DNA of 64,000 nt, from the NCBI RefSeq assembly GCF_014253075.1, contig NZ_JACLZJ010000001.1:992001-1056000 (forward strand). Direction: 5' to 3'. Below are positions 1 through 64,000 of this stretch, one piece after another. A program made the position numbers and the translations under genes. The notes under the pieces were generated by a model. It saw nothing but the letters and a program-made list of their open reading frames with translations. It ran no database searches and was not told where the DNA came from. Every line of letters starts with the position of its first letter. The first letter of the stretch is position 1. Origin of the DNA: Ochrobactrum sp. CM-21-5 (GTDB lineage: Bacteria > Pseudomonadota > Alphaproteobacteria > Rhizobiales > Rhizobiaceae).

Positions 1-31
1 GAAACTGCCCGCCCGCGGTTTCGGTCGACTG

Positions 32-60
32 GTCGAGAGCCCTCAGTAAGGGCTCTCGAC
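32..60 (+). terminator. Rho-independent terminator over the betB stop codon
   Basis: A perfect 12-bp inverted repeat (32-43 with 49-60) has a 5-nt loop and is followed by TTTT at 61-64 on the plus strand. The stop codon of betB lies across the loop junction. The T-run is on the plus-strand side, so the hairpin best serves a plus-strand transcript arriving from left of the window, while the stem can also stop the bet operon. Confidence 0.7.
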
Positions 61-1506
61 TTTTCCCATCTCCACATAGACGGTCTTGATCTGGCTATAA
101 TGGGACAACGCCGCAATGCCATTCTCACGGCCAATACCGGATTGCTTGTAGCCGCCGAAAGGCACCTCCACCGGTGTCAGGTTATACGCGTTGATCCAGC
201 AAGTGCCTGCCTTGATCTGGCCGATTACGCGATGGCCGCGTGAAAGATCGGCGGTAAACACGCCTGCCGCCAGACCGAATTCGGTATCGTTGGCGCGAGC
301 GATTACTTCATCTTCATCCGAAAATTCCAGCACGCTCATCACTGGTCCGAAAATCTCCTCGCGGGCGATCGCCATTTCATCGGTTACATCGGTAAAGACT
401 GTCGGCTCGATGAAGAAACCTTTGTCGAAGCCTTGTAGTTTGGGCACGCTGCCACCGCAAGCCAGCGTTGCGCCTTCCGCTTTGCCCTTCTCGATGTAGG
501 CCAGAACCTTGTCGCGCTGGCTGGCGCTGACCAGCGGACCCATCTGGGTCGCTTCGTCCAGCGGATCGCCAATGCGGATTTTGCGGGTGCGTTCGACAAG
601 GCGCTCGACGAAACGCTCATGGATGTTCTTGTGTACGAAAACGCGGGTGCCGTTCGAGCAAACCTGCCCGGTCGAATAGAAATTGCCGAGCATAGCGCCG
701 CCGATTGCGCTTTCCAGATCTGCATCGTCGAATACGATCAGCGGCGACTTGCCGCCGAGTTCCATTGTGACGTGCTTCAGATGTTCGCCTGCCTGCGCCA
801 TGATACGCTTGCCTGTAGGCACCGAGCCGGTCAGCGAAACCTTGGCGGTCATGCGGTGGTTGACGAGCGCTGCCCCCACATCGCCGAAACCCTGCACGAC
901 GTTGAACAGACCATCAGGCAAACCCGCCTCTTTGTAGGCTTCCGCAAGCGCCAAAGCTGAAAGCGGCGTATTTTCAGACGGCTTGAAGATGAAGGCATTG
1001 CCCATGGCGAGCGCCGGAGCGGATTTCCAGGCTGCGATCTGGATCGGATAATTCCATGCGCCAATGCCCACACAAATGCCCAAGGCTTCGCGACGCGTAT
1101 AGGCGAAGGAGCCACCGAGTTCCACGAATTCGCCGTTGAAGCCCGAAATGATGCCGCCGAAGAATTCCAGCGCATCTGCCGCCGAAGCGGCGTCGGCAAC
1201 CAGTGTTTCCTGAAGCGCCTTGCCGGTGTCCATCGTTTCTAGCTTGGAGAGCTTCTTGTTCTTTTCGCGCAGAATTTCAGCTGTGCGGCGCAGAATGCGG
1301 CCGCGTTCGACAGGCTTCAGCGCCGCCCATTCACCTTGTGCTTTCAACGCGGCTGCGTAAGCCGCCTCGATTACGTCCGGTGTGGCGGAATAGAGCTTTG
1401 CGATTTCCTCAGCTGTCGCTGGATAAATGACGGGAAGCGGCCGTCCGGCCTTGTCTTCCACATAGGCGCCGCCGATGAAATGCGAGGCTTTGGGTTGTGC
1501 TTTCAT
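43..1506 (-). CDS. betB: Betaine aldehyde dehydrogenase
   Basis: NAD(P)-dependent aldehyde dehydrogenase, 487 residues, that oxidises betaine aldehyde to glycine betaine in the cytoplasm, the last step of osmoprotectant synthesis from choline. The general-base glutamate lies in VTMELGG (about residue 249) and the catalytic cysteine in STGQVCSNG (about residue 283); the NAD-binding WNYP segment is at about 151. The reading frame opens 12 codons further upstream, but the methionine beginning [10 protein letters not shown] fits the family length and leaves a normal gap to betA. It is the last gene of the betI-betA-betB operon, 90 bp after betA. The assignment as BetB rather than another aldehyde dehydrogenase rests on both the sequence and the operon. 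Confidence 0.95.
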
Positions 1507-1596
1507 TGTTTTTTCCTGCTTCGATTTGAAGGAATAGGGCATATGTTGAACGGCGTTTTACCCAGTCCTGAACATACTCGCGTTTCCTCTGACGCG

Positions 1597-3246
1597 TCAG
1601 CGGTCCGAAACCTGCCAGCGTGGATTGATCCACGGTTCCTGATTGGATCGCGCCAACGGCGTGCGGCCAAGAATATGATCGGACGCCTTTTCGCCCACCA
1701 TGATCGATGGCCCGTTGAGATTGCCATTGGGGATGCGCGGAAAGATGGATGAATCCGCCACACGAAGGCCTTCGACGCCAATCACCCGGCATTCAGGATC
1801 AACCACCGCAAAAGGATCGTCAACCGCGCCCATTCTGCATGTGCCGCAGGGATGGAAAGCGCTTTCCACATGCTCACGGATGAAATTGTCGATTTCGGCA
1901 TCGGTCTGCACGCTGGCGCCGGGCTGAATTTCCGCGCCGCGATAGGCGTCGAATGCCGCCTGTCCAAAGATTTCGCGCGTCAGCCGCACGCAATGACGGA
2001 AATCGGCCCAGTCGTCGTCATGCGACATGTAATTGAATCTGATGACGGGCTTTTCGCGAGGATTGGCCGAGCGCAGCGTCACGCTGCCGCGCGATTTCGA
2101 GCGCATAGGGCCGACATGCGCCTGAAAGCCGTGCGACTGTGCCGCCGCCTTGCCGTCATAGCGGATCGCGACCGGCAGAAAGTGATACTGGATATCCGGA
2201 TATTCCACGCCCGCTTTCGAGCGTACGAAAGCTGCGGATTCGAAGTGATTGGTGGCACCATCGCCTGTTTTGAAAAACAGCCATTCCGCGCCAATTTTCG
2301 CTTTGGAAAACAGGTTCAGCTTGGAATAAAGCGTGATAGGTTGCGTGCATTCCTGCTGGATATAAACCTCCAGATGATCCTGAAGGTTCTGGCCGACGCC
2401 GGGGCGGTCGGCGACGACCTCTATGCCATGCGCTTTCAGGTGCGCGGCAGGACCGATGCCGGAAAGCATCAGCAGTTTGGGTGAGTTGATCGACGATGCG
2501 GCGATGATGACCTCGCGCCGCGCCCGGATGGTCGAGAAGGTGCGGCCTGCCTCGATCTCGACGCCGACGGCGCGCTTGCCTTCCAGCACGATCTTGCGGG
2601 CAAGACCCTTGACCAGCTTCACATTCGGGCGCTTCAACGCCGGTTTCAGATAGGCATTGGCGGCAGACCAGCGGCGTCCATTATGGATCGTCTGCTCCAT
2701 CGGGCCGAAGCCCTCCTGCTTCTCGCCGTTATAGTCTTCTGTGATCTCGAAGCCCGCCTGTTGGCCCGCTTCGACAAAGGCGTGAAACAGTGGATTGTCG
2801 CGCTTGCCGCGCTGGATATGCAGCGGGCCGCTGGTGCCGCGCCAGCCTTCCTGTCCGCCATGCGAATTTTCCATCCGCTTGAAATAGGGCAGCACATCGG
2901 CGAAACCCCACCCGCCTGCGCCACTCTCCGACCAGTGGTCGTAATCGCGTGCATGACCGCGCACGTAGACCATGCCATTGATCGAGGACGAACCGCCCAG
3001 CACCTTGCCGCGCGGCGTCACCAGACTGCGCCCGCCAATATGCGGTTCGGGTTCGGTGGAAAATCCCCAGTCATAGGTCTCCATGTTCATGGGGAAGGAG
3101 AGGGCGGCGGGCATCTGGATCAGCGGCCCCACGTCGGGCACGCCGTATTCGATGACGATGACTGAATACCTGCCGTCTTCCGACAGGCGATAGGCCATGG
3201 CAGACCCGGCGGAGCCTGAACCGATGATGACGAAATCTGCTTCCAT
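1597..3246 (-). CDS. betA: Choline dehydrogenase
   Basis: FAD-dependent GMC-family oxidoreductase of 549 residues that oxidises choline to betaine aldehyde at the inner membrane. The ADP-binding motif [18 protein letters not shown] sits at residues 7-24, the GMC signature region [13 protein letters not shown] follows at about 80, and the C-terminal HPCGTCRMG contains the catalytic histidine of the family. It begins 2 bp after the betI stop codon, so the two are translationally linked, and betB follows. The length and both GMC signatures match BetA closely. Regulation is expected through BetI and choline. Confidence 0.95.
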
Positions 3247-3248
3247 GT

Positions 3249-3833
3249 TTACCCCCTCACCAAAAGCTGAACGGCAATGTAATCTTCCACCAGCGCGGTG
3301 GCCGAGGCGGCATCCGGCGCGTCAGCGCCCAGCGCGTGACGGATATAAAGCCCGTCGATCAGCGCGCCGGCACCTTCAGCGATGCGGTGTGCCCGGTCGC
3401 GGCTGGTCAGTTGTTCAAGTGCGAAAACAAGATTGGAATGAAGGCGTCGCGCATAGATGCGCAAGAGCCGCCGCGTGTCCTCCGACTGTTGTGCATGCAC
3501 ATAGAAAGTGAGCCAGGCGGCAATGGTTTCCTGCGAGAACTGCGCGGCGGAAAAATTGACGGCGATAATTGCGGCAATGCGTTGATGCGGCGTTTCGGTC
3601 TGCTTCACTGCGGCATTGAGATCGCTGCCCAGTTCGCGCAACAGATGGCGCATCGTGGCGAGGATCAGCTTATCCTTTCCGCCGAAATAATGATGCGCCA
3701 GCGCAGGTGAGACGCCGGCTTCATGGGCGATCTGCGCGACCGTGACATCCAGCGAACCGCGCTGGCCGATTGTGCGGATGGCGGCATCGATAAGTTCGCG
3801 CCGCCGTAAGGGTTCCATCCCGATCTTGGGCAT
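3249..3833 (-). CDS. betI: TetR-family choline-responsive repressor BetI
   Basis: A 194-residue TetR-family regulator with an N-terminal helix-turn-helix ([24 protein letters not shown], residues about 26-50) and a helical ligand-binding domain. BetI proteins repress the bet genes until choline is present. The start at [15 protein letters not shown] was chosen because the open frame upstream of it runs through the promoter region and into the divergent gene without resemblance to a protein family. First gene of betI-betA-betB; a palindrome 44 bp upstream of its start is a likely operator. Confidence 0.93.
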
Positions 3834-3876
3834 GTTCTGGCTCCAGTTTTCAGGCTTGTTCAATTGTATTTTAATT

Positions 3877-3896
3877 TTGATTGACTCATCAATCAA
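3877..3896. promoter_or_regulatory. Putative BetI operator
   Basis: TTGATTGA, a 4-nt spacer CTCA, and TCAATCAA form a perfect 8-bp inverted repeat between betI and the divergent asparaginase gene. The half-site resembles the TTGATTG element of the E. coli BetI operator (recalled, not searched). Its position suggests autoregulation of betIAB and possibly control of the neighbouring gene. Confidence 0.6.
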
Positions 3897-4013
3897 TAAA
3901 AACTCGCACACAGACGAAAACTCTCGCTGGTTATTTGCGCAGGAGTGCGTATTTTCCGGCCACAGACATAGTGGGTCGTGCGAGCTGCACGACATTCGGG
4001 CGAGGTTGGAACG

Positions 4014-5036
4014 ATGGAAAGCAATCCGGTTCTGGTGGAAGTCTTCCGTGGTGCGGTGGTGGAAAGCCGCCATCGCGGAGCGATTGCCGTCTTCGATGGC
4101 GACGGGCGCAAGGTTTTTGCATTGGGCGATATTGAACGTCCGACCTTTCCGCGGTCGGCGATCAAATCCATTCAGGCGCTGCCGCTGGTTGAAAGCGGTG
4201 CTGCCGATGCGTTCGGCTTTGACGACGCCGATCTTGCCATGGCTTGCGCCTCGCATTCGGGCGAGGAGGAGCATGCGGCGCGTGCTGCGTTGATGCTGAA
4301 GAAGGCCGGGCTTGATTCGACTGCACTCGAATGCGGCAGTCATTGGCCCTTCCAGCAGCCCGTACTCATCAAGCTGGCGCAAAGCGGCAAGACACCGACG
4401 CCGCTGCATAACAATTGCTCCGGCAAGCATGCCGGCTTTCTTGCCGCCTGCGTGCATTGCGGCATGGACACCAAAGGTTATGTGGCCCTGGGTTCCGGCA
4501 TCCAGGACATGGTCCGCGATACGATGGCAGAAGTAACGGGCGCGGCGCACGACGTCGATCATTGCGGTACTGACGGCTGCTCGATCCCGACCTATGCCAT
4601 TCCATTGTCGAAGCTCGCCCATGGCTTCGCGAAAATGGCGACCGGTACCGGACTGGGTGAAAAGCGCGCTAAAGCGGCACGGCGCCTGATCCATGCCTGC
4701 ATGACCGAGCCGTTTTATGTGGCGGGCACAAAACGCGCCTGCACCGAGCTGATGCGCGTGGCGCCCGGACGGATTTTTGCGAAGACGGGCGCCGAAGGCG
4801 TTTTTTGCGGTTCAGTGCCGGAACTAGGCCTCGGTTTCGCGCTGAAATGCGACGATGGCGCAACCCGTGCATCCGAAGCCATGACAGCTTGGCTTCTGGC
4901 TCGACTTTTCCATAAGGAAGAGGCGCTATCGGCAAAGCTCGGGGGTTTCGCCAATCTTGAAATGAAAAACTGGAACGGCATTCCGTTCGGCTGCGTGGCG
5001 CCGTCGGAAGTCCTTCGCAGCGCCGTCATCGGCTGA
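4014..5036 (+). CDS. L-asparaginase, R. etli type (asparaginase II family)
   Basis: A 340-residue asparaginase of the rhizobial, serine-beta-lactamase-like family, unrelated to E. coli AnsA/AnsB, which hydrolyses asparagine to aspartate and ammonia. The residues reported as functional in the R. etli enzyme fall at the same numbers here: Ser48 and Lys51 in FPRSAIK, Ser80 in ASHSGEEEH, Cys135 and Lys138 in NNCSGKH. Cys135 and Lys138 belong to the metal/active-site loop. The start is the ATG preceded by AGGTTGGA; the open frame extends 12 codons further upstream. It is divergent from betI. Whether it responds to choline or asparagine cannot be read from the sequence. Confidence 0.88.
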
Positions 5037-5046
5037 AGGCAGGCTT

Positions 5047-5070
5047 GTAAGCCGTGATTGCGCGGCTTAC
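5047..5070 (+). terminator. Weak stem-loop after asparaginase
   Basis: GTAAGCCG (5047-5054) and CGGCTTAC (5063-5070) form a perfect 8-bp stem with an 8-nt loop just after the asparaginase stop codon. There is no clean T-run after it, so it may be a weak terminator or a leader structure of the next gene. Confidence 0.4.
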
Positions 5071-5080
5071 ACTTATTCTT

Positions 5081-5551
5081 ATGAGCAGAGCTTTCACCAA
5101 GGAACAGGATGACACGCCGGTCGATCTTGGCGAACGTCCGGTCAGCCCGCATCGCAATCTCGTCACGCCTGACGGATTGAAGGCGATCGAGGATGAAATC
5201 GCGCAGCTGCAACGCGAACTTGCAGAGGCCAATGTCGCTGCTGAACGTTCGGCCATTGTCCGCATTTCGCGTGATCTGCGTTACTGGATGGCGCGCCGTG
5301 AAACCGCTGAACTCTCGGTGCCTGATCCTGGCAGCGACGTGGTGCGTTTTGGCATGACGGTTACGCTGGAGAATCTCGACGACGGAAATATCCGTACCTG
5401 GACCATCGTGGGTGAGGACGAGGCCGACCCGTCCAGCGGCAAGATTTCTCACGTCGCGCCGGTTGCCATCATGCTGTTCGGCAGGCCCGTCGGCGATGTC
5501 GTGAAGATCAACGGCAAGGATTGGGAGATCGTTTCGGCGAGAGTGCCCTAA
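5081..5551 (+). CDS. GreA/GreB-family transcript cleavage factor
   Basis: A 156-residue protein with an N-terminal coiled-coil (about residues 28-75, LKAIEDEIAQLQRELAEANV) and a C-terminal FKBP-like domain (SDVVRFGMTVTLEN to the end), the layout of Gre factors that bind the RNA polymerase secondary channel and rescue backtracked complexes. The tip of the coiled-coil is short of the classic acidic pair, so it may be a Gre-like factor rather than an active cleavage factor. The ATG at MSRAFTKEQ was chosen over a start nine codons upstream. The gene converges on corA. Confidence 0.75.
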   Translation: MSRAFTKEQDDTPVDLGERPVSPHRNLVTPDGLKAIEDEIAQLQRELAEANVAAERSAIVRISRDLRYWMARRETAELSVPDPGSDVVRFGMTVTLENLDDGNIRTWTIVGEDEADPSSGKISHVAPVAIMLFGRPVGDVVKINGKDWEIVSARVP

Positions 5552-5614
5552 CTTGTTTTTCCGGGAAAATGGGCGTCGGACCCGTCTATTCCTGACCTGC
5601 TTATGCTGGTCTGG

Positions 5615-6607
5615 CTACAGCCACCCCTTCCGTCGGAAATAATAGAGCGGCAGCAAAGCCGAGCCAACCATCAGTCCGAGCGCCATCGGATAGCCCCACG
5701 GAGAATGTAGTTCCGGCATGAAAGAGAAGTTCATGCCATAGATGGAAGCTACAAGCGTTGGTGGCATGAAGCCAACGGCTGCAACGGAAAATATCTTGAT
5801 GATGGCGTTCTGCTCGACCGAGATCAGCCCCACGATGGTATCGAGCAGGAAGGTCACCTTATTGGAAAGAAAATCGACATACGCCGTCAGCGATTGCATG
5901 TCTCGCTCGAGGGATTTTATCCATGAGCGCGTTTCCTTCTTGCCCGAAGCAGGATTGTTGGCTGCTGAAAGATAGACCAGCATGCGGCTCAAACCAGCGA
6001 GGCTTTCACGCATCCGGGAAAGAAACGTCCCCTGTCCACCGATCTGGGTCAGTATGTGACGGAAATCCTGCGTCGTCATCGGGCGCGCCTTGGGCTGGCG
6101 TCGATAAATGGAGTGCGAAGCCGCATCGATCTTGCCCGCCACGCCTTCCAGAATGTCGGCAAGGCGATTTGTTGTAACTTCAGTAATGCCAAGCATGATC
6201 GAAAGCCCCGTACACTTGGCTGAAGTCAAACCGTTTCCGGGCTTGGTGGCGCGCATCATGTAGGTGGTGAAGGATTTCGGACTGGCATAGCGCACGGTGA
6301 TAAGCCGCGTGCCATGCAGAATGAAAGTAACCGGCGCAAGCTCGCGATGATCCAGATCGACCGCATGCAGAATGGGTACAGTCAGGTACTGCGCTCCGGA
6401 TTCCATGTAGAAGCGGCTCGACTCCTCGATTTCCGTCATATCCTCGCGTGTGGGAATCGATATGCCGGTCCATGCTTCCACGATACTGTCTTCGTTCACG
6501 CCGGGTGCGAAAAGGTCGATCCAGATCACGTTTTGCGGCAGCGGTTGTCCCGGTTCGACTTCTACCGTTTCGAGATGGTCTCCTGAGAGACTGTAGAGCG
6601 TGATCAT
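5615..6607 (-). CDS. corA: CorA-family magnesium/cobalt transporter
   Basis: A 330-residue CorA-type divalent cation channel of the inner membrane. An N-terminal soluble domain and long helices (SLERDMQSLTAYVDFLSNKV) are followed by two C-terminal membrane helices; the first ends in the family signature YGMNF (in VASIYGMNFSFMP) and the second is GLMVGSALLPLYYFRRKGWL. The basic C-terminal tail is typical. The gene is divergent from the GntR-family regulator at 6767. Confidence 0.92.
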   Translation of the reverse strand: MITLYSLSGDHLETVEVEPGQPLPQNVIWIDLFAPGVNEDSIVEAWTGISIPTREDMTEIEESSRFYMESGAQYLTVPILHAVDLDHRELAPVTFILHGTRLITVRYASPKSFTTYMMRATKPGNGLTSAKCTGLSIMLGITEVTTNRLADILEGVAGKIDAASHSIYRRQPKARPMTTQDFRHILTQIGGQGTFLSRMRESLAGLSRMLVYLSAANNPASGKKETRSWIKSLERDMQSLTAYVDFLSNKVTFLLDTIVGLISVEQNAIIKIFSVAAVGFMPPTLVASIYGMNFSFMPELHSPWGYPMALGLMVGSALLPLYYFRRKGWL

Positions 6608-6743
6608 GCTGGCACCCGGTTTCTGGACTTGGAATGTCAGATTGCGCGAAAATTGTTAACGGAATACGGCTGATGCGTAGAAACTCCCGATCGGGCGCGC
6701 GAAACGACCCATTGACAGGTGCGATGACGAAGTTTTATTCATC

Positions 6744-6760
6744 AAGTCATCAGATGACTT
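6744..6760. promoter_or_regulatory. Palindromic operator ahead of FadR-type regulator
   Basis: AAGTCATC-A-GATGACTT is a perfect 17-bp palindrome ending 6 bp before the TTG start of the downstream regulator. Size, symmetry and position fit an autoregulatory site for a GntR/FadR-type dimer. It could also cover the ribosome-binding region. Confidence 0.6.
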
Positions 6761-6766
6761 TGGAGC

Positions 6767-7450
6767 TTGGTTTTGAAGGCGGTCTCTCGCAAAAGTTTGG
6801 CCGATGCGGCCATGCATTCCATCCGGTCCGAGATCGTTTCGGGCAACTGGACGATAGGCGAACGGCTGCCAAACGAAGCTGGTTTATCAGCGAGGCTTGG
6901 CGTCAGCCGCGGCACCGTGCGCGAAGCCGTGCGGGCTCTGGTGGCTCAAGGCATGCTGGAAACGCGGCAGGGATCGGGCACTTATGTCCGGTCAGTTGCG
7001 GACACCGCCCGCAGCCTTGACCGTATCCGGCATACGAGCCTGCGCGACAGGTTCGAGACGCGGGCGCTTCTGGAAACGGAAGCAGCACGGCTTGCCGCAC
7101 TGCGCGCGACGCCGGAAACGATCGCGCACCTGGAAAAAATGCTGCAGCAGCGCGGCAATCGCGCCGAACTCGATCGCGCAGCTTTTGTGGCCCGTGATTT
7201 TTCCTTTCATGAAGCTATTGTTGCGGCCTCGGACAACAGCGCGCTCATCGAGGTTTACGCTTTTTTCTCCGCATCCATCCGCGAATCCATTGAAGTAACC
7301 CTTGATGGTGAATTGCCGGAGCCAAGCGATCAGGCGCACCGCAGGATTATAGAGGCAATTGCCAGCGGTGATCCCGACAAAGCGAGTGCAACCGTTCGCA
7401 ATTTCATGGCACCGCTTATCGAAGAACTTGAAAGGTTGCTGGCATTATGA
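6767..7450 (+). CDS. GntR-family (FadR subfamily) transcriptional regulator
   Basis: A 227-residue regulator with an N-terminal winged helix (residues about 10-75; GERLPNEAGLSARLGVSRGTVREAVRAL is the DNA-binding signature) and a C-terminal helical FCD domain (RDRFETRALLETEAARLAAL onwards) that binds a small acid or metal-bound ligand. The start appears to be TTG, with a second TTG two codons on. It overlaps the permease gene by 4 bp (ATGA), so the two are one operon. A palindrome just upstream suggests autoregulation. The ligand is unknown; the permease substrate is the natural candidate. Confidence 0.88.
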   Translation: MVLKAVSRKSLADAAMHSIRSEIVSGNWTIGERLPNEAGLSARLGVSRGTVREAVRALVAQGMLETRQGSGTYVRSVADTARSLDRIRHTSLRDRFETRALLETEAARLAALRATPETIAHLEKMLQQRGNRAELDRAAFVARDFSFHEAIVAASDNSALIEVYAFFSASIRESIEVTLDGELPEPSDQAHRRIIEAIASGDPDKASATVRNFMAPLIEELERLLAL

Positions 7451-8757
7451 GCCGCACGAGAACCGCACAGTCCGGCAATGGGATGGAAGACGATATGACG
7501 TTGCAGGCCGAAGCGCCTCTGGTCGATGCCGAAGCGGATAGCGTGCCGCGGCCGCCTGCGCAGCAGTCTCCAAGCAAAGTCCTTCGCATACTTCTCGGGG
7601 TCAGCCTTGTGCTGATCGCCGCCAATCTTCGTCCGGTTTTCTCCAGTGTTTCCGTACTTCTGCCGGAAATCATCGATGCGACTGGCATGTCGTCCGTTGC
7701 GGCGGGCATCTTGACCACCTTGCCGGTACTCTGCCTAGGCGTCTTCGCCCCATTTGCACCCCGTCTTGCCCAGCGCTATGGTGCCGAACGGGTGCTGTTG
7801 TTTGTTCTGGTGGTTCTCACCCTGGGGACTGCGATCCGCGGCATCGGCACATTTTCCTCACTTTATATCGGCGCCACGCTCGCCGGCGCGGCAATTGCCA
7901 TGGGCAATGTGCTCTTGCCGGGCGTGGTGAAGCGGGATTTCCCGAAAACCGCGGCAATCATGACTGGCCTTTACACGATGGCGCTTTGCGCAGGCGCGGC
8001 ATCCGCAGCAGGTTTCACGATTCCCATCAAGAACATGCTTGGCGGTTCCTGGAATCTGGCGCTGGCATTCTGGGCCGTTCCGGCGTTGCTGATGCTGGCC
8101 CTCTGGCTTCCCCAGGCCCTGCGGACAAAGCACAATGTCGCCCATTCGGGCTTCAGGCTCGTGGGATTGTGGAAAGACAAGCTCGCCTGGCAGGTAACAT
8201 TGTTCATGGGGCTGCAATCATCGACGGCCTATATCGTCTTTGGCTGGCTTGCGCCTATTCTGCGCGAAAGGGGCCTGAGTGCGACCACAGCCGGCGGTCT
8301 TGTTTCCTTCTCCATCATGGCGCAGGTCGCCGCCTGTCTGGCGATACCGTCCATCGCAACGCGGATGAAAAGCCAGAGCCTCATCAATGTGCTTTTGTGT
8401 GCTTGCGCCACGCTTGCCCTGATCGGTTTCCTGTATCTCCCTGAGTGGACATTCTGGCTGCTTGCGGCGGTGCAGGGCATCGGGCAGGGTGGGTTGATCG
8501 CCGCCGCTATGATGGTGATCGTTCTGCGATCCCCGGATTCGCACACAGCCGCTCACCTTTCCGGCATGGCGCAATGCGTTGGCTATATTCTGGCGGCCGT
8601 CGGCCCGCTGGTTGTCGGCGTGATCCACAGCGCTACAGGCAGTTTCGCAACCTGTGGGCTGTTCTTTGCACTTCTGGGGTTGGGCGCAGCGGTCAATGGC
8701 TGGCTTTCAGGTCGGGCGCGCCATGTCGACGTGCAGGTCTTGAAGGAAGGCGGATAA
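7447..8757 (+). CDS. MFS transporter, CynX/NimT-like
   Basis: A 436-residue major facilitator protein with about 12 hydrophobic helices after a 45-residue cytoplasmic N-terminus. The first helix LGVSLVLIAANLRPVFSSVS, with its asparagine-arginine pair, is characteristic of the cyanate/2-nitroimidazole transporter (CynX/NimT) group. The ATG overlaps the stop codon of the FadR-type regulator, indicating coupled translation and probably substrate-responsive control. No cyanate-degrading enzyme lies nearby, so the substrate is left open. Confidence 0.85.
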   Translation: MSRTRTAQSGNGMEDDMTLQAEAPLVDAEADSVPRPPAQQSPSKVLRILLGVSLVLIAANLRPVFSSVSVLLPEIIDATGMSSVAAGILTTLPVLCLGVFAPFAPRLAQRYGAERVLLFVLVVLTLGTAIRGIGTFSSLYIGATLAGAAIAMGNVLLPGVVKRDFPKTAAIMTGLYTMALCAGAASAAGFTIPIKNMLGGSWNLALAFWAVPALLMLALWLPQALRTKHNVAHSGFRLVGLWKDKLAWQVTLFMGLQSSTAYIVFGWLAPILRERGLSATTAGGLVSFSIMAQVAACLAIPSIATRMKSQSLINVLLCACATLALIGFLYLPEWTFWLLAAVQGIGQGGLIAAAMMVIVLRSPDSHTAAHLSGMAQCVGYILAAVGPLVVGVIHSATGSFATCGLFFALLGLGAAVNGWLSGRARHVDVQVLKEGG

Positions 8758-8790
8758 CAAAAAACCCCGGCAAAACCGGGGCCTTGTTTG
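8757..8790. terminator. Bidirectional terminator
   Basis: CCCCGG (8765-8770) and CCGGGG (8776-8781) form a GC-rich stem with a CAAAA loop, flanked by an A-run on the left and CCTTGTTT on the right. It sits between converging genes and can serve both. Confidence 0.8.
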
Positions 8791-8803
8791 AAACGGGCTG
8801 GGT

Positions 8804-9166
8804 TCAGACAAACTGGCCGAGACCCGGGATTGCGCCGATGACGGCGTCCACCGGCTCGTCACCCGCCTTTTCTTTCGCAAAGCGGATCGTCTCCTTGGCG
8901 ACGCCCGAGATTTCTCCCATGCCGAGACCAGCCGACATCAGCTGCGAACCGAGGCCCATCACGCCACCCATCAGATTCGACAGAAAGCCGCCGCTCTTGA
9001 CTTGCGAAACGGCTTCTTCCGCACCGGGAATGGCGGCGAGCAGCAGCTGCACTTTGTCGGCGGGCCCTTCTTTCTGAAGAAATGCCAGAATCATGCCGAC
9101 AGACTTTTCAGCTGTTGCCGCGTCGATGCCGACATTGGAGGTGATACGAGCGATCAGTTCTTCCAT
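8804..9166 (-). CDS. Small conserved protein, DUF2267/DUF2780-like
   Basis: A 120-residue protein that I cannot assign to a function. It starts with a helical segment (MEELIARITSNVGIDAATAEKSVGMILAFL) like that of DUF2267/DUF2780 proteins, has a glycine-rich middle (GGFLSNLMGGVMGLGSQLMSAG) and ends in IGAIPGLGQFV. It has no signal peptide and no certain membrane helix. The start is the ATG preceded by GGGAGAG on the minus strand; the frame is open for 20 more codons. Monocistronic, converging on the MFS gene across a shared terminator. Confidence 0.7.
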   Translation of the reverse strand: MEELIARITSNVGIDAATAEKSVGMILAFLQKEGPADKVQLLLAAIPGAEEAVSQVKSGGFLSNLMGGVMGLGSQLMSAGLGMGEISGVAKETIRFAKEKAGDEPVDAVIGAIPGLGQFV

Positions 9167-9483
9167 GGAACTCTCCCAAAAAAATCTTACGTTTACGTAA
9201 TATGCATTCTCGCGGACGGTTTGCAAGCGTGCCGGAAACGAAAATAGAGGGAAAGCTTATCCGGGAGCTATGAAAAGGCCAAGGATGCAGTGACAGGCAT
9301 ATCAGAGCGATTTTTTTGGTTGAAGAGTATTTTGGCTGAAAGCGTTTGAATGCGATGTTCTTTCTGGCGACTTATCCAGTCAAGATGCGGCTTTATCGTT
9401 GTCGTGCGACAGGGCGACGGTTATATCTTTGTAAAGCCCTGTTTTGCGCAGGGTTCGCTTGAACAGAGGGAGCAAGCTGCCTG
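9167..9483. other. Intergenic region between divergent genes
   Basis: A 317-bp gap between the small unknown gene (minus) and the YjgR-like ATPase gene (plus). It must contain both promoters; the stretch around 9186-9205 (TACGTTTACGTAATATGCAT) is AT-rich and partly palindromic. No open frame with coding character and no strong hairpin was seen. GAGGGAG at 9464-9470 is the ribosome-binding site of the ATPase gene. Confidence 0.5.
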
Positions 9484-10995
9484 ATGACTGCCGATGACGC
9501 TATTTTCCTTGGCGCAAGCCGCAAGCCTGACGACTCTTACCAGCAGCCGGAATATCTGGCGCTGAAATATGGCAACCGGCATGGTCTGGTCACGGGCGCG
9601 ACCGGAACAGGTAAAACGGTTACATTGCAGGTCATGGCCGAAAGTTTTTCGACCATGGGCGTTCCGGTGTTCTGTGCCGACATCAAGGGAGACCTTTCGG
9701 GCATCGGTGCTGTTGGCATTGTCAATGATGGTCTTAAGAAACGCGCCGAGGAAGTGAAGCTCGATCCATACGAGATGCGGGCGGCTCCGGTTATTTTTTG
9801 GGATATATTTGGCGAGCAGGGTCATCCAGTCCGCGCGACCATTTCGGAAATGGGGCCGCTGCTCCTGTCGCGTCTCATGAATCTCACCGATGCGCAGGAG
9901 GGCGTTCTGAATATCGCTTTCCGGCTTGCAGATGAAGAAGGGCTGCTTCTGCTGGACCTGAAGGACTTGCAGTCGATGCTCACTGAAATGGCGGGCCGCT
10001 CCGAAGAGCTTTCCGCCAAATATGGTAACGTCAACAAGGCCTCCGTCGGGGCGATCCAGCGCTCGCTGCTGGTGCTCGACCAGCAGGGCGGCGCCAAGTT
10101 TTTCGGCGAACCGGCCCTGCGCATCGCCGACCTGATGCGCACCACCACGGATGGGCGCGGCGTGGTCAGCGTGCTTGCTGCTGACAAGCTGATGATGAAT
10201 CCTCGTCTTTATTCCACATTCCTGCTGTGGCTCATGTCCGAGCTGTTTGAAGAGCTGCCGGAAGTGGGCGATCCTGACAAACCCAGGATGGTCTTCTTTT
10301 TCGATGAGGCGCATCTGCTGTTCGATGAAGCGCCGAAGGCGCTTATCGACCGCGTGGAACAGGTGGTACGGTTGATCCGCTCAAAGGGCGTAGGCGTTTA
10401 TTTCGTCACGCAAAATCCGCTGGATGTGCCGGAAACCGTGCTGGCGCAGCTGGGTAATCGCGTTCAGCACGCTCTGCGCGCCTATACTCCGCGCGAGACG
10501 AATGCCGTGAAAACGGCTGCGGATACATTCCGTCCCAACCCTGATTTTAACACGTTTCAGGCGATCACCAGTCTTGCCACTGGCGAGGCGCTGGTTTCGA
10601 CCTTGCAGGCAAAGGGGGTGCCTTCCATGGTGCAGCGTACGCTGATGCGTCCGCCATCGTCGCGTATCGGGCCGCTGACGCCGGAGGAGCGCGCAAAGAT
10701 TATCGCCGCTAGCCCGGTGGCTGGGCAATATGACGAAACGGTGGATCGTGATTCTGCTTTTGAAATGCTGGCCAGCAAGGCACAGGCCGCAGCGGCCGCA
10801 CAGCAGAAGACCAAGCAAGAGGATGAAGGCGGTGGCGGTATTCTGGGGGATCTGGTCGGAACCGCGCTGGGCACAGGCCGTCGCTCCGGTCGCCAGACGG
10901 TTGCTGAAACGGCCATGAAATCGGTCGTGCGCTCTGTCGGCAACTCGCTCGGGCGCGCTCTGGTGCGCGGCATTTTGGGAAGCTTCAGGCGCTAA
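9484..10995 (+). CDS. HerA/YjgR-like ATPase (DUF853)
   Basis: A 503-residue P-loop ATPase of the FtsK-HerA superfamily. Walker A is GATGTGKT at residues 38-45 and Walker B is MVFFFDEAHLLF at about 270. The C-terminal 80 residues are alanine-rich and low in complexity, then glycine-rich (DEGGGGILGDLVG), and end in basic helices. E. coli YjgR belongs to the same family, whose role is not established; HerA proteins act in DNA processing. The gene stands alone and ends 131 bp before a strong terminator. Confidence 0.85.
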   Translation: MTADDAIFLGASRKPDDSYQQPEYLALKYGNRHGLVTGATGTGKTVTLQVMAESFSTMGVPVFCADIKGDLSGIGAVGIVNDGLKKRAEEVKLDPYEMRAAPVIFWDIFGEQGHPVRATISEMGPLLLSRLMNLTDAQEGVLNIAFRLADEEGLLLLDLKDLQSMLTEMAGRSEELSAKYGNVNKASVGAIQRSLLVLDQQGGAKFFGEPALRIADLMRTTTDGRGVVSVLAADKLMMNPRLYSTFLLWLMSELFEELPEVGDPDKPRMVFFFDEAHLLFDEAPKALIDRVEQVVRLIRSKGVGVYFVTQNPLDVPETVLAQLGNRVQHALRAYTPRETNAVKTAADTFRPNPDFNTFQAITSLATGEALVSTLQAKGVPSMVQRTLMRPPSSRIGPLTPEERAKIIAASPVAGQYDETVDRDSAFEMLASKAQAAAAAQQKTKQEDEGGGGILGDLVGTALGTGRRSGRQTVAETAMKSVVRSVGNSLGRALVRGILGSFRR

Positions 10996-11129
10996 GCTGC
11001 GTGATGTCGACCGCCGTGAAAACTTTCGGCACATTCAGAGCTATGTTGACGATACAGTCCGAACCGAAGCTGCTCTTGAATATCTGGCAATCGGGCAAAA
11101 CGACTTGTTGCGCATAATGATGTAAGAAA

Positions 11130-11153
11130 AGCCCCCGGAAACGGGGGCTTTTT
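11130..11153. terminator. Bidirectional rho-independent terminator
   Basis: AGCCCCCG (11130-11137), a GAAA tetraloop and CGGGGGCT (11142-11149) form a perfect 8-bp stem, preceded by AAAA and followed by TTTTT. It lies between the converging ATPase and L,D-transpeptidase genes. Confidence 0.9.
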
Positions 11154-11181
11154 CATTGCTGGTATAAATTACCCTCATATC

Positions 11182-11898
11182 TCACATGACGAGAATAGGG
11201 GATTTGTTCGGCACGCGATCGTAAAGATCGATGATATCCTGATTGAGGAAGCGCACACAGCCCGAAGAGACTGCCTTGCCGATGGACCACCATTCCGGAT
11301 TGCCGTGCAGGCGATAGAGCGTGTCCTTGCCATCCTGGAAGATATAAAGCGCACGTGCGCCAAGCGGGTTCTTGAGGCCCGGAGCCATCCCGCCATTTCT
11401 CGCGCTGTACTGTGCGAGTTCCGGCTGGCGGGCAATCATCTCATCCGGCGGCGTCCAGCGCGGCCATTGACGCTTGTACTGAATCACGGCGCGGCCGGAC
11501 CACGAGAAGCCTTCACGACCGATGCCGACGCCATAGCGCAGCGCCTGTCCGTTATCGAGTACGAGATAGCAAAAACGGTTGGCTGTATCGATCACAAGCG
11601 TGCCGGGCATTTCCCCGGTCGGATCCTGAACGACCTGACGCAAGAAGCGTTTGTCCATCTTCTGGACAGGGATTGCAGGCAGCTGATAGCCGTTGTCTTC
11701 GACAGCGGCATACATCTGCGCCCACCCGCCGTAAGAAGAATCGACATTGGCCTGCGGGGTTCGGTTGATAGGGTTGCCGGAAGCATCCACATCGATGATC
11801 GGAACATTCTGCCCCAACTGAGCGCAACCGGCGAGACCGGCAGCCGCTGTTGCGGTCATTGCCGTCAGGAAGGAACGGCGGGTAAGGGTCGTTTGCAT
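11182..11898 (-). CDS. L,D-transpeptidase (YkuD domain), lipoprotein
   Basis: A 238-residue periplasmic L,D-transpeptidase that cross-links peptidoglycan or attaches proteins to it. The N-terminus has a Tat-like RRSFLTA motif followed by an alanine-rich helix and a lipobox LAGC (cysteine at about 25), so it is probably an exported lipoprotein. The YkuD domain covers about residues 95-220 and ends with the catalytic motif HGN...SSGCVRF, with Cys214 as nucleophile. In Brucella relatives such enzymes tether outer-membrane proteins to the wall; that role here is inference. Monocistronic. Confidence 0.9.
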   Translation of the reverse strand: MQTTLTRRSFLTAMTATAAAGLAGCAQLGQNVPIIDVDASGNPINRTPQANVDSSYGGWAQMYAAVEDNGYQLPAIPVQKMDKRFLRQVVQDPTGEMPGTLVIDTANRFCYLVLDNGQALRYGVGIGREGFSWSGRAVIQYKRQWPRWTPPDEMIARQPELAQYSARNGGMAPGLKNPLGARALYIFQDGKDTLYRLHGNPEWWSIGKAVSSGCVRFLNQDIIDLYDRVPNKSPILVM

Positions 11899-12192
11899 AT
11901 GAAAACCAGATTAGTGACGGGAGGAGTTACAGATACAACATCTAGGGTTAACGAAGTGCGACCAAATCTGCTGCTGCAGATGCGCGGTGAATGGTGAGGC
12001 CGCCATGAACGGCTGTCTGCGATAATCAACTGCCGGGGAAAACGCCCCAGAAATGTGGCGCGCACCCGTTCGCAATAGGGCTTAAACGTGGCAAAAGGCC
12101 ACCCGGACGTCCCGTGTTGCCGCAGGGACACAATTTTGCGTGCAGCCATGAAGTTTGGGCGCCGTCCTTCTTTCAACTTTTGGTGATGCCGT

Positions 12193-12858
12193 TCAATCGA
12201 GAAGCTGAAGGCTGGGCAATATGAGGGCGGGAGAGAACTGTCGGTACTCATCCGGCTGGTTGGCCCGGTTGATCCATACCCCGCGCATGCCGAAACGTAC
12301 GGCCCCCGCCACATCCCAGCGGTTTGAGGACTGGAAGGAAATGGCCGACGGATAAAGCCGCCATTGCATGCTCACCAGTTCATAAACGGCTGGTGCAGTC
12401 TTGTACTTTCTGACGCTATCGACCGAAATCACGTCATCGAGCAGCACATCGAGCGCGGCGGATTTCACAGCCGCTCCCAGCATCGCTGACGAACCATTGG
12501 ACAATATTGCAAGGCGTGCGCCTTTGTCCTTCAGACTTTTTAGCGCGGCAGGCACCTCCGGGTAGCAATCGAGTTTCCAGTAGGCATCAAGCAGATCACC
12601 GCGCAAGGCTGGGTCTACGGATGGATAGCGTGCAAAGGCGAAATCGAGCGATTCTTCGGTAAGCTTCCAGAAGTCGCTATAAGCGCCCATCAGGCTCATG
12701 ACCCAGGAATATTCAAGTTGCTTGGCACGCCATAATTCGGAGAAAGCCCGCCCGTCAGGGCCGGCCTTGTCTGCATGTCGCCGAACTGCCGAATGAACGT
12801 CGAACAATGTTCCATAGGCATCGAAGACATAGGAGCTAAAAGACACAGTTTCCTCCAT
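12193..12858 (-). CDS. Haloacid dehalogenase-like hydrolase, type II
   Basis: A 221-residue HAD hydrolase of the (S)-2-haloacid dehalogenase type. The nucleophile Asp13 is in YVFDAYGTLFDV, motif II is LAILSNGSS, and the segment SFQSSNRWDVAGA matches the SSN.WD..GA motif of L-2-haloacid dehalogenases. The real substrate may be a phosphate ester or a haloacid; the sequence places it closest to the dehalogenase group. Divergent from sodB, with about 200 bp between the two starts. Confidence 0.85.
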   Translation of the reverse strand: MEETVSFSSYVFDAYGTLFDVHSAVRRHADKAGPDGRAFSELWRAKQLEYSWVMSLMGAYSDFWKLTEESLDFAFARYPSVDPALRGDLLDAYWKLDCYPEVPAALKSLKDKGARLAILSNGSSAMLGAAVKSAALDVLLDDVISVDSVRKYKTAPAVYELVSMQWRLYPSAISFQSSNRWDVAGAVRFGMRGVWINRANQPDEYRQFSPALILPSLQLLD

Positions 12859-13054
12859 GCGAGCAGGTGCGCCAACAAAAGTGTATTTGGCCCATCTTCT
12901 TCTTATTTCAATAATAATTCATTGCCTTGCAGCTGAAATGCCGTGCTGGGCCATTGCCGCCCGTGCTGTTGCGGCCTATGTAGATTGCGCACGCAAGTTT
13001 TCGGGCACGCATTCGCTCTGCCCGCCGCAAGCTGAAAAAAGAGGAGAGTGTCCC

Positions 13055-13651
13055 ATGGCTTTCGAACTGCCCGCCCTTCCGTATGACTATGAAGCACTCG
13101 CGCCATTCATGTCGCGCGAAACGCTTGAATATCATCACGACAAGCACCATCAGGCCTATGTCACCAACGGCAATAAGCTTCTCGAAGGCTCCGGCCTCGA
13201 AGGCAAGAGTCTGGAAGAGATCGTCAAGGAGAGCTACGGAAAAAATCAGGGGCTCTTCAACAATGCCGGCCAGCACTACAATCACATCCATTTCTGGAAG
13301 TGGATGAAGAAGGGCGGCGGCGGCAAGAAGCTTCCGGGCAAGCTGGAAAAGGCCATCGAATCCGACCTCGGCGGTTATGAAAAATTCCGCGAAGACTTCA
13401 TCGCCGCTGGCGCCGGTCAGTTCGGTTCGGGCTGGGCCTGGCTGTCGGTCAAGAACGGCAAGCTTGAAATTTCCAAGACCCCCAACGGCGAAAACCCGCT
13501 GGTTCACGGCGCGACGCCGATCCTCGGCGTCGATGTGTGGGAACACTCCTACTACATCGATTACCGCAATGCGCGTCCGAAGTATCTCGAAGCCTTCGTC
13601 GATAGCCTGATCAATTGGGAATATGTCGAAGAGCTTTACGAAAAGGCCTGA
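13055..13651 (+). CDS. sodB: Superoxide dismutase, Fe/Mn family
   Basis: A 198-residue cytoplasmic superoxide dismutase. Metal ligands are visible as His27 (LEYHHDKHH), a histidine in HYNHIHFW, and Asp and His in DVWEHSYYIDY. QFGSGWAW and the GQH-type segment NNAGQHYNH favour iron as cofactor. The start is the ATG after GAGGAGAG; the frame is open for another 66 codons upstream but that part has no SOD similarity. It has its own terminator. Confidence 0.96.
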   Translation: MAFELPALPYDYEALAPFMSRETLEYHHDKHHQAYVTNGNKLLEGSGLEGKSLEEIVKESYGKNQGLFNNAGQHYNHIHFWKWMKKGGGGKKLPGKLEKAIESDLGGYEKFREDFIAAGAGQFGSGWAWLSVKNGKLEISKTPNGENPLVHGATPILGVDVWEHSYYIDYRNARPKYLEAFVDSLINWEYVEELYEKA

Positions 13652-13678
13652 TCGGCTTTTTACACGAGTCTTCAAGAA

Positions 13679-13702
13679 AGCCCCGGTTTCCGGGGCTTTT
13701 TT
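13679..13702 (+). terminator. Rho-independent terminator of sodB
   Basis: AGCCCCGG (13679-13686), a TTT loop and CCGGGGCT (13690-13697) are followed by a run of six T. It begins 27 bp after the sodB stop codon. Confidence 0.92.
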
Positions 13703-13885
13703 AATAATAGAGTTTTCCTCATGATTTTCACGATTTTGTGATTCTTCTGTAATAAGAATATTGGATCGCAAATGATACTTGCTGCGGTGGGGATATGGTC
13801 GGCTGGAACATTGCAATCACCGGGATTGTATCGGATATTTGAACCGACGAACGTTCACTGTTCAATTTTATAACCGGAGGGTTTT

Positions 13886-14326
13886 ATGCGTTTTCTTTTA
13901 TTGACGGTCGGCTCGGCTGCAATGCTTTTTGCCGGTGCCGCACAGGCCGACGTCACCGCAGATCGCCAGGCGATCATGAAAGACATCGGGCGTTCGGTCG
14001 GGGCGATCGCTCCGATGGTGAAGGGTGAGAAGCCGTTTGACCCTGCGGTCGCGGTGGCCGCGCTGGAAAAGATCAATGACGATGCTGCCAAGCTCGATGT
14101 AGAAAAGCTGTTCCCGGCCGGTTCGGAAACGGGTGACACGGAAGCTTCGCCGAAAATCTGGGAAAATACGGCCGATTTCGTCAAGCACGTCGATAAGTTC
14201 AAGAGTGATGCCGCAACGGCTGCATCGGCCAAACCGCAGGATCTTGGTGGGCTGAAGACCGCTTTCCAGCAGGTTGCAGCCAATTGCGGTTCCTGCCACC
14301 AGGCTTATCGCGTAAAAAAGAACTGA
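13886..14326 (+). CDS. Cytochrome c' (class II cytochrome c)
   Basis: A 146-residue periplasmic cytochrome of the four-helix class II type. It has a cleavable signal peptide (MRFLLLTVGSAAMLFAGAAQA) and a single haem site CGSCH close to the C-terminus (about residues 135-139), as in cytochrome c'. Members bind NO and protect against nitrosative stress; some pass electrons. GGAGG precedes the start. It is 7 bp upstream of the dihaem cytochrome gene and forms an operon with it, and needs the ccm genes at 55237-59351 for haem attachment. Confidence 0.92.
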   Translation: MRFLLLTVGSAAMLFAGAAQADVTADRQAIMKDIGRSVGAIAPMVKGEKPFDPAVAVAALEKINDDAAKLDVEKLFPAGSETGDTEASPKIWENTADFVKHVDKFKSDAATAASAKPQDLGGLKTAFQQVAANCGSCHQAYRVKKN

Positions 14327-14333
14327 TCGGGCA

Positions 14334-15272
14334 ATGGTTCGTAAACTGGTTTATGTCGCTGGCGCCGCGGTGGTTCTCGGAGCCACTGCCTTCTGGATTT
14401 TGACCACGCCGCAAGAGGTGGATGCAGAATTGCTGGCTTCGCTGAAGCCGGGTGATCCAGTCAGGGGCGAGCAGGTTTTCTGGGCTGGCGGCTGCGCCTC
14501 CTGCCACGCGGCGCCCGGCGCATCGGGTGATGCCCGAAAGGTGCTTACGGGCGGGCATGAACTGGTTTCGGATTTCGGTACCTTTGTTGCGCCGAACATT
14601 TCTCCATCACAGCAAGGCATCGGCACCTGGACCATCCAGGATTTTGCCAATGCCATGCTCAAGGGCGTGGGTAAAGAGGGCGAGCACCTCTATCCATCTT
14701 TCCCCTATACGTCCTATGCCCGGATGCAGCCACAGGACGTTGCGGATCTTTTCGCCTTTATGAAAACATTGCCGCCGTCGGATAATGTTGCGGCGGCGCA
14801 CAAATTGAGTTTCCCGTTCAATATTCGACGCGGTCTCGGTCTATGGAAACATCTTTATCTCGATGGCAAACCGGCGGTTGTGATCGCTAATGCGTCCGAG
14901 CAGGTAAAACGCGGCCAATATCTGACGGAAGCCCTCGGTCATTGCGGGGAGTGCCATACACCGCGCAATGCAATCGGTGGGCTTGAGACGAGCGAATGGC
15001 TTGCCGGAGCATTATCGCCGGAGACGGGGAGCGATGGCAAGAAGGGCGTCGTGCCCAACATCACGACCGGCGAAGGCGGCATTGGCGACTGGAGCGAAAA
15101 CGACATCGCCTATGCGCTGCAGAGCGGCTTTACGCCCGATTTCGATTCGCTGGGCGGTTCGATGACGGACGTGGTCGCCAATATGGCGCACCTGGCGGAA
15201 GACGACCGCGAGGCCATCGCCGCCTATCTGAAGGCCATTCCTGCCCATGCGGACGGCTATTCGGCTCGATGA
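14334..15272 (+). CDS. Dihaem cytochrome c
   Basis: A 312-residue membrane-anchored cytochrome. One N-terminal helix (LVYVAGAAVVLGATAFWIL) is followed by two class I cytochrome c domains with haem motifs CASCH (about residue 56) and CGECH (about residue 206). It resembles the cytochrome subunit of membrane alcohol or aldehyde dehydrogenases and thiosulfate-type electron carriers, but no dehydrogenase subunit is adjacent. Co-transcribed with the cytochrome c' gene, it may accept or pass electrons with that protein. Confidence 0.9.
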   Translation: MVRKLVYVAGAAVVLGATAFWILTTPQEVDAELLASLKPGDPVRGEQVFWAGGCASCHAAPGASGDARKVLTGGHELVSDFGTFVAPNISPSQQGIGTWTIQDFANAMLKGVGKEGEHLYPSFPYTSYARMQPQDVADLFAFMKTLPPSDNVAAAHKLSFPFNIRRGLGLWKHLYLDGKPAVVIANASEQVKRGQYLTEALGHCGECHTPRNAIGGLETSEWLAGALSPETGSDGKKGVVPNITTGEGGIGDWSENDIAYALQSGFTPDFDSLGGSMTDVVANMAHLAEDDREAIAAYLKAIPAHADGYSAR

Positions 15273-15280
15273 TATAGAGG

Positions 15281-15315
15281 GCATTTCCAGCAAAAGTGCG
15301 CAGCGATTTTGCTGG
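15281..15315. repeat. Intergenic palindromic repeat, family A, copy 1
   Basis: GCATTTCCAGCAAAAGTGCG begins an element in which CCAGCAAAA (15287-15295) pairs with TTTTGCTGG (15307-15315). A close copy lies at 29048-29080. It follows the dihaem cytochrome gene and may also help end its transcript. Confidence 0.7.
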
Positions 15316-15425
15316 GACAACGACACGAAACAAAGACTTCGATGTGAGCTTTCTGTAGGTTGTCCATTCGGTTCCGACCGAGGAGACCGGAGGTTCCCTC
15401 GAGATGATGCCCTGGAAGGGGGTGA

Positions 15426-17114
15426 TCAAGCTGTCCGCACCTCTTCCAATTCCAGCTCTTCGAGCATGATCTGGCGCATGACGAATTTCTGAATCTTTCC
15501 AGTCACGGTCATCGGAAATTGATCGACGAAGCGGATATGAGCCGGAATTTTGTAATGGGCAATCCGCTGATTGCAGAAATCGAGCAGCTCGTCTTCGCTG
15601 AGCTTTTCATCCTTGTGCAGCTTCACCCAGGCGCAAACGATTTCACCATACTTGCGGTCGGGTATTCCGAAAATCTGCACATCGCTGATGGCTGGATGGG
15701 TGAACAGAAATTCTTCGATTTCGCGCGGGTAGATGTTTTCGCCGCCGCGTATGATGAGATCCTTGATGCGTCCGACAATGTTGCAGTAGCCTTCGGTATC
15801 TATCGTGGCGAGGTCGCCGGTGTGCATCCAGCCAGCCTCGTCCACGGCGCTCGCAGAACCGGCGGCATCGCCCCAGTAGCCGCGCATTACGCTATAGCCG
15901 CGCGTAAGCAGCTCGCCCTTTTCACCACACGGAACGATCTTCCCGTCTGCATCAACAATCTTTACTTCCAGATGCGGATGGATGCGGCCGACCGTGGATA
16001 CGCGGCGCTCCAACGGGTCGGTGGTCGAGCTCTGAAAGCTGACCGGGCTTGTCTCGGTCATGCCATAGGCGATGGTGATTTCACTTTGGTGCATTTCGTG
16101 AATGACGCGGCGCATGACTTCGATCGGGCAGGGGGAGCCTGCCATGATGCCGGTACGCAAGGTGCCGAGGTCGAAGCGCGCAAAGTCGGGATGATCGAGC
16201 ATTGCGATGAACATGGTCGGCACGCCATGCAGCCCGGTGCATTGCTCATCCTGCACGGTTTGCAAAGTTAGCAGCGGATCGAAACTTTCGTTGGGTATGA
16301 CCATGCACGAGCCATGTGTTACGCAGGCCAGATTGCCGAGCACCATGCCGAAGCAATGATAAAAGGGAACGGGGATGCACAGCCGGTCCCGTTCGGTCAG
16401 GCGCATGGCTTCTCCAACGAAAAACCCGTTATTGAGAATATTGTGGTGCGAAAGTGTTGCTCCCTTCGGGCTACCGGTTGTGCCGCTGGTGAACTGGATA
16501 TTGATGGGATCATCAAATTGCAGTTCTTCGGTAAGCCGTGCCAGTTCCTCACGCGTGACCGCATCGCCGGCAGAGATGACATCATCGAAATTCAGCATGC
16601 CTGCGGTTTGTTCGGAGCCGAGGCGGATCACGCAGCGCAAGCCAGGCAGGCGTTTTGATGCGAGATATCCAGGCCGTGCATCATCGATCTCTGGAATGAT
16701 GGAGCGTAGAATCTCGAAGTAATCACTGCTTTTAAGTGCGGGCGCAAGGATGAGGGCCGTGCATTCCACCTTGGCCAATGCGTATTCAAGCTCATGGCCC
16801 CGGTAGGCGGGATTGATATTGACGAGGATCAGCCCAGCTTTTGCAGTTGCAAACTGTGTCAGCACCCATTCGAGATTGTTCGGCGACCAGATTCCGATCC
16901 GCTCACCGGGGCACAGGCCTACGGCAAGAAAACCTTCCGCCAGAGCATCGGTGCGTTTTTTCAGTTCGGCGTAAGTTAGCCTGACATTCTGATGGCGAAC
17001 AACCACTGCGGGCCGGTCGGGATATGTCTCTGCGATCTGGTCGAGGTGGCGGCCAATCGTATTTCCTATGAGAAGCTTGTCACTTGCGCCGTGAACATAA
17101 CTTGCTTGCAGCAC
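15426..17114 (-). CDS. Acyl-CoA synthetase (AMP-binding, ACSF2-like)
   Basis: A 562-residue acyl-adenylate-forming enzyme that activates a medium- or long-chain fatty acid to its CoA ester with ATP. The AMP-binding P-loop is [11 protein letters not shown] at residues 210-220, the second motif is [10 protein letters not shown] at about 345, and the C-terminal hinge [20 protein letters not shown] and catalytic-lysine region TVTGKIQKF are intact. It resembles the ACSF2/FadD3 group more than housekeeping FadD. The start is GTG, preceded by GGAGG seven bases upstream. Single gene; no pathway partner is adjacent. Confidence 0.9.
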
Positions 17115-17231
17115 ATCCGGTCCTCCAAACTTATATAAGTCAAGGTCGGCGCGGCGTCAGGATAGCGTCCGCCTCCCGTGCAATCAGGACGTCACCATAA
17201 TGCGGCAAATGATATTTTACAAAGCCGTTGA

Positions 17232-17567
17232 TTATCTTTTGGTACAGCGAACCACTGTCGGTGCGCCTGCATTGGTATACTTGCTCTGCATTGTATAGAG
17301 CCAGCCCTTGCACTCGGACATGGTGGCGAAGCAGCGGAAACGGTCGATAGGCACCAACGCGTCACCGTCGCTGATGAACGGAGAATCATCCACGCCGCTG
17401 AACTGCCCAACAATAACACCGCTGCCGCGCGGCGGTGTGTTGCAGCGCTGGCCAGCATATTCGCTGACATCCTTGCGCACCTGCGCCTGTGCGCCGGTCA
17501 TGACCGAGGTCATTGTCGGCAGAGCCAGTGCAAGGCCTGTGAGAAAAGTCACGCATCTGATTTTCAT
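17232..17567 (-). CDS. Small secreted protein, unknown
   Basis: A 111-residue protein with a signal peptide (MKIRCVTFLTGLALALPTM, cleavage probably after GAQA) and a short mature part containing four cysteines, enough for two disulfides. I do not recognise a family. The start at MKIRC has GGAGAT seven bases upstream; a methionine five codons earlier is less likely. It stands alone between the acyl-CoA synthetase and oligopeptidase genes. Confidence 0.7.
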   Translation of the reverse strand: MKIRCVTFLTGLALALPTMTSVMTGAQAQVRKDVSEYAGQRCNTPPRGSGVIVGQFSGVDDSPFISDGDALVPIDRFRCFATMSECKGWLYTMQSKYTNAGAPTVVRCTKR

Positions 17568-17670
17568 GGGTGCGATCTCCACGCCAGATTTGTCTGACCT
17601 GATAATATAGGGTGTCTGAAATCTTCTGCCAAGATATTGATATATTATAATAATATTAGTTCACGAGGTC

Positions 17671-17697
17671 TGCCCGGCGGCTTGCCGCCGCCGGGCA
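17671..17697 (-). terminator. GC-rich hairpin after oligopeptidase B
   Basis: An 11-bp perfect stem pairs 17671-17681 with 17687-17697 around a 5-nt loop, just after the stop codon of the minus-strand oligopeptidase gene. There is no T-run on that side, so the terminator assignment is moderate. Confidence 0.55.
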
Positions 17698-17703
17698 TTT
17701 CGA

Positions 17704-19812
17704 TCAGTTGTCTAGACTGGAAGCTTTGCCCGCTATTTTCAGAGCGAAAGCATAAGTATAGGCGATTTCTTCGAGGCGTGAGAAACGGCCCGACGCACCA
17801 GCATGTCCGGCGTCCATATTGATGCGGAACAGCACCGGATGGTCATCGGTTTTGAGTTCGCGCAGCTTGGCGACCCATTTGGCCGGTTCCCAATAGGTGA
17901 CGCGCGGATCGGTAAGACCTGCTACCGCCAAAATGGCCGGATAAGCTTGCGCTTTCACATTGTCATAGGGCGAATAGCTGGCGATGATGCGATAATCCGT
18001 TTCGGACGCGATCGGGTTGCCCCATTCAGGCCACTCTGGAGGGGTGAGCGGTAGCGTATCGTCGAGCATCGTGTTGAGCACATCGACGAAGGGCACTTCG
18101 GCAATGATGCCGCCAAAGGCTTCTGGCGCCATATTGGCAATTGCGCCCATAAGCATGCCGCCCGCAGAGCCTCCATGCGCAATAATGTGGCCATGGTTGG
18201 TGAAGCCTTGGCGCACGAGATGACGTGCGGCGGCGATGAAGTCGGTGAAGGTATTTACCTTGTTCTCGCGCTTGCCGTTCTCATACCATGCAAAGCCCTT
18301 GTCCTTACCGCCGCGAATATGTGCGATGGCATACACGAAACCGCGATCGGCGAGCGACAGACGCGAGGTGCTGAAGCTGGCGGGAATGGTAATGCCGTAG
18401 GAGCCATAACCGTAGAGCAGGCAGGGGGCGGAACCGTCGAGTTTCGTGTCCTTGTGGTAAAGGAGAGAAACCGGCACCATTTCTCCGTCCGGAGCGGGAG
18501 CGAGCACGCGACGCGTGACATAATCTTCCGGATTGTGACCGGAAGGTACTTCCTGCGTCTTCAACAGCGCTCGTGCACGTGTGCGCATATTGTAATCGAA
18601 AAGCTGTTCCGGTGTGGTCATGGAGGAATAGGAGAAGCGGATGACATCCGTGTCGTATTCCGCGCTGCCGTGCAGACCCAGTGAATAAGCTTCCTCGTCA
18701 AAGGCGATGGCATGTTCTTCGCCGGTTTCGCGGTCGCGAATGACAATGCGTGGCAGGCCGTTATCCCGTTCCATCCAGACCAGATGGTGCTTGTAGGCCG
18801 AATGTGACAGGATCAGGCGTCCGGGCACCTCGGCCACGATTTCCTGCCAGTTCTCCGGCTGCGGTGCAGCAGCAGGCGCTTGCATGATCTTGAAGTCCTT
18901 GGCGCCGTCCGCATTGGTCAGGATATAGAATACATCGCCGCCCGGAGCGATACTGTATTCAACGCCCGTCTGGCGCGCCATCACCAGTTTCGGTCCGGCT
19001 GCGGGATCATTGGCGGGTAATAACCAGCATTCGGATGTTTCATGATCATGAATATCGATGAAGATGAAATCGTCCAGCGACGAGCCGCCGACACCTAAGA
19101 AGAAACCAGGGTCTTTTTCTTCGAAGATCAGCCTGTCATCTGACTGGCCAGTGCCGATTTTGTGATAGAAAACCTTCGATGGCCGGTGGTTTTCATCAAG
19201 GCGCGTATAGAAGAAGCCTTCGCTGCCTGCATCCCACGCACCGCCGCCATTGGTGTCGGTAACGATGTCGTCGAGATCGGTCATCGTGTCGAGGTTGCGT
19301 ATTTTCAGCTTGTAAAATTCCGAGCCCTTGTCGTCATAGCCCCAGATCAGAAAGGCGTGGCTCGGTGAGTGGTCCGCCGAGGCGAGGCGGAAATAGGCCT
19401 TGTCCTCGCTTTCCTTGTCTCCGTCCAGAAGAATGGTTTCGGCTCCGCCATCGCGCGGCGTGCGCAGGAAGCGGGGCTGTTCTCCGCCTGTCTTGAAGGA
19501 CATGCCGTAGGCATAGGGACCGTCTTTTGCCGGTACAGACGAATCGTCCTCCTTGATGCGCCCGCGCATTTCGGCAAAGAGCTCCTTCTGAAGCGGTTCC
19601 GTGTCCTGCATCAATGTTGCCTGATAGGTATTTTCGGCTTCGAGATGAGCGCGGATTTCCGCTGAGAGCAGGGAAGGTTCTTTGAACATCTCCTGCCAGT
19701 TGTCTGCCCGCAGCCATGCATAGTCATCGGTGCGGCTGATACCGTGGCGCGTATCGCTTGAGGGGTGTTTGGGGGCGTGTGGCGGCTGCGGGGAGGATAA
19801 ATTCTGGGGCAT
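17704..19812 (-). CDS. ptrB: Oligopeptidase B (prolyl oligopeptidase family S9A)
   Basis: A 702-residue serine peptidase that cleaves short peptides after basic residues. The N-terminal beta-propeller (about residues 70-410) is followed by an alpha/beta hydrolase domain with nucleophile serine in HGGSAGGMLMG (about 547), aspartate in GLTDPRV and histidine in GHAGASGRF. PYDNV and YWEPAKW are typical oligopeptidase B segments. There is no signal peptide, so it is cytosolic. It follows msrB on the same strand by 75 bp, with a hairpin between them. Confidence 0.92.
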   Translation of the reverse strand: MPQNLSSPQPPHAPKHPSSDTRHGISRTDDYAWLRADNWQEMFKEPSLLSAEIRAHLEAENTYQATLMQDTEPLQKELFAEMRGRIKEDDSSVPAKDGPYAYGMSFKTGGEQPRFLRTPRDGGAETILLDGDKESEDKAYFRLASADHSPSHAFLIWGYDDKGSEFYKLKIRNLDTMTDLDDIVTDTNGGGAWDAGSEGFFYTRLDENHRPSKVFYHKIGTGQSDDRLIFEEKDPGFFLGVGGSSLDDFIFIDIHDHETSECWLLPANDPAAGPKLVMARQTGVEYSIAPGGDVFYILTNADGAKDFKIMQAPAAAPQPENWQEIVAEVPGRLILSHSAYKHHLVWMERDNGLPRIVIRDRETGEEHAIAFDEEAYSLGLHGSAEYDTDVIRFSYSSMTTPEQLFDYNMRTRARALLKTQEVPSGHNPEDYVTRRVLAPAPDGEMVPVSLLYHKDTKLDGSAPCLLYGYGSYGITIPASFSTSRLSLADRGFVYAIAHIRGGKDKGFAWYENGKRENKVNTFTDFIAAARHLVRQGFTNHGHIIAHGGSAGGMLMGAIANMAPEAFGGIIAEVPFVDVLNTMLDDTLPLTPPEWPEWGNPIASETDYRIIASYSPYDNVKAQAYPAILAVAGLTDPRVTYWEPAKWVAKLRELKTDDHPVLFRINMDAGHAGASGRFSRLEEIAYTYAFALKIAGKASSLDN

Positions 19813-19843
19813 TTAAAAATCCAGTAGATTTCAATCGAAACGA

Positions 19844-19869
19844 ACCCGGACCGTTGTGGCGGTCCGGGT
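19844..19869 (-). terminator. Hairpin between msrB and ptrB
   Basis: ACCCGGACCG (19844-19853) and CGGTCCGGGT (19860-19869) make a perfect 10-bp stem with a 6-nt loop downstream of msrB on the minus strand. A short T-rich stretch follows on that strand. It may uncouple msrB from ptrB. Confidence 0.6.
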
Positions 19870-19887
19870 CGGCAAAAGCAAGACCGT

Positions 19888-20307
19888 TCAATCCTCGGTG
19901 AAAGTCAAGGCATGTCCGTTCATGCAATAACGCTGGCCGGTAGGGGGAGGTCCATCCGGGAAAACGTGGCCGAGATGGGCGTCGCAATCCGCACAGCGGA
20001 TTTCGGTGCGCACCATCCCATAGGACTGGTCCTCGAAAGCTGCGACCGCGCCAGGTTCGATCGGTTGAAAGAAACTCGGCCACCCCGTGCCGGATTCATA
20101 TTTGGCTTCAGAGCGATAAAGCGGACGCTCACAGCACACGCAGCGGTAGGTGCCGCTGAGCGAACTGTCGAAGTTGGGGCTTGAAAACGCGCGCTCCGTA
20201 CCGTGCTGGCGCGTGATCTGATATTGGATGGGCGTCAGCTGCTCACGCCATTCAGCATCGGATTTGACAACTTTTAAAGGGCGGGACTGTTCCGGGGCAA
20301 GAGGCAT
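19888..20307 (-). CDS. msrB: Peptide-methionine (R)-S-oxide reductase
   Basis: A 139-residue MsrB that reduces methionine-R-sulfoxide in oxidised proteins. Zinc-binding pairs CVCC and CADC are present, GTGWPSFF is conserved, and the catalytic cysteine is Cys128 in RYCMNG. The start [10 protein letters not shown] has GGAGACGACA directly upstream; the open frame continues another 37 codons upstream. It lacks a signal peptide and should act in the cytoplasm. Confidence 0.94.
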
Positions 20308-20922
20308 TGTCGTCTCCTTTTCTGGAGTCTGGTTGGCCGGATAGCTGTTCGATCGTCGCAAGTATTGTGGCAGGACGTCCGAGTTGCTTGCTGTGCGATC
20401 GATCAGCGCATTTGCCATACTGTTGGCTCTTATATAGTTGGCGCCGCGGGTGAATGCGAGTTGATTTCAATGAAATATATTTAATGGTTGCCTTTTTGAA
20501 GCCGAATTTCGAAGGCACTAGCTGTGCAGGCAAATTGTATTTTTCTTGGCATGCGTACAACAAAACTTGAGAGAGAAAACTGTTGCTAAGCCAGGCGCTA
20601 CAAACTAAAGGAAACGCGACCATGAACTGTGTTGCCATGCCTTGGTGCCAATAAACGATGTGCATGAACACCGGAATGTATGTCGATGTGAAGTCTCCAT
20701 CTCATCGTTGAATTACGTTCAAGTCCTTTGTATTTGGCAGGTAAGCAAAACAGGTTGTTATTAATGTAATGTGGTTTGACAATTCTATTGCCAATGGCAT
20801 CATCAATTGTTATCCGCGACGCGACGTGGACGAAGCCGAGATTTGAAATATGCAGAAGCGGCAACAGGCGGGTGATCATGACCGCGTTCTGCACAAACAA
20901 CAAAAGTAAAAAAGGAAAACTA
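20308..20922. other. Long regulatory gap between msrB and mucR
   Basis: A 615-bp region, AT-rich for this genome, between the divergent msrB and mucR genes. A candidate -35 box TTGACA is at 20776-20781 with only a weak -10 about 16-17 bp later; an 11-bp palindrome TGCCA-A-TGGCA (20789-20799) lies between. MucR-type proteins bind AT-rich DNA and repress their own gene in other alphaproteobacteria, so autoregulation here is likely. No convincing short gene was seen. Confidence 0.45.
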
Positions 20923-21351
20923 ATGGAACATCTGGAAACGAACGATGAAAGCGCAGAGCTGCTCTTGAGTCTGACCGCAGATGTTGTTGCTGCTTACGTT
21001 GGCAACAACTCAATCCGCGCTGGCGAGCTGCCTCTCCTGATCGCTGAAGTACATGCCGCTTTCAAGCGTCACGTCGTACGTGAAGAAGCGCCGGTCGCGG
21101 TCGAGAAGCCGAAACCTGCCGTCAACCCGAAGAAGTCAGTCACTGACGACTTCATCATTTGCCTTGAAGACGGCAAGAAGTTCAAGTCGCTGAAGCGTCA
21201 CCTGATGACACATTATAACCTGACGCCAGAACAGTATCGTGAAAAGTGGGATCTTGATCCTAACTACCCGATGGTTGCTCCGAACTATGCAGCTGCACGT
21301 TCGCGTCTTGCCAAGAAGATGGGTCTGGGTCGCAAGCCTAAGGACGCCTGA
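20923..21351 (+). CDS. mucR: MucR/Ros-family zinc-finger regulator
   Basis: A 142-residue global regulator of the Ros/MucR family, which silences virulence, exopolysaccharide and other AT-rich genes in Brucella and rhizobia. The N-terminal part ([19 protein letters not shown]) mediates oligomerisation and the C-terminal zinc-finger region runs from [12 protein letters not shown] through HLMTHYNL to [12 protein letters not shown]. The second ligand position is Asp in CLEDG rather than Cys, giving a Cys-Asp-His-His set. The start at MEHLETNDE follows AAAGGAAAAC; 49 open codons lie upstream. Confidence 0.95.
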
Positions 21352-21444
21352 TTGTAAGGTTTCCGGACGGCGGTTGGGGAGCCGGAAAAGCCTCGTTCCG
21401 AGGTATTTCCAGTATTCGTCTTCCGCGTCCGTTTGCACGATTGG

Positions 21445-21486
21445 TGGCCGGGATTGGATGGACTGTTGTTCCGCCAATCCCGGCCA
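21445..21486. terminator. Rho-independent terminator of mucR
   Basis: A perfect 13-bp stem pairs 21445-21457 with 21474-21486 around a 16-nt loop and is followed by TTTCGTTTTT. It lies between the converging mucR and the 21510-21827 gene. Confidence 0.8.
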
Positions 21487-21509
21487 TTTCGTTTTTGAGT
21501 TTCCGGTGG

Positions 21510-21827
21510 TTATGCTTCATGCTTTCGATGCGTCTGGGTCCGGCCTCGCGTGCTCCGCGTGAGCATGTCTAGCGATTGTTTCAGCGCGATATGGCGATTG
21601 AGATCGTAGCTCCAGTGTCCGCTGACGCCCTTGAGGCGTTCCCGTTCGATCAGGCGCTCCAGACGACACGAAGCTCGCTGTTTTTCGGCATCGGACGCGA
21701 TCATCAGTTCATCCATATCCATGCCTGCAATCATTCGCAGGGCAATACGTTGCATGGCGTTGAGGCGGTCCTGCGTTCGTGCGGCGAGAAAAGCGGTACG
21801 CGCGCTTTCAAGAGATGATGTGTTCAT
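21510..21827 (-). CDS. Conserved protein of unknown function
   Basis: A 105-residue, mostly helical and charged protein (SLESARTAFLAARTQDRLNAMQRIALRMIAGM) without signal peptide or membrane helix. It ends in a basic tail (STRGRTQTHRKHEA) that could touch nucleic acid. I do not recognise the family. It is divergent from the DnaA-domain gene and shares a 192-bp promoter region with it that contains direct repeats, so the two may be co-regulated. Confidence 0.55.
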   Translation of the reverse strand: MNTSSLESARTAFLAARTQDRLNAMQRIALRMIAGMDMDELMIASDAEKQRASCRLERLIERERLKGVSGHWSYDLNRHIALKQSLDMLTRSTRGRTQTHRKHEA

Positions 21828-21896
21828 AAGGTAGCCTCGTTCCGGTTGGCGTTTGTTTTCCGCAACAGAATCTATCGGTTTCGAGCCTGTTGGATA

Positions 21897-21911
21897 ATAT
21901 TCCTATTCTGA
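21897..21911. repeat. 15-bp direct repeat, copy 1
   Basis: ATATTCCTATTCTGA, repeated exactly at 21992-22006. Both copies lie in the promoter region shared by the unknown gene and the DnaA-domain gene; they may be binding sites for one of the products. Confidence 0.65.
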
Positions 21912-21957
21912 GCGCCGTTTTGTTTCCGAAACCCGCCGCGTCACATTTTCACAAAAC

Positions 21958-21966
21958 TTATCCACT
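21958..21966 (+). promoter_or_regulatory. DnaA-box-like site
   Basis: TTATCCACT differs from the classical DnaA box TTATCCACA only in the last base. It lies between the two direct repeats, 54 bp ahead of the DnaA-domain-IV gene. A single 9-mer can occur by chance. Confidence 0.4.
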
Positions 21967-21991
21967 CTTGCATTTTTATCATTATAAGAAG

Positions 21992-22006
21992 ATATTCCTA
22001 TTCTGA
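21992..22006. repeat. 15-bp direct repeat, copy 2
   Basis: Exact copy of the 15-mer at 21897-21911, 95 bp apart, ending 13 bp before the start codon of the DnaA-domain gene, where a bound protein would block expression. Confidence 0.65.
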
Positions 22007-22019
22007 CGAGGGAAGATGA

Positions 22020-22481
22020 ATGTCTTTGGAACTAACGGATGTCATTCATACGCGGGCGGAGGCTTTCGAGGCGCTGAAGCTGATCGCGGTGCGACATGGA
22101 CGGCCCCTGAGTCTCGATAGCGTTGGGGCGATGTCGAACGCGACGGATGGCAGGCGGCAGGAACGTACGCTGGAACTGTGCGACGCGCTGATTGATCTGC
22201 TTGCAGCTTCATTCGGCGTAAAGGGAGCGGAATTGCGGTCGCCGATGCGGTGCAGGCGTGAGGTCGCACGGGTTCGGCAGATCGGCATGTATGTGGCGCA
22301 TACGTCCTGCAAGATGGCGATGAGTGAAGTCGCTGTGGGCTTTGCGCGGGATCGAACAACGGTGATGCATGCTTGCCATCTTGTTGAAGACCTGCGCGAC
22401 GATGCGGACTTTGACGCGGTCGTTACGACGTTCGAACGGATCGTTTGTTCAGCTTTTTCGGCATGGAGGATGGCGGCGTGA
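22020..22481 (+). CDS. Stand-alone DnaA domain IV-like DNA-binding protein
   Basis: A 153-residue protein whose C-terminal part (about residues 82-128) matches DNA-binding domain IV of the replication initiator DnaA: RQIGMYVAHTSCKMAMSEVA followed by VGFARDRTTVMHACHLVEDL, corresponding to the DnaA signature GGRDHTTVLHA. The AAA+ ATPase domain is absent; the first 80 residues are unrelated. It should bind DnaA-box-like DNA without initiator activity. It overlaps the next gene by 4 bp (GTGA), so the two are made together. Function unknown; a modulator of DnaA boxes or a transcription factor is inference. Confidence 0.75.
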   Translation: MSLELTDVIHTRAEAFEALKLIAVRHGRPLSLDSVGAMSNATDGRRQERTLELCDALIDLLAASFGVKGAELRSPMRCRREVARVRQIGMYVAHTSCKMAMSEVAVGFARDRTTVMHACHLVEDLRDDADFDAVVTTFERIVCSAFSAWRMAA

Positions 22482-23269
22482 CTATGCAGGTTTCTTCAGC
22501 GGAAACGAGGATTATGCGTTTCCTGAAAGCAGGCGGGTGCGAACTTCAGGATTCGGTTCGCGACACCCATGTCCTGCTGGTTGGCGAACAGGGAACGATT
22601 GCCGCAGCGCGTCACGAGATCGAAAGCATGTGCGCAAGAGGCATTTTGCGCGCGCACGATTCGCGCATTGCACTGGCTGCTTCGACGCGGGACAGGGGGG
22701 CGGCACGTCGCAAGGTGGCAAGACCTGTTGTTACGCGAACCACTGAAACAGTGGAACTCGAACCGGGCGAAAGGGTGGAGGTAAACCCGGCGGAATCGCC
22801 TCTTGCCATGCTTTTCAGACGCAAAAATCAGGATGGTGAAACATTTATTTGCGAAGACGAGTTTCGCGCAGGCGAACGATTGCGTGCCGATTTTACGCGC
22901 GGACAATTGATGCCGTCTGTCACGTCGCGCTGGGATGGCAGCGTGGGCGGGTGTGGCCGTTCCGGTGCAGGCGGCGTCGCGGAGCTGACGGATATAGCAC
23001 TTGCGAGCAGAATTCGTGTCGAACGGGCGCTGGAGGCTGTCGGCCCGGAACTGAGCGGCGTTCTGCTCGATGTCTGCTGTTTTCTGAAAGGGCTCGAAAC
23101 GGTGGAAAGAGAGCGTCACTGGCCGGTACGCTCGGCAAAAGTGCTGCTGAAGGCGGGACTGGCCATGTTGCATCGGCATTATAATCCGCCCCGTGAAAGC
23201 GACACACGTAAGGGCGTCGTACTCCATTGGGGAAGCGCTGACTACCGTCCGTCCGTGAGGCCGGGCTGA
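22478..23269 (+). CDS. DUF6456-like protein
   Basis: A 263-residue protein, start taken as the GTG in the GTGA overlap with the DnaA-domain gene, with GGAGG eight bases upstream; a TTG 11 codons earlier and an ATG two codons later are alternatives. The N-terminal half looks like a winged-helix (ETRIMRFLKAGGCELQDSV), and the C-terminal half (ERLRADFTRGQLMPSVTSRW to KAGLAMLHRHY) resembles the DUF6456 domain common in Rhizobiales. Both parts suggest DNA binding. It and its partner form a two-gene operon; the biological role is unknown. Confidence 0.7.
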   Translation: MTMQVSSAETRIMRFLKAGGCELQDSVRDTHVLLVGEQGTIAAARHEIESMCARGILRAHDSRIALAASTRDRGAARRKVARPVVTRTTETVELEPGERVEVNPAESPLAMLFRRKNQDGETFICEDEFRAGERLRADFTRGQLMPSVTSRWDGSVGGCGRSGAGGVAELTDIALASRIRVERALEAVGPELSGVLLDVCCFLKGLETVERERHWPVRSAKVLLKAGLAMLHRHYNPPRESDTRKGVVLHWGSADYRPSVRPG

Positions 23270-23285
23270 GATCCGTCATCGGTGA

Positions 23286-24443
23286 TCACGCCTTGGTGCC
23301 TTTTGCGAGGCTGCCCGCGATAATCAGCTTCTGAATATCGCTGGTTCCCTCGTAAATGCGGCAGATGCGGGCATCGCGGTAAATGCGTTCGACGGCAAAA
23401 TCCTTCAGATAACCGTAACCGCCATGCACCTGTATCGCTTCGGAAGCGACCTTTTCGGCAATTTCCGATGCGAAAAGTTTTGCCATAGCTGCTTCGGTCT
23501 TGCAGGGCTGGCCAGCGTCACGCAAACGGGCCACGTAATGCAGATAGCTGCGCGCGACCTCGATTTGCGTTTGCATTTCCGCAAGCCGGAACCCAACGGC
23601 CTGATGCTCGATGATCGGCTTTCCGAAAGTCTGACGTTCCAGCGCATAGGTGCGGGCATGATCGAACGCCGCTTGCGCGAGCCCCAACGATTGTGCGGCG
23701 ATGCCGAGACGGCCAAGTTCCAGCGTGCTCATGGCGAGCGCATAGCCGCCACCCGCCGCGCCCAGTACGTGATCGTCGGCGACGAACACATCATCAAGCT
23801 GCACTTGGCAGGTTTCAGATGCACCCAGCCCGAGCTTTTCCTCCACGCGAACACATGTATAGCCGGACGCTTTTGGAGAAACGAGAAAAGCCGTGATCCG
23901 CCGACGCGGATCGTCGCTTTCGGTTGCTGCAAAGATAATGGCGATGTCGGCAGACTTGCCGTTTGACATGAACTGCTTGGCGCCATCGATGCGATATCCT
24001 CCTTCGACCTTCACCGCCTTGGTGCGGATGGCAAATGCGTTGGATCCGGCTTCCGGCTCGGTGAGTCCGAAAGCGCCATTCATTTCACCCTGAGCCAGTG
24101 GCCGCAGATAAAGCTGCTTTTGTTCGTGCGTGCCATGAACGCGCAATGGCGTCGAGACAAGACCGTTATGCAGCGCGACCATCGCCCCCAGACTACCATC
24201 GGCCGCCGCGATTTCCTCAAGCGCCAGCACATAGCTCAGATGATCGGCGGCAACGCCGCCCCATTCTTCCGCGACCAGCATGCCAAGAAAACCCAGTGCG
24301 CCAAGTGCGCGCATTTCTGCGCGCGGAAAAGCGTGAGTCCGGTCACGCTCAGCCGCGGTCGGGGCCAGCCTCTCGCGGGAGTAGCTGCGGGCGCTGTCAC
24401 GGATCATCCGTTGTTCTTCTGTCAAAAGACAATCATGCGTCAT
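23286..24443 (-). CDS. Acyl-CoA dehydrogenase
   Basis: A 385-residue FAD-dependent acyl-CoA dehydrogenase. FGLTEPEAGSNA and the FAD-contact strand are in the middle domain, the C-terminal domain has RQTFGKPIIEHQAV and IQVHGGYGYLKDF, and the likely catalytic base is Glu365 in RIYEGTSDIQ, the position used by short/medium-chain enzymes. It lies 17 bp downstream of the CoA-transferase gene on the same strand, so the pair may activate and oxidise the same acyl group. Confidence 0.9.
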   Translation of the reverse strand: MTHDCLLTEEQRMIRDSARSYSRERLAPTAAERDRTHAFPRAEMRALGALGFLGMLVAEEWGGVAADHLSYVLALEEIAAADGSLGAMVALHNGLVSTPLRVHGTHEQKQLYLRPLAQGEMNGAFGLTEPEAGSNAFAIRTKAVKVEGGYRIDGAKQFMSNGKSADIAIIFAATESDDPRRRITAFLVSPKASGYTCVRVEEKLGLGASETCQVQLDDVFVADDHVLGAAGGGYALAMSTLELGRLGIAAQSLGLAQAAFDHARTYALERQTFGKPIIEHQAVGFRLAEMQTQIEVARSYLHYVARLRDAGQPCKTEAAMAKLFASEIAEKVASEAIQVHGGYGYLKDFAVERIYRDARICRIYEGTSDIQKLIIAGSLAKGTKA

Positions 24444-24460
24444 GTTCGTTCCCCTATATT

Positions 24461-25675
24461 TCAGGCTTTCAGCCCGTACAGCACGCCGTCCCGTGCCAGA
24501 GTTTCAATCTCTCCGGCGCTGAGTCCCAGTTCTTTCGATAATATTTCAAGCGCGTCAGCGCCAAGGGCGGGCGGGGCTTTGGGTGCGGCACATTCCATGG
24601 CTGAAAACTTGACGGGCTGTTGCAACACATTCACCGGTCCGCCAGCAGACTGGATTTGCGGAAGAAGCCCGCGTGAGCGAACCTGCTCGCTGGCAACCGC
24701 ATCGGATACGGAAAGAACCCGTGAGCACGGCACATCGTGGCCTTGCAGGATGGCGATCACCTCGTCTACCGGAAGCGTTCTGCTCCATGCCTCAATGATG
24801 TTCTTCAGCTCGACATGATGCTCGTTGCGTGCAGATCCCGTTGCAAACCGTTCATCTGAAGCAAGCGAGCCATCGCCCAATATTGCGGCAAGCCCGGCAA
24901 ATTGCTTTGCACTCAAAATGGCAATTGTCACGTAGCCGTCAGCTGCGGCGAATACGCCGAAGGGCGCGCTCAACGGGTGTCGGTTGCCGACGCGCGTTGG
25001 GGATGTTTCGCCGTAAAGCTGCTGGGTGAGGGCCGCAGGCAGCAGGTTGAACATGCAGTCATACATCGCGACGTCCACAAACTGGCCTTTGCCGGTTCGC
25101 TCGCGGGCGAAGAGTGCTGCAAGCACGGACCATGAGGCGAAAAGCCCTGCAGTCAGGTCGGCAACGGATTCTCCCGTCATCATCGGAGGTCCGTCCGGCT
25201 CGCCGGAAATATCCATGAAACCCGTTACGGCCTGAACCACGAGGTCGTATGCGGGCAGATTGCCCATCGGGCTTTGCTGCCCGAAACCGGAAATCGCCAC
25301 GTGAACAAGGCGCGGGTTTTCCCTGGATAGTTCCGAATAACCAAGTCCAAGCCGTTCCATAACGCCGGGGCGGAAATTCTCCACGATCACATCGGCATTC
25401 TTTGCCAATGAGCGTACGATGTCGCGGCCCTGCTCCTTTCGTAAATCGACGGAGAGACTTTTCTTGTTGCGATTCATCAGCAGGAAAAGCCCTCCGCCCT
25501 CCGTCGTGCCGGGGCCTATGTGGCGGTAGTCATCACCTTCCGGGCTTTCGATCTTGATGATTTCCGCTCCTAGATCGCCCAGCAACGCCGTGCAAAACGG
25601 CCCGGCCAGCACGCGGGTAAAGTCCAGCACGCGAATACCGTTCAGGCATGGAGTCCTGTCGTCGGAAATGGTCAT
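24461..25675 (-). CDS. Family III CoA-transferase (CaiB/BaiF)
   Basis: A 404-residue family III CoA-transferase, which moves CoA between carboxylic acids. Typical segments are RVLDFTRVLAGPFCTALLGDLGAEIIKIE at the N-terminus, NRNKKSLSVDLR, and VIVENFRPGVMERLGLGY; the catalytic aspartate is expected in MTGESVADLTAGLFA. It is the first gene of an operon with the acyl-CoA dehydrogenase and is divergent from a LysR-type regulator. The substrate may be a branched or dicarboxylic acid; this is not determined. Confidence 0.88.
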   Translation of the reverse strand: MTISDDRTPCLNGIRVLDFTRVLAGPFCTALLGDLGAEIIKIESPEGDDYRHIGPGTTEGGGLFLLMNRNKKSLSVDLRKEQGRDIVRSLAKNADVIVENFRPGVMERLGLGYSELSRENPRLVHVAISGFGQQSPMGNLPAYDLVVQAVTGFMDISGEPDGPPMMTGESVADLTAGLFASWSVLAALFARERTGKGQFVDVAMYDCMFNLLPAALTQQLYGETSPTRVGNRHPLSAPFGVFAAADGYVTIAILSAKQFAGLAAILGDGSLASDERFATGSARNEHHVELKNIIEAWSRTLPVDEVIAILQGHDVPCSRVLSVSDAVASEQVRSRGLLPQIQSAGGPVNVLQQPVKFSAMECAAPKAPPALGADALEILSKELGLSAGEIETLARDGVLYGLKA

Positions 25676-25774
25676 GCGTTCCCCTTTTTTCGTAATTTAT
25701 GAAAGCGAGGATAAGTGCGGTTCAATAGAGAAAAAAGAATTGTATTTGAGTGATCATTATAGGAAAATCCTTTG

Positions 25775-26698
25775 ATGATTACGCTGCGTCAATTGCATTA
25801 TTTCGTTGCTTCCGCCGAGACCGGCAGCGCCACCCGCGCGGCTGACAAGCTTAATGTTTCCCAGCCGTCGATTTCGGCTGCGATACGGGCGCTGGAACTG
25901 GAGCTTGGCCAGCCGCTTTTTGAGCGGCGGCAGGCCAGGGGGCTGGAACTGACAGCCTTCGGAAGCCACAAATTGCAGGAGGCGCGGCTACTTCTGGCCG
26001 GTGTGGAGGACTTTGCGGTTTCGGGACCGGGTGAAGCGGCGCCGCGTCTGACCCTTGGCTATTTCACGACCGTCGGGCCGATTTGCGTTCCAGGCATACT
26101 CGGCCATTTGAAGCGTCAATGTCCCGGTCTGCGCGTGCGGCTGCGCGAGTTCGATCTGGAGGGCATGGCCAGGGCCTTGGAGAAGGGGATTGTTGATATT
26201 GGCATAACCTATGATGTCGGTCTCCCGGAGACAATAGAATGGGAGACGATGCTGTCCTTCGCACCCCATGCGGTGGTGGCGCCGGATAATCCTCTGGCTG
26301 AGAGCAATAGCGTGACGCTGGCGGAACTGGCGCGCCATCCCTTCATTCTGGTCGATTTGCCGCTCAGCCGTGAGTTCCTTCTGGTGCCCTTTTGGCAGCA
26401 GGGTCTTTCGCCCAACATTGTGTTGCGCACGACATCTGTGGAAATGGTGCGTGGCATGGTGGCCAACGGGCTTGGTGTTTCGCTGCTCTTTACCCGTCCC
26501 GGTCACGATTTCAGCCATGACGGCAAGAAAGTGGTCACGTTGCCGATTGTCGATGAAACACTGCGCCAGCGTCTCGTGCTTGCCCGCCCTGTCAGCGGTG
26601 CCGTGTCCCAAACGGCACGTGATGCGCTTGTTTCCATTCGCGGCTATTTTGCCGCGCAGCCTTATCCTGGTTTGACTTCCCCTCTGTTGACAGGCTGA
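25775..26698 (+). CDS. LysR-family transcriptional regulator
   Basis: A 307-residue LysR-type activator with an N-terminal winged helix (TLRQLHYFVASAETGSATRA, recognition helix NVSQPSISAAIRALE) and a C-terminal periplasmic-binding-protein-like effector domain. The ATG two codons into the TTG-initiated frame was taken as start. It is divergent from the CoA-transferase/dehydrogenase operon across 99 bp and followed by an amidase gene 41 bp on, so it probably controls one or both in response to their substrate. Confidence 0.88.
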   Translation: MITLRQLHYFVASAETGSATRAADKLNVSQPSISAAIRALELELGQPLFERRQARGLELTAFGSHKLQEARLLLAGVEDFAVSGPGEAAPRLTLGYFTTVGPICVPGILGHLKRQCPGLRVRLREFDLEGMARALEKGIVDIGITYDVGLPETIEWETMLSFAPHAVVAPDNPLAESNSVTLAELARHPFILVDLPLSREFLLVPFWQQGLSPNIVLRTTSVEMVRGMVANGLGVSLLFTRPGHDFSHDGKKVVTLPIVDETLRQRLVLARPVSGAVSQTARDALVSIRGYFAAQPYPGLTSPLLTG

Positions 26699-26739
26699 AG
26701 GACCGGGTCTAACCGGGAAACAACAAGGCAGGACCATCC

Positions 26740-28062
26740 ATGCGGCCTGTCGGAAAATGGGGGTCTCGGATGTCAGACGTTCGTAACCGGCTGGAAGATA
26801 TCCTGTCGCGACTTGAAGCGCGCAAGGATAGCGAGCTTGTTTTCAGCAGAATTTACACGGACAGGGCTCGCGCCGAAGCCGATGCGGCGGATGTCCGGCT
26901 GGAAAGTGGAGGGGCATTGGGCCCGCTCGACGGACGCATCGTATCGATCAAGGATCTGTTCGACGTGGCCGGTGAAACGACGTTGGCTGGTTCGGTAGTA
27001 CGCCGCAATGCTCAGCCCGCAACCGGAGATGCGGTCATTGTGCGCCGTCTGCGTGAGGCGGGTGCGGTTATCATTGGCAAAACCCATATGACTGAATTCG
27101 CTTTCACGCCTGTCGGGCTTAATCCGCATTACGGTGTGCCGCGGAATGTGGCGGACCCCGAGCGCGTGCCGGGAGGGTCGTCCTCCGGCGCGGCGGTTTC
27201 GGCGGCAGAAGGAACTAGCGAAATTGCAATCGGTTCCGATACTGGCGGTTCGGTGCGCATTCCTGCTGCGCTGAACGGGTTGATCGGTTTTAAGCCAACT
27301 GCCCGCCGCATTCCGCTTGATGGTGCTTTTCCGCTGTCGCCTTCGCTCGATTCGATCGGGCCGCTCACAAGGACTGTGGCCGACGCTATCCTGACCGATG
27401 CCGTCATGGCTGGCGAAGTGCCAGTGTTACCGGAGGCTTTGTCGCTGCAAGGTTTGCGTATTGCCTTGCCAAGGGGGTATCTGTTGGCCGACATGCAGCC
27501 GGATGTGGCCGAACATTTTGAAACCACCGTCGCGGCGTTGGAAAAAGCCGGTGCTGTCATTGCCGATATTGCGGTTGACGATCTGATTGCACGACTGCGC
27601 GATGCAACCCGCGCAGGCTCGATTGTGGGGATTGAGGCAAGCCGGCTTCATGTCGCCGACTGGCTCGGCGATCCCGACGCCAATGTGGATGTACGGGTGA
27701 AGAAGCCGCTTTCAGTGCGCATCAGGGTGCCAGACGAAGTCTATGCGGCCATGATGCAAAGCCGGACGGCTCTGATACGCGAAATGGACGAACGCCTCAG
27801 CGGATTCGATATGTTCGCTACGCCCGCCACGCCGATCGTTGCGCCGACGATTGCTTCAGTCAGCGATGACGAAGACGAATATGACCGCGTTGAAACCTTG
27901 CTCCTGCGCGATACGCAGGTGGGCAATCAGTTCGACCTGTGCAGCATAACGCTGCCGATGCCGGGCATGGCGCTTCCCGCCGGCTTTATGCTGACCGCAC
28001 GCGGCGGCACGGACAAGCAATTGCTTGCCGCGGCCATGTCCGTGGAAAACTTGCTAAGCTAA
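26740..28062 (+). CDS. Amidase signature family hydrolase
   Basis: A 440-residue amidase with the Ser-cisSer-Lys triad of the amidase signature family: Lys71 in SIKDLFD, serines in PGGSSSGAA and GSDTGGSVRIP. It resembles the amidases that act on small carbon-nitrogen substrates in Rhizobiales. An alternative ATG at 26770 (MSDVRNRLED) has GGGGG six bases upstream and is equally credible. It follows the LysR gene on the same strand, and its last 9 bp overlap the end of the converging sufE. Confidence 0.87.
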   Translation: MRPVGKWGSRMSDVRNRLEDILSRLEARKDSELVFSRIYTDRARAEADAADVRLESGGALGPLDGRIVSIKDLFDVAGETTLAGSVVRRNAQPATGDAVIVRRLREAGAVIIGKTHMTEFAFTPVGLNPHYGVPRNVADPERVPGGSSSGAAVSAAEGTSEIAIGSDTGGSVRIPAALNGLIGFKPTARRIPLDGAFPLSPSLDSIGPLTRTVADAILTDAVMAGEVPVLPEALSLQGLRIALPRGYLLADMQPDVAEHFETTVAALEKAGAVIADIAVDDLIARLRDATRAGSIVGIEASRLHVADWLGDPDANVDVRVKKPLSVRIRVPDEVYAAMMQSRTALIREMDERLSGFDMFATPATPIVAPTIASVSDDEDEYDRVETLLLRDTQVGNQFDLCSITLPMPGMALPAGFMLTARGGTDKQLLAAAMSVENLLS

Positions 28063-28479
28063 AGCTTGAGCCGCATCCGCTTCACGGCGGATGCGGGCGA
28101 CCATCGCCCTCAGACCGTTGGCGCGCTGTGGGGTCAGATGCTCGTCAAGGCCGAGGGTCTTGAGCACGCTTTCCGGCTCGATGGTCAGGATCTCCGAAGC
28201 CTTGCGGCCCGAATAGAGTGCGAGCACGATGGCGACCAGTCCGCGTACGATATGCGCGTCGGAATCGCCCAGAAATTCGATGACCGGATCCGCACCATCC
28301 TGCGGCAGGGTTTTCAGCCACACCTGGCTGACACAGCCCTGAACCTTATGCGCCGCATCGCGCGCATCATCCGGATAGGGCGGCAGTTCGCGTCCAAGAT
28401 CGATGACATAGCGATATCGGTCTTCCCAATCGTCAAGGAATTCGAAATCGGAGATGATGCTGTCGATTGTGGTCGTCAT
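28054..28479 (-). CDS. sufE: SufE sulfur acceptor
   Basis: A 141-residue SufE that takes persulfide sulfur from the cysteine desulfurase SufS and passes it to the SufBCD scaffold in iron-sulfur cluster assembly. The acceptor cysteine is Cys49 in VQGCVSQVW, and AHIVRGLVAIVLALYSGR is a conserved helix. No other suf gene is near; in alphaproteobacteria an unlinked sufE is common. It converges on and overlaps the amidase gene by 9 bp. Confidence 0.93.
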   Translation of the reverse strand: MTTTIDSIISDFEFLDDWEDRYRYVIDLGRELPPYPDDARDAAHKVQGCVSQVWLKTLPQDGADPVIEFLGDSDAHIVRGLVAIVLALYSGRKASEILTIEPESVLKTLGLDEHLTPQRANGLRAMVARIRREADAAQALA

Positions 28480-28564
28480 GATATTCGCCTGAAAATGCCT
28501 TGGCTCTGCCGTTGGTTCTGGCGTTTATATAGTGATGAAAATGGCGAAGGTCACGGAAAACCGT

Positions 28565-29026
28565 TCAATTGTGTCCGGCGCGCCCGGATATTGCTCCGGT
28601 CGTCGCCTTGTCGATTGCCCGCAATGCGTCCTCACGTGATGTGGGAATGGGAATCGCGCCTTTTTGCGCAACAGCTGTCGTGGCCGATGGGCGAGCTTGT
28701 ACGGCCGGCGTATTCGTTCCGCTTCCGAAACGGTTGCTCAGGTAGTCAAGCATGACCCGACTTCCTTCTAGAACTTCGCTGCCTGTCTTGGCGATCAGCG
28801 ATGTACCACTCTCGCAAAATGAAGGATTGTCCATGCACAGCTTGCCGATTTCCAATGCGGTCTTGCCATTGGCGAGAAGTGCGTCGACGGAGTTCTGCTC
28901 GTCGATGGCATGGGCGGCGGCTGGCTGTTTCGGCGCCTTATCTTCCTGTTCCGCAGAAAAGAAGTGCGGCATTACGATGAATGCCAGCGACAGCCAGAAT
29001 GCGGATTTGAGAAGAAAACGGATCAT
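28565..29026 (-). CDS. Exported protein, DUF5330-like
   Basis: A 153-residue protein with an N-terminal signal or anchor helix (MIRFLLKSAFWLSLAFIVMP) and a soluble part with two cysteines in LCMDNPSFCESG. The middle contains NSVDALLANGKTALEIG. Similar proteins in Rhizobiales are classed under DUF5330 and have no known role. The start at MIRFLL was chosen because the 20 codons upstream read through an intergenic palindromic repeat. Confidence 0.65.
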   Translation of the reverse strand: MIRFLLKSAFWLSLAFIVMPHFFSAEQEDKAPKQPAAAHAIDEQNSVDALLANGKTALEIGKLCMDNPSFCESGTSLIAKTGSEVLEGSRVMLDYLSNRFGSGTNTPAVQARPSATTAVAQKGAIPIPTSREDALRAIDKATTGAISGRAGHN

Positions 29027-29382
29027 CGTACTTTTCGGTTGTAGGACGCATTTCCAGCAAAAGTGCGAAGCGGTTTTGCGTTGCATGGAGTGTCAATTTC
29101 CGACGAAATCGAAAAGATTTCGTAACCATGCCGATTCGAGCCGGATTAAACGCAAAAATTGTACTCTTGCAGAAGTTTTATTCTTCCGGATCGCTACCCT
29201 CTGTTTACCATAGCCGGAAAAGCATGATCTTTCGGTGATATATCGGCGGTGACGGCCCATCAATCAGCCTGGCTTTATCGTTTCTTTAAAGCCTCGGCTG
29301 CAATCTGAAGCCCGACTGGAATGCGATCCAAAAAGTTCGCATTCAGGGCAAGGCAGACAGAGTATTGAGTGAGTAAGGCACG
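29027..29382. other. Intergenic region with family A repeat
   Basis: A 356-bp gap between divergent genes. It holds a family A palindromic repeat at 29048-29080, probably the promoters of both neighbours, and no credible gene. AAGG at 29376-29379 is the likely ribosome-binding site of the kinase gene. Confidence 0.5.
29048..29080. repeat. Intergenic palindromic repeat, family A, copy 2
   Basis: Begins with the same 20-mer GCATTTCCAGCAAAAGTGCG as 15281-15300, then AAGCGGTTTTGCG where the first copy has CAGCGATTTTGCT. The two copies are unlinked and both intergenic. Confidence 0.75.
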
Positions 29383-31203
29383 TTGAACGCCATTCTTTTG
29401 AAGATCGCCGAGACCGTCCGCACAGGCTCGCAGGCATTTGCAGGCTTTCGTGAACGCCTTTGCCTGCGTCTGGCAGGCAAGTCCGATCCGGCCTCCGTGC
29501 GCCTAATCGGCGGGTTTCTGACCATGCCGCTACTGCTCGCCATTGCGGCACTTGTCGCAGGCGTTGTGCCCGGCCCGATGGAGCTGGCAATTCTCGTGGC
29601 GAGTTTCTCCGGCATTGCCATGATCTTCTGCGCACTTTCCCTTATGGGCTTAAGTACAGCTATGCTGGGTGGGCTAAATTTTGCTGCCTATGGTGCGGGC
29701 CTCGCCACTATTGGCGCGTTTTCCACCGGCAATGCCATACTCTGGCTGATCGTGGCCGCGCTACCGCTTGAAATCTGGTTCACAAGCCGCAAAGTCTCCG
29801 TCACTCTCGCAGGGGTAGTTTTCGCAACGCTCATCCTCGGATTTCTTTTCACGAAGAATGGCGGGGTGGTTTCCGGCGGCTCGCCCGGTTCTGTTGTTGC
29901 GCTTGCTCTTTACGTTGCAAGCCTGATTGCGCGCAGCGTCGGTTCTTCCGAGAAGTCCGTTCAAATGCCCGCTGATGGGATGCAGGCGGCGCTTCCCGTT
30001 GGGGATGTCCAGTTCTGCCTCGATGCGGAAGGCATAGTTGCGGCTGCGGATGCGCAGACCGCAAAGCTGCTCGGCATCCAGCCGAAAATGCTCGAAGGTA
30101 CGGCTCTGTTCGACCGGGTTCACGTTGGCGACCGCGTGCAATACCTCACCTTGCTGGCCGATCTGCGTGCTGGGGTGGTGATGCATTCAGCCGATGTGCG
30201 TTTGCGCTCGATCGAAACCGGCAATCTGGTTTTCCGCGCCTATCGCATGGAAGGTGTGCGTGTAAACAACGCGATCACTCTTATCGGACGCTCGCTCGAA
30301 GAAGAGCAGAAGCTTCTGGATGAAATAGGTGCGTTGAAGGCGGAACTTGAAGCCGAGAGACTCGGCAAGGGGCGCTTGCTTGCTGCGGTCAGCCATGAAC
30401 TTCGCACGCCGCTCAATTCGATCATCGGTTTTTCGGACATGCTGGTCCATGAAATGGGTGGTCGTCTGGAAACCGAGAAGCAACGTGAATATGCGGGTCT
30501 CATCCACAAATCGGGCCATTATCTGCTTGAGTTGGTCAATGCGGTTCTCGACAATTCGCGTCTGGAAACCGGAACCTATCTGATCGAGCCAAAAACCTTT
30601 GTGTTCCGCGAAGCGGCAGAAATGTGCACGGCAGTCATGCTGCCGCAGGCCGAGGCCAAAGGCGTCGCGTTTTGTCACCGTGTTGGCGTCGGTGCAGGCG
30701 AGCTTGTTGCCGATCGCCGCGCCGTGCAGCAGATACTGCTCAACCTTGCGGCCAATGCGGTCAAGTTCACTGAACCCGGCGGCTGCGTCACCATTGATGC
30801 TGCACGGGTCATGGCCGATGACCGTCCCGTTCTAGAGTTCAGCGTTTCGGATACCGGCATCGGGATCGAACCGGAAGAAATGCAGCGCATCGGAACACCA
30901 TTCGTGCGGGCCGACAATAGTTATACCCGTGCACAAGAGGGAAGCGGGCTTGGCCTCTCGGTGGTCAAGGGACTTGTGGAACTGCATCAGGGCTCGATGA
31001 AGCTCAAGAGCTGCCCGGGCGAAGGCACGGTTGTAACCGTCCGCCTTCCAATCGCAGGGCCGCAATATCTCATGGGAGAAGACGAACAGCAGGAACTTGG
31101 CACGGTGATCGACATTCACCGTCACCAGGGAGAAAGGCATAATGACTGGCAGAAAGACGAAACCGGAGAAAAAAGCCATGCGCAAATCCGCAAAACGGCG
31201 TAG
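29383..31203 (+). CDS. Sensor histidine kinase, DivJ/PleC-like
   Basis: A 606-residue membrane sensor kinase. About six hydrophobic helices span residues 40-185, a PAS-like segment follows (VQFCLDAEGIVAAADAQTAKLLG), then a HisKA domain with phospho-accepting His338 in SHELRTPLNSIIGFSDML and an ATPase domain with NAVKFT, DTGIGIEPEEM and GSGLGLSVVKGL. The dimerisation-helix sequence and topology resemble DivJ/PleC, which phosphorylate DivK in the alphaproteobacterial cell cycle; the assignment to DivJ itself is inference. No response regulator is adjacent. The start is TTG. It overlaps the next gene by 62 bp. Confidence 0.85.
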   Translation: MNAILLKIAETVRTGSQAFAGFRERLCLRLAGKSDPASVRLIGGFLTMPLLLAIAALVAGVVPGPMELAILVASFSGIAMIFCALSLMGLSTAMLGGLNFAAYGAGLATIGAFSTGNAILWLIVAALPLEIWFTSRKVSVTLAGVVFATLILGFLFTKNGGVVSGGSPGSVVALALYVASLIARSVGSSEKSVQMPADGMQAALPVGDVQFCLDAEGIVAAADAQTAKLLGIQPKMLEGTALFDRVHVGDRVQYLTLLADLRAGVVMHSADVRLRSIETGNLVFRAYRMEGVRVNNAITLIGRSLEEEQKLLDEIGALKAELEAERLGKGRLLAAVSHELRTPLNSIIGFSDMLVHEMGGRLETEKQREYAGLIHKSGHYLLELVNAVLDNSRLETGTYLIEPKTFVFREAAEMCTAVMLPQAEAKGVAFCHRVGVGAGELVADRRAVQQILLNLAANAVKFTEPGGCVTIDAARVMADDRPVLEFSVSDTGIGIEPEEMQRIGTPFVRADNSYTRAQEGSGLGLSVVKGLVELHQGSMKLKSCPGEGTVVTVRLPIAGPQYLMGEDEQQELGTVIDIHRHQGERHNDWQKDETGEKSHAQIRKTA

Positions 31204-32161
31204 TCCCGGCGGACGGCTTCTTCATTTCTTTTTCAATTCGGCTTCGGCTATAGCCATAGCTGCCGGAGACTTTATAGTTCGCAACCCCGTCCTGACCGGC
31301 GGGGCAACGGCGTTTGCTGTCGTCATGGGTTTTGTTTCGGCGAACGCGCTTTGGTATCAGCCCGAAGCGCACAATGCCGTCTTTTTTCGCACTAGGCCGG
31401 ATTTTGTGTTTAAGGCGACACCGCGCAGCGTGCTTCCGGGAACCCTGGCGGTAAGCGCCGATTCCAAGCCTGCCGGGGACGTGCATAATGCAGTTGCGGC
31501 AAAACCCGCTGAAATCGTCGATCCAGCCCAGACCCAAACCGCCGAACTCTCGCCAGACCGGCTCCAGACTACAGGCTCTGTTGACGAAATGCTGCCTGCG
31601 CTCGCACCCAATGCCGATGTCGAAATTGCGCGCTTGCAGCAACGGCTTGCGACGCTGGGCATCTACAAGGGATCGGTGGATGGCTTTTCAGGTCCGCAAA
31701 CACGGGAAGCCATGGAACGCTGGCGCGCCTTGCAGCAAAAACTCGGCGTAGGACAGGCGGGCACGCCTGCCGGTGTGGATGACCGGGCTGATGATAATGT
31801 GGCGAAGATCATTACCCTTGCCGTACCCGCACCACGGCCCGAACCGGCTGTCCTGAAGACGCAGACGCCGTCAAAGCGCGCGCCGGATCTGTCATCGCTG
31901 GAGAGCAGACCAGCGCCGGAAAAGAAGCCTGCCGCCGCCACGGCGACGCCGAAGCCGGCCAATGTGTCGTCGCAGGATATTGTGCGCGTACAGGCCGGTC
32001 TTAAGGCATTCGGCAATGATCTCGTCCGGGTGGATGGGACGCCGGGCAAGGCAACGCAAGAGGCGATCCGCGAGTTTCAGAAGCTGTTCGGCATGCGGGT
32101 GACTGGTGAAATAGACGCCGTGCTGATCGGAAAAATGCGTGAAATCGGGCTGATAAGTTGA
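31142..32161 (+). CDS. Peptidoglycan-binding membrane protein
   Basis: A 339-residue protein with a very basic cytoplasmic N-terminus, a membrane helix (PVLTGGATAFAVVMGFVSANA) and a periplasmic part containing two PG_binding_1 repeats, at about residues 160-200 (IARLQQRLATLGIYKGSVDGFSG) and 275-335 (RVQAGLKAFGNDLVRVDGTPG), joined by a Pro/Ala/Lys-rich linker. Starts within the 3' end of the kinase gene, which implies co-expression with it. A wall-sensing partner of the kinase is plausible but unproven. Confidence 0.8.
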   Translation: MTGRKTKPEKKAMRKSAKRRSPGGRLLHFFFNSASAIAIAAGDFIVRNPVLTGGATAFAVVMGFVSANALWYQPEAHNAVFFRTRPDFVFKATPRSVLPGTLAVSADSKPAGDVHNAVAAKPAEIVDPAQTQTAELSPDRLQTTGSVDEMLPALAPNADVEIARLQQRLATLGIYKGSVDGFSGPQTREAMERWRALQQKLGVGQAGTPAGVDDRADDNVAKIITLAVPAPRPEPAVLKTQTPSKRAPDLSSLESRPAPEKKPAAATATPKPANVSSQDIVRVQAGLKAFGNDLVRVDGTPGKATQEAIREFQKLFGMRVTGEIDAVLIGKMREIGLIS

Positions 32162-32174
32162 CCGGAATGCTGTT

Positions 32175-32528
32175 ATGCGTCTGACATCCGATTTCTGGGT
32201 CTCGGCGTTGATCCGCAAAGTGCAGGGCGAGGGCGGATTTGCCTATCTCGCCCGGCGCGGTTCGACGGAAGCGGGCGCGATTTTCATAAAGATCGGCACG
32301 CGCCTGGGAACCGCGAGCCTCTATTCGCCTGCCCCGCAGACCTCCTATGAAGAAAACAGCGACGGCGAGCGCAGGTTTCTGCGGATTCTCCATGATGTTG
32401 ATGACATGGCGACCGACGAACGGATGCAGCGTGAAATCCGTTTCGATCCCGATCTCTGGCTGGTCGAACTGGAAGATGTTTCCAATCCGGCAAACCTTTT
32501 CCAGATATCCGAAGGTGATGAATTTTAA
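32175..32528 (+). CDS. DUF1491 family protein
   Basis: A 117-residue protein (MRLTSDFWVSALIRKVQGEG, then GAIFIKIGTRLG and RFDPDLWLVELED) matching the DUF1491 family, which is widespread in Alphaproteobacteria and has no known role. No signal peptide or membrane helix. It is 13 bp after the peptidoglycan-binding gene and probably in the same operon; its stop overlaps the end of the converging DUF2336 gene by 4 bp. Confidence 0.8.
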   Translation: MRLTSDFWVSALIRKVQGEGGFAYLARRGSTEAGAIFIKIGTRLGTASLYSPAPQTSYEENSDGERRFLRILHDVDDMATDERMQREIRFDPDLWLVELEDVSNPANLFQISEGDEF

Positions 32529-33565
32529 AGCACTGATCTGCTTTGTGCCGGTGCGTCGCAATTGGCTGCGTCTGTCAGCGGAACGTCTTCTTCCGCCTCA
32601 GCCATCTCGCGCAATTTATGTCGCAGCATGGTCGACATGTCCTCTGCCTTCCAGCGCCGTACGAGCGACATGGCTTTGTCACGGTCGATGGAGTGGTAGA
32701 TATGGACAAATTCACGCAATGTGTCACGACTGGTATCGATAGCGCCTAGGACCGCGGTCATGACCAGATAACATTCAGGTGCCGAAAGACCGAGTGCCTT
32801 GAGCGCGATAGGCAGATGCGAATCCGGCCATCGGCCTATGACGGCATCGGCACGCTCAAAGGAGAGGTCGAGGGCATCGGCGAGGGCGTTGCGAAAAAAC
32901 TGGCTGTCGATCAAAAGTGCCGTATCAATCAGATGTTCCGGCCCGAATAGAATGCCTGCATTGAAGAACGGCTGTTGCAGCGAGCGCGCGAGGCGCTCCG
33001 AGCTGCCGCCGTTCATCAGGGGGGCGGACGACGTGGACAGGTCAGGCACTTGCGGCCTTTCCAGAGGTTCGGCCTCGATATTGGCAAGGCTTTCCTGAAG
33101 CGTGAGTGTTCGGTCGATCACCGGATCGGCAAAGCTGCGCAGCACATCCTGCAGCAAGGCATCACCGCACTGTCGCCGGGCGATGGCACGCGCATGCATC
33201 AGACCGGTCTGCCCGATGATGTCGATGAGGTCGCCCGCACGCAGGAGGGGGGAGCGCAGAAGCAGGGGAGCCGAAATCTCCACCGGCTCACTGGCAAGTG
33301 TTAGAACGAGACGACGTGGCGCGTCTTCGAGTTGCGACAGCGCATTTGCTGCATGTCGCTTGCCTCGCGTCGTCGCATATTGCAACAGCGGCAATGCAAG
33401 ATCTTCCAGTTGCTGCGTGTCATGCCTGCCGGGGCGCGTGATTGCCGCGAACGCCGATATGGCAGCCGCCAGAAGGTCGTCTGCCTTGGGGCCTCCAGCT
33501 TTGGTGTTCGACGGGCTCCGGTTGCCTGAAATTTCCTCCAGGGCTCGGAACTGATCATTTGTCAC
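32525..33565 (-). CDS. DUF2336 family protein
   Basis: A 346-residue soluble helical protein with HEAT-like repeats in its first half (ALPLLQYATTRGKRHAANALSQLED, APRRLVLTLASEPVEISAPLLLRSPLL) and a DUF2336 domain. Family members are common in Rhizobiales and uncharacterised, sometimes linked to two-component or cell-cycle genes. The start is GTG with GGAG eight bases upstream. Monocistronic. Confidence 0.78.
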   Translation of the reverse strand: MTNDQFRALEEISGNRSPSNTKAGGPKADDLLAAAISAFAAITRPGRHDTQQLEDLALPLLQYATTRGKRHAANALSQLEDAPRRLVLTLASEPVEISAPLLLRSPLLRAGDLIDIIGQTGLMHARAIARRQCGDALLQDVLRSFADPVIDRTLTLQESLANIEAEPLERPQVPDLSTSSAPLMNGGSSERLARSLQQPFFNAGILFGPEHLIDTALLIDSQFFRNALADALDLSFERADAVIGRWPDSHLPIALKALGLSAPECYLVMTAVLGAIDTSRDTLREFVHIYHSIDRDKAMSLVRRWKAEDMSTMLRHKLREMAEAEEDVPLTDAANCDAPAQSRSVL

Positions 33566-33730
33566 GCAGAGTTCTCCGGTGGGCTCGAATATGCCGCCAT
33601 GCAGCTGCCCGGAAATGCAACTGGGTCATGATCGGCTCACTGGATAATAGGCATGAAGCCTTAGCAACTCATTAACCGTGCGCCACAGAACGGACACATA
33701 ACCGTTGGCGATTGACCTTTTCAGGGGGGT

Positions 33731-33749
33731 GGCGCCAGCATCTGGCGCC
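33731..33749 (-). terminator. Short hairpin after DUF1254 gene
   Basis: GGCGCCA (33731-33737) and TGGCGCC (33743-33749) pair around GCATC just past the end of the minus-strand DUF1254 gene. No clear T-run follows. Confidence 0.4.
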
Positions 33750-33765
33750 TTGAGAATAGAACTGT

Positions 33766-34308
33766 TTACATGCCCTCGTAAGGCTGGCACTGGGCCGCAT
33801 CAAAGAAATGTTTTACCTGCGTCTGCCAGGTTGCATCCGGCACGAAAACGCGCAGAACCACAGCGCCTTCGCCTATATTCTGTTCTATCAGGATGGATTG
33901 CCCGTCGGACTGTAACCCGCCGGCGCGCAGGCTCGCCATGCCAATCGGATCGGCGACGATAAGGTCGAGCTGGCGTTCATTGGAAACGCTGTCGTTGAGA
34001 CTGTACAGATTGTCGCCATTGGGCGCGTAAACGGACAGGGACCAGAACGGAACATCGCCTTTGGTCGTGATGTGAACCGGCCCGTCAGCCAGATCGAACC
34101 GGCACGTTGCCTGCTTCACGAGCGGATCGTTATCGCTGACCGGACCATGCTGCGGGTCGATGCGATGGAAGCGATAGGCATCGCTGGCGGATTCTATGCG
34201 CGACCATGCATTTTTGTCGGAGTAGACCGGCACGAGAAACAGAACCGCGATATGCACAATTGCCGCCCCGACAAGGCCAAGCAGGACGAGGCGCAGAATC
34301 TTACCCAC
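33766..34308 (-). CDS. DUF1254 family envelope protein
   Basis: A 180-residue protein with one N-terminal membrane helix (LRLVLLGLVGAAIVHIAVLF) and a periplasmic domain of the DUF1254 type. The GTG start was chosen because GGAGG lies six bases upstream and the family begins with this helix; the longer open frame begins inside the upstream gene. It overlaps the end of the DUF1214 gene by 8 bp. The two domains often occur as one protein (DUF1254-DUF1214); here they are separate, consecutive genes in reverse order. Confidence 0.78.
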   Translation of the reverse strand: MGKILRLVLLGLVGAAIVHIAVLFLVPVYSDKNAWSRIESASDAYRFHRIDPQHGPVSDNDPLVKQATCRFDLADGPVHITTKGDVPFWSLSVYAPNGDNLYSLNDSVSNERQLDLIVADPIGMASLRAGGLQSDGQSILIEQNIGEGAVVLRVFVPDATWQTQVKHFFDAAQCQPYEGM

Positions 34309-34897
34309 GGCAGGCCTCCTGTCCGGCGGTCGGGATAATGCGGGGCATGACAAGATCGGACAGGCCGGACGAGCTCGCAGCTGGCGTATTATAGAGCGTC
34401 ATGACGAGCACGAAGTTTCCGCTGCCTTGCACCGGCAGCCAGTTTTTCGGGCTGGCGTCCGGACCTATCGTAATCGAAATGCTGCCGTCATCGTCATAGA
34501 GCAGGCTGCGCGAGTGCAATGCGGTCTGCAATTCTTCACGTTGGGGAATTGGCTCCAGATCGGGCGCAGCAGCATAAAGGGTCCAGAAGCGCGCCGGAGG
34601 CGTGAGACCGTCCAGCTGGTAAATGCAGTTGCGGCGCAGCTCACGGCCATTGCTGTCGTGGCGAGCATAAAAGGAAAGACCTTCGGCGGCGCCAAGCGCA
34701 AGATAGGCTTTGCGAGCGGCGCGGGCCTTCGAGTACGGGTCGGCATCGGTCGTCCCAGCAGCAGGATAGGCGCTCCATACACCGACTTTCAGTTCGCCGA
34801 AGCCGCCGAAGCGATCGAGAACCAGGTCAACGCTCCAGATGCCGCCGCCAAGAGCGAGCACGAGCACTACTACAATCTTGAGAACCGATTTCAGCAT
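34301..34897 (-). CDS. DUF1214 family envelope protein
   Basis: A 198-residue protein with an N-terminal membrane helix (VLKIVVVLVLALGGGIWSVD) and a periplasmic DUF1214 domain (NCIYQLDGLTPPARFWTLY, GSISITIGPDASPKNWLPVQG, FVLVMTLYNT). Start taken at MLKSVLKIV, 8 bp after the stop of the penicillin-binding protein gene, forming a three-gene unit with that gene and DUF1254. No function is established. Confidence 0.8.
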   Translation of the reverse strand: MLKSVLKIVVVLVLALGGGIWSVDLVLDRFGGFGELKVGVWSAYPAAGTTDADPYSKARAARKAYLALGAAEGLSFYARHDSNGRELRRNCIYQLDGLTPPARFWTLYAAAPDLEPIPQREELQTALHSRSLLYDDDGSISITIGPDASPKNWLPVQGSGNFVLVMTLYNTPAASSSGLSDLVMPRIIPTAGQEACRG

Positions 34898-34904
34898 CTT
34901 TTGT

Positions 34905-37064
34905 TCAAAGTATCGATACTTTGGTGCGTTCGGCAAGCGCCGGCAACGGCGGTGCCGTTATGAAGCGTTCGTGCAGCTCCTTGAGTATTTTTGTGGCTAC
35001 GGGTGAAAGAACGCGCGGCGGCGGCGCCATCATGTCCTCGGACTTGCCGGTACTCGCCATCTGGGGGGCAGGTGTCTTTGGCGGTACGGGGAATGGCGGT
35101 GTGACGCCGGGGATCGCCTTGAGGTCGATATTCTGGTGCGCATAGGCCATCATACGCTGCCACGCCATGGCGGGAAGGACGCCGCCGGTGAGATCTTTCA
35201 TTGGCGTGAAATTGTCGTTGCCGAACCAGACAGCTGCCGTGAAATTTCCGGTGAAGCCGACAAACCATGCGTCGCGATAGTTCTGGGTCGTGCCGGTCTT
35301 GCCCGCCACACGGGTCATGGGAAGCGCGGCGCGACGGCCGGTTCCGCGTTCGGGTACCTGAACCAGCATGGAATTCATCTCATACGCTGCATTTTCCGAC
35401 AGGGCACGGTGTGGTTTCGGTGCATCACGGGAAAAGTCCCACAACACTTTCCCATCGGACGAGACAATTTGCGTGAAACCGTGCCTGTTCCCGGCCATGC
35501 CGCCATTGGGAAAGACGTTGAAGCCGGTCGCCTGATCCATCACCGTCATCTCGGAGGTGCCGAGCACCATGGTTTTATGCGAGGAGATCGGAGATTCGAC
35601 GCCCATGGCCTTGGTCAGGGCTACGATGGGAGCGGTCGTGAGATAATCGCGTGCAAGGCGGACCGGCACGCTGTTGAGCGACCGTACGAGCGCGGTCGCC
35701 AGATCGACACGACCCGCAAAACTGCGGCCATAATTGCGGGGAGACCAGTTGCCCCAGCTGATTGGCGCATCGGAAACGATGGTGGTGGGCTTGAGGCCCT
35801 TTTCCATCGCCGCCGCGTAGACATAGGGCTTGAAGGAGGAACCGGCTTGCCGCAATGCCTTCGTGGCGCGGTTGAACTGGCTCACACCGTAGTCGCGCCC
35901 ACCGACAAGGGCGCGGACCGAACCGTCATTGGCAAGCACCACGGTTGCAGCTTCGGATACATTGTATTCCTTGCCGAACTGGCGCAGGTGGAATTCCAGC
36001 GACTCCTCGGCAGCTTTCTGGATATTGCGGTCGAGCGTGGTACGGACGATCAATGTGTGCTGGTTCAGTTTTTCCGCGACCTTTTTCACTTCCTCAAAAG
36101 CCCAGTCGAGGAAATAGTCGGGACTTTCGTTCTTGGCGCGGTCTATGACGCTTGCCGGATGGCGGCGGGCAACCGCGACCTGTCCGTCGCTCATGAATCC
36201 GCTTTCCACCATATTGGACAACACGACATTGGCGCGTGCGCGGGCGGCAGGCAGGTTCACATGCGGCGCAAACTTTGCGGGAGCCTTGAACAGACCTGCC
36301 AGCATCGCCGCTTCCGCAAGCGACACATCCTTGACGCTTTTGCCGAAGTAAAACTCCGACGCGGCCGCGATCCCGAATGTTCCGCCTCCCATATAGGCGC
36401 GGTCGAGATAGAGCTGCAGGATTTCCTTTTTGCTTAGATTGCTCTCCAGCCACAGCGCAAGAAATGCTTCCTTGATCTTGCGTTCAATGGTGCGCTCATT
36501 GGAGAGAAACAGGTTCTTGGCAAGCTGCTGCGTGATGGTGGAACCGCCCTGCACGACGCCGTTGGCGCGCATGTTTTGGCCAAGCGCACGCGTCAGTCCC
36601 ATGAAATCGATACCGTAGTGGTCGAAGAAACGCCGGTCCTCGGTGCCGAGCACAGCCTTGATGACATGATCGGGCAGTTCGTCAATAGGGACGGCCTGGC
36701 GGTGCAGAATACCGCGTTGGCCGATTTCGTTTCCGTAGCGATCAAGGAATGTGACGGCGTAATCGTCCTGGGCGCGCCAGTCCTTCCTGGTGTCCTCGAA
36801 TGCCGGTAGCGCCAGCGCAAGCATGAGAACCGCCCCGCCGACGCCGAGCGTAAAGCCTTCATCCAGCACTTCGATGACAAACCGGCGAAACCCGCGCACG
36901 CGAAAACGTCGCGAGAAAACAGTGATATTTTCCCACCATTCGCCCAGCCGGAAACGGAGATTGTAGAGGCTGGAATCGACCCAGGCGTCGAATCCGATCA
37001 GGCGTGAAACCTTGAACGGTTTGCGCTTCTTGTTCCCGGAATCTTTTTCAGCCGTTTTACGCAT
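34905..37064 (-). CDS. mrcA: Penicillin-binding protein 1A, bifunctional
   Basis: A 719-residue class A penicillin-binding protein that polymerises glycan strands and cross-links them at the inner membrane. A basic cytoplasmic tail and one helix (about 72-88) precede the GT51 domain with catalytic Glu142 in GTEDRRFFDHYG and GGSTITQQLAKN. The transpeptidase domain has Ser409 in SSFK, SLN at 462-464 and KTGTT at 589-593. The C-terminal 60 residues are proline-rich. The start is the ATG of MRKTAEKD, two codons after a GTG. Followed by the DUF1214 and DUF1254 genes. Confidence 0.93.
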   Translation of the reverse strand: MRKTAEKDSGNKKRKPFKVSRLIGFDAWVDSSLYNLRFRLGEWWENITVFSRRFRVRGFRRFVIEVLDEGFTLGVGGAVLMLALALPAFEDTRKDWRAQDDYAVTFLDRYGNEIGQRGILHRQAVPIDELPDHVIKAVLGTEDRRFFDHYGIDFMGLTRALGQNMRANGVVQGGSTITQQLAKNLFLSNERTIERKIKEAFLALWLESNLSKKEILQLYLDRAYMGGGTFGIAAASEFYFGKSVKDVSLAEAAMLAGLFKAPAKFAPHVNLPAARARANVVLSNMVESGFMSDGQVAVARRHPASVIDRAKNESPDYFLDWAFEEVKKVAEKLNQHTLIVRTTLDRNIQKAAEESLEFHLRQFGKEYNVSEAATVVLANDGSVRALVGGRDYGVSQFNRATKALRQAGSSFKPYVYAAAMEKGLKPTTIVSDAPISWGNWSPRNYGRSFAGRVDLATALVRSLNSVPVRLARDYLTTAPIVALTKAMGVESPISSHKTMVLGTSEMTVMDQATGFNVFPNGGMAGNRHGFTQIVSSDGKVLWDFSRDAPKPHRALSENAAYEMNSMLVQVPERGTGRRAALPMTRVAGKTGTTQNYRDAWFVGFTGNFTAAVWFGNDNFTPMKDLTGGVLPAMAWQRMMAYAHQNIDLKAIPGVTPPFPVPPKTPAPQMASTGKSEDMMAPPPRVLSPVATKILKELHERFITAPPLPALAERTKVSIL

Positions 37065-37215
37065 AAACACTGACTTCGGCGCTTGAGGGGTCGCAGATAG
37101 AGAGAACCAACCGTTTCATCATAGCAGATATGTAGGTCACATCTCACGTAAATTGGGTAAACGAAATGAGGGGAACTGAATTTAGGAAAAAAATCATAAA
37201 ATAGGAAATTAGTCC

Positions 37216-37244
37216 TTGACTGCGTAACGGTGGTTTGCTATGTT
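37216..37244 (+). promoter_or_regulatory. Strong sigma-70-type promoter
   Basis: TTGACT (37216-37221) and TATGTT (37239-37244) are separated by exactly 17 bp, a near-consensus housekeeping promoter preceded by an AT-rich tract. Transcription should begin near 37251. It is the best promoter-like sequence I noticed in the window. Confidence 0.7.
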
Positions 37245-37250
37245 CCTGTC

Positions 37251-37359
37251 ACAGTCGAAGAATTGCGGCTGTCGTCGGTTCAGCTACATACCCCCAGCTG
37301 GCATCGGCTATAGCAAGGCCCCGGAGAGCTCAATAGCTTTTCGGGGTTTTATCTTTTTT
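37251..37359 (+). ncRNA. Candidate small RNA or GTA leader attenuator
   Basis: Between a near-consensus promoter and a strong terminator lies a segment of about 100 nt with no open frame worth the name. A short stem CAGCT/AGCTG with a C-rich loop (about 37281-37300) precedes the terminator hairpin. This arrangement defines either an independent small RNA or a terminated leader of the GTA operon, whose first gene begins 21 bp after the T-run. I do not recognise the RNA family; the ends are approximate. Confidence 0.55.
37319..37359 (+). terminator. Strong rho-independent terminator ahead of GTA g1
   Basis: Positions 37319-37330 pair with 37335-37346 over 12 bp (two G-U pairs) around a CAAT loop, followed by TTTTATCTTTTTT. 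It stands between the promoter at 37216 and the first GTA gene, so it should limit read-through into the operon. Confidence 0.85.
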
Positions 37360-37380
37360 CGGTTGTAAAAATTGTGGATA

Positions 37381-37911
37381 ATGCACTTGAAGATTGTGGA
37401 AAAGCAAACCCGCTTCGACGCACGCATCCGGTTGGCACACCGCCTGCAGATAGAGCACGGCATCGAACTGGCCGAGATGGCGGAAGTCATGGGGTTTTCG
37501 GATGAGACTTATTATCTGCGCCTGAGGCGGCTGAAGCTGGAATCCTCGCCAGACAATTTCAACCCTGCGCGAAGGACCGCCAACAGGGTTCTGCGACGGC
37601 TGCAGGCGGAATTGAGGCATATGATCGAAGGCGAAGAACTACCCGACAAGAGCAAGGCAGAGGCGCTGATGGCTCTGGCGCGTGCGGTGAAAACCGTGAG
37701 CGAACTTTCAAATGAAGCGGATGCTTCCCGGCAGGGCGGCGACTGTGATCCGCCGCCGGTGAGCACCGGCGACGTTCGAAAGGCACTTTCGCAAATTAAC
37801 AGGAGAATAGAAGAAATTGCAGCAAAGCGCGCGCGGGAAATCCTGGGCGGCGGGCTTGACGCAAACGCAGATCGTGGCGGTGCAGCAGGAATGGCTGTTT
37901 CAGGCACGTGA
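37381..37911 (+). CDS. GTA gp1-like protein, putative small terminase
   Basis: A 176-residue protein in the position of GTA gene g1, whose product in Rhodobacter acts as small terminase subunit, binding DNA to start packaging. Residues about 12-50 form a helix-turn-helix (IRLAHRLQIEHGIELAEMAEVMGFSDETYYLRLRRLKLE), suited to DNA recognition; the rest is helical and charged. The ATG at MHLKIVEKQ was used; a TTG three codons earlier is possible. It overlaps the large terminase frame by 95 bp. First gene of the operon. Confidence 0.72.
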   Translation: MHLKIVEKQTRFDARIRLAHRLQIEHGIELAEMAEVMGFSDETYYLRLRRLKLESSPDNFNPARRTANRVLRRLQAELRHMIEGEELPDKSKAEALMALARAVKTVSELSNEADASRQGGDCDPPPVSTGDVRKALSQINRRIEEIAAKRAREILGGGLDANADRGGAAGMAVSGT

Positions 37912-39109
37912 TGCGCAATTGCCGCCATCAGGTGAATGGCGCACATGGTTGATTCTGGGAGGGCGCGGTTCGGGCAAGACGAGGGCGGGCGCTGAATGGG
38001 TTTCCGGCATGGCTCTGGGACTTGCGCCGTTTTCCCGGCTGCAATGTGGACATATTGCCCTGGTCGGAGAGACTTTTGCCGATGCGCGCGAGGTCATGGT
38101 TGACGGAGCTTCAGGCATTCTCGCTTCGTCTCGGTTGGAGCGTCCGCGTTATGAAGCATCGCGCCGGCGCCTGATTTGGGAAAACGGCGCAGTCGCGTCG
38201 CTCTATTCGTCTGAAGATCCGGATAGTTTGCGCGGGCCGCAATTCGATGCGGCCTGGTGCGATGAGCTGGCGAAATGGAAGCATCCGCAGGAAACCTGGG
38301 ATATGCTGCAATTCAGCCTGCGTCTGGGTGAGAGGCCGCGTCAGGTGGTCACAACGACGCCGCGCGCGGTTCCGCTGCTGAAGGCGCTGTTCGACGATCG
38401 CTCGGTGGCGATGACCCATATGCGCACCATGGAAAATGCGGCCAACCTCGCAGGTGGTTTCGTGGAAACCATTACGCGCCGCTATGCCGGGACGCGTCTT
38501 GGACGTCAGGAACTGGATGGCGAACTGATTGAGGAACGCGCGGGCGCATTGTGGTCCCGCGATCTGATCGAGGGATGTTTTGAGAGCGAAACGCCGCCGT
38601 TGCACCGTATCTTGGTGGCAATCGACCCGCCTGCATCGTCCGGCAAGGCGTCGGATGCCTGCGGTATTGTCGTGGCCGGAATAGATGCCGATGGTTTCGG
38701 GCACGTGTTGGCTGATGAAACGATGCAAATGGCCAAGCCCCATCATTGGGCATGCCGGGCGATTGCTCTTTATCACCGTTTCGAGGCTGATGCGATCGTT
38801 GCCGAGGTTAACCAGGGCGGGGAAATGGTGGCGGCGGTGCTGGCGGCCGAAGATGCGTCGGTGCCCGTTTTGAAGCGCCGGGCCTCGCGGGGTAAATGGC
38901 TGCGTGCTGAACCGGTGGCAGCGCTCTATGAACAGGGAAGGGTTCGGCATGCCGGGCGGTTTCCTGCGCTGGAGGACGAAATGTGTGATTTCGCGCCGGA
39001 TGGGCTTTCCACCGGACGCTCTCCCGATCGTCTTGATGCGCTTGTGTGGGCTTTGGGTGAATTGATGCTCGGCGCAGATCACAAACCACGCATCCGCCGC
39101 TTCGGCTGA
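37817..39109 (+). CDS. GTA large terminase subunit (gp2)
   Basis: A 430-residue packaging ATPase-nuclease. Walker A GGRGSGKT is at residues 48-55, the acidic Walker B region is FDAAWCDELAKW, and the C-terminal nuclease domain begins at ILVAIDPPASSGKASDACG with RSPDRLDALVWALGEL near the end. It cuts and pumps host DNA into the GTA head. The frame opens with TTG; AGGAG lies 11 bases before it, and the overlap with g1 suggests translational coupling. Intact, with no sign of decay. Confidence 0.9.
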   Translation: MQQSARGKSWAAGLTQTQIVAVQQEWLFQARDAQLPPSGEWRTWLILGGRGSGKTRAGAEWVSGMALGLAPFSRLQCGHIALVGETFADAREVMVDGASGILASSRLERPRYEASRRRLIWENGAVASLYSSEDPDSLRGPQFDAAWCDELAKWKHPQETWDMLQFSLRLGERPRQVVTTTPRAVPLLKALFDDRSVAMTHMRTMENAANLAGGFVETITRRYAGTRLGRQELDGELIEERAGALWSRDLIEGCFESETPPLHRILVAIDPPASSGKASDACGIVVAGIDADGFGHVLADETMQMAKPHHWACRAIALYHRFEADAIVAEVNQGGEMVAAVLAAEDASVPVLKRRASRGKWLRAEPVAALYEQGRVRHAGRFPALEDEMCDFAPDGLSTGRSPDRLDALVWALGELMLGADHKPRIRRFG

Positions 39110-39149
39110 AATAAATACGACTTACTGATCAACTTGGAGAGGCCACCAT

Positions 39150-40343
39150 ATGGCGTGGAATTGGCCGTGGCGCAGAAGCGCCGCGAACGAACCCGTGCGT
39201 TCCGAAATCGGGCGCGAGACCAAAATGGCGAACGGTTTCGTGGCGCTGCATGTCGAACGCGGCGCATCGTGGATTGCGCGGGATTACACGACGCTCGCCC
39301 GCGAGGGCTTCATGCGCAATCCCGTGGCGCATCGCTGTGTTCGCCTGATCGCGGAAGCGGCAAGCAGCGTCCCCTGGCTGCTTTACGAAGGGGTGACGGA
39401 ACATGAGGAGCATCCGCTTCTGGATCTCATGGCACGGCCGCAGGCCGGAGTTGACGGCAGCAGCTTTTTCGAACGGCTTTATGGGCATTTGCTGATTTCC
39501 GGCAATGCCTATGTGGAGCGCGTCGATCTGCCAAGCGGCAGGATAGAACTGCATTTGCTGCGGCCCGAACGGGTTTCGGTCGACACGGACGCAGGCGGCT
39601 GGCCACAGGCTCTGGCCTATCGGGCGGGTTCGGAGAGCAGAAGGATTTCGACTGGAACGGAAGCCTGTTCCGGCCTGCATCTGAAGCTCTTTCACCCGTT
39701 GGATGACCATTATGGTTTTCCGCCTCTCGAAGCGGCCTTGATGGCGCTCGACATCCACAATGCGGCAGGTGCCTGGAACAAGGCGCTGCTCGATAATTCG
39801 GCGCGGCCATCCGGTGCGCTGGTCTATGCGCCCAAGGAAGGCGGCAACTTGACGGAAGAGCAATTCGAACGGCTTAAGGTCGAACTGGAGGAAGGCTACA
39901 CCGGCGCGGCCGGTGCGGGACGCCCGCTTCTCCTCGAAGGCGGTCTGGACTGGAAAGCGATGGGGTACAGCCCGCAGGATATGGACTTCATCCAAGCGAA
40001 AAACGGCGCGGCGCGGGATATCGCCCTTGCCTTCGGTGTGCCGCCGATGCTGCTTGGGATTCCCGGGGATAATACCTATTCGAATTACGCGGAGGCAAAC
40101 CGGGCTTTCTACCGTTTGACTATTTTGCCGCTCATCGGACGGACCGCCATGGCATTTGGCGGATGGCTCGGCCCCCTGTTCGGCGGCGATTTGCGATTGG
40201 AATACGACGCCGACCGGATCGAAGGCCTGTCGGTTGAACGGGAGGCGCTCTGGCAGCGCGTATCGCAGGCCGCCTTCCTCACGGATGACGAAAAGCGCGA
40301 TGCGGTTGGCTATCAGCCGCATTCAGGAAGGAGAGCATCATGA
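39150..40343 (+). CDS. GTA portal protein (gp3), HK97 family
   Basis: A 397-residue HK97-type portal protein that forms the dodecameric ring through which DNA enters the head. Typical segments are FMRNPVAHRCVRLIAEAASSVPW, LLISGNAYVERV, and FGVPPMLLGIPGDNTYSNYAEANRAFYR in the C-terminal half. GGAGAGG precedes the ATG. The next gene starts in its stop codon (ATGA overlap). Confidence 0.92.
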   Translation: MAWNWPWRRSAANEPVRSEIGRETKMANGFVALHVERGASWIARDYTTLAREGFMRNPVAHRCVRLIAEAASSVPWLLYEGVTEHEEHPLLDLMARPQAGVDGSSFFERLYGHLLISGNAYVERVDLPSGRIELHLLRPERVSVDTDAGGWPQALAYRAGSESRRISTGTEACSGLHLKLFHPLDDHYGFPPLEAALMALDIHNAAGAWNKALLDNSARPSGALVYAPKEGGNLTEEQFERLKVELEEGYTGAAGAGRPLLLEGGLDWKAMGYSPQDMDFIQAKNGAARDIALAFGVPPMLLGIPGDNTYSNYAEANRAFYRLTILPLIGRTAMAFGGWLGPLFGGDLRLEYDADRIEGLSVEREALWQRVSQAAFLTDDEKRDAVGYQPHSGRRAS

Positions 40344-40717
40344 GCACCTGGAACGAAACGTTTTTTGCTTCGGACGCGGCGTGGATATGGTTTGCCAAGG
40401 TTGCAGGCGCGGTCGCTGGCTCGGCTGTGTCGCTGGCCTATATGCTGCCGCACGGCAAGCGCGAGGCGGCGATCCGTTTTGCGGTCGGGATCATCTGCGG
40501 CATGGTTTTCGGTGGCGCGGCAGGCGTGAAGATTGCCGAAACCCTCACCCTTGGCGGCACGCTTGGACGGGCAGAGCTGATGCTAATGGGATCTGCCGCG
40601 GCAAGTCTTGCAGCATGGTCTGCGCTTGGCATTTTCAAGCGGTTTTCCGAACGCATGAAGCAAGCACAACTGCCGGGAATTCTGCCTGCCGAAGGGAGCA
40701 AGAATGGCGAAGTCTGA
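40340..40717 (+). CDS. Small membrane protein in GTA cluster (DUF6107-like)
   Basis: A 125-residue protein with two or three hydrophobic stretches (AGAVAGSAVSLAYMLP, FAVGIICGMVFGGAAGVKIA, LMGSAAASLAAWSALGIF), placed between portal and protease as the small gene g3.5 of other GTAs. Its role is unknown; a membrane or assembly function is inference. It overlaps portal by 4 bp and protease by 14 bp, so it is tightly bound into the operon. Confidence 0.72.
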   Translation: MSTWNETFFASDAAWIWFAKVAGAVAGSAVSLAYMLPHGKREAAIRFAVGIICGMVFGGAAGVKIAETLTLGGTLGRAELMLMGSAAASLAAWSALGIFKRFSERMKQAQLPGILPAEGSKNGEV

Positions 40718-41393
40718 TCTGAAGCTTGAGACCAAGCGAACAGCACTCGCCATTGAGGATGTGGAACTCGATGGCAGCTTTTCCGGCTATGCGAGTGTCT
40801 TCGGCCTGGCAGATCTCGGTCATGACGTGATCGAGCGCGGCGCGTTTTCGGGCGCGCTTCGCGAACGCGGTGCGTCCGGTATCCGCATGTTGTGGCAGCA
40901 CGATGCCGCCGCTCCAATCGGAGTCTGGACGGCGATCCGTGAAGACGCGCGCGGCCTTTACGTCGAAGGCAGGCTCGCCAAGGGCGTGACGCGGGCGCGC
41001 GAGGCGCTGGAACTGATGCGTTCGGGCGGGCTTGACGGTCTTTCCATCGGCTTTCGCACGGTGAAGGCCCGCAAGGATGCGCGCACCGGCCTGCGCCACA
41101 TCATGGAAGCAGACCTCTGGGAAATTTCGGTCGTCACCTTTCCGATGCTGCCGCAGGCGCGCGTCAGCAGCGTCAAGGCGGGCTTGCCGACGGTCAGACA
41201 ATTCGAACGCTGGCTCACGCGGGATGCGGGGCTGAGCCGTGCTGCCGCACGCACCGTTATTGCTAAAGGCTATGCGGCGCTTGCGGGTATGCAAAACCGG
41301 GAGGGGCGGGATGCCGACCGGATAAACGAGGCAGGTCTCGCACAGCTTATGCGTGACGCCTCAAAAGCTATGATTCAAAACCACAATCGATAG
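40704..41393 (+). CDS. GTA prohead protease (gp4), HK97 family
   Basis: A 229-residue prohead protease that trims the N-terminal part of the capsid protein during head maturation. SFSGYASVFGLADLGHDVIERGAF and IRMLWQHDAAAPIGVW contain the conserved histidine; GLSIGFRTVKA and LWEISVVTFPMLPQA carry the serine and the family signature. GAAGGGAG precedes the start. Confidence 0.92.
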   Translation: MAKSDLKLETKRTALAIEDVELDGSFSGYASVFGLADLGHDVIERGAFSGALRERGASGIRMLWQHDAAAPIGVWTAIREDARGLYVEGRLAKGVTRAREALELMRSGGLDGLSIGFRTVKARKDARTGLRHIMEADLWEISVVTFPMLPQARVSSVKAGLPTVRQFERWLTRDAGLSRAAARTVIAKGYAALAGMQNREGRDADRINEAGLAQLMRDASKAMIQNHNR

Positions 41394-41400
41394 GAAATTA

Positions 41401-42675
41401 ATGGAAAACATCCCTGCCATCCCGCTCGAAACCAAGAGCGTGGAATCGAAGTCGCTTGTTCAGAATCTGGGCAGCGACGGTGACGTCACTGAAGCTTTCG
41501 GTGAATTCATGACGGCCTTCACCGCCTTTCGGGAAGCCAATGACGAGCGGTTGGACAAGGTGGAAAAACATGCCGGCGCAGATGTGCTTATTCGTGAAAA
41601 GGTGGATCGCATCAACCGCGCGCTTGATGAGCAGAAGCAGGCGCTCGATCAGTATGTGCTGAAACAGGCCCGCCCACAATTGGGGCGCGGTGCGCCGGTC
41701 GTCAATATCGAACACAAGCAGGCCTTTGACGGTTATGTGCGCAGAGGCGATGAACAGCATTTGCGCGGTATCGAGCAGAAAGCGCACTCCTATGCTTCGG
41801 GTCCGGATGGCGGCTATCTTGTCCCCGCTGAACTGGAAACCGAGATTGGACGCAGGCTCGCCGTTCTGTCGCCGATCCGCGGTATCGCCAGCGTGCGTCA
41901 GGTGTCGGGCGCGGTTCTGAAGAAACCATTTTCGGTCAGCGGTCCGGCGGTCGGCTGGGTCGGCGAAACCGATGCGCGTCCGCAGACCGCATCCGCCAAA
42001 CTTGCCGAGCTTCAGTTTCCGACCATGGAAATCTACGCCATGCCCGCAGCGACCTCTTCACTGCTGGACGATGCAGCGGTGAATGTCGAGCAGTGGATTG
42101 CCGAGGAAGTGGAAGCGGCCTTCGCTGAACAGGAAGGCGCGGCCTTTGTCGCGGGCGATGGCGTTAACAAGCCGCGTGGTTTCCTGAACTATGATTCCGT
42201 TTCCGATGATATCTGGGAATGGGGCAAGCTCGGCCATGTCGCGACCGGCACTGAAGGTGCTTTGCCGGAGGAAGCGCCATCCGATAAGCTGATCGAGCTG
42301 ATTTATACGTTGAAGGCCGGCTATCGCCAGAACGCCAGTTTTGTCATGAACCGCAAGACGCAAAGCATGCTGCGCAAGCTGAAGGACAATGACGGCAACT
42401 ATCTTTGGCAGCCGCCGTCTGCCGTCGGTGAAAAAGCCTCGCTGATGGGCTTTGGCCTGGTTGAGGCGGAACATATGCCGGATGTGGCCGTAGATGCTTC
42501 CGCCATCGCGTTCGGTGACTTCGGGCGGGGTTATCTGGTGGTGGACCGTATCGGCGTCCGCATATTGCGCGATCCATACTCCGCCAAGCCTTACGTGCTC
42601 TTCTACACCACGAAACGCGTTGGCGGCGGCGTGCAGGATTTCAATGCGATCAAGCTTCTGAAGTTTGCGGCTTGA
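41401..42675 (+). CDS. GTA major capsid protein (gp5), HK97 fold
   Basis: A 424-residue capsid protein. Residues 1 to about 110 form a helical scaffold-like delta region (EANDERLDKVEKHAGADVLIREKVDRINRAL) removed by the protease; the mature part starts near HSYASGPDGGYLVPAELE and has the HK97 fold (PQTASAKLAELQFPTMEIYAMPAATSSLLDDA). It forms the small head of the GTA particle. Three hairpins follow the gene, which fits a need for separate control of this abundant product. Confidence 0.94.
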   Translation: MENIPAIPLETKSVESKSLVQNLGSDGDVTEAFGEFMTAFTAFREANDERLDKVEKHAGADVLIREKVDRINRALDEQKQALDQYVLKQARPQLGRGAPVVNIEHKQAFDGYVRRGDEQHLRGIEQKAHSYASGPDGGYLVPAELETEIGRRLAVLSPIRGIASVRQVSGAVLKKPFSVSGPAVGWVGETDARPQTASAKLAELQFPTMEIYAMPAATSSLLDDAAVNVEQWIAEEVEAAFAEQEGAAFVAGDGVNKPRGFLNYDSVSDDIWEWGKLGHVATGTEGALPEEAPSDKLIELIYTLKAGYRQNASFVMNRKTQSMLRKLKDNDGNYLWQPPSAVGEKASLMGFGLVEAEHMPDVAVDASAIAFGDFGRGYLVVDRIGVRILRDPYSAKPYVLFYTTKRVGGGVQDFNAIKLLKFAA

Positions 42676-42682
42676 CGGGAAA

Positions 42683-42700
42683 GACAGCGGTTTTGCTGTC
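42683..42700 (+). terminator. Hairpin 1 after major capsid gene
   Basis: GACAGC-GGTTTT-GCTGTC, a 6-bp stem starting 8 bp after the stop codon. Its loop sequence is the same as in the next hairpin. Likely a weak terminator or an mRNA-stabilising end. Confidence 0.5.
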
Positions 42701-42727
42701 AGTTCTCGCAGGCTCATTTTCGCCATT

Positions 42728-42745
42728 CCTGCCGGTTTTGGCAGG
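42728..42745 (+). terminator. Hairpin 2 after major capsid gene
   Basis: CCTGCC-GGTTTT-GGCAGG, a 6-bp stem with the same 6-nt loop as hairpin 1. Confidence 0.5.
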
Positions 42746-42746
42746 T

Positions 42747-42774
42747 AGATTCACCGCGCGAACAAGGTGAATCT
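42747..42774 (+). terminator. Hairpin 3 after major capsid gene
   Basis: AGATTCACC (42747-42755) pairs with GGTGAATCT (42766-42774), a perfect 9-bp stem with a 10-nt loop. The tail TTCC is poor, so partial termination or RNase protection is more likely than full termination. Confidence 0.5.
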
Positions 42775-42833
42775 TTCCATGGGGTTCCAAGCGTAACTAT
42801 CTGATTTGAAAGTTATCTTTTAGGGGAAAATCA

Positions 42834-43400
42834 ATGACAATGTTTCTTGTCACGCCACCGGCGCTGGAGCCGGTGACGATCGCCGACGTGCGCGCATTTT
42901 TGCGGATTTCTACCGAAACAGAGGATGAAATCCTCCAGCGCCTGATAGCGACGGCGCGCGAGCTTATCGAGGCCGAGACTGGTCTGTCGTTGATCGAGCA
43001 GACCTGGCGGCTGCGTGTGGACCGTTGGCCGCGCTCCGGACGACTGGCGATTTTCAAGTATCCGGTCAAGGCGGTCACTGCGGTTGTCGCCTATAAGCCG
43101 GACGGCACCGCCATCAGTTTTTCACCGGAAGAGTTTGTCCTGCACCATGGCAAGCGACCGCAGCGCCTTTATATGGCGCAGTATCCTGATGCCTCGTCTT
43201 TTGAAGGTATCGAAGTGGATTTCATTGCCGGTTTCGGGGAAACCGGCGTCGATGTGCCGGACGCGCTGAAGCAGGCCATTTTGACCCTCGTCGCACACCT
43301 TTATGAAAAGCGCGCCGGTATCAACGCCGACGCCAGTCCTGCGTCTTTCCCGCTCATGGTCAACCAGATGGTCGATAGTTGGCGGCGGGTATCCTTATGA
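42834..43400 (+). CDS. GTA head-tail connector (gp6)
   Basis: A 188-residue adaptor of the phage gp6-like head-tail connector family. The helical N-terminus (EPVTIADVRAFLRISTETEDEILQRLIATARELIEAETG) is characteristic; the middle has WPRSGRLAIFKYPVKAV and the end FIAGFGETGVDVPDALKQAI. It joins the portal ring to the tail. Preceded by AGGGGAA after the hairpin region; overlaps g7 by 4 bp. Confidence 0.88.
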   Translation: MTMFLVTPPALEPVTIADVRAFLRISTETEDEILQRLIATARELIEAETGLSLIEQTWRLRVDRWPRSGRLAIFKYPVKAVTAVVAYKPDGTAISFSPEEFVLHHGKRPQRLYMAQYPDASSFEGIEVDFIAGFGETGVDVPDALKQAILTLVAHLYEKRAGINADASPASFPLMVNQMVDSWRRVSL

Positions 43401-43735
43401 ACAATGTACTTTTCATTGATCCGGGCCAGCTCACATCCGAGCTGGCTCTGGAGGCGATGCTGCCTATCGCTGACGGGATGGGCGGCTATACCGAAAAATG
43501 GTCGGAGGTTGCCATGGTCTGGGGGCGGGTGGAACCGGTTTCCAGCGCGCAGAAATATTTCGGCACACGGCCCCAACCAGAGGTAACCCACCGCGTTCTT
43601 TTGCGGTTTCGCGATGACATTTCTACAGACAAGCGGCTGCGCAAGGCTGGCAGGGTTTTCGCTTTGCACTCGGTGTACGATCCGGACGAGAGCGGGCGTT
43701 ACCTGATCTGTCTGGCGACGGAGGAAGGGCGATGA
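43397..43735 (+). CDS. GTA head closure protein (gp7)
   Basis: A 112-residue head-tail joining protein (MLPIADGMGGYTEKWSEVAMVWGRVEPVSS; KYFGTRPQPEVTHRVLLRF), the Phage_H_T_join family that plugs the portal after packaging. The ATG inside the ATGA overlap with g6 was used. Confidence 0.85.
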   Translation: MNNVLFIDPGQLTSELALEAMLPIADGMGGYTEKWSEVAMVWGRVEPVSSAQKYFGTRPQPEVTHRVLLRFRDDISTDKRLRKAGRVFALHSVYDPDESGRYLICLATEEGR

Positions 43736-43745
43736 ACACCAGCCG

Positions 43746-43940
43746 ATGAATATCACGATGAAGCTAACTTTCGACGGGCTTGTTCGGGTGCTGCGCTGGA
43801 AGGCGTTCGATGCCGGCGAGACCGTCGCGTTGGAACGCCACAGGCTGGAACGCGTGAGAACCGACGCTGATGATATCGATATGGCAATCGGGGGAAAGCA
43901 TGACGAACGGAGCAGTAGCATTGCAGAAGGCCCTGTTTGA
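43746..43940 (+). CDS. Possible small ORF between g7 and g8
   Basis: A 64-codon frame (MNITMKLTFDGLVRVLRWKAFDAGETV) fills the 164-bp gap between g7 and g8 and runs 41 bp into g8. The first 45 residues have the look of a real protein (amphipathic, charged), and the gap is otherwise unexplained in a cluster with almost no spacing. The ribosome-binding site is poor. I do not recognise a family. Confidence 0.4.
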   Translation: MNITMKLTFDGLVRVLRWKAFDAGETVALERHRLERVRTDADDIDMAIGGKHDERSSSIAEGPV

Positions 43941-44310
43941 GGTCCTTAAGAATGACGACGAACTGATTGAAACACTCGGCGGTGAACGGGTTTACGACCA
44001 CGTTCCGCCCAGGACGCCTTTTCCATATGTCACGCTTGGCGAGACGGCGAGCCGCGACTGGAGCACCGCCAGCGAAAACGGTGGCGAGCATTTTCTGAAT
44101 ATACAAATCTGGGCGAGGGAAAGCGGTCGCAAGCGGGTGCTGGACATTGCGGGCCGCATTGCGACGCGGCTCGATGAAGGGCCGGTTGATGTCAATGGGC
44201 ATCGGCTCATCAACCTGATGCTGACCGAAGTTCTCGCTCGTAACACCGACGGTCTTGGCGGCTATCTCGGCACGATGCGCTACCGCGCCGTTACCGAGCC
44301 TGCAATCTGA
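43900..44310 (+). CDS. GTA tail completion protein (gp8, DUF3168)
   Basis: A 136-residue DUF3168 protein (ALQKALFEVLKNDDELIETLGGERVYDHVPPRTPFPYVTLGE; FLNIQIWARESGRKRVLDIAGRI), which forms the interface between head connector and tail tube. GGGGAAAG precedes the ATG at MTNGAVALQ; the frame is open ten codons upstream. Confidence 0.87.
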   Translation: MTNGAVALQKALFEVLKNDDELIETLGGERVYDHVPPRTPFPYVTLGETASRDWSTASENGGEHFLNIQIWARESGRKRVLDIAGRIATRLDEGPVDVNGHRLINLMLTEVLARNTDGLGGYLGTMRYRAVTEPAI

Positions 44311-44326
44311 CATCCGGGAGAAATTG

Positions 44327-44740
44327 ATGACAGCTCAAAGAGGCAAGGATATCTTGCTGAAGACGGCGCGCGATAACGGCTCGTTCGAGACTTGCGCGGG
44401 CTTGCGTACCAAGCGCATTGCCTTCAATGCGGAAACGGTTGATGTGACCGATGCCGACGCCGCCGGACGCTGGCGGCAGCTTCTGGCCGGGAGCGGTGTG
44501 CAGCGCGCTTCGGTGAGCGGCTCGGGGATATTCAAGGATGCGGCATCGGATGCATTGATACGCAGCATATTTTTCGATGGTGAGATCCGCGACTGGCAGA
44601 TCGTCCTTCCTGATTTCGGCACGGTCAATGGTCCATTTCAGATCACTGCGCTTGAGTATGGCGGCAATCACGATGCCGAGGTGACATTCGAAATCGCATT
44701 GGAGTCTGCGGGACTGATCGCATTCGGAGAAGCGCTATGA
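44327..44740 (+). CDS. GTA major tail tube protein (gp9)
   Basis: A 137-residue major tail protein of the TP901-1 type (MTAQRGKDILLKTARDNGSFETCAGLRTKRIAFNAETVDVTDAD; GSGIFKDAASDALIRSIFF; NHDAEVTFEIALESAG). It polymerises into the tail tube. GGGAG is six bases before the ATG. Overlaps g10 by 4 bp. Confidence 0.9.
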   Translation: MTAQRGKDILLKTARDNGSFETCAGLRTKRIAFNAETVDVTDADAAGRWRQLLAGSGVQRASVSGSGIFKDAASDALIRSIFFDGEIRDWQIVLPDFGTVNGPFQITALEYGGNHDAEVTFEIALESAGLIAFGEAL

Positions 44741-45084
44741 TGGTCAATCGCCATCGCGGCGAGGTCGGAGCCAAAATCGATGGCCGCGACTGGACGCTCT
44801 GCCTGACGCTCGGCGCGCTTGCCGAACTGGAAACAGCTTTCGAGGCAGACAATCTTGCTGATCTTGTTTCCCGCTTTTCGACGGGGCGGCTTTCGGCCAG
44901 CGACATGCAGCGCATCATTTGCGCGGGCTTGCGCGGAGGTGGGCATGCCGTCAGTCCTGCTGACGTTGCAGATATGCGGGCGGAAGGCGGCGTCGCCGGG
45001 TTCGCACGCATCGTGGCGGCACTTCTGAGCGCTACTTTCGGGGTCTCCGAAAAAGCGGAAAGTGATTCCCTTTCAAACCCCTGA
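44737..45084 (+). CDS. GTA tail assembly chaperone (gp10)
   Basis: A 115-residue protein of the GTA tail assembly chaperone family (NRHRGEVGAKIDGRDWTLCLTLGALAELETAFEADNLADLV). It starts in the stop codon of the tail tube gene. It ends SLSNP, with the sequence A-AAC-CCC-TGA at the stop, and the frame of the second chaperone (g10.1) continues in the -1 phase; see the next entry. Confidence 0.87.
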   Translation: MMVNRHRGEVGAKIDGRDWTLCLTLGALAELETAFEADNLADLVSRFSTGRLSASDMQRIICAGLRGGGHAVSPADVADMRAEGGVAGFARIVAALLSATFGVSEKAESDSLSNP

Positions 45085-45296
45085 ATGCCGCAGTTGAATC
45101 AAAACATGCGCCGCAGCCTTTTCCGTGGGATGAGGTCATGCGGGCAGGATTTGGTTTGCTGCGGCTGTCTTCACAAAGCTTGTGGTCCATGACCCCGCGC
45201 GAGCTTGCTGCCGCGCTGCGTCCCGTAGTACGCACCGATGACGCGCCCTCCCGCCAGACGCTCGACGCGCTGATGCGCGCTTTCCCAGATAAGTAA
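45081..45296 (+). CDS. GTA second tail assembly chaperone (gp10.1)
   Basis: A 71-residue frame with the conserved chaperone motif PFPWDEVMRAGFGLLRL followed by LWSMTPRELAAAL, as in the rcc01693-type family. No ATG, GTG or TTG lies between the last upstream stop (45063) and the FPWD motif; an ATG at 45138 would cut off that motif. The only candidate is CTG at 45081, in a CTGA overlap with the g10 stop codon, exactly where other GTAs would have ATGA. The alternative is a -1 frameshift from g10 at A-AAC-CCC, as used by lambda G/T chaperones. Product identity is firm; the start is not. Confidence 0.75.
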   Translation: MNAAVESKHAPQPFPWDEVMRAGFGLLRLSSQSLWSMTPRELAAALRPVVRTDDAPSRQTLDALMRAFPDK

Positions 45297-45318
45297 AATT
45301 CCTCGCAGGTGATTTTTC

Positions 45319-45864
45319 ATGACAGACGAAACGGTAACCGTCTCCGTCGATGCGGATACGAGCGCGTTTGATCGCGCCTTGACGGATCTTGAGAAGCGCT
45401 CGTCGCGTTTCGGCAACAGTCTGACTTCGGCGCTGAAAGGGGCTATCGTCTCCGGAAAGGGCCTTGAAGACGTATTGCGGGGGCTTGCTTCCGGTCTCGC
45501 AGGCTCGGCGCTTTCCGCAGGACTGCAACCGTTGCAGGGCCTGACATCATCTGTGATGTCAGGTCTCTTTGGTGGTCTCAGGGGCATCATGCCTTTCGCC
45601 AAGGGCGGCGTCGTTTCCAGCCCCACCTATTTCGGCATGGGTAACGGCTCGCTGGGGCTGACGGGCGAGGCGGGTGCAGAAGCCATATTGCCGCTGGCGC
45701 GCGGAGCGGATGGCCGTCTCGGTGTGGCGACTGGCGGTGGCGGCAAGCCGGTGCAGGTCGTCTTCAACATGAAGACGCCCGACGCGACATCGTTCAATAA
45801 ATCGCAGGCGCAGCTTTCCACCATGCTGGCAGGCGCGGTACGTCGCGGCGCGCGGAGGCTCTGA
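45319..45864 (+). CDS. GTA tail tape measure protein (gp11), very short
   Basis: A 181-residue tape measure protein. The N-terminus (TVTVSVDADTSAFDRALTDLEKRSSRFG) is the usual helical start, the middle is hydrophobic and glycine-rich (GLASGLAGSALSAGLQPLQGL), and the C-terminal FAKGGVVSSPTYFGMGNGSLGLTGEAGAEAILPL is the conserved motif of short tape measures. Such a length implies a short tail. AGGTGA precedes the start. Confidence 0.88.
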   Translation: MTDETVTVSVDADTSAFDRALTDLEKRSSRFGNSLTSALKGAIVSGKGLEDVLRGLASGLAGSALSAGLQPLQGLTSSVMSGLFGGLRGIMPFAKGGVVSSPTYFGMGNGSLGLTGEAGAEAILPLARGADGRLGVATGGGGKPVQVVFNMKTPDATSFNKSQAQLSTMLAGAVRRGARRL

Positions 45865-46499
45865 TGATGGCTGTGGCTTTTCACGATGTGCGCTTTCCGC
45901 TCGGCGTTTCGTTCGGCGCGACGGGCGGACCGGAATGGCGCAACGAGATCGTCACGCTGACGTCCGGTATGGAAAAACGTAATGCGCGCTGGGCGCATTC
46001 CCGCCGCCATTTCGATGCCGGTACGGGCCTGCGCTCGCTCGACGATCTCAGAACGGTTCTGGCTTTTTTCGAGGCGAGGCGCGGTTCACTCCACGCCTTC
46101 CGCTTTCGCGATCCATTCGATTTCTCGTCCGCGACGGGGAACCTCGCACCGTCGCCATTCGATCAATCGATAGGCATGGGAGACGGGAGAGCGGCAAGCT
46201 TCCAACTCGTCAAGCGCTACGAGACTTACCAGAGGCCGATCGTGCGCCCCGTGACCGGTTCTGTGGTGGTCGGTATTGGTGGCGCGCAGGTGCCTGAAGG
46301 TGAGGCCTTCGCGGTCGATAACACAACCGGTATCGTGACTTTCACGGCAGAATACCTGCCGGCGGATGGTGCCGCGATTACCGCCGGTTTCCTGTTTGAT
46401 GTCACGGCGCGGTTCGATACAGATCGGCTTTCTGCTAGCATTGCCTCGTTTCAGGCCGGTGAAATCCCTTCAATTCCCATCATTGAGGTCAAGGCATGA
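45864..46499 (+). CDS. GTA distal tail protein (gp12, DUF2460)
   Basis: A 211-residue DUF2460 protein (FPLGVSFGATGGPEWRNEIVTLTSGMEKRNARWAHSRRHFDAG; LAFFEARRGSLHAFRFRDPFDF), the distal tail hub component. The start is one of two consecutive ATG codons overlapping the g11 stop. It overlaps g13 by 4 bp (ATGA). Confidence 0.9.
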   Translation: MMAVAFHDVRFPLGVSFGATGGPEWRNEIVTLTSGMEKRNARWAHSRRHFDAGTGLRSLDDLRTVLAFFEARRGSLHAFRFRDPFDFSSATGNLAPSPFDQSIGMGDGRAASFQLVKRYETYQRPIVRPVTGSVVVGIGGAQVPEGEAFAVDNTTGIVTFTAEYLPADGAAITAGFLFDVTARFDTDRLSASIASFQAGEIPSIPIIEVKA

Positions 46500-47371
46500 T
46501 CCCGGTTCCGGCAGCACTTGAATCACATTTGCAGGGCGAGGTGACAAGCCATTGCTTCGCCTGGCTTATAAGGCGTCAAGATGGCGTCGCGCTTGGCTTT
46601 ACCGATCATGACCGGACGCTGACGGTAGAGCAGATTGCCTGCGATCCGCAAACCGGATTGAACAGCAGCGAGGCTTCCACCGCGCTTGGGCTTTCCATTG
46701 CAGGCGGCGAGGTCGAAGGAGTGCTTTCCTCCGCGAAGATAAGCGACACGGATATCGAGCAGGGCCGCTATGACGGTGCTGTCATTGAAGCCTATCTCGT
46801 CAATTGGGCGGAACCTGCCCAGCGCATGCTTTTAAGGCGATGGACGGCGGGCAAGATCAGCCGGTCTGGCAGTCGTTTCATGATGGAGTTGAAAGGAGCT
46901 GCCGCAGTTTTCGATGCGGTGCGCGGGCGGCGTGTCTTGCGTCATTGCGATGCAGGTCTCGGCGACAGGCGCTGCGGCGTGAACGCGGATGATCCGTGTT
47001 ACTCCGCTGATGGAACCGTGCTGACGACGCAGGGTGTAAACCTCGCGGTTTCGGGCATTGATCATTTTGAGAATGGCTGGTTCTCCGAAGGCCGTCTTGT
47101 GTGGGCGAATGGAAGCAATGCCGGGCGCAGCTTTCGCGTGCTGCGGCATGGCGGGGACACTTTGCAACTAAGCGAACCGCCGGTCTTGCCAGTTGCGGCG
47201 GGCGATGGCTTTCGTATTATCGCCGGTTGCGACAAGAGCTTCGCCACCTGCAAGGCAAAATTCGCCAATGGGGTCAATTTTCGCGGCTTCCCACATCTGC
47301 CGGGTAATGACGCGGCTTACGCCTATATCAATGGCGCGGCTGAGTATGACGGGAGCGCACTGATCCCATGA
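46496..47371 (+). CDS. GTA tail hub protein (gp13, DUF2163/BR0599)
   Basis: A 291-residue hub protein with an N-terminal DUF2163 domain (LESHLQGEVTSHCFAWLIRRQDG to about 160) and a C-terminal domain of the family named after Brucella suis BR0599 (GCDKSFATCKAKFANGVNFRGFPHLPGNDAAY). The C-terminal cysteines (CDKSFATC) and CDAGLGDRRCGV may bind metal; in RcGTA this protein carries an iron-sulfur cluster. Overlaps g14 by 4 bp. Confidence 0.9.
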   Translation: MIPVPAALESHLQGEVTSHCFAWLIRRQDGVALGFTDHDRTLTVEQIACDPQTGLNSSEASTALGLSIAGGEVEGVLSSAKISDTDIEQGRYDGAVIEAYLVNWAEPAQRMLLRRWTAGKISRSGSRFMMELKGAAAVFDAVRGRRVLRHCDAGLGDRRCGVNADDPCYSADGTVLTTQGVNLAVSGIDHFENGWFSEGRLVWANGSNAGRSFRVLRHGGDTLQLSEPPVLPVAAGDGFRIIAGCDKSFATCKAKFANGVNFRGFPHLPGNDAAYAYINGAAEYDGSALIP

Positions 47372-47814
47372 GCCGGAGTGTGATTGTCGCCGATGCGGTT
47401 CTTGCGGAAGCGGAACGCTGGATCGGTACACCATACCGGCATGGAGCATCCGCCCGCGGCATCAGTTGCGACTGTCTGGGTCTCGTTCGTGGCATCTGGC
47501 GTGCGCTTTATCGAACCGAACCGGAAAGCCCTGGTACTTATGCGCCTGACTGGGCGGAAGCCGGAAATGGCGACCCTTTGCTGGAGGCAGCGTCGCGCCA
47601 TATGTTGGCGCGCGAAGGTATTGAGCCTGAGCCGGGTGATCTCATCATCTTTCGCTGGCGGGCCGATGTCGCGGCCAAGCATCTTGGCATCATGGCGGAC
47701 GGAAACCGTTTCATCCACGCCTATCAGGGCCACGGCGTTCTGGCCTCCGCTCTGGTGCCGCAATGGCGAAAACGCATTGCCGGTCTTTTCATCTTCCCCG
47801 AACTGAAAGCGTAA
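47368..47814 (+). CDS. GTA cell-wall peptidase (gp14, NlpC/P60)
   Basis: A 148-residue NlpC/P60 cysteine peptidase that opens peptidoglycan when the GTA docks on a recipient. The catalytic cysteine is Cys36 in ISCDCLGLVRG, and the histidine lies in AAKHLGIMADG. Start inside the g13 stop codon. Confidence 0.92.
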   Translation: MSRSVIVADAVLAEAERWIGTPYRHGASARGISCDCLGLVRGIWRALYRTEPESPGTYAPDWAEAGNGDPLLEAASRHMLAREGIEPEPGDLIIFRWRADVAAKHLGIMADGNRFIHAYQGHGVLASALVPQWRKRIAGLFIFPELKA

Positions 47815-47817
47815 TTC

Positions 47818-50800
47818 ATGGCAACGGTAGTTCTGCAAGCAGTTGGCGCGGCGGTGGGCGGTATTTTCGGGCCTGTCGGTGCGGCTATCGGTGCCGGTGT
47901 TGGCGCGATGGGCGGCTATGCCATCGACAATGCGCTCATCAATTCAACACGGCATATCGAAGGCGCGAGGCTGAACGGCGGTCGCGTGGCCACAGCAGAA
48001 GAGGGCGCAGCACTGCCTTTCGTCTACGGCACGGCGAGGGTTTCGGGGACGCTGATCTGGGCGACGCGTTTCGAAGAGGACAAGACCACCACGCGGCAGG
48101 GTGGCAAGGGCGGGCCGAAGGTCACCAATTACAGCTATTTTGGTAATGCTGCCTATACGATTGCGGAAGGCGAGATCGCAGGCATTCGTCGTGTCTGGGC
48201 GGACGGACAGGAACTGGACCTCACCGAAATCGAGATGCGGGTTTATCGCGGTACGCAGACACAACAGCCCGACCCGCTGATCGAGGCGAAACAGGGGGGT
48301 GGAAATGCACCGGCCTATCGCGGCACTGCCTATGTGGTTTTCGAGCGCATTCCGCTGGATGGGTTTGGCAATCGTCTGCCGCAATTCCAGTTCGAGGTCA
48401 TGCGCCCGGTCGGCCAGGTCACGCGCAATCTGCGTGCCGTGGCGCTGATCCCCGGTTCGACGGAGTTTGGCCTTATGCCCGATCCGGTGAACGATGAGCC
48501 GGTTCCCGGCGAGAAGCGCTGGATCAACCGTAATGCGACACGGGCCAGAAGCGACTGGAATGGCGCGCTCGATGAATTGCAGGCGCTTTGTCCCGATCTG
48601 CGTCACGTGGCAATCGTGCTGCCATGGTTCGGCGACGATCTGCGGGCCGGTCATTGCCGCATTCGCCCCGGTGTGACCGAGTTGGAAGCGCGCAAACCTA
48701 GCCATGTCTGGAAAGTGGAGGAGGTTTCGCGGGCACAAGCGCATTTCATTTCGCGAAACGGCGAGGGCGCGGCCTATGGCGGTACGCCGTCTGATGCAAG
48801 CGTGATCGCGGCTATCCGCGATGCGAAGGCGCGCGGGCTTGGCGTAACGCTGTATCCGTTCATCATGATGGACATACCGGCGGGCAACACCTTGCCGTCG
48901 CCTTACGGCGGAACAGGGCAGCCGGTCTATCCTTGGCGCGGGCGCATCACCTGCCACCCGGCGATTGGCTCCCAAATGACACCGGACAAAACGCCAGCGG
49001 CGGCGGAACAGGTAGCAGCCTTTGTCAATGGAGAATGGGGTTACCGTCGCTTCCTTCGCCATTGCGCAGATCTGGCTGTAGCGGCGGGAGGCGTGGACGC
49101 TTTTTTGATCGGCTCGGAATTGCGCGGCCTGACAAGCATCCGGGACGGGCGCGACAGTTTTCCATTTGTATCCCACCTTTGCACCCTTGCAGCCGAAATT
49201 CACGGCAAACTCGGAGCGCGATGCCGTATCACCTATGGTGCCGATTGGTCGGAGTATTTTGGGTATCAGGCACAGGACGGCACGGATGATCTCTTCTTCA
49301 ACCTTGATCCGCTCTGGTCGCATCCGGCTATAGATGCGGTTGGCATAGACAATTACATGCCGTTGGCCGATTGGCGTGACAACGATCTTGATAACGGTAA
49401 TCCCGATCGTTTCGAGACGGCCTGCGACCTTGACGGTCTTGCGCGCAATATTGTGTCGGGTGAAGGATATGACTGGTATTACGCCAGTGCGGAAGACCGT
49501 GCGGCCCGCCGGCGAACTCCGATCACCGACGGGATGGCGGGTAAGCCGTGGGTCTATCGCTACAAGGATCTGAATGCGTGGTGGAGCAATCCGCATTACA
49601 ACCGGATCGGCGGCGCGGAAGCGGCGCAACCGACAGGCTGGGTGCCAATGTCGAAACCCTTCTGGTTTACCGAGCTCGGCTGTCCGGCGGCGGACAAGGG
49701 GCCGAACCAGCCCAATGTGTTCCCTGATCCCAAATCGTCGGAAAATGCCACGCCCTATTTCTCGAACGGATCGCGGTCGGACATTGCAATGAACCGCTTT
49801 CTGCGCGCCCATTATCGCCACTGGCAATCGGGCGGAACTGCAAACCCGGTTTCGCCAGTCTATGGCGGGCCGATGCTGGACAGCGAGCGGATCTATCTTT
49901 GGGCATGGGACACACGGCCATTTCCAGAGTTCCCGCTTTGCGCAGATGTCTGGGGCGACACGGCCAACTGGCGTCTCGGGCACTGGCTTAACGGTCGTAT
50001 CAGCGGTGTTGCGCTGGATGAACTGATCGCCGCCATTCTTGCCGATTTCGGTCTGCCCGATGCCGATTGCAGCGGGGCTGACGGTCATCTGGCTGGTTTC
50101 GTCATATCGGAGCCGTCAACGGCTCGCGGTATTCTGGAGCCGCTGTTGAATATTTTCGGCGTGCATGGTTTCGAACAAGCGGGTCGGTTCGTGTTCAGGA
50201 GCATTGCGCGTGCGGCCCCCACGCTCGCCATCGGCGATACGCTGGTGCTGCCCGATGACGGCGAAGCGCTGACGACGGAACTGGAAGACGCAGGCGACCT
50301 GCCAGCCGTGGCCGAGTTTTACTGCAATGATCCGTTGCGCGACTTTCAGATTGCCGGTGCTTCGGCCCGGCGCGTTGCAGGACATGGCACCGAGAGCCTC
50401 AGCCTGTCCGGTTCCATGGAAACGGGACAGGCGACGGCACTGGCTGAAAGCTGGATGGCGCGTCGCCATGCGGAACGGCGGACTGCGAGTTTCGCTTTGC
50501 CGTGGTCATCCGCGGCAATTCACGTCGGCGACCGCGTCCGTCTCGACGTTCTGGACGGCGAACGCGATTATGTCGTGACCGCACTGGATGACGGAGCCAC
50601 GCGAGCCGTAAAGGCGGCGGCACTCGCCCCCAATGTTGTCTTTGCGGATCGGGATAAGACGCCGCAGCGTCCGCCCGGCGGCCTGGCACTGGACATGAAG
50701 CCGGTCTTTCATCTGATCGACCTGCCGCTGTGGCCAGGCGCAGAGGTTCCCGCCGAGCAACTCCGCATTGCCTGCCACGCCAGGCCGTGGCGTGGTGCGG

Positions 50801-51633
50801 CGGTCTATGCCTCTCCTTCGGATGACGGCTTTTCCGAACGCAAGATGGTTGGAGACCGCGCCGTGATGGGCGAACTGGTTGCGCCATTGAATGGGGCGCC
50901 GGGCGGGCGGCTGATTGAGGGCCAGTATGTCGATGTGGTTCTGTATTCAGGCGAACTCCAGTCGCGACCGCTGGCGCAAATTCTGAATGGGGCCAATAGC
51001 GGCCTGTTACAATCGCCGCAGGGAGAGTGGGAGATCTTCCAGTTTCTCGACGCGGAGGAGGTGGGATTGAACCGCTGGCGGCTGAGCCGGTTGCTGCGTG
51101 GGCAGCTCGGTACGGACACCGCCGCCATGACCTTAAAGCCGGTGGAGACGTCTTTCGTTCTGTTGAACGAGGCCGTGACGGGTGTCGGGCTTCAATCATC
51201 GGAACTCGGTTTGGAACTCAACTGGCGCATCGGCGCGGCGGGCAAGGCTCTTGCGGATGAATATTTCGATACCGTGCGCATGGATGGCGGTTTGCGGGCT
51301 TTAAGGCCGCTCAGCCCCGTTCATCTGAAACTGGCCGCGTCTCGAAACGGTGACCTTTTGTTCAGCTGGATCAGGCGGGGCCGCATCGATGCGGATAGCT
51401 GGCTTGGTGAAGACATACCGCTCGGTGAGGAGCTGGAGGCTTATCGGCTGGAGGTCTGGAAAGGAGGGCAACTGGTCCGGAGTCAAAGGGTGATCGAGCC
51501 GTCATGGCTCTATTTCGGCGTCCAGCGGCAGGGCGATGTGGGCGCGAATCCGTTCCAGCTTCGTGTTGCCATGATCGGGGCAAAGACGGGACCGGGAGAT
51601 TTCGCGGTTCTCAATGTTGTACACGGGCTGTAA
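47818..51633 (+). CDS. GTA baseplate/host-interaction protein (gp15, megatron)
   Basis: A 1271-residue protein at the tail tip. It starts with a glycine/alanine-rich hydrophobic segment (AVGAAVGGIFGPVGAAIGAGVGAMGGYA), has a TIM-barrel-like glycoside-hydrolase domain (about 400-720, AGGVDAFLIGSELRGLTSIR; AIDAVGIDNYMPLADW; FWFTELGCPAADKGPNQPN) and a phage-tail_3-type domain from about 780, with fibronectin-like C-terminal parts. The barrel may cut surface polysaccharide of the recipient. Its full length shows the locus is not degraded. Confidence 0.92.
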   Translation: MATVVLQAVGAAVGGIFGPVGAAIGAGVGAMGGYAIDNALINSTRHIEGARLNGGRVATAEEGAALPFVYGTARVSGTLIWATRFEEDKTTTRQGGKGGPKVTNYSYFGNAAYTIAEGEIAGIRRVWADGQELDLTEIEMRVYRGTQTQQPDPLIEAKQGGGNAPAYRGTAYVVFERIPLDGFGNRLPQFQFEVMRPVGQVTRNLRAVALIPGSTEFGLMPDPVNDEPVPGEKRWINRNATRARSDWNGALDELQALCPDLRHVAIVLPWFGDDLRAGHCRIRPGVTELEARKPSHVWKVEEVSRAQAHFISRNGEGAAYGGTPSDASVIAAIRDAKARGLGVTLYPFIMMDIPAGNTLPSPYGGTGQPVYPWRGRITCHPAIGSQMTPDKTPAAAEQVAAFVNGEWGYRRFLRHCADLAVAAGGVDAFLIGSELRGLTSIRDGRDSFPFVSHLCTLAAEIHGKLGARCRITYGADWSEYFGYQAQDGTDDLFFNLDPLWSHPAIDAVGIDNYMPLADWRDNDLDNGNPDRFETACDLDGLARNIVSGEGYDWYYASAEDRAARRRTPITDGMAGKPWVYRYKDLNAWWSNPHYNRIGGAEAAQPTGWVPMSKPFWFTELGCPAADKGPNQPNVFPDPKSSENATPYFSNGSRSDIAMNRFLRAHYRHWQSGGTANPVSPVYGGPMLDSERIYLWAWDTRPFPEFPLCADVWGDTANWRLGHWLNGRISGVALDELIAAILADFGLPDADCSGADGHLAGFVISEPSTARGILEPLLNIFGVHGFEQAGRFVFRSIARAAPTLAIGDTLVLPDDGEALTTELEDAGDLPAVAEFYCNDPLRDFQIAGASARRVAGHGTESLSLSGSMETGQATALAESWMARRHAERRTASFALPWSSAAIHVGDRVRLDVLDGERDYVVTALDDGATRAVKAAALAPNVVFADRDKTPQRPPGGLALDMKPVFHLIDLPLWPGAEVPAEQLRIACHARPWRGAAVYASPSDDGFSERKMVGDRAVMGELVAPLNGAPGGRLIEGQYVDVVLYSGELQSRPLAQILNGANSGLLQSPQGEWEIFQFLDAEEVGLNRWRLSRLLRGQLGTDTAAMTLKPVETSFVLLNEAVTGVGLQSSELGLELNWRIGAAGKALADEYFDTVRMDGGLRALRPLSPVHLKLAASRNGDLLFSWIRRGRIDADSWLGEDIPLGEELEAYRLEVWKGGQLVRSQRVIEPSWLYFGVQRQGDVGANPFQLRVAMIGAKTGPGDFAVLNVVHGL

Positions 51634-51651
51634 ATTCAGGAGATAAAACCT

Positions 51652-51858
51652 ATGATTACAGACAAGCCATGGTATTTTTCACGCACCGTCTGGGCTGGAC
51701 TGGTAGCACTCTTTCTGTCGCTTGCCGGCGCTCTCGGTTGGGTGACGGATACAATCGATCAGGGCGCGCTAGCGGACGTTCTGCTGCAACTGGCGACGGC
51801 TATCGCTGGAATTATTGCAGTATTTGGCCGTATCGGGGCAACTTCACGCATTTCATAA
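51652..51858 (+). CDS. Small holin-like membrane protein
   Basis: A 68-residue protein with two hydrophobic helices (WAGLVALFLSLAGALGWV and DVLLQLATAIAGIIAVFGRIG) separated by a short polar turn. It is 18 bp after the baseplate gene with a good ribosome-binding site (CAGGAGAT) and is the last gene of the cluster. Size, topology and place suit a holin or membrane-permeability factor for GTA release, but no lysin is adjacent and the assignment is inference. Confidence 0.6.
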   Translation: MITDKPWYFSRTVWAGLVALFLSLAGALGWVTDTIDQGALADVLLQLATAIAGIIAVFGRIGATSRIS

Positions 51859-51895
51859 TTTTACAAAGCGTGATAGCTAGTACGAACAATATCGT

Positions 51896-51935
51896 AGAGC
51901 GGCTCTGATGACTCCGTCATGGCCGGAGCCGCTCT
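51896..51935. repeat. Intergenic palindromic repeat, family B, copy 1
   Basis: AGAGCGGCTC (51896-51905) pairs with GAGCCGCTCT (51926-51935), with an inner pair ATGAC/GTCAT. The outer arms recur at 63369-63410. It lies 38 bp after the last GTA gene and may end that transcript. Confidence 0.75.
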
Positions 51936-52013
51936 CCTAAAATATCCTTTGAGCCTGGAACAGGGATGTGCTGTTCATGCATCGTTCAGCTGCCGGGCGC
52001 TATATAAGGCAGC

Positions 52014-52313
52014 ATGATGAAACAGAACTCTGCTCTCAAAGTTTTCGCGCTTCTTGCCGCTGGTGTCGGCCTGCTGCCGGCTAGTGCCGGTGCCCTGCCG
52101 ATTGCTGTGCCGCAGAAATTTAGTTCACTTGTGACTGTCGCCGGGGACTGCGCTGCGGTGGGTGAGAAAGTGGCCGCCTCGCAGGGCGGTCAGCTTGCCA
52201 AGGCCACGCCGACAACGCAAAACGGTCGCCCGATGTGTGTGGTCGTGGTACTGGTGCCTGGCCGCGATGGCGAGCGTCCCCGCCGCGTCGAAGTGGCTGT
52301 TCCCGCACAATAA
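52014..52313 (+). CDS. Small periplasmic protein, FeuN-like
   Basis: A 99-residue protein with a signal peptide (MMKQNSALKVFALLAAGVGLLPASAGA) and a mature part of about 72 residues with two cysteines (GDCAAVGE, RPMCVVVVLVPG) that could form a disulfide. It is 49 bp upstream of feuP. In Sinorhizobium meliloti a small periplasmic protein, FeuN, is encoded beside feuPQ and restrains the sensor FeuQ. Position, size and export match; I cannot confirm sequence homology, so the symbol is left empty. Confidence 0.65.
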   Translation: MMKQNSALKVFALLAAGVGLLPASAGALPIAVPQKFSSLVTVAGDCAAVGEKVAASQGGQLAKATPTTQNGRPMCVVVVLVPGRDGERPRRVEVAVPAQ

Positions 52314-52362
52314 TAGGGGCATTTATTGTGCCGCGGCATCCGATTGAGGGGAGACAGTCCGC

Positions 52363-53052
52363 TTGCGTATCCTGATTGTTGAGGACGACAAGGATTTGAA
52401 CCGGCAGCTTTCGGATGCGATGGTCGCCGCTGGTTATGTCGTCGATAGCGCCCACGATGGCGAAGAGGGACATTTTCTCGGAGATACCGAACCTTATGAT
52501 GCGGTCGTCCTCGATATCGGCCTGCCGCATATGGATGGCATCAGTGTGGTCGAGCGCTGGCGTCGTAGCGGTCGCACCATGCCGGTCCTTATGCTAACAG
52601 CGCGCGACCGCTGGAGCGACAAGGTTGCCGGCATTGATGCGGGCGCCGATGATTATGTCGCAAAACCTTTCCATATCGAGGAAGTGCTGGCGCGTCTGCG
52701 CGCACTCATCCGTCGCGCGGCGGGCCATGCCTCGTCGGAGCTTGCCTGCGGCCCGCTGCATCTCGATACCAAGACGTCCAAAGCCAGCGTTGATGGGATT
52801 CCGCTCAAGCTCACGTCGCATGAATATCGTCTGCTGTCCTATCTGATGCACCATATGGACGAGGTCGTTTCGCGGACGGAACTGGTTGAGCATCTTTACG
52901 ATCAGGATTTTGATCGCGACTCCAATACGATTGAGGTTTTCGTCGGACGTTTGCGTAAGAAGATGGGTGTGGATCTGATCGAAACCGTGCGCGGCATGGG
53001 GTATCGCATGCGATCGGATGATGCGGACGCAACGAAAGGGAACGAAAGCTGA
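52363..53052 (+). CDS. feuP: Response regulator FeuP
   Basis: A 229-residue OmpR/PhoB-type regulator. The receiver has the acidic pair ED at 7-8, phospho-acceptor Asp51 in VVLDIGLP, and Lys in VAKPF; the C-terminal winged helix includes LTSHEYRLLSYLMHHMDEVVSR and TIEVFVGRLRKK. The start is TTG with GGGGAGA upstream. Paired with feuQ, which begins in its stop codon. FeuP in rhizobia controls cyclic glucan export under low osmolarity. Confidence 0.92.
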   Translation: MRILIVEDDKDLNRQLSDAMVAAGYVVDSAHDGEEGHFLGDTEPYDAVVLDIGLPHMDGISVVERWRRSGRTMPVLMLTARDRWSDKVAGIDAGADDYVAKPFHIEEVLARLRALIRRAAGHASSELACGPLHLDTKTSKASVDGIPLKLTSHEYRLLSYLMHHMDEVVSRTELVEHLYDQDFDRDSNTIEVFVGRLRKKMGVDLIETVRGMGYRMRSDDADATKGNES

Positions 53053-54437
53053 AGCTTCTTCGTGTCTTTCCTCCTCTGCGTTCTCTTGCAGTCCGCGTCG
53101 TTACCCTTTCGACGCTCTGGGTCATTCTGGCGCTGGTGGTTGTGGCCACGCTTATCGGCTCGCTCTATGGTGATGCGGCGCGCAACAATTTTGAGCGTCT
53201 TCTGACTGCCCATCTTTTCAGCCTGGTCGGCGCGGTCAGTATTTCTGGCGACGGCACGTTTCAGGGGCGCCCGGAACTCGGCGAGCTTCGCTATTCCAGC
53301 CCGCTATCCGGTTGGTACTGGTCGGTCGATCCGGTTACGCCCAACCTTGCGGGAAGGCTGCAATCGCCGTCGCTTCTCGGACGCATCGTGCCGGAAATGC
53401 CGGTGACGCAGGTGCCTTTCGACAGCTCCTTCATGCGTAGTTACACCCTGCCGGGGCTCAATGGTGAAGAACTTTACATCGTTGAAACCGAAGTTGTGCT
53501 GGACAATGAAAACCGCGTCGCCCGTTTTCGCGTCATGGGCAATCTGAGTGAGGTGGAAAAGGAAGTATCCAATTTCAGAACCCAGCTTGCGATCTATCTG
53601 GCAATATTCGGTATCGGCAGTATCCTTATCAATGCCGCCGTCATTTTGTTTGGCCTGCGCCCGTTGGACAAGGTGCGATTGGCACTGACGGATATCCGTG
53701 AGGGCCGCTCGTCCAGGCTCGACGCATCGCTGCCGCTCGAAATCGCTCCGCTTGCCCACGAAATGAATGCGCTGATCGAAAACAACCGCCGTATCATGGA
53801 GCGGTCCCGTACCCAGGTTGGCAATCTCGCCCATTCACTTAAAACGCCGCTTTCCGTTCTTGTGAATGAAGCCCGCGCGATGGGGGGTGCCCATGGACGC
53901 ATTGTACAGGAGCAAAGTGAAGCGATGCAGTTGCAGATTCAGCATTATCTGCAGCGCGCGCGCATTGCAGCCCAGCGCGACAGTGTTGTATTTCGCACGC
54001 CGGTTACACCTGTTCTGGAGCGTATGCATCGGGTTACCGCGAAGCTCAATCCGTCCGTCAAAATCACGTTCAAGAATATATTGCGCGATGCCGTCTTCGC
54101 CGGAGAGCGGGAGGATCTGGAAGAAGTCGTCGGAAATCTTCTGGAAAATGCCGGTAAATGGAGCCGCAAGCGCATCTCCATGAGTTTGCTTCCCAAATCG
54201 GAAAAGCCGCGTGAATTTGAGATTCTGATAGAAGATGACGGACCTGGGGTTCCTGCCGATAAAATCGCGGAAGCGCTCAAGCGCGGTAGCCGGGTAGACG
54301 AGACCAAGCCAGGGACAGGGCTCGGTCTTGCAATCGTTCAAGATACCATTCGCGAATATGGCGGGAGCCTCAGTCTCGGAAGAAGCTCTCTGGGTGGCCT
54401 GAGCGTGTCCGTGGTGCTGCCGCTTACGGAAGATTGA
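53049..54437 (+). CDS. feuQ: Sensor histidine kinase FeuQ
   Basis: A 462-residue sensor if begun at CTG 53049. Helix 1 is LSTLWVILALVVVATLIGSLYG, the periplasmic domain covers about 45-165, helix 2 is LAIYLAIFGIGSILINAAVILFG, then HAMP, phospho-acceptor His262 in LAHSLKTPLSVL and an ATPase domain (NLLENAGKW, EDDGPGVP, GTGLGLAIV). ATG, GTG and TTG are absent until GTG 53136, which lies inside helix 1 and would remove half of it. CTG forms a CTGA overlap with the feuP stop, and the residues it adds (KLLRVFPPLRSLAVRVVTL) give a normal positive-inside N-terminus. Confidence 0.85.
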   Translation: MKLLRVFPPLRSLAVRVVTLSTLWVILALVVVATLIGSLYGDAARNNFERLLTAHLFSLVGAVSISGDGTFQGRPELGELRYSSPLSGWYWSVDPVTPNLAGRLQSPSLLGRIVPEMPVTQVPFDSSFMRSYTLPGLNGEELYIVETEVVLDNENRVARFRVMGNLSEVEKEVSNFRTQLAIYLAIFGIGSILINAAVILFGLRPLDKVRLALTDIREGRSSRLDASLPLEIAPLAHEMNALIENNRRIMERSRTQVGNLAHSLKTPLSVLVNEARAMGGAHGRIVQEQSEAMQLQIQHYLQRARIAAQRDSVVFRTPVTPVLERMHRVTAKLNPSVKITFKNILRDAVFAGEREDLEEVVGNLLENAGKWSRKRISMSLLPKSEKPREFEILIEDDGPGVPADKIAEALKRGSRVDETKPGTGLGLAIVQDTIREYGGSLSLGRSSLGGLSVSVVLPLTED

Positions 54438-54606
54438 CGGTTGTTTTTGGTCGAAAGCGGGATAGTGTGTAACGTCCGGGATACGGGCCGATTTGGAACG
54501 GGGCCTCGAACGAATTTCTAATCTGAAACCACACTGGAAGATTAAGTTTAAATAGGCGCATAATGCGACTGTATGCGTGCTGATTATTGATGAAGGCCGG
54601 TTTGTT

Positions 54607-55041
54607 ATGATGTTGGTATCCAGGTTTTCTACACCTGTTGTGGTTGCTTCGGTCATGTTCGCCTTGTCTGCTTGTGGCACGACGGGTGGTGGCAAAGGGG
54701 GGCTTTGGGGCGGATCGTCGGCGCAGAAGCCTCAGACTAGCCTGCTCACGCCGCTCGGCAACGGCTTGCTGGGTAGCTCGGCAAGTCAGCTTGGTGCGGA
54801 AGACCGTCAGAAGGCGCTGGAGGCGGAATATCGCGCGCTTGAATATTCACCGGCAGGAAAGATCGTTTCATGGCGCGGCAGCGGTTCGGCCTCCGGCGAT
54901 GTGATGGCAGCACAGCCCTATCAGGTCGGGTCGCAGAACTGCCGTCAATATACACACACCTACACAATCGGGGATGCACCACAGACGGCGCGCGGTACAG
55001 CCTGCCGCAACCCGGATGGCAGCTGGACACCGCTGACATAA
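54607..55041 (+). CDS. Surface-antigen lipoprotein, 17 kDa type
   Basis: A 144-residue lipoprotein. The signal peptide (MMLVSRFSTPVVVASVMFALSAC) ends in lipobox LSAC, followed by a glycine-rich stretch and a C-terminal domain (YRALEYSPAGKIVSWRG; NCRQYTHTYTIGD; ARGTACRNPDGSW) like Rickettsia 17 kDa surface antigen proteins. It would sit in the outer membrane. The ATG with AAGGCCGG upstream was preferred to a GTG ten codons earlier. A palindromic repeat follows immediately. Confidence 0.78.
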   Translation: MMLVSRFSTPVVVASVMFALSACGTTGGGKGGLWGGSSAQKPQTSLLTPLGNGLLGSSASQLGAEDRQKALEAEYRALEYSPAGKIVSWRGSGSASGDVMAAQPYQVGSQNCRQYTHTYTIGDAPQTARGTACRNPDGSWTPLT

Positions 55042-55042
55042 A

Positions 55043-55089
55043 GCATGTCTCCCAAAAGTGGGGGACCGGTTTTGGGATAAAAGACATGC
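55043..55089. repeat. Intergenic palindromic repeat, family C
   Basis: GCATGTCT-CCCAAAA (55043-55057) pairs with TTTTGGG (55070-55076) and AGACATGC (55082-55089), a 15-bp stem with a 4-nt bulge and 12-nt loop. It starts right after the lipoprotein stop codon and probably ends its transcript. Confidence 0.8.
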
Positions 55090-55104
55090 GTAAATCAAAA
55101 ATTC

Positions 55105-55120
55105 TGTCTCCCAAAAGTGG
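55105..55120. repeat. Partial second copy of family C repeat
   Basis: TGTCTCCCAAAAGTGG repeats the left arm of the family C element (55047-55062) in the same orientation, without the right arm. It looks like a truncated tandem copy. Confidence 0.65.
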
Positions 55121-55236
55121 AGCCGCATCGACAGCGGCAACTAAACCTCAGCCAGCATTTGCGGCGAATTGCCCTAGGCGATGACTTGCGGCAGGTTGAT
55201 GTTGGTTTTTCCCGTGGCAGCGCTTAAGTCGTAGCC

Positions 55237-56373
55237 ATGGGATTCTGGTTGATTGCAGCATTATTGACAGTCGCAGCCACGCTGGCTGTTTTGTTGCCTC
55301 TGACGAGGCGCAAGCAAGCATTCTTGCCTGCCGAAAAAAATGATCTTGAGGTCTACCGCGATCAGTTGCGAGAGGTCGAAACCGATGTCGCGCGCGGCAT
55401 GATTGATGCGCAAAGCGCTGAACAGGCGCGCGTGGAAATTTCCCGTCGCATATTGAACGCCGAGAAAGCCGCAAAAGGGTCGGACGGCAACACGGCGCAG
55501 GCGCGCTCGGGTAGGATCCTTGCTTTTGTCGCGGTTCTTGCCGTGCCGCTGATTGCGTGGGGTGTCTATCCGCTTTTCGGTGCTCCCGATGTGCCTTCCA
55601 TGCCGCTTTCCGCCCGGCTTTCTGCCAATCCGGAGCGTGGCTCCGTTGATGAGCTTGTGGCGCGCGCCGAAACGCATCTGGCGCAAAATCCGAACGATGT
55701 GCGTGGTTGGGATGTTCTGGCTCCGATCTATTTGCGGCTTGGGCGCGGGGCGGATGCGGTAAATGCCTATCGCTCGGCAATTCGTCTTGACGGTGAGAAT
55801 CTTCTTCGTGTTCTCGGACTTGGTGAAAGCCTGGCACAGCTGGCTGGGGGCACGATCACGGCGGAAGCTGAGGGGCTTTTCAACAAGGCGGCTGAACTTG
55901 ATCCGAACGATCTGCGTCCGCAATATTATCTTGCGCAAGGCGAGATGCAGGATGGGCGTCCGGACGCTGCGGCAAACCGGCTCCAGTCGTTCCTCGACAA
56001 AGCGCCAGCCGACGCATCATGGCGGGCACAGGTTGAACAGACGATAAAGCGCCTCCGGGATGCCGCCAGCGGCGCGCAGAAGCCAAAGGGGCCGACCACG
56101 GATGACGTGGAGGCGGCGTCCTCGCTGAGCCCCGAAGATCGTCAGGCCATGGTCGAGGGTATGGTTCAACGTCTCGATGAAAGTCTTCGCCAGAATGGCG
56201 GGGATATCGAAGGCTGGAAGCGCCTTGTCCGCTCCTATATGATCCTTAACCGCCGCGAGGCAGCACTTGATGCGCTTGACCGCGGCATGACGGCCCTTGA
56301 GGGCGAAAGCCGGTCGCAGCTCCAGAGTTTTGCCGCCGGACTTGGACTAGAGGCAGGGAACGCACAAAAATGA
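55237..56373 (+). CDS. ccmI: Cytochrome c maturation protein CcmI (CycH)
   Basis: A 378-residue inner-membrane chaperone that presents apocytochrome c to the haem lyase. Two N-terminal helices ([20 protein letters not shown] and [21 protein letters not shown]) flank a cytoplasmic loop, and TPR repeats follow in the periplasm ([33 protein letters not shown]). First gene of the ccmI-E-F-H operon, overlapping ccmE by 4 bp. It is needed for the two cytochromes at 13886-15272 among others. Confidence 0.93.
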
Positions 56374-56867
56374 GCGCGACCGTAGACGAAAATGGACGCA
56401 ACCCAAGGCCTGTCGGCAGTTTTTCCCGCACGGTGAGCCAGCGTAAACGCAAGCGCCTGATCCTGATCGGCGGCGCTTTGGCCGTTCTCGCGGTGGCTGT
56501 TGGCCTGATGCTGATGGCTTTCAGCCAGGATATCCGTTTTTTCCGTACGCCTGCTGATCTGACCGAACAGGATATGGCGTCCGGATCGCGCTTCCGTCTT
56601 GGCGGGCTTGTGGAAGAAGGTTCGGTCAGGCGTGAGGGCAGCGAATTGCGCTTCACGGTTACGGATACGATCAAGACCGTGAACGTGGTCTTCGAAGGCA
56701 TCGTGCCGGATCTGTTCCGCGAAGGGCAGGGTGTGGTAGCTGAAGGACGTTTTGGATCGGATGGTATATTCCGCGCCGATAATGTGCTGGCCAAGCATGA
56801 CGAAAATTACGTTCCCAAAGACCTTGCCGACAGCTTGAAGGAAAAGGGCGTATGGGAAGGCAAATAA
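56370..56867 (+). CDS. ccmE: Haem chaperone CcmE (CycJ)
   Basis: A 165-residue periplasmic haem chaperone with one N-terminal helix ([22 protein letters not shown]) and an OB-fold. Haem is carried on His143 in LAKHDENY, with the tyrosine typical of the family. It delivers haem to CcmF/CcmH. Starts inside the ccmI stop codon. Confidence 0.95.
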
Positions 56868-56886
56868 TCGGATCCGGAGACTGTAT

Positions 56887-58878
56887 ATGAGTGTCGAGAT
56901 CGGCCATTTCGCGCTGGTGCTGGCGTTGGCGCTGTCGGTCGTTCAGTCGATCATCCCGGTGGTCGGTGCGCATCGCAGGGATACGCAGCTCATGTCGGTG
57001 GCTGTACCGACAGCGCTGGGGGTTTTTGCTCTGATCGTCCTGTCGTCGGCTGTGCTCGTCCACGCCTATGTTGTTTCCGATTTTTCGCTTTTGAATGTGG
57101 TCGAAAACTCGCATTCGCAAAAGCCGCTTCTCTATAAGATTACCGGCGTTTGGGGCAACCATGAAGGCTCGATGCTGCTGTGGGTGTTCATTCTCACCTT
57201 CTTCAGCGCGTTGGTGGCAGCCTTTTCCGGCAATCTGCCTGAAACATTGCGTGCCAATGTTCTGGCAGTACAGGGCTGGATCAGCACGGCATTTCTCGCT
57301 TTCATCATCTTTACATCCAATCCGTTCACGCGGATTGTCCCGGCTCCGATGGAGGGCGGAGATCTCAATCCGATCCTTCAGGACATAGGTCTGGCGATCC
57401 ACCCGCCGCTGCTTTATCTCGGCTATGTCGGTTTTTCCGTATGCTTCTCATTCGCCGTGGCGGCGCTTATCGAAGGGCGTATCGACGCAGCCTGGGCGCG
57501 CTGGGTGCGCCCATGGGCACTGGTTGCCTGGCTGTTTCTCACCGGCGGTATCGCGATGGGCTCCTATTGGGCCTATTACGAACTTGGCTGGGGCGGCTGG
57601 TGGTTCTGGGATCCGGTTGAAAACGCGTCCTTCATGCCGTGGCTGGTCGGCACTGCGCTGCTTCATTCCGCACTTGTCATGGAAAAGCGATCGGCGCTCA
57701 AAATCTGGACGGTGCTGCTCGCCATACTCACATTCTCGCTGTCGCTGCTTGGCACATTCCTCGTGCGTTCGGGCGTGCTCACGTCCGTCCATAGCTTCGC
57801 CACGGATCCGGGGCGGGGTCTCTTCATTCTGGCAATCCTCGCCATTTTCATCGGCGGTTCCCTCTCGCTTTTTGCACTTCGGGTGCAAAGTCTGACGGCA
57901 GGTGGAATCTTCCATCCGATTTCGCGCGAAGGCGCGCTGGTCTTCAACAATCTGTTCCTGACGACTGCTGCCGCCACTGTCCTGATCGGCACGCTTTATC
58001 CGCTACTTCTGGAAGTCATGACGGGTGACAAGATTTCTGTTGGAGCCCCGTTCTTCAACATGACGTTCGGTCCGCTCATGGTGCCGCTGCTCCTTGCGGT
58101 TCCGTTCGGACCGCTGCTCGCATGGAAGCGTGGTGATCTCTACGCTGTCGCACAACGACTGATGACGGCTTTTGCCTTGTCGCTCATTGCCGCCGGTATC
58201 GTGATCTGGAACACCTCCGCACAGGCGCTCCTTGCCGCGTGCGGCATCGGACTTGCAGCGTGGCTTATTTTCGGGAGCCTGACGGACCTTGTTCTGAAAG
58301 CCGGTATCGGCAAGGTTTCGGCTGCGAAGGCCTTTGCACGCTTTAAGGGACTACCGCGTTCAGTTTTTGGAACCGCGCTGGCGCATATTGGTCTGGGAGT
58401 AACCCTGCTGGGGATCGTCAGCGTCACGACTTTCGGCACGGAAAACGTGTTGATAATGCGGCCGGGCGAAACCGCCCAAGTTCAGGACTACACGCTGCGT
58501 TTTGAGGGGCTGCGTCCACTTACGGGTTCCAATTTCACCGAAAATCGGGGCAGCTTTACACTGCTCGATTCAGCAATGCGCGATCTGGGAGTGATTGAAC
58601 CATCGAAGCGCTTCTTCCCCGCGCGTCAGATGCCAACGACTGAATCCGGCATCAAGACGCTCTGGTTCAGTCAGGTCTACGTTGCGCTGGGCGACGAGCC
58701 GGGCGACGGATCCGTCGTCGTGCGCATCTGGTGGAAGCCGCATGTGACGCTCATCTGGTACGGTGCACTTGTTATGATGATCGGCGGCTTGTTCTCGCTG
58801 GCTGATCGCCGCCTGCGTGTGGGGGCGCCGTCGAGGAGCCGCAAGCCGACGCCAAAAGTGGCGGAGGCCCGGGCATGA
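56887..58878 (+). CDS. ccmF: Haem lyase subunit CcmF (CycK)
   Basis: A 663-residue polytopic membrane protein with the tryptophan-rich haem-handling motif [13 protein letters not shown] at about residues 235-247 and about 14 or 15 helices. With CcmH and CcmI it ligates haem to the CXXCH motif of apocytochromes. It overlaps ccmH by 4 bp. Confidence 0.95.
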
Positions 58879-59351
58879 TAAAACGCATTTTTTTTATCGG
58901 TCTCCTGCTGGGCGCGACCCTCGCATTTCAAGGTACGGCGGCTTTGGCCGTCAACCCGGATGAAGTCCTTTCCGATCCGGAGCTCGAAAAGCGCGCCCGC
59001 GAAATATCCGCGGAACTGCGCTGCATGGTTTGCCAGAACGAATCGATTGACGATTCGAATGCCGAGCTTGCACGTGATCTTCGCATGCTGGTGCGCGACC
59101 GCCTGAAATTTGGCGACACCGACGCACAGGTGATGGATTTCGTTGTCGATCGCTATGGCGAATTCGTTCTTTTGAAGCCGCGTTTCAGCGCGCACACATT
59201 TCTCCTTTGGGGCTTTCCGGTGATTGTCCTTGTAATCGGCGCAGTCGCTCTGGTCTTCGCATTTCGTGGGCGCAGGCGGGTTGGCGAAACAGCGCCACCG
59301 CTTTCTGAGAGTGAAAAGGCTGAACTGTCCCGGCTTCTTGACGGCAAGTAA
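58875..59351 (+). CDS. ccmH: Cytochrome c maturation protein CcmH (CycL)
   Basis: A 158-residue membrane thioredoxin-like reductant for apocytochrome. The signal peptide [20 protein letters not shown] precedes the redox pair Cys50-Cys53 in ELRCMVCQN, and a C-terminal helix ([22 protein letters not shown]) anchors it. Last gene of the operon. Confidence 0.95.
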
Positions 59352-59505
59352 GCCGGACAGCAGCCCGATTTCCGGTCGAAACCTTACGAAACTTTCATCT
59401 TGCGGAAACTGCGCGGTAAGGTAGCTCTGGTTATCTTGCGCCCTATAACGTTTTTCAGGGCCAGGTTCCCAAGTGGTCCGGAGTGCTGTTCGCAAGGAGA
59501 AATAC

Positions 59506-61041
59506 ATGTCCAGAGTCAGGATTTCCAATTACCGCAAAGGCGTTGCCGCCGTTGCGCTTTCTGCCGCGCTTGCAGGTGCATTCGTTGCGACGGGGCCGCT
59601 CGGTGTTCTGAACGACGCCCGTGCCGACGCGGTGCAGGTGACGGCACCCCAGCAGGCAGGATTTGCTGATCTGGTCGAAAAAGTTCGTCCGGCAGTCGTT
59701 AGCGTTCGCGTAAAGAGCGACGTGAAGGAAACGGCGGATCGCGGTGGTCAGTTCGCAGCGCCTCCCGGTTTCGATCAGTTGCCTGACAATCATCCTTTGA
59801 AGCGGTTCTTCCGCGATTTCGGCATGGATCCGCGTGGCGACGCTCGCCCCGAGCGCCGTGGCAAACGCCCGGCTCGCCCGGGGCATGAGCGCCCGATCGC
59901 TCAGGGGTCCGGTTTCTTCATTTCTGAAGATGGTTATGTCGTGACCAACAACCACGTCGTTTCTGACGGCGATGCCTACAGCGTTGTCATGGATGACGGC
60001 ACCGAACTCAATGCCAAGCTGATCGGAACTGATCCGCGCACCGATCTCGCTGTGCTGAAGGTGAATGATCCCAAGAAGAAATTCACTTATGTGAGCTTCG
60101 GCGATGACAGTAAAATCCGCATTGGCGACTGGGTGGTTGCCGTTGGCAATCCGTTTGGCCTTGGCGGGACGGTGACTTCGGGTATCGTTTCAGCACGCGG
60201 CCGTGACATTGGTGCGGGCCCGTACGATGATTTCATCCAGATTGATGCGGCTGTAAACAAGGGCAATTCCGGTGGTCCGGCTTTCAACCTTTCCGGTCAG
60301 GTGATCGGTATCAATACCGCCATCTTCTCGCCGTCGGGCGGTAGCGTCGGCATTGCGTTCGCTATTCCGTCATCCACCGCCAAGCAGGTTGTGGATCAGC
60401 TCATCAAGAAAGGTTCGGTCGAGCGCGGCTGGATCGGTGTGCAAATCCAACCGGTGACCAAGGACATAGCCGCTTCGCTCGGCCTGGCCGAGGAAAAGGG
60501 CGCAATCGTTGCCTCGCCGCAAAAAGACGGCCCCGCAGCCAAAGCCGGTGTTCAGGCTGGAGATGTGATCACCGCTGTGAACGGCGAGCCGGTGCAGGAT
60601 CCGCGTGATCTTGCTCGCAAGGTTGCCAATATCGTTCCGGGCGAAAAGGCTACTCTGACAGTCTGGCGCAAAAACAAGGCCGAAGAGATCAATGTGACCA
60701 TCGAGGCTATGCCAGGCGACTTGGGCAAGACCAGCGCGCCGTCCGGTGACAATGGTAGCCAGCAGGGTGAATCGCTCGACTCCTACGGCCTGACCGTAAC
60801 GCCTTCGGAAGATGACGCCGGTGTTGTCGTAACCGATGTCGATCCGAACAGCGACGCTGCCGATCGCGGTATTCGCTCCGGTGATGTGATCGTAAGTGTC
60901 AACAACCAGACGGTTAAGTCGGGCAGCGACATCAACAAGGCTATCGAAGAAGCCGCGAAGTCGGGTCGCAAGGCCGTGTTGCTTCAGCTGCAGAGCAATG
61001 ACCAAAGCCGCTTCGTGGCTCTGCCGATCGATCAAGGCTGA
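59506..61041 (+). CDS. degP: Periplasmic serine protease DegP/HtrA
   Basis: A 511-residue DegP-like protease-chaperone with a signal peptide (about 1-33), catalytic triad His150 (TNNHVV), Asp180 (RTDLAVLK) and Ser255 (NKGNSGGPAF), and two PDZ domains (about 290-380 and 420-505). It degrades misfolded envelope proteins; Brucella HtrA is a stress-protection and virulence-associated factor. AAGGAG precedes the ATG at MSRVRISNY; a start 11 codons upstream is not needed. Directly follows the ccm operon. Confidence 0.95.
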   Translation: MSRVRISNYRKGVAAVALSAALAGAFVATGPLGVLNDARADAVQVTAPQQAGFADLVEKVRPAVVSVRVKSDVKETADRGGQFAAPPGFDQLPDNHPLKRFFRDFGMDPRGDARPERRGKRPARPGHERPIAQGSGFFISEDGYVVTNNHVVSDGDAYSVVMDDGTELNAKLIGTDPRTDLAVLKVNDPKKKFTYVSFGDDSKIRIGDWVVAVGNPFGLGGTVTSGIVSARGRDIGAGPYDDFIQIDAAVNKGNSGGPAFNLSGQVIGINTAIFSPSGGSVGIAFAIPSSTAKQVVDQLIKKGSVERGWIGVQIQPVTKDIAASLGLAEEKGAIVASPQKDGPAAKAGVQAGDVITAVNGEPVQDPRDLARKVANIVPGEKATLTVWRKNKAEEINVTIEAMPGDLGKTSAPSGDNGSQQGESLDSYGLTVTPSEDDAGVVVTDVDPNSDAADRGIRSGDVIVSVNNQTVKSGSDINKAIEEAAKSGRKAVLLQLQSNDQSRFVALPIDQG

Positions 61042-61247
61042 TGACAGGCGACCTGGAACATTGTTGAAAAATCGATGCCAGGTGGGTGACTGCCTGGTAT
61101 CGCTTCATCCAACAGAATGCTCTCAAAACTGCTCCCGTTTTGGCAAGAGATGTTCTAACTGTTTGTTTTCACCGCATTTGTGCGGCGTCAAATGTTTTCA
61201 TTCGACTGCACAATGCTATAACCTCGCATCCAGTTTATAGTAGCGCC

Positions 61248-61958
61248 ATGAAGATTCTCGTTATCGAAGACGACCGCGAAGCGGCCCGCTATCTGGAAAA
61301 GGCCTTTGCCGAAGCCGGGCACTCTGCCGACATTGCCGGCGATGGAGAGACCGGCTATGCGCTGGCCGAAAATGGCAATTATGATGTGCTGGTGGTGGAC
61401 CGCATGCTGCCGAAGCGTGACGGTCTTTCCGTTGTGGCGGCGCTGCGTGCCAAAGGCAAGGAAACGCCGGTTCTCATCCTTTCCGCGCTTGGCGAAGTGG
61501 ATGATCGGGTGACGGGCTTGCGCGCTGGTGGCGATGATTATCTCACAAAACCTTATGCCTTTTCTGAACTGCTGGCCCGTGTGGAAGTGCTCCAGCGCCG
61601 CTCCAGCCCGCGTGAAGCGGACACGATATATCGTGTTGGCGATCTGGAGCTTGATCGTCTGGCGCATACCGCACGTCGTCAGGATGTCGACATCACGCTC
61701 CAGCCGCGCGAGTTTCGCCTGCTTGAATATCTGATGCGCCATGCCGGACAGGTTGTCACGCGTACGATGCTTCTGGAGAACGTATGGGATTATCATTTCG
61801 ATCCGCAGACGAATGTGATCGATGTGCACATCTCGCGTCTGCGCTCCAAGATCGAAAAAGGATTTGACGGTCCGTTGCTGCATACGGTGCGCGGTGCTGG
61901 CTACATGCTGAAAGCGGGGCGCGGCAAGCAGGCTTCGGCCGCTGGCAAGGTGGAATGA
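61248..61958 (+). CDS. OmpR-family response regulator
   Basis: A 236-residue response regulator with receiver residues Glu7/Asp8 region, phospho-acceptor Asp51 in VLVVDRMLP and Lys in LTKPYAF, and a winged-helix output (LQPREFRLLEYLMRHAGQVVTR; TNVIDVHISRLRSKIEKG). The start MKILVIEDD was chosen; the frame is open for 54 unrelated codons upstream. Coupled by an ATGA overlap to the kinase that follows. The pair between degP and glnE matches the rhizobial arrangement; its stimulus is unknown. Confidence 0.92.
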   Translation: MKILVIEDDREAARYLEKAFAEAGHSADIAGDGETGYALAENGNYDVLVVDRMLPKRDGLSVVAALRAKGKETPVLILSALGEVDDRVTGLRAGGDDYLTKPYAFSELLARVEVLQRRSSPREADTIYRVGDLELDRLAHTARRQDVDITLQPREFRLLEYLMRHAGQVVTRTMLLENVWDYHFDPQTNVIDVHISRLRSKIEKGFDGPLLHTVRGAGYMLKAGRGKQASAAGKVE

Positions 61959-63361
61959 TGAACCGTTTCGCCGCGCTCATGCGCACGACGGCGGCGCGCC
62001 TTTCGGCGCTTTATCTTCTGCTTTTCGCAGTTGGTGCCGTGGCCTTGGTCTTTTATATGACCAATCTTTCCGCTTCCATCCTGACCGGCCAGACGCAGCA
62101 GGCGCTCGGCGAAGAAGTCGCGAGCATCGGCAAAAGCTATGCGCGCGGCGGTATTCCTCAACTTGTTCGCACCATCGGTTATCGTTCGCGCCAGCCCGGC
62201 GCCTATCTTTACCTCGTGGCCGATCCGACGGGGCGTATCCTTGCGGGCAATGTTGAAAGTGTAGAGCCGGGCGTGCTGGATACGGATGGAGTTATAGAGC
62301 GCGCCTTCAATTATCGCCGCTATGGGGATCAGGGGGCCGAAACCGAGCACCGTGCGATCGCTGTGGTGATCGCCCTGCCGAATGGCATGCGTTTGATGGT
62401 CGGGCGCGATCTCGGCGAACCGGAACGCTTTCGCGACATTATTCGCCGTTCGCTGATGCTGGCTCTCGGCATAATGGGCGTTGGCGCTTTACTGATCTGG
62501 TTTTTTGTCGGACGGCGCGCGCTGAAGCGTATCGATGATGTTTCGCGTGCATCGCAGCGCATCATGGATGGCGATCTGACCGGCAGACTTCCCGTAAATG
62601 GCTCAGGCGACGAGTTCGACCGACTGTCCGGCAATCTCAACGTCATGCTCGGGCGTATCCTGGAGCTGAATGAAGGGCTCAAGCAGGTCTCCGACAATAT
62701 TGCGCATGACCTCAAGACACCGCTGACGCGGCTGCGCAATCGCGCCGAGGAAGCGCTTTCGGGCAAGAAGGCCGGGGCGGAATATCGCACAGCGCTGGAG
62801 GATATTATTGGCGAGTCGGACCAGTTGATCCGGACCTTCAACGCTATCCTCATGATTTCGCGGCTGGAGGCTGGCTATTCTTCCGAAAGCCTCGAAGAAA
62901 TGCCGGTTGCTCCGATTGTGCATGATGTGGCCGAGATGTATGAGCCGGTCGCAGAAGATGCCGGTGTTGCTCTGACGCTCGCGGCGCTGGATGACGTTGC
63001 CTTGCGCATTAATCGCGAGCTTGTCGGTCAGACTGTTTCGAACCTGGTGGATAATGCGATCAAATACGCGGGCGGGGAAGGGCGTACGGCTACAGTGACG
63101 CTTTCCATGGAACGGGACCAGCAATGGGTAAGGATCGTCGTTGCCGATAACGGGCCAGGCATACCGGAAGACCAGCGTGAGCAGGCGACAGAGCGTTTCG
63201 TACGCCTTGAAGAAAGTCGCACGCAGCCTGGTTCAGGTTTGGGTTTAAGTCTTGCCAAGGCAGTAATGAAGTTGCACGGTGGCGCGCTTCGCCTTGAAGG
63301 CAATGATCCGGGGCTGAGGGCCGTTCTGGAATTTCCGCTGCCGCACGGCGAGGCCTCGTAA
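61955..63361 (+). CDS. Sensor histidine kinase
   Basis: A 468-residue two-helix sensor: helix LSALYLLLFAVGAVALVFYM, periplasmic domain about 40-165, helix LMLALGIMGVGALLIWFFVG, HAMP (ISRASQRIMDGDLTGRLPV-like region), His251 in IAHDLKTPLTRLR and ATPase motifs NLVDNAIKYA, DNGPGIPEDQ and GSGLGLSLAKAV. It phosphorylates the upstream regulator. Followed by a family B palindrome. Confidence 0.93.
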   Translation: MMNRFAALMRTTAARLSALYLLLFAVGAVALVFYMTNLSASILTGQTQQALGEEVASIGKSYARGGIPQLVRTIGYRSRQPGAYLYLVADPTGRILAGNVESVEPGVLDTDGVIERAFNYRRYGDQGAETEHRAIAVVIALPNGMRLMVGRDLGEPERFRDIIRRSLMLALGIMGVGALLIWFFVGRRALKRIDDVSRASQRIMDGDLTGRLPVNGSGDEFDRLSGNLNVMLGRILELNEGLKQVSDNIAHDLKTPLTRLRNRAEEALSGKKAGAEYRTALEDIIGESDQLIRTFNAILMISRLEAGYSSESLEEMPVAPIVHDVAEMYEPVAEDAGVALTLAALDDVALRINRELVGQTVSNLVDNAIKYAGGEGRTATVTLSMERDQQWVRIVVADNGPGIPEDQREQATERFVRLEESRTQPGSGLGLSLAKAVMKLHGGALRLEGNDPGLRAVLEFPLPHGEAS

Positions 63362-63368
63362 AGGTAGA

Positions 63369-63410
63369 TAGAGCGGTTCCGACAGTTCCGTCAGAACCGG
63401 AATCGCTCTA
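63369..63410. repeat. Intergenic palindromic repeat, family B, copy 2
   Basis: TAGAGCGGTTCCG (63369-63381) pairs with CGGAATCGCTCTA (63398-63410) with one mismatch. The arms match the family B element at 51896-51935. It begins 8 bp after the kinase stop codon and may act as its terminator. Confidence 0.75.
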
Positions 63411-63488
63411 AATCTTTGTTTTGTCGCATTATCCGACGCAACTGCTGCGCACTTTGCCGGTAATGCTCTGATTGCATATGAGGGGATC

Positions 63489-64000
63489 ATGGTGGCTGGC
63501 GATGCGAAGACATTGTTTTTCGATAGAAAAATCTCCGCGCTGAAACCGCTTGATCCTGAAAGAGCGAAGTCTTTTTTCGCTGATCTTGAAGCACGGGCGG
63601 AAGAGGATGATCTTAACGCTGTGACCGCGCTTTTGCGTGACGGAAAAGCGGCGGATTTTCTCTCCGCTGTACTGGACCTTTCTCCGTTCATCCGTGAAGC
63701 GCTCATCCGCCACCCGCGCATTCTGGACCGCATTGTCGCTCAAGCACCGGAAAAAGGACTGGCCGATATTCTGGCCGGGATTGCCGTTTGCGGATCGGAG
63801 GAGGGCGCTACGGAAGCGTCGCTGATGACGGGCCTGCGTCACTTGAAGCGCGAGGCGCATGTGCTGGTCGCGCTTTGCGATCTCGCGCGCGTCTTTGACG
63901 CAGAAAAGACAACAGGCTGGCTTACCGATCTTGCCGAAGCCTGCACCGGTGCGGCAGTTCGCTTTCTCCTCCGGGATGCTGATGCTGCCGGAAAGATCAC
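63489..64000 (+). CDS. glnE: Glutamine synthetase adenylyltransferase GlnE, 5' part
   Basis: The first 170 codons of a gene that runs off the right edge. The protein begins MVAGDAKTLFFDRKISALKP and contains LSPFIREALIRHPRILDRI and LRHLKREAHVLVALCDLARV, typical of the N-terminal (deadenylylating) half of GlnE, which adjusts glutamine synthetase to nitrogen status. AGGGGATC precedes the ATG. Position after the two-component pair agrees with rhizobial gene order. Confidence 0.9.
   Translation, partial: MVAGDAKTLFFDRKISALKPLDPERAKSFFADLEARAEEDDLNAVTALLRDGKAADFLSAVLDLSPFIREALIRHPRILDRIVAQAPEKGLADILAGIAVCGSEEGATEASLMTGLRHLKREAHVLVALCDLARVFDAEKTTGWLTDLAEACTGAAVRFLLRDADAAGKI

What the first reader, a model, noticed from the sequence alone, without database searches (positions are those of the whole stretch)
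37216..37380. Promoter-terminator unit just ahead of the GTA operon: small RNA or attenuator
A near-consensus promoter (TTGACT-N17-TATGTT) is followed about 75 nt after the predicted transcription start by a 12-bp terminator hairpin with a long T-run, and the first GTA gene starts 21 bp later. Seen directly: both elements and the lack of a coding frame. Inference: most transcripts stop as a ~100-nt RNA, and GTA expression depends on rare read-through or an anti-termination event. This would offer a simple on-switch for a cluster that is usually silent, or else it is an unrelated small RNA gene.
Basis: partly seen in the sequence, partly recalled or inferred. Interest (0 to 1): 0.8.

Follow-up and report, generated by a model that had tools for sequence, protein, structure and literature searches.

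The report
Stop-and-go promoter for gene-transfer particles
A promoter followed at once by a transcription stop signal sits in front of the genes for a virus-like gene-transfer particle, and the same promoter block stands before these genes in many rhizobia and their relatives, so the particle is probably kept off by an early stop and switched on by reading through it.

Summary
Promoter, ~100-nt leader and terminator are real. The stretch matches Rfam RF02612 BSR1350, a Northern-verified Brucella sRNA, end to end but below the gathering score. Beyond the genus the promoter (about -50 to +17) is conserved, not the RNA body: models hit 301 of 394 family genomes and 219 of 397 drawn from the order. 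Of 151 family loci, 142 have the GTA large terminase downstream on the same strand; a split GTA has a copy before each piece. The -35/-10 spacer carries an inverted repeat, where Caulobacter GTA has its GafZ anti-terminator site; GafY- and GafZ-like genes lie 14 kb upstream. Leaders unrelated in sequence carry forward terminators above controls (56 of 185 against 5 reverse), though most gave none. Best reading: the GTA operon promoter with an attenuated leader, opened by GafY/GafZ anti-termination; BSR1350 is the terminated leader. Promoter identity is strong; termination and anti-termination here are inferred. A second role as sRNA in part of the genus is not excluded.

The parts
37183..37201 (+). 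A-rich stretch upstream of the core promoter (possible UP element or bending site)
   Evidence: weakly conserved A's in the 151-locus stack; better conserved in the genus
37202..37215 (+). TAGGAAATTAGTCC block abutting the -35; candidate activator (GafY-like) site
   Evidence: 12 of 14 positions at least 94% identical in 151 loci; the only exact match to TAGGAAAWTARTCC in the 4.28-Mb genome, two more with 1 mismatch, backwards-pattern control 2
37216..37221 (+). -35 element TTGACT (CTTGAC with the preceding base)
37220..37232 (+). spacer inverted repeat CTGCGT-A-ACGGTG (4 of 6 pairs here; perfect CACCGT-N-ACGGTG or CAGCGT-N-ACGCTG in part of the relatives); candidate GafZ loading site
37239..37244 (+). 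-10 element TATGTT
   Evidence: its first T and A invariant in 151 loci
37251..37267 (+). predicted +1 (A37251) and conserved initially transcribed region, the last well-conserved part outside the genus
   Evidence: start site inferred from promoter spacing
37251..37272 (+). hairpin 1 of the leader RNA
   Evidence: at least 6 of 7 pairs in 22 of 29 genus loci but 17 of 122 others
37274..37308 (+). hairpin 2 with loop containing ACAUACCCCC
   Evidence: not kept in the 29-row genus consensus; ACCCCC in 18 of 29 genus leaders
37315..37360 (+). intrinsic terminator hairpin (37315-37350) and U-rich tail
37180..37359 (+). match to Rfam RF02612 BSR1350 (its model includes the promoter)
37372..37911 (+). 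[quoted passage not shown]
   Evidence: no Pfam match; kept beside TerL in the genus
37817..39109 (+). g2 large terminase
   Evidence: PF03237, PF17289
39150..51633 (+). rest of the RcGTA-like structural cluster (portal, capsid and GTA_TIM protein named by Pfam; other ORFs by position)
22020..22481 (+). GafY-like gene (DnaA-type HTH)
   Evidence: PF08299 E 8.4e-15
22445..23269 (+). GafZ-like gene (DUF6456; likely ATG 22484)
   Evidence: PF20057 E 5.5e-47
34905..37070 (-). divergent penicillin-binding protein; adjacent in the genus, further away or not found in others
   Evidence: PF00912, PF00905

Best explanation
It is the promoter and attenuated leader of the gene transfer agent operon. Shown by comparison: the promoter block (-50 to +17) is a GTA-operon element found across the order Hyphomicrobiales, followed in many lineages by an intrinsic terminator before the first gene. 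Inferred: RNA polymerase starting here normally stops at 37350-37360 and yields a ~100-nt RNA (the BSR1350 sRNA of Brucella). When the GafY/GafZ-like pair encoded 14 kb upstream is made, GafY helps recruit polymerase, and GafZ loads at the inverted repeat between -35 and -10 while polymerase is held early in transcription; the modified polymerase reads through the leader terminator and the 14-kb cluster, as for GafZ in Caulobacter and Q in phage lambda.
For: Promoter model R1 in 301 of 394 family genomes and GTA_TIM in 289; both 273, promoter only 28, GTA only 16, neither 77, odds ratio 47. Terminase downstream on the same strand in 132 of 151 loci in the first flanks, 142 after wider fetching of 10 of the other 19. 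In genome G050 the GTA genes are split into three segments and each (TerL; portal and protease; capsid) has its own promoter copy. Conservation stops near +17 to +21. DUF6456 in 294 of the 301 promoter genomes; in 53 same-contig cases picked by eye it lies 9-33 kb upstream, same strand in 52. Inverted repeat in the spacer: 48 of 187 perfect, 90 of 187 with at least 5 of 6 pairs; other centres 0 and 20 of 9537. Strict terminators at +20 to +220: 56 of 185 forward, 5 reverse, 5 upstream, 11 at +220 to +420, 4.1 in shuffles; 39 of 130 leader clusters against 3 reverse. Hairpin 1 and the terminator stem hold over all 29 genus loci, 7 of 14 pairs with compensatory changes. In Caulobacter the GafZ site is a palindrome between -10 and -35, and GafZ reads through terminators (PMC11150451, one section and passages). 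BSR1350 is seen by Northern and not co-transcribed with its neighbours by RT-PCR (PMC4365724, passages).
Against: No transcript, binding or read-through data for this organism. Strict terminators in only 56 of 185 leaders: 7 of 29 in the genus, 38 of 122 elsewhere in the family, 11 of 34 in the order; loose rule 83 of 151 against 34.5 in shuffles. Many genus-mates have the hairpin without a clean U-tract. The Caulobacter ZBE sequence differs, and the block was found in only 4 of 270 genomes of a class-wide draw: own, two of the order, one at E 8e-4. 28 genomes have DUF6456 but no promoter match, 15 of these no GTA_TIM either. The promoter persists in 6 of the 7 genus genomes lacking GTA_TIM. 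The window's spacer repeat has only 4 of 6 pairs. PBP is also a regional neighbour in 12 of 20 wider stretches, so the whole region is partly syntenic. The 151 loci are best-scoring hits, which flatters the logo, and related sequences are not independent.
Confidence: 0.65

Rival explanations
1. Autonomous trans-acting Hfq-dependent sRNA (BSR1350) whose gene merely lies beside the GTA; the C-rich loop pairs with target ribosome-binding sites.
For: Full-length RF02612 match; in B. melitensis Northern-positive, lower in an hfq mutant, not co-transcribed; three-hairpin fold with 13 of 31 pairs showing compensatory changes in 19 chosen genus sequences; promoter and leader persist in genus-mates that lost or are losing the GTA.
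Against: RNA body unconserved outside the genus while the promoter is; with all 29 genus loci hairpin 2 drops out of the consensus and ACCCCC is in 18 of 29; promoter stands before TerL in 142 of 151 loci and before each piece of a split GTA; no other + strand promoter-like site was found in 36000-40000.
Confidence: 0.14
2. Plain activator-controlled GTA promoter: GafY/GafZ recruit polymerase, and the terminator only trims leakage without an anti-termination step.
For: GafA in R. capsulatus acts at the promoter through RNA polymerase omega (PMC9638019, passages); strict terminators not found in 129 of 185 leaders.
Against: Forward-strand terminators recur in unrelated leaders, about five-fold over the stretch further downstream and eleven- to fourteen-fold over reverse strand, upstream and shuffles; anti-termination is shown for the homologous Caulobacter system.
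Confidence: 0.15
3. RNA-based cis attenuator: the leader switches fold on binding a ligand, protein or small RNA.
For: Conserved hairpins in the genus.
Against: No conserved RNA sensor outside the genus; no alternative anti-terminator fold seen (centroid equals MFE); no Rfam match at gathering score in the window.
Confidence: 0.04

Closest known systems
Caulobacter crescentus GTA promoter PgtaT with GafY, IHF and GafZ anti-termination (PMC11150451)
   Same: GafY/GafZ-type regulators; inverted repeat between -35 and -10; long untranslated leader; terminator to be bypassed early in the operon
   Different: Promoter block not found by the model in the class-wide draw; the Caulobacter -35 is AATCAT and terGTA lies after the first gene, here a near-consensus -35 and the terminator before the first gene
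Rfam RF02612 BSR1350, Brucella sRNA
   Same: Full-length match 37180-37359; also matched in 8 of 17 relatives' loci tested
   Different: Below gathering score (78.2 against 216); the Rfam model seems to count the promoter as RNA; in the passages read, RACE is described for BSR0602, not for BSR1350
Phage lambda late promoter with Q (and Pseudomonas AlpA)
   Same: Works alike if the reading holds: loading site within the promoter, terminated short RNA, operon silent until anti-termination (binding-site comparison from PMC11150451; the lambda short RNA and pause are recalled)
   Different: GafZ shows no sequence or predicted structural similarity to the known anti-terminators according to PMC11150451; pausing not tested here
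RcGTA and GafA (PMC9638019)
   Same: Homologous GTA cluster; Hyphomicrobiales have gafA split into a DnaA-like and a second gene with mucR upstream, as here
   Different: GafA is one protein in R. capsulatus and is tied to omega; no attenuated leader mentioned in the passages seen

Membership tests
RcGTA-like gene transfer agent | Large terminase, portal, capsid and GTA_TIM genes in order | tested here: met
   Pfam matches of 4 of the cluster's proteins
RF02612 BSR1350 | Full-length match of sequence and structure | tested here: met
   model 1-176, E 6.7e-15
RF02612 BSR1350 | Score at or above the curated gathering cut-off | tested here: not met
   78.2 against 216 bits; 0 gathering matches in the window. 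So a homologue, not filed as a member by Rfam's rule
RF02612 BSR1350 | Expressed as a small RNA | not testable with these tools
   Northern reported for B. melitensis only
GafY/GafZ-controlled GTA promoter | GafY- and GafZ-type proteins encoded | tested here: met
   PF08299 and PF20057 genes at 22020-23269; the DUF6456 search rang only in Caulobacter among 14 control genomes
GafY/GafZ-controlled GTA promoter | Inverted repeat between -35 and -10 | tested here: met
   in the family and order set; in the window itself 4 of 6 pairs
GafY/GafZ-controlled GTA promoter | Sequence similarity to Caulobacterales GTA promoters | tested here: inconclusive
   class-wide model search 4 of 270, 3 of them in the order; the draw is unnamed and Caulobacterales promoters were not aligned directly
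GafY/GafZ-controlled GTA promoter | IHF site upstream | tested here: inconclusive
   only an A-rich stretch upstream; no IHF motif search made
GafY/GafZ-controlled GTA promoter | GafZ binding and read-through of terminators | not testable with these tools
   needs ChIP and reporters
Lambda Q-type anti-termination | Promoter-proximal sigma-dependent pause element | tested here: inconclusive
   conserved TAYNGTC at -1 to +6 and conserved +1 to +17; pausing not measured

The most novel reading that the evidence does not exclude
The GTA promoter is on in ordinary cells, and its default product, the terminated leader, has become a trans-acting Hfq-linked sRNA in part of the Brucella lineage: one RNA is both the off-state of a domesticated phage and a host regulator, kept for a while even after the phage genes decay.
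Probability: 0.2. Interest if true: 0.83.

Novelty: new variant of a known kind. Interest (0 to 1): 0.68.

Why it matters
GTA genes are common in Hyphomicrobiales (GTA_TIM in 289 of 394 family genomes), yet by title and abstract the listings (open-licence papers only) showed no paper on their GTA promoter. A promoter block shared over the order, often with a built-in stop, gives a direct handle on when these particles are made, ties a Brucella sRNA of unknown role to the GTA, and makes GafZ-type anti-termination testable outside Caulobacter.

Tried and rejected
Consensus scans alone: not above chance. PBP as the reason for conservation: I first counted PBP beside 48 of 151 loci, but 100 of those had only 0.7 kb upstream (14 with PBP) and 51 had 1.5 kb (34 with PBP). 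In 20 wider stretches (10 chosen for lacking TerL, 10 for lacking PBP) PBP lies 0.6-3.3 kb upstream in 12 and was not found within 8.5-9 kb in 8, while TerL was found in 20 of 20. So PBP is a regional neighbour, not a constant adjacent one, and the GTA link rests on TerL adjacency, co-occurrence and the split GTA. Element common elsewhere in the own genome: one site. Element independent of GTA: of 7 genus genomes without GTA_TIM, 6 keep the promoter, all six with a GTA fragment downstream in the stretch read; the seventh, G010, had no match. Genus set: 29 loci with sequence plus L029 of another genus; five more genus genomes that matched (G014, G016, G017, G019, G027) got no locus there. RNA fold: the 19-row set left out 10 genus loci by eye (L004 without good cause); with all 29 only hairpin 1 and the terminator remain, which lowers my odds for the sRNA novelty slightly. 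Hairpin 1 as a signal beyond the genus: pairing mostly not kept (17 of 122). The loose terminator scan was weak, its upstream control equal to shuffles; a stricter rule was set and run on 185 loci, 34 of them order loci picked by me; both are given. Complementary change at the variable pair of the inverted repeat: suggestive only (p 0.09). One of 188 loci fell out of the repeat count for want of a recognisable -35. Searches over 40 genomes used stricter filters, so misses are possible. Of the loci only the titles and contig lengths were used.

Full report
What is there. The promoter TTGACT-N17-TATGTT, a leader without a + strand ORF of 80 aa or more, and a hairpin with a T-rich tail lie at the stated places. 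The leader folds far better than shuffles (z -5.06, 0 of 200). A consensus scan of 36000-40000 would not by itself have made either element notable. The cluster downstream is an RcGTA-like GTA: of the proteins tested Pfam names the large terminase, portal, capsid and the GTA_TIM protein; g1 has no match.

It is already in a database. At the gathering score Rfam finds nothing in the window, but on the 501-base stretch RF02612 BSR1350 matches 37180-37359 over its full 176 positions at E 6.7e-15 (78.2 bits; cut-off 216), and 8 of 17 relatives' loci tested match it too. BSR1350 was predicted between two genes of B. melitensis, seen by Northern, lowered in an hfq mutant and not co-transcribed with its neighbours by RT-PCR (PMC4365724, passages only). 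The passages describe RACE for another sRNA, BSR0602; the Rfam model seems to take in about 70 nt of promoter as RNA. Neither of the two papers listed for BSR1350 has the words gene transfer agent in its main text.

Relatives. DNA of 37130-37420 matches 37 of 60 genomes searched, the own one included: 34 of 35 of the genus and 3 others. The genus is Brucella in the GTDB sense (Ochrobactrum, Falsochrobactrum and others): several named records share exact contig lengths with genus-mates, an inference. A promoter model from 30 loci (R1) hits 301 of 394 genomes of the family, 87 of 109 genera. A model from 107 loci (R2) hits 219 of 397 genomes drawn from the order, 91 of 142 genera, and 4 of 270 drawn from the class: the own genome, two more of the order, and one at E 8e-4. 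So the block is, as far as this draw shows, confined to the order.

What it belongs to. GTA_TIM is in 289 of the same 394 genomes; both 273, promoter only 28, GTA only 16, neither 77. I read 151 loci of the family: 29 of the genus and 122 others, from the best-scoring hits, so biased to good matches. The terminase lies downstream on the same strand in 132 (median distance 708.5 nt from the block), g1 in 33. Of the 19 without it, 10 were fetched wider and all 10 have it at 1.4-1.8 kb, making 142 of 151. The other 9: three genus-mates that lost the GTA (G001, G009, G018), one with portal pieces but no terminase match (L030), one with capsid instead (L105), and four where the contig or the fetched stretch ends within about 1.4 kb. 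In genome G050 the GTA is broken into three pieces and each has its own copy of the block.

The other neighbour. PBP is adjacent in 28 of 29 genus loci. Elsewhere my first count was limited by short upstream flanks. In 20 wider stretches it lies 0.6-3.3 kb upstream in 12 and was not found within 8.5-9 kb in 8. So the region is partly syntenic, but the block goes with the GTA rather than with PBP.

Anatomy. In an ungapped stack of 151 loci conservation runs from 37202 to about 37271 and then stops: TAGGAAAATARTCC, CTTGAC, a conserved spacer, TAG at the -10, an invariant A at the predicted +1 and a conserved first 17 nt. The RNA body, hairpin 2 and the terminator sequence are not conserved outside the genus. 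The spacer holds an inverted repeat, CNSCGT-N-ACGSTG: perfect in 48 of 187 loci, at least 5 of 6 pairs in 90; other centres in the same stretches gave 0 and 20 of 9537. The window's copy has 4 of 6. Complementary change at the variable pair is only suggestive (p 0.09).

Regulators. The window itself holds mucR (20776-21351), a DnaA-HTH gene (22020-22481) and a DUF6456 gene (22445-23269), like the split gafA arrangement described for Hyphomicrobiales (PMC9638019, passages). DUF6456 is in 322 of the 394 genomes and in 294 of the 301 with the promoter; all three features are in 268, none in 62; 28 have DUF6456 without the promoter. In 53 same-contig cases picked by eye it lies 9-33 kb upstream of the promoter, same strand in 52. 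In Caulobacter, GafZ binds a palindrome between -10 and -35 of the GTA promoter, has that promoter as its one target, and lets polymerase pass terminators (PMC11150451, one section and passages). Here too the block is a single site in the genome.

Terminators. With a loose rule 83 of 151 leaders have one in +0 to +300, against 22 on the reverse strand, 34 upstream and 34.5 in shuffles. With a strict rule at +20 to +220, on 185 loci (the 151 plus 34 of the order), 56 have one, against 5 on the reverse strand, 5 upstream, 11 further downstream and 4.1 in shuffles; by 130 groups of unrelated leaders, 39 against 3. By set: genus 7 of 29, rest of the family 38 of 122, order 11 of 34; the window's own passes. 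So promoter, then stop, then GTA recurs in leaders of unrelated sequence, though no strict stop was found in 129 of 185.

The RNA in the genus. On 19 chosen genus leaders the consensus fold has 31 pairs, 13 with compensatory changes. On all 29 only hairpin 1 and the terminator stem remain: 14 pairs, 7 with compensatory changes. ACCCCC of the hairpin 2 loop is in 18 of 29. So the terminator stem and hairpin 1 are kept genus-wide, hairpin 2 in part of the genus; the former suits attenuation, the latter leaves room for an sRNA role.

GTA loss. Seven of 35 genus genomes lack GTA_TIM. Six keep the promoter: in the 15-19-kb stretches read, G001, G009 and G018 show of the cluster only a continuous ~122-aa match to g3.5 behind the promoter, G012 and G023 hold pieces of many GTA genes, and G017 a piece of g3.5. 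The seventh, G010, gave no promoter match.

Reading. The best account is a GTA operon promoter whose transcripts stop early unless GafY/GafZ act. Shown: promoter identity, its linkage, the inverted repeat, the recurrence of stops. Inferred: start site, termination, GafZ loading, anti-termination. The parallel with lambda Q and its short terminated RNA is recalled, apart from the binding-site comparison, which PMC11150451 makes. The sRNA reading and the attenuated-leader reading are compatible, and their overlap is the most novel case.

Noticed in passing
L200 (G050:C13:346500-363000): GTA cluster broken into three separated segments, each preceded by a copy of the promoter block.
   Followed up: partly
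L201-L211 (genomes G674, G640, G054, G549; one genus, nearly all its genomes with 2-12 matches): Dispersed copies of the block away from the GTA, weaker matches, two (L205, L209) upstream of what looks like a BrnT/BrnA toxin-antitoxin pair (recalled, no search made). Regulon or spread repeat unknown.
   Followed up: partly
L032, L033, L034 (G009, G018, G001): GTA gone from the stretch except a continuous ~122-aa g3.5-like match 350-410 nt behind the kept promoter; perhaps put to another use. Reading frame not checked further.
   Followed up: partly
L026:1248-1385 (-): Match to another Brucella sRNA, RF02604 BASRCI153, directly downstream of the BSR1350-like leader, below gathering score.
   Followed up: no
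L204, L208, L210, L212, L214, L216: In some other families of the order the predicted +1 A is the A of an ATG (leaderless start?), in some opening an ORF before the terminase.
   Followed up: no
Rfam RF02612: The family model appears to include about 70 nt of promoter as RNA.
   Followed up: partly
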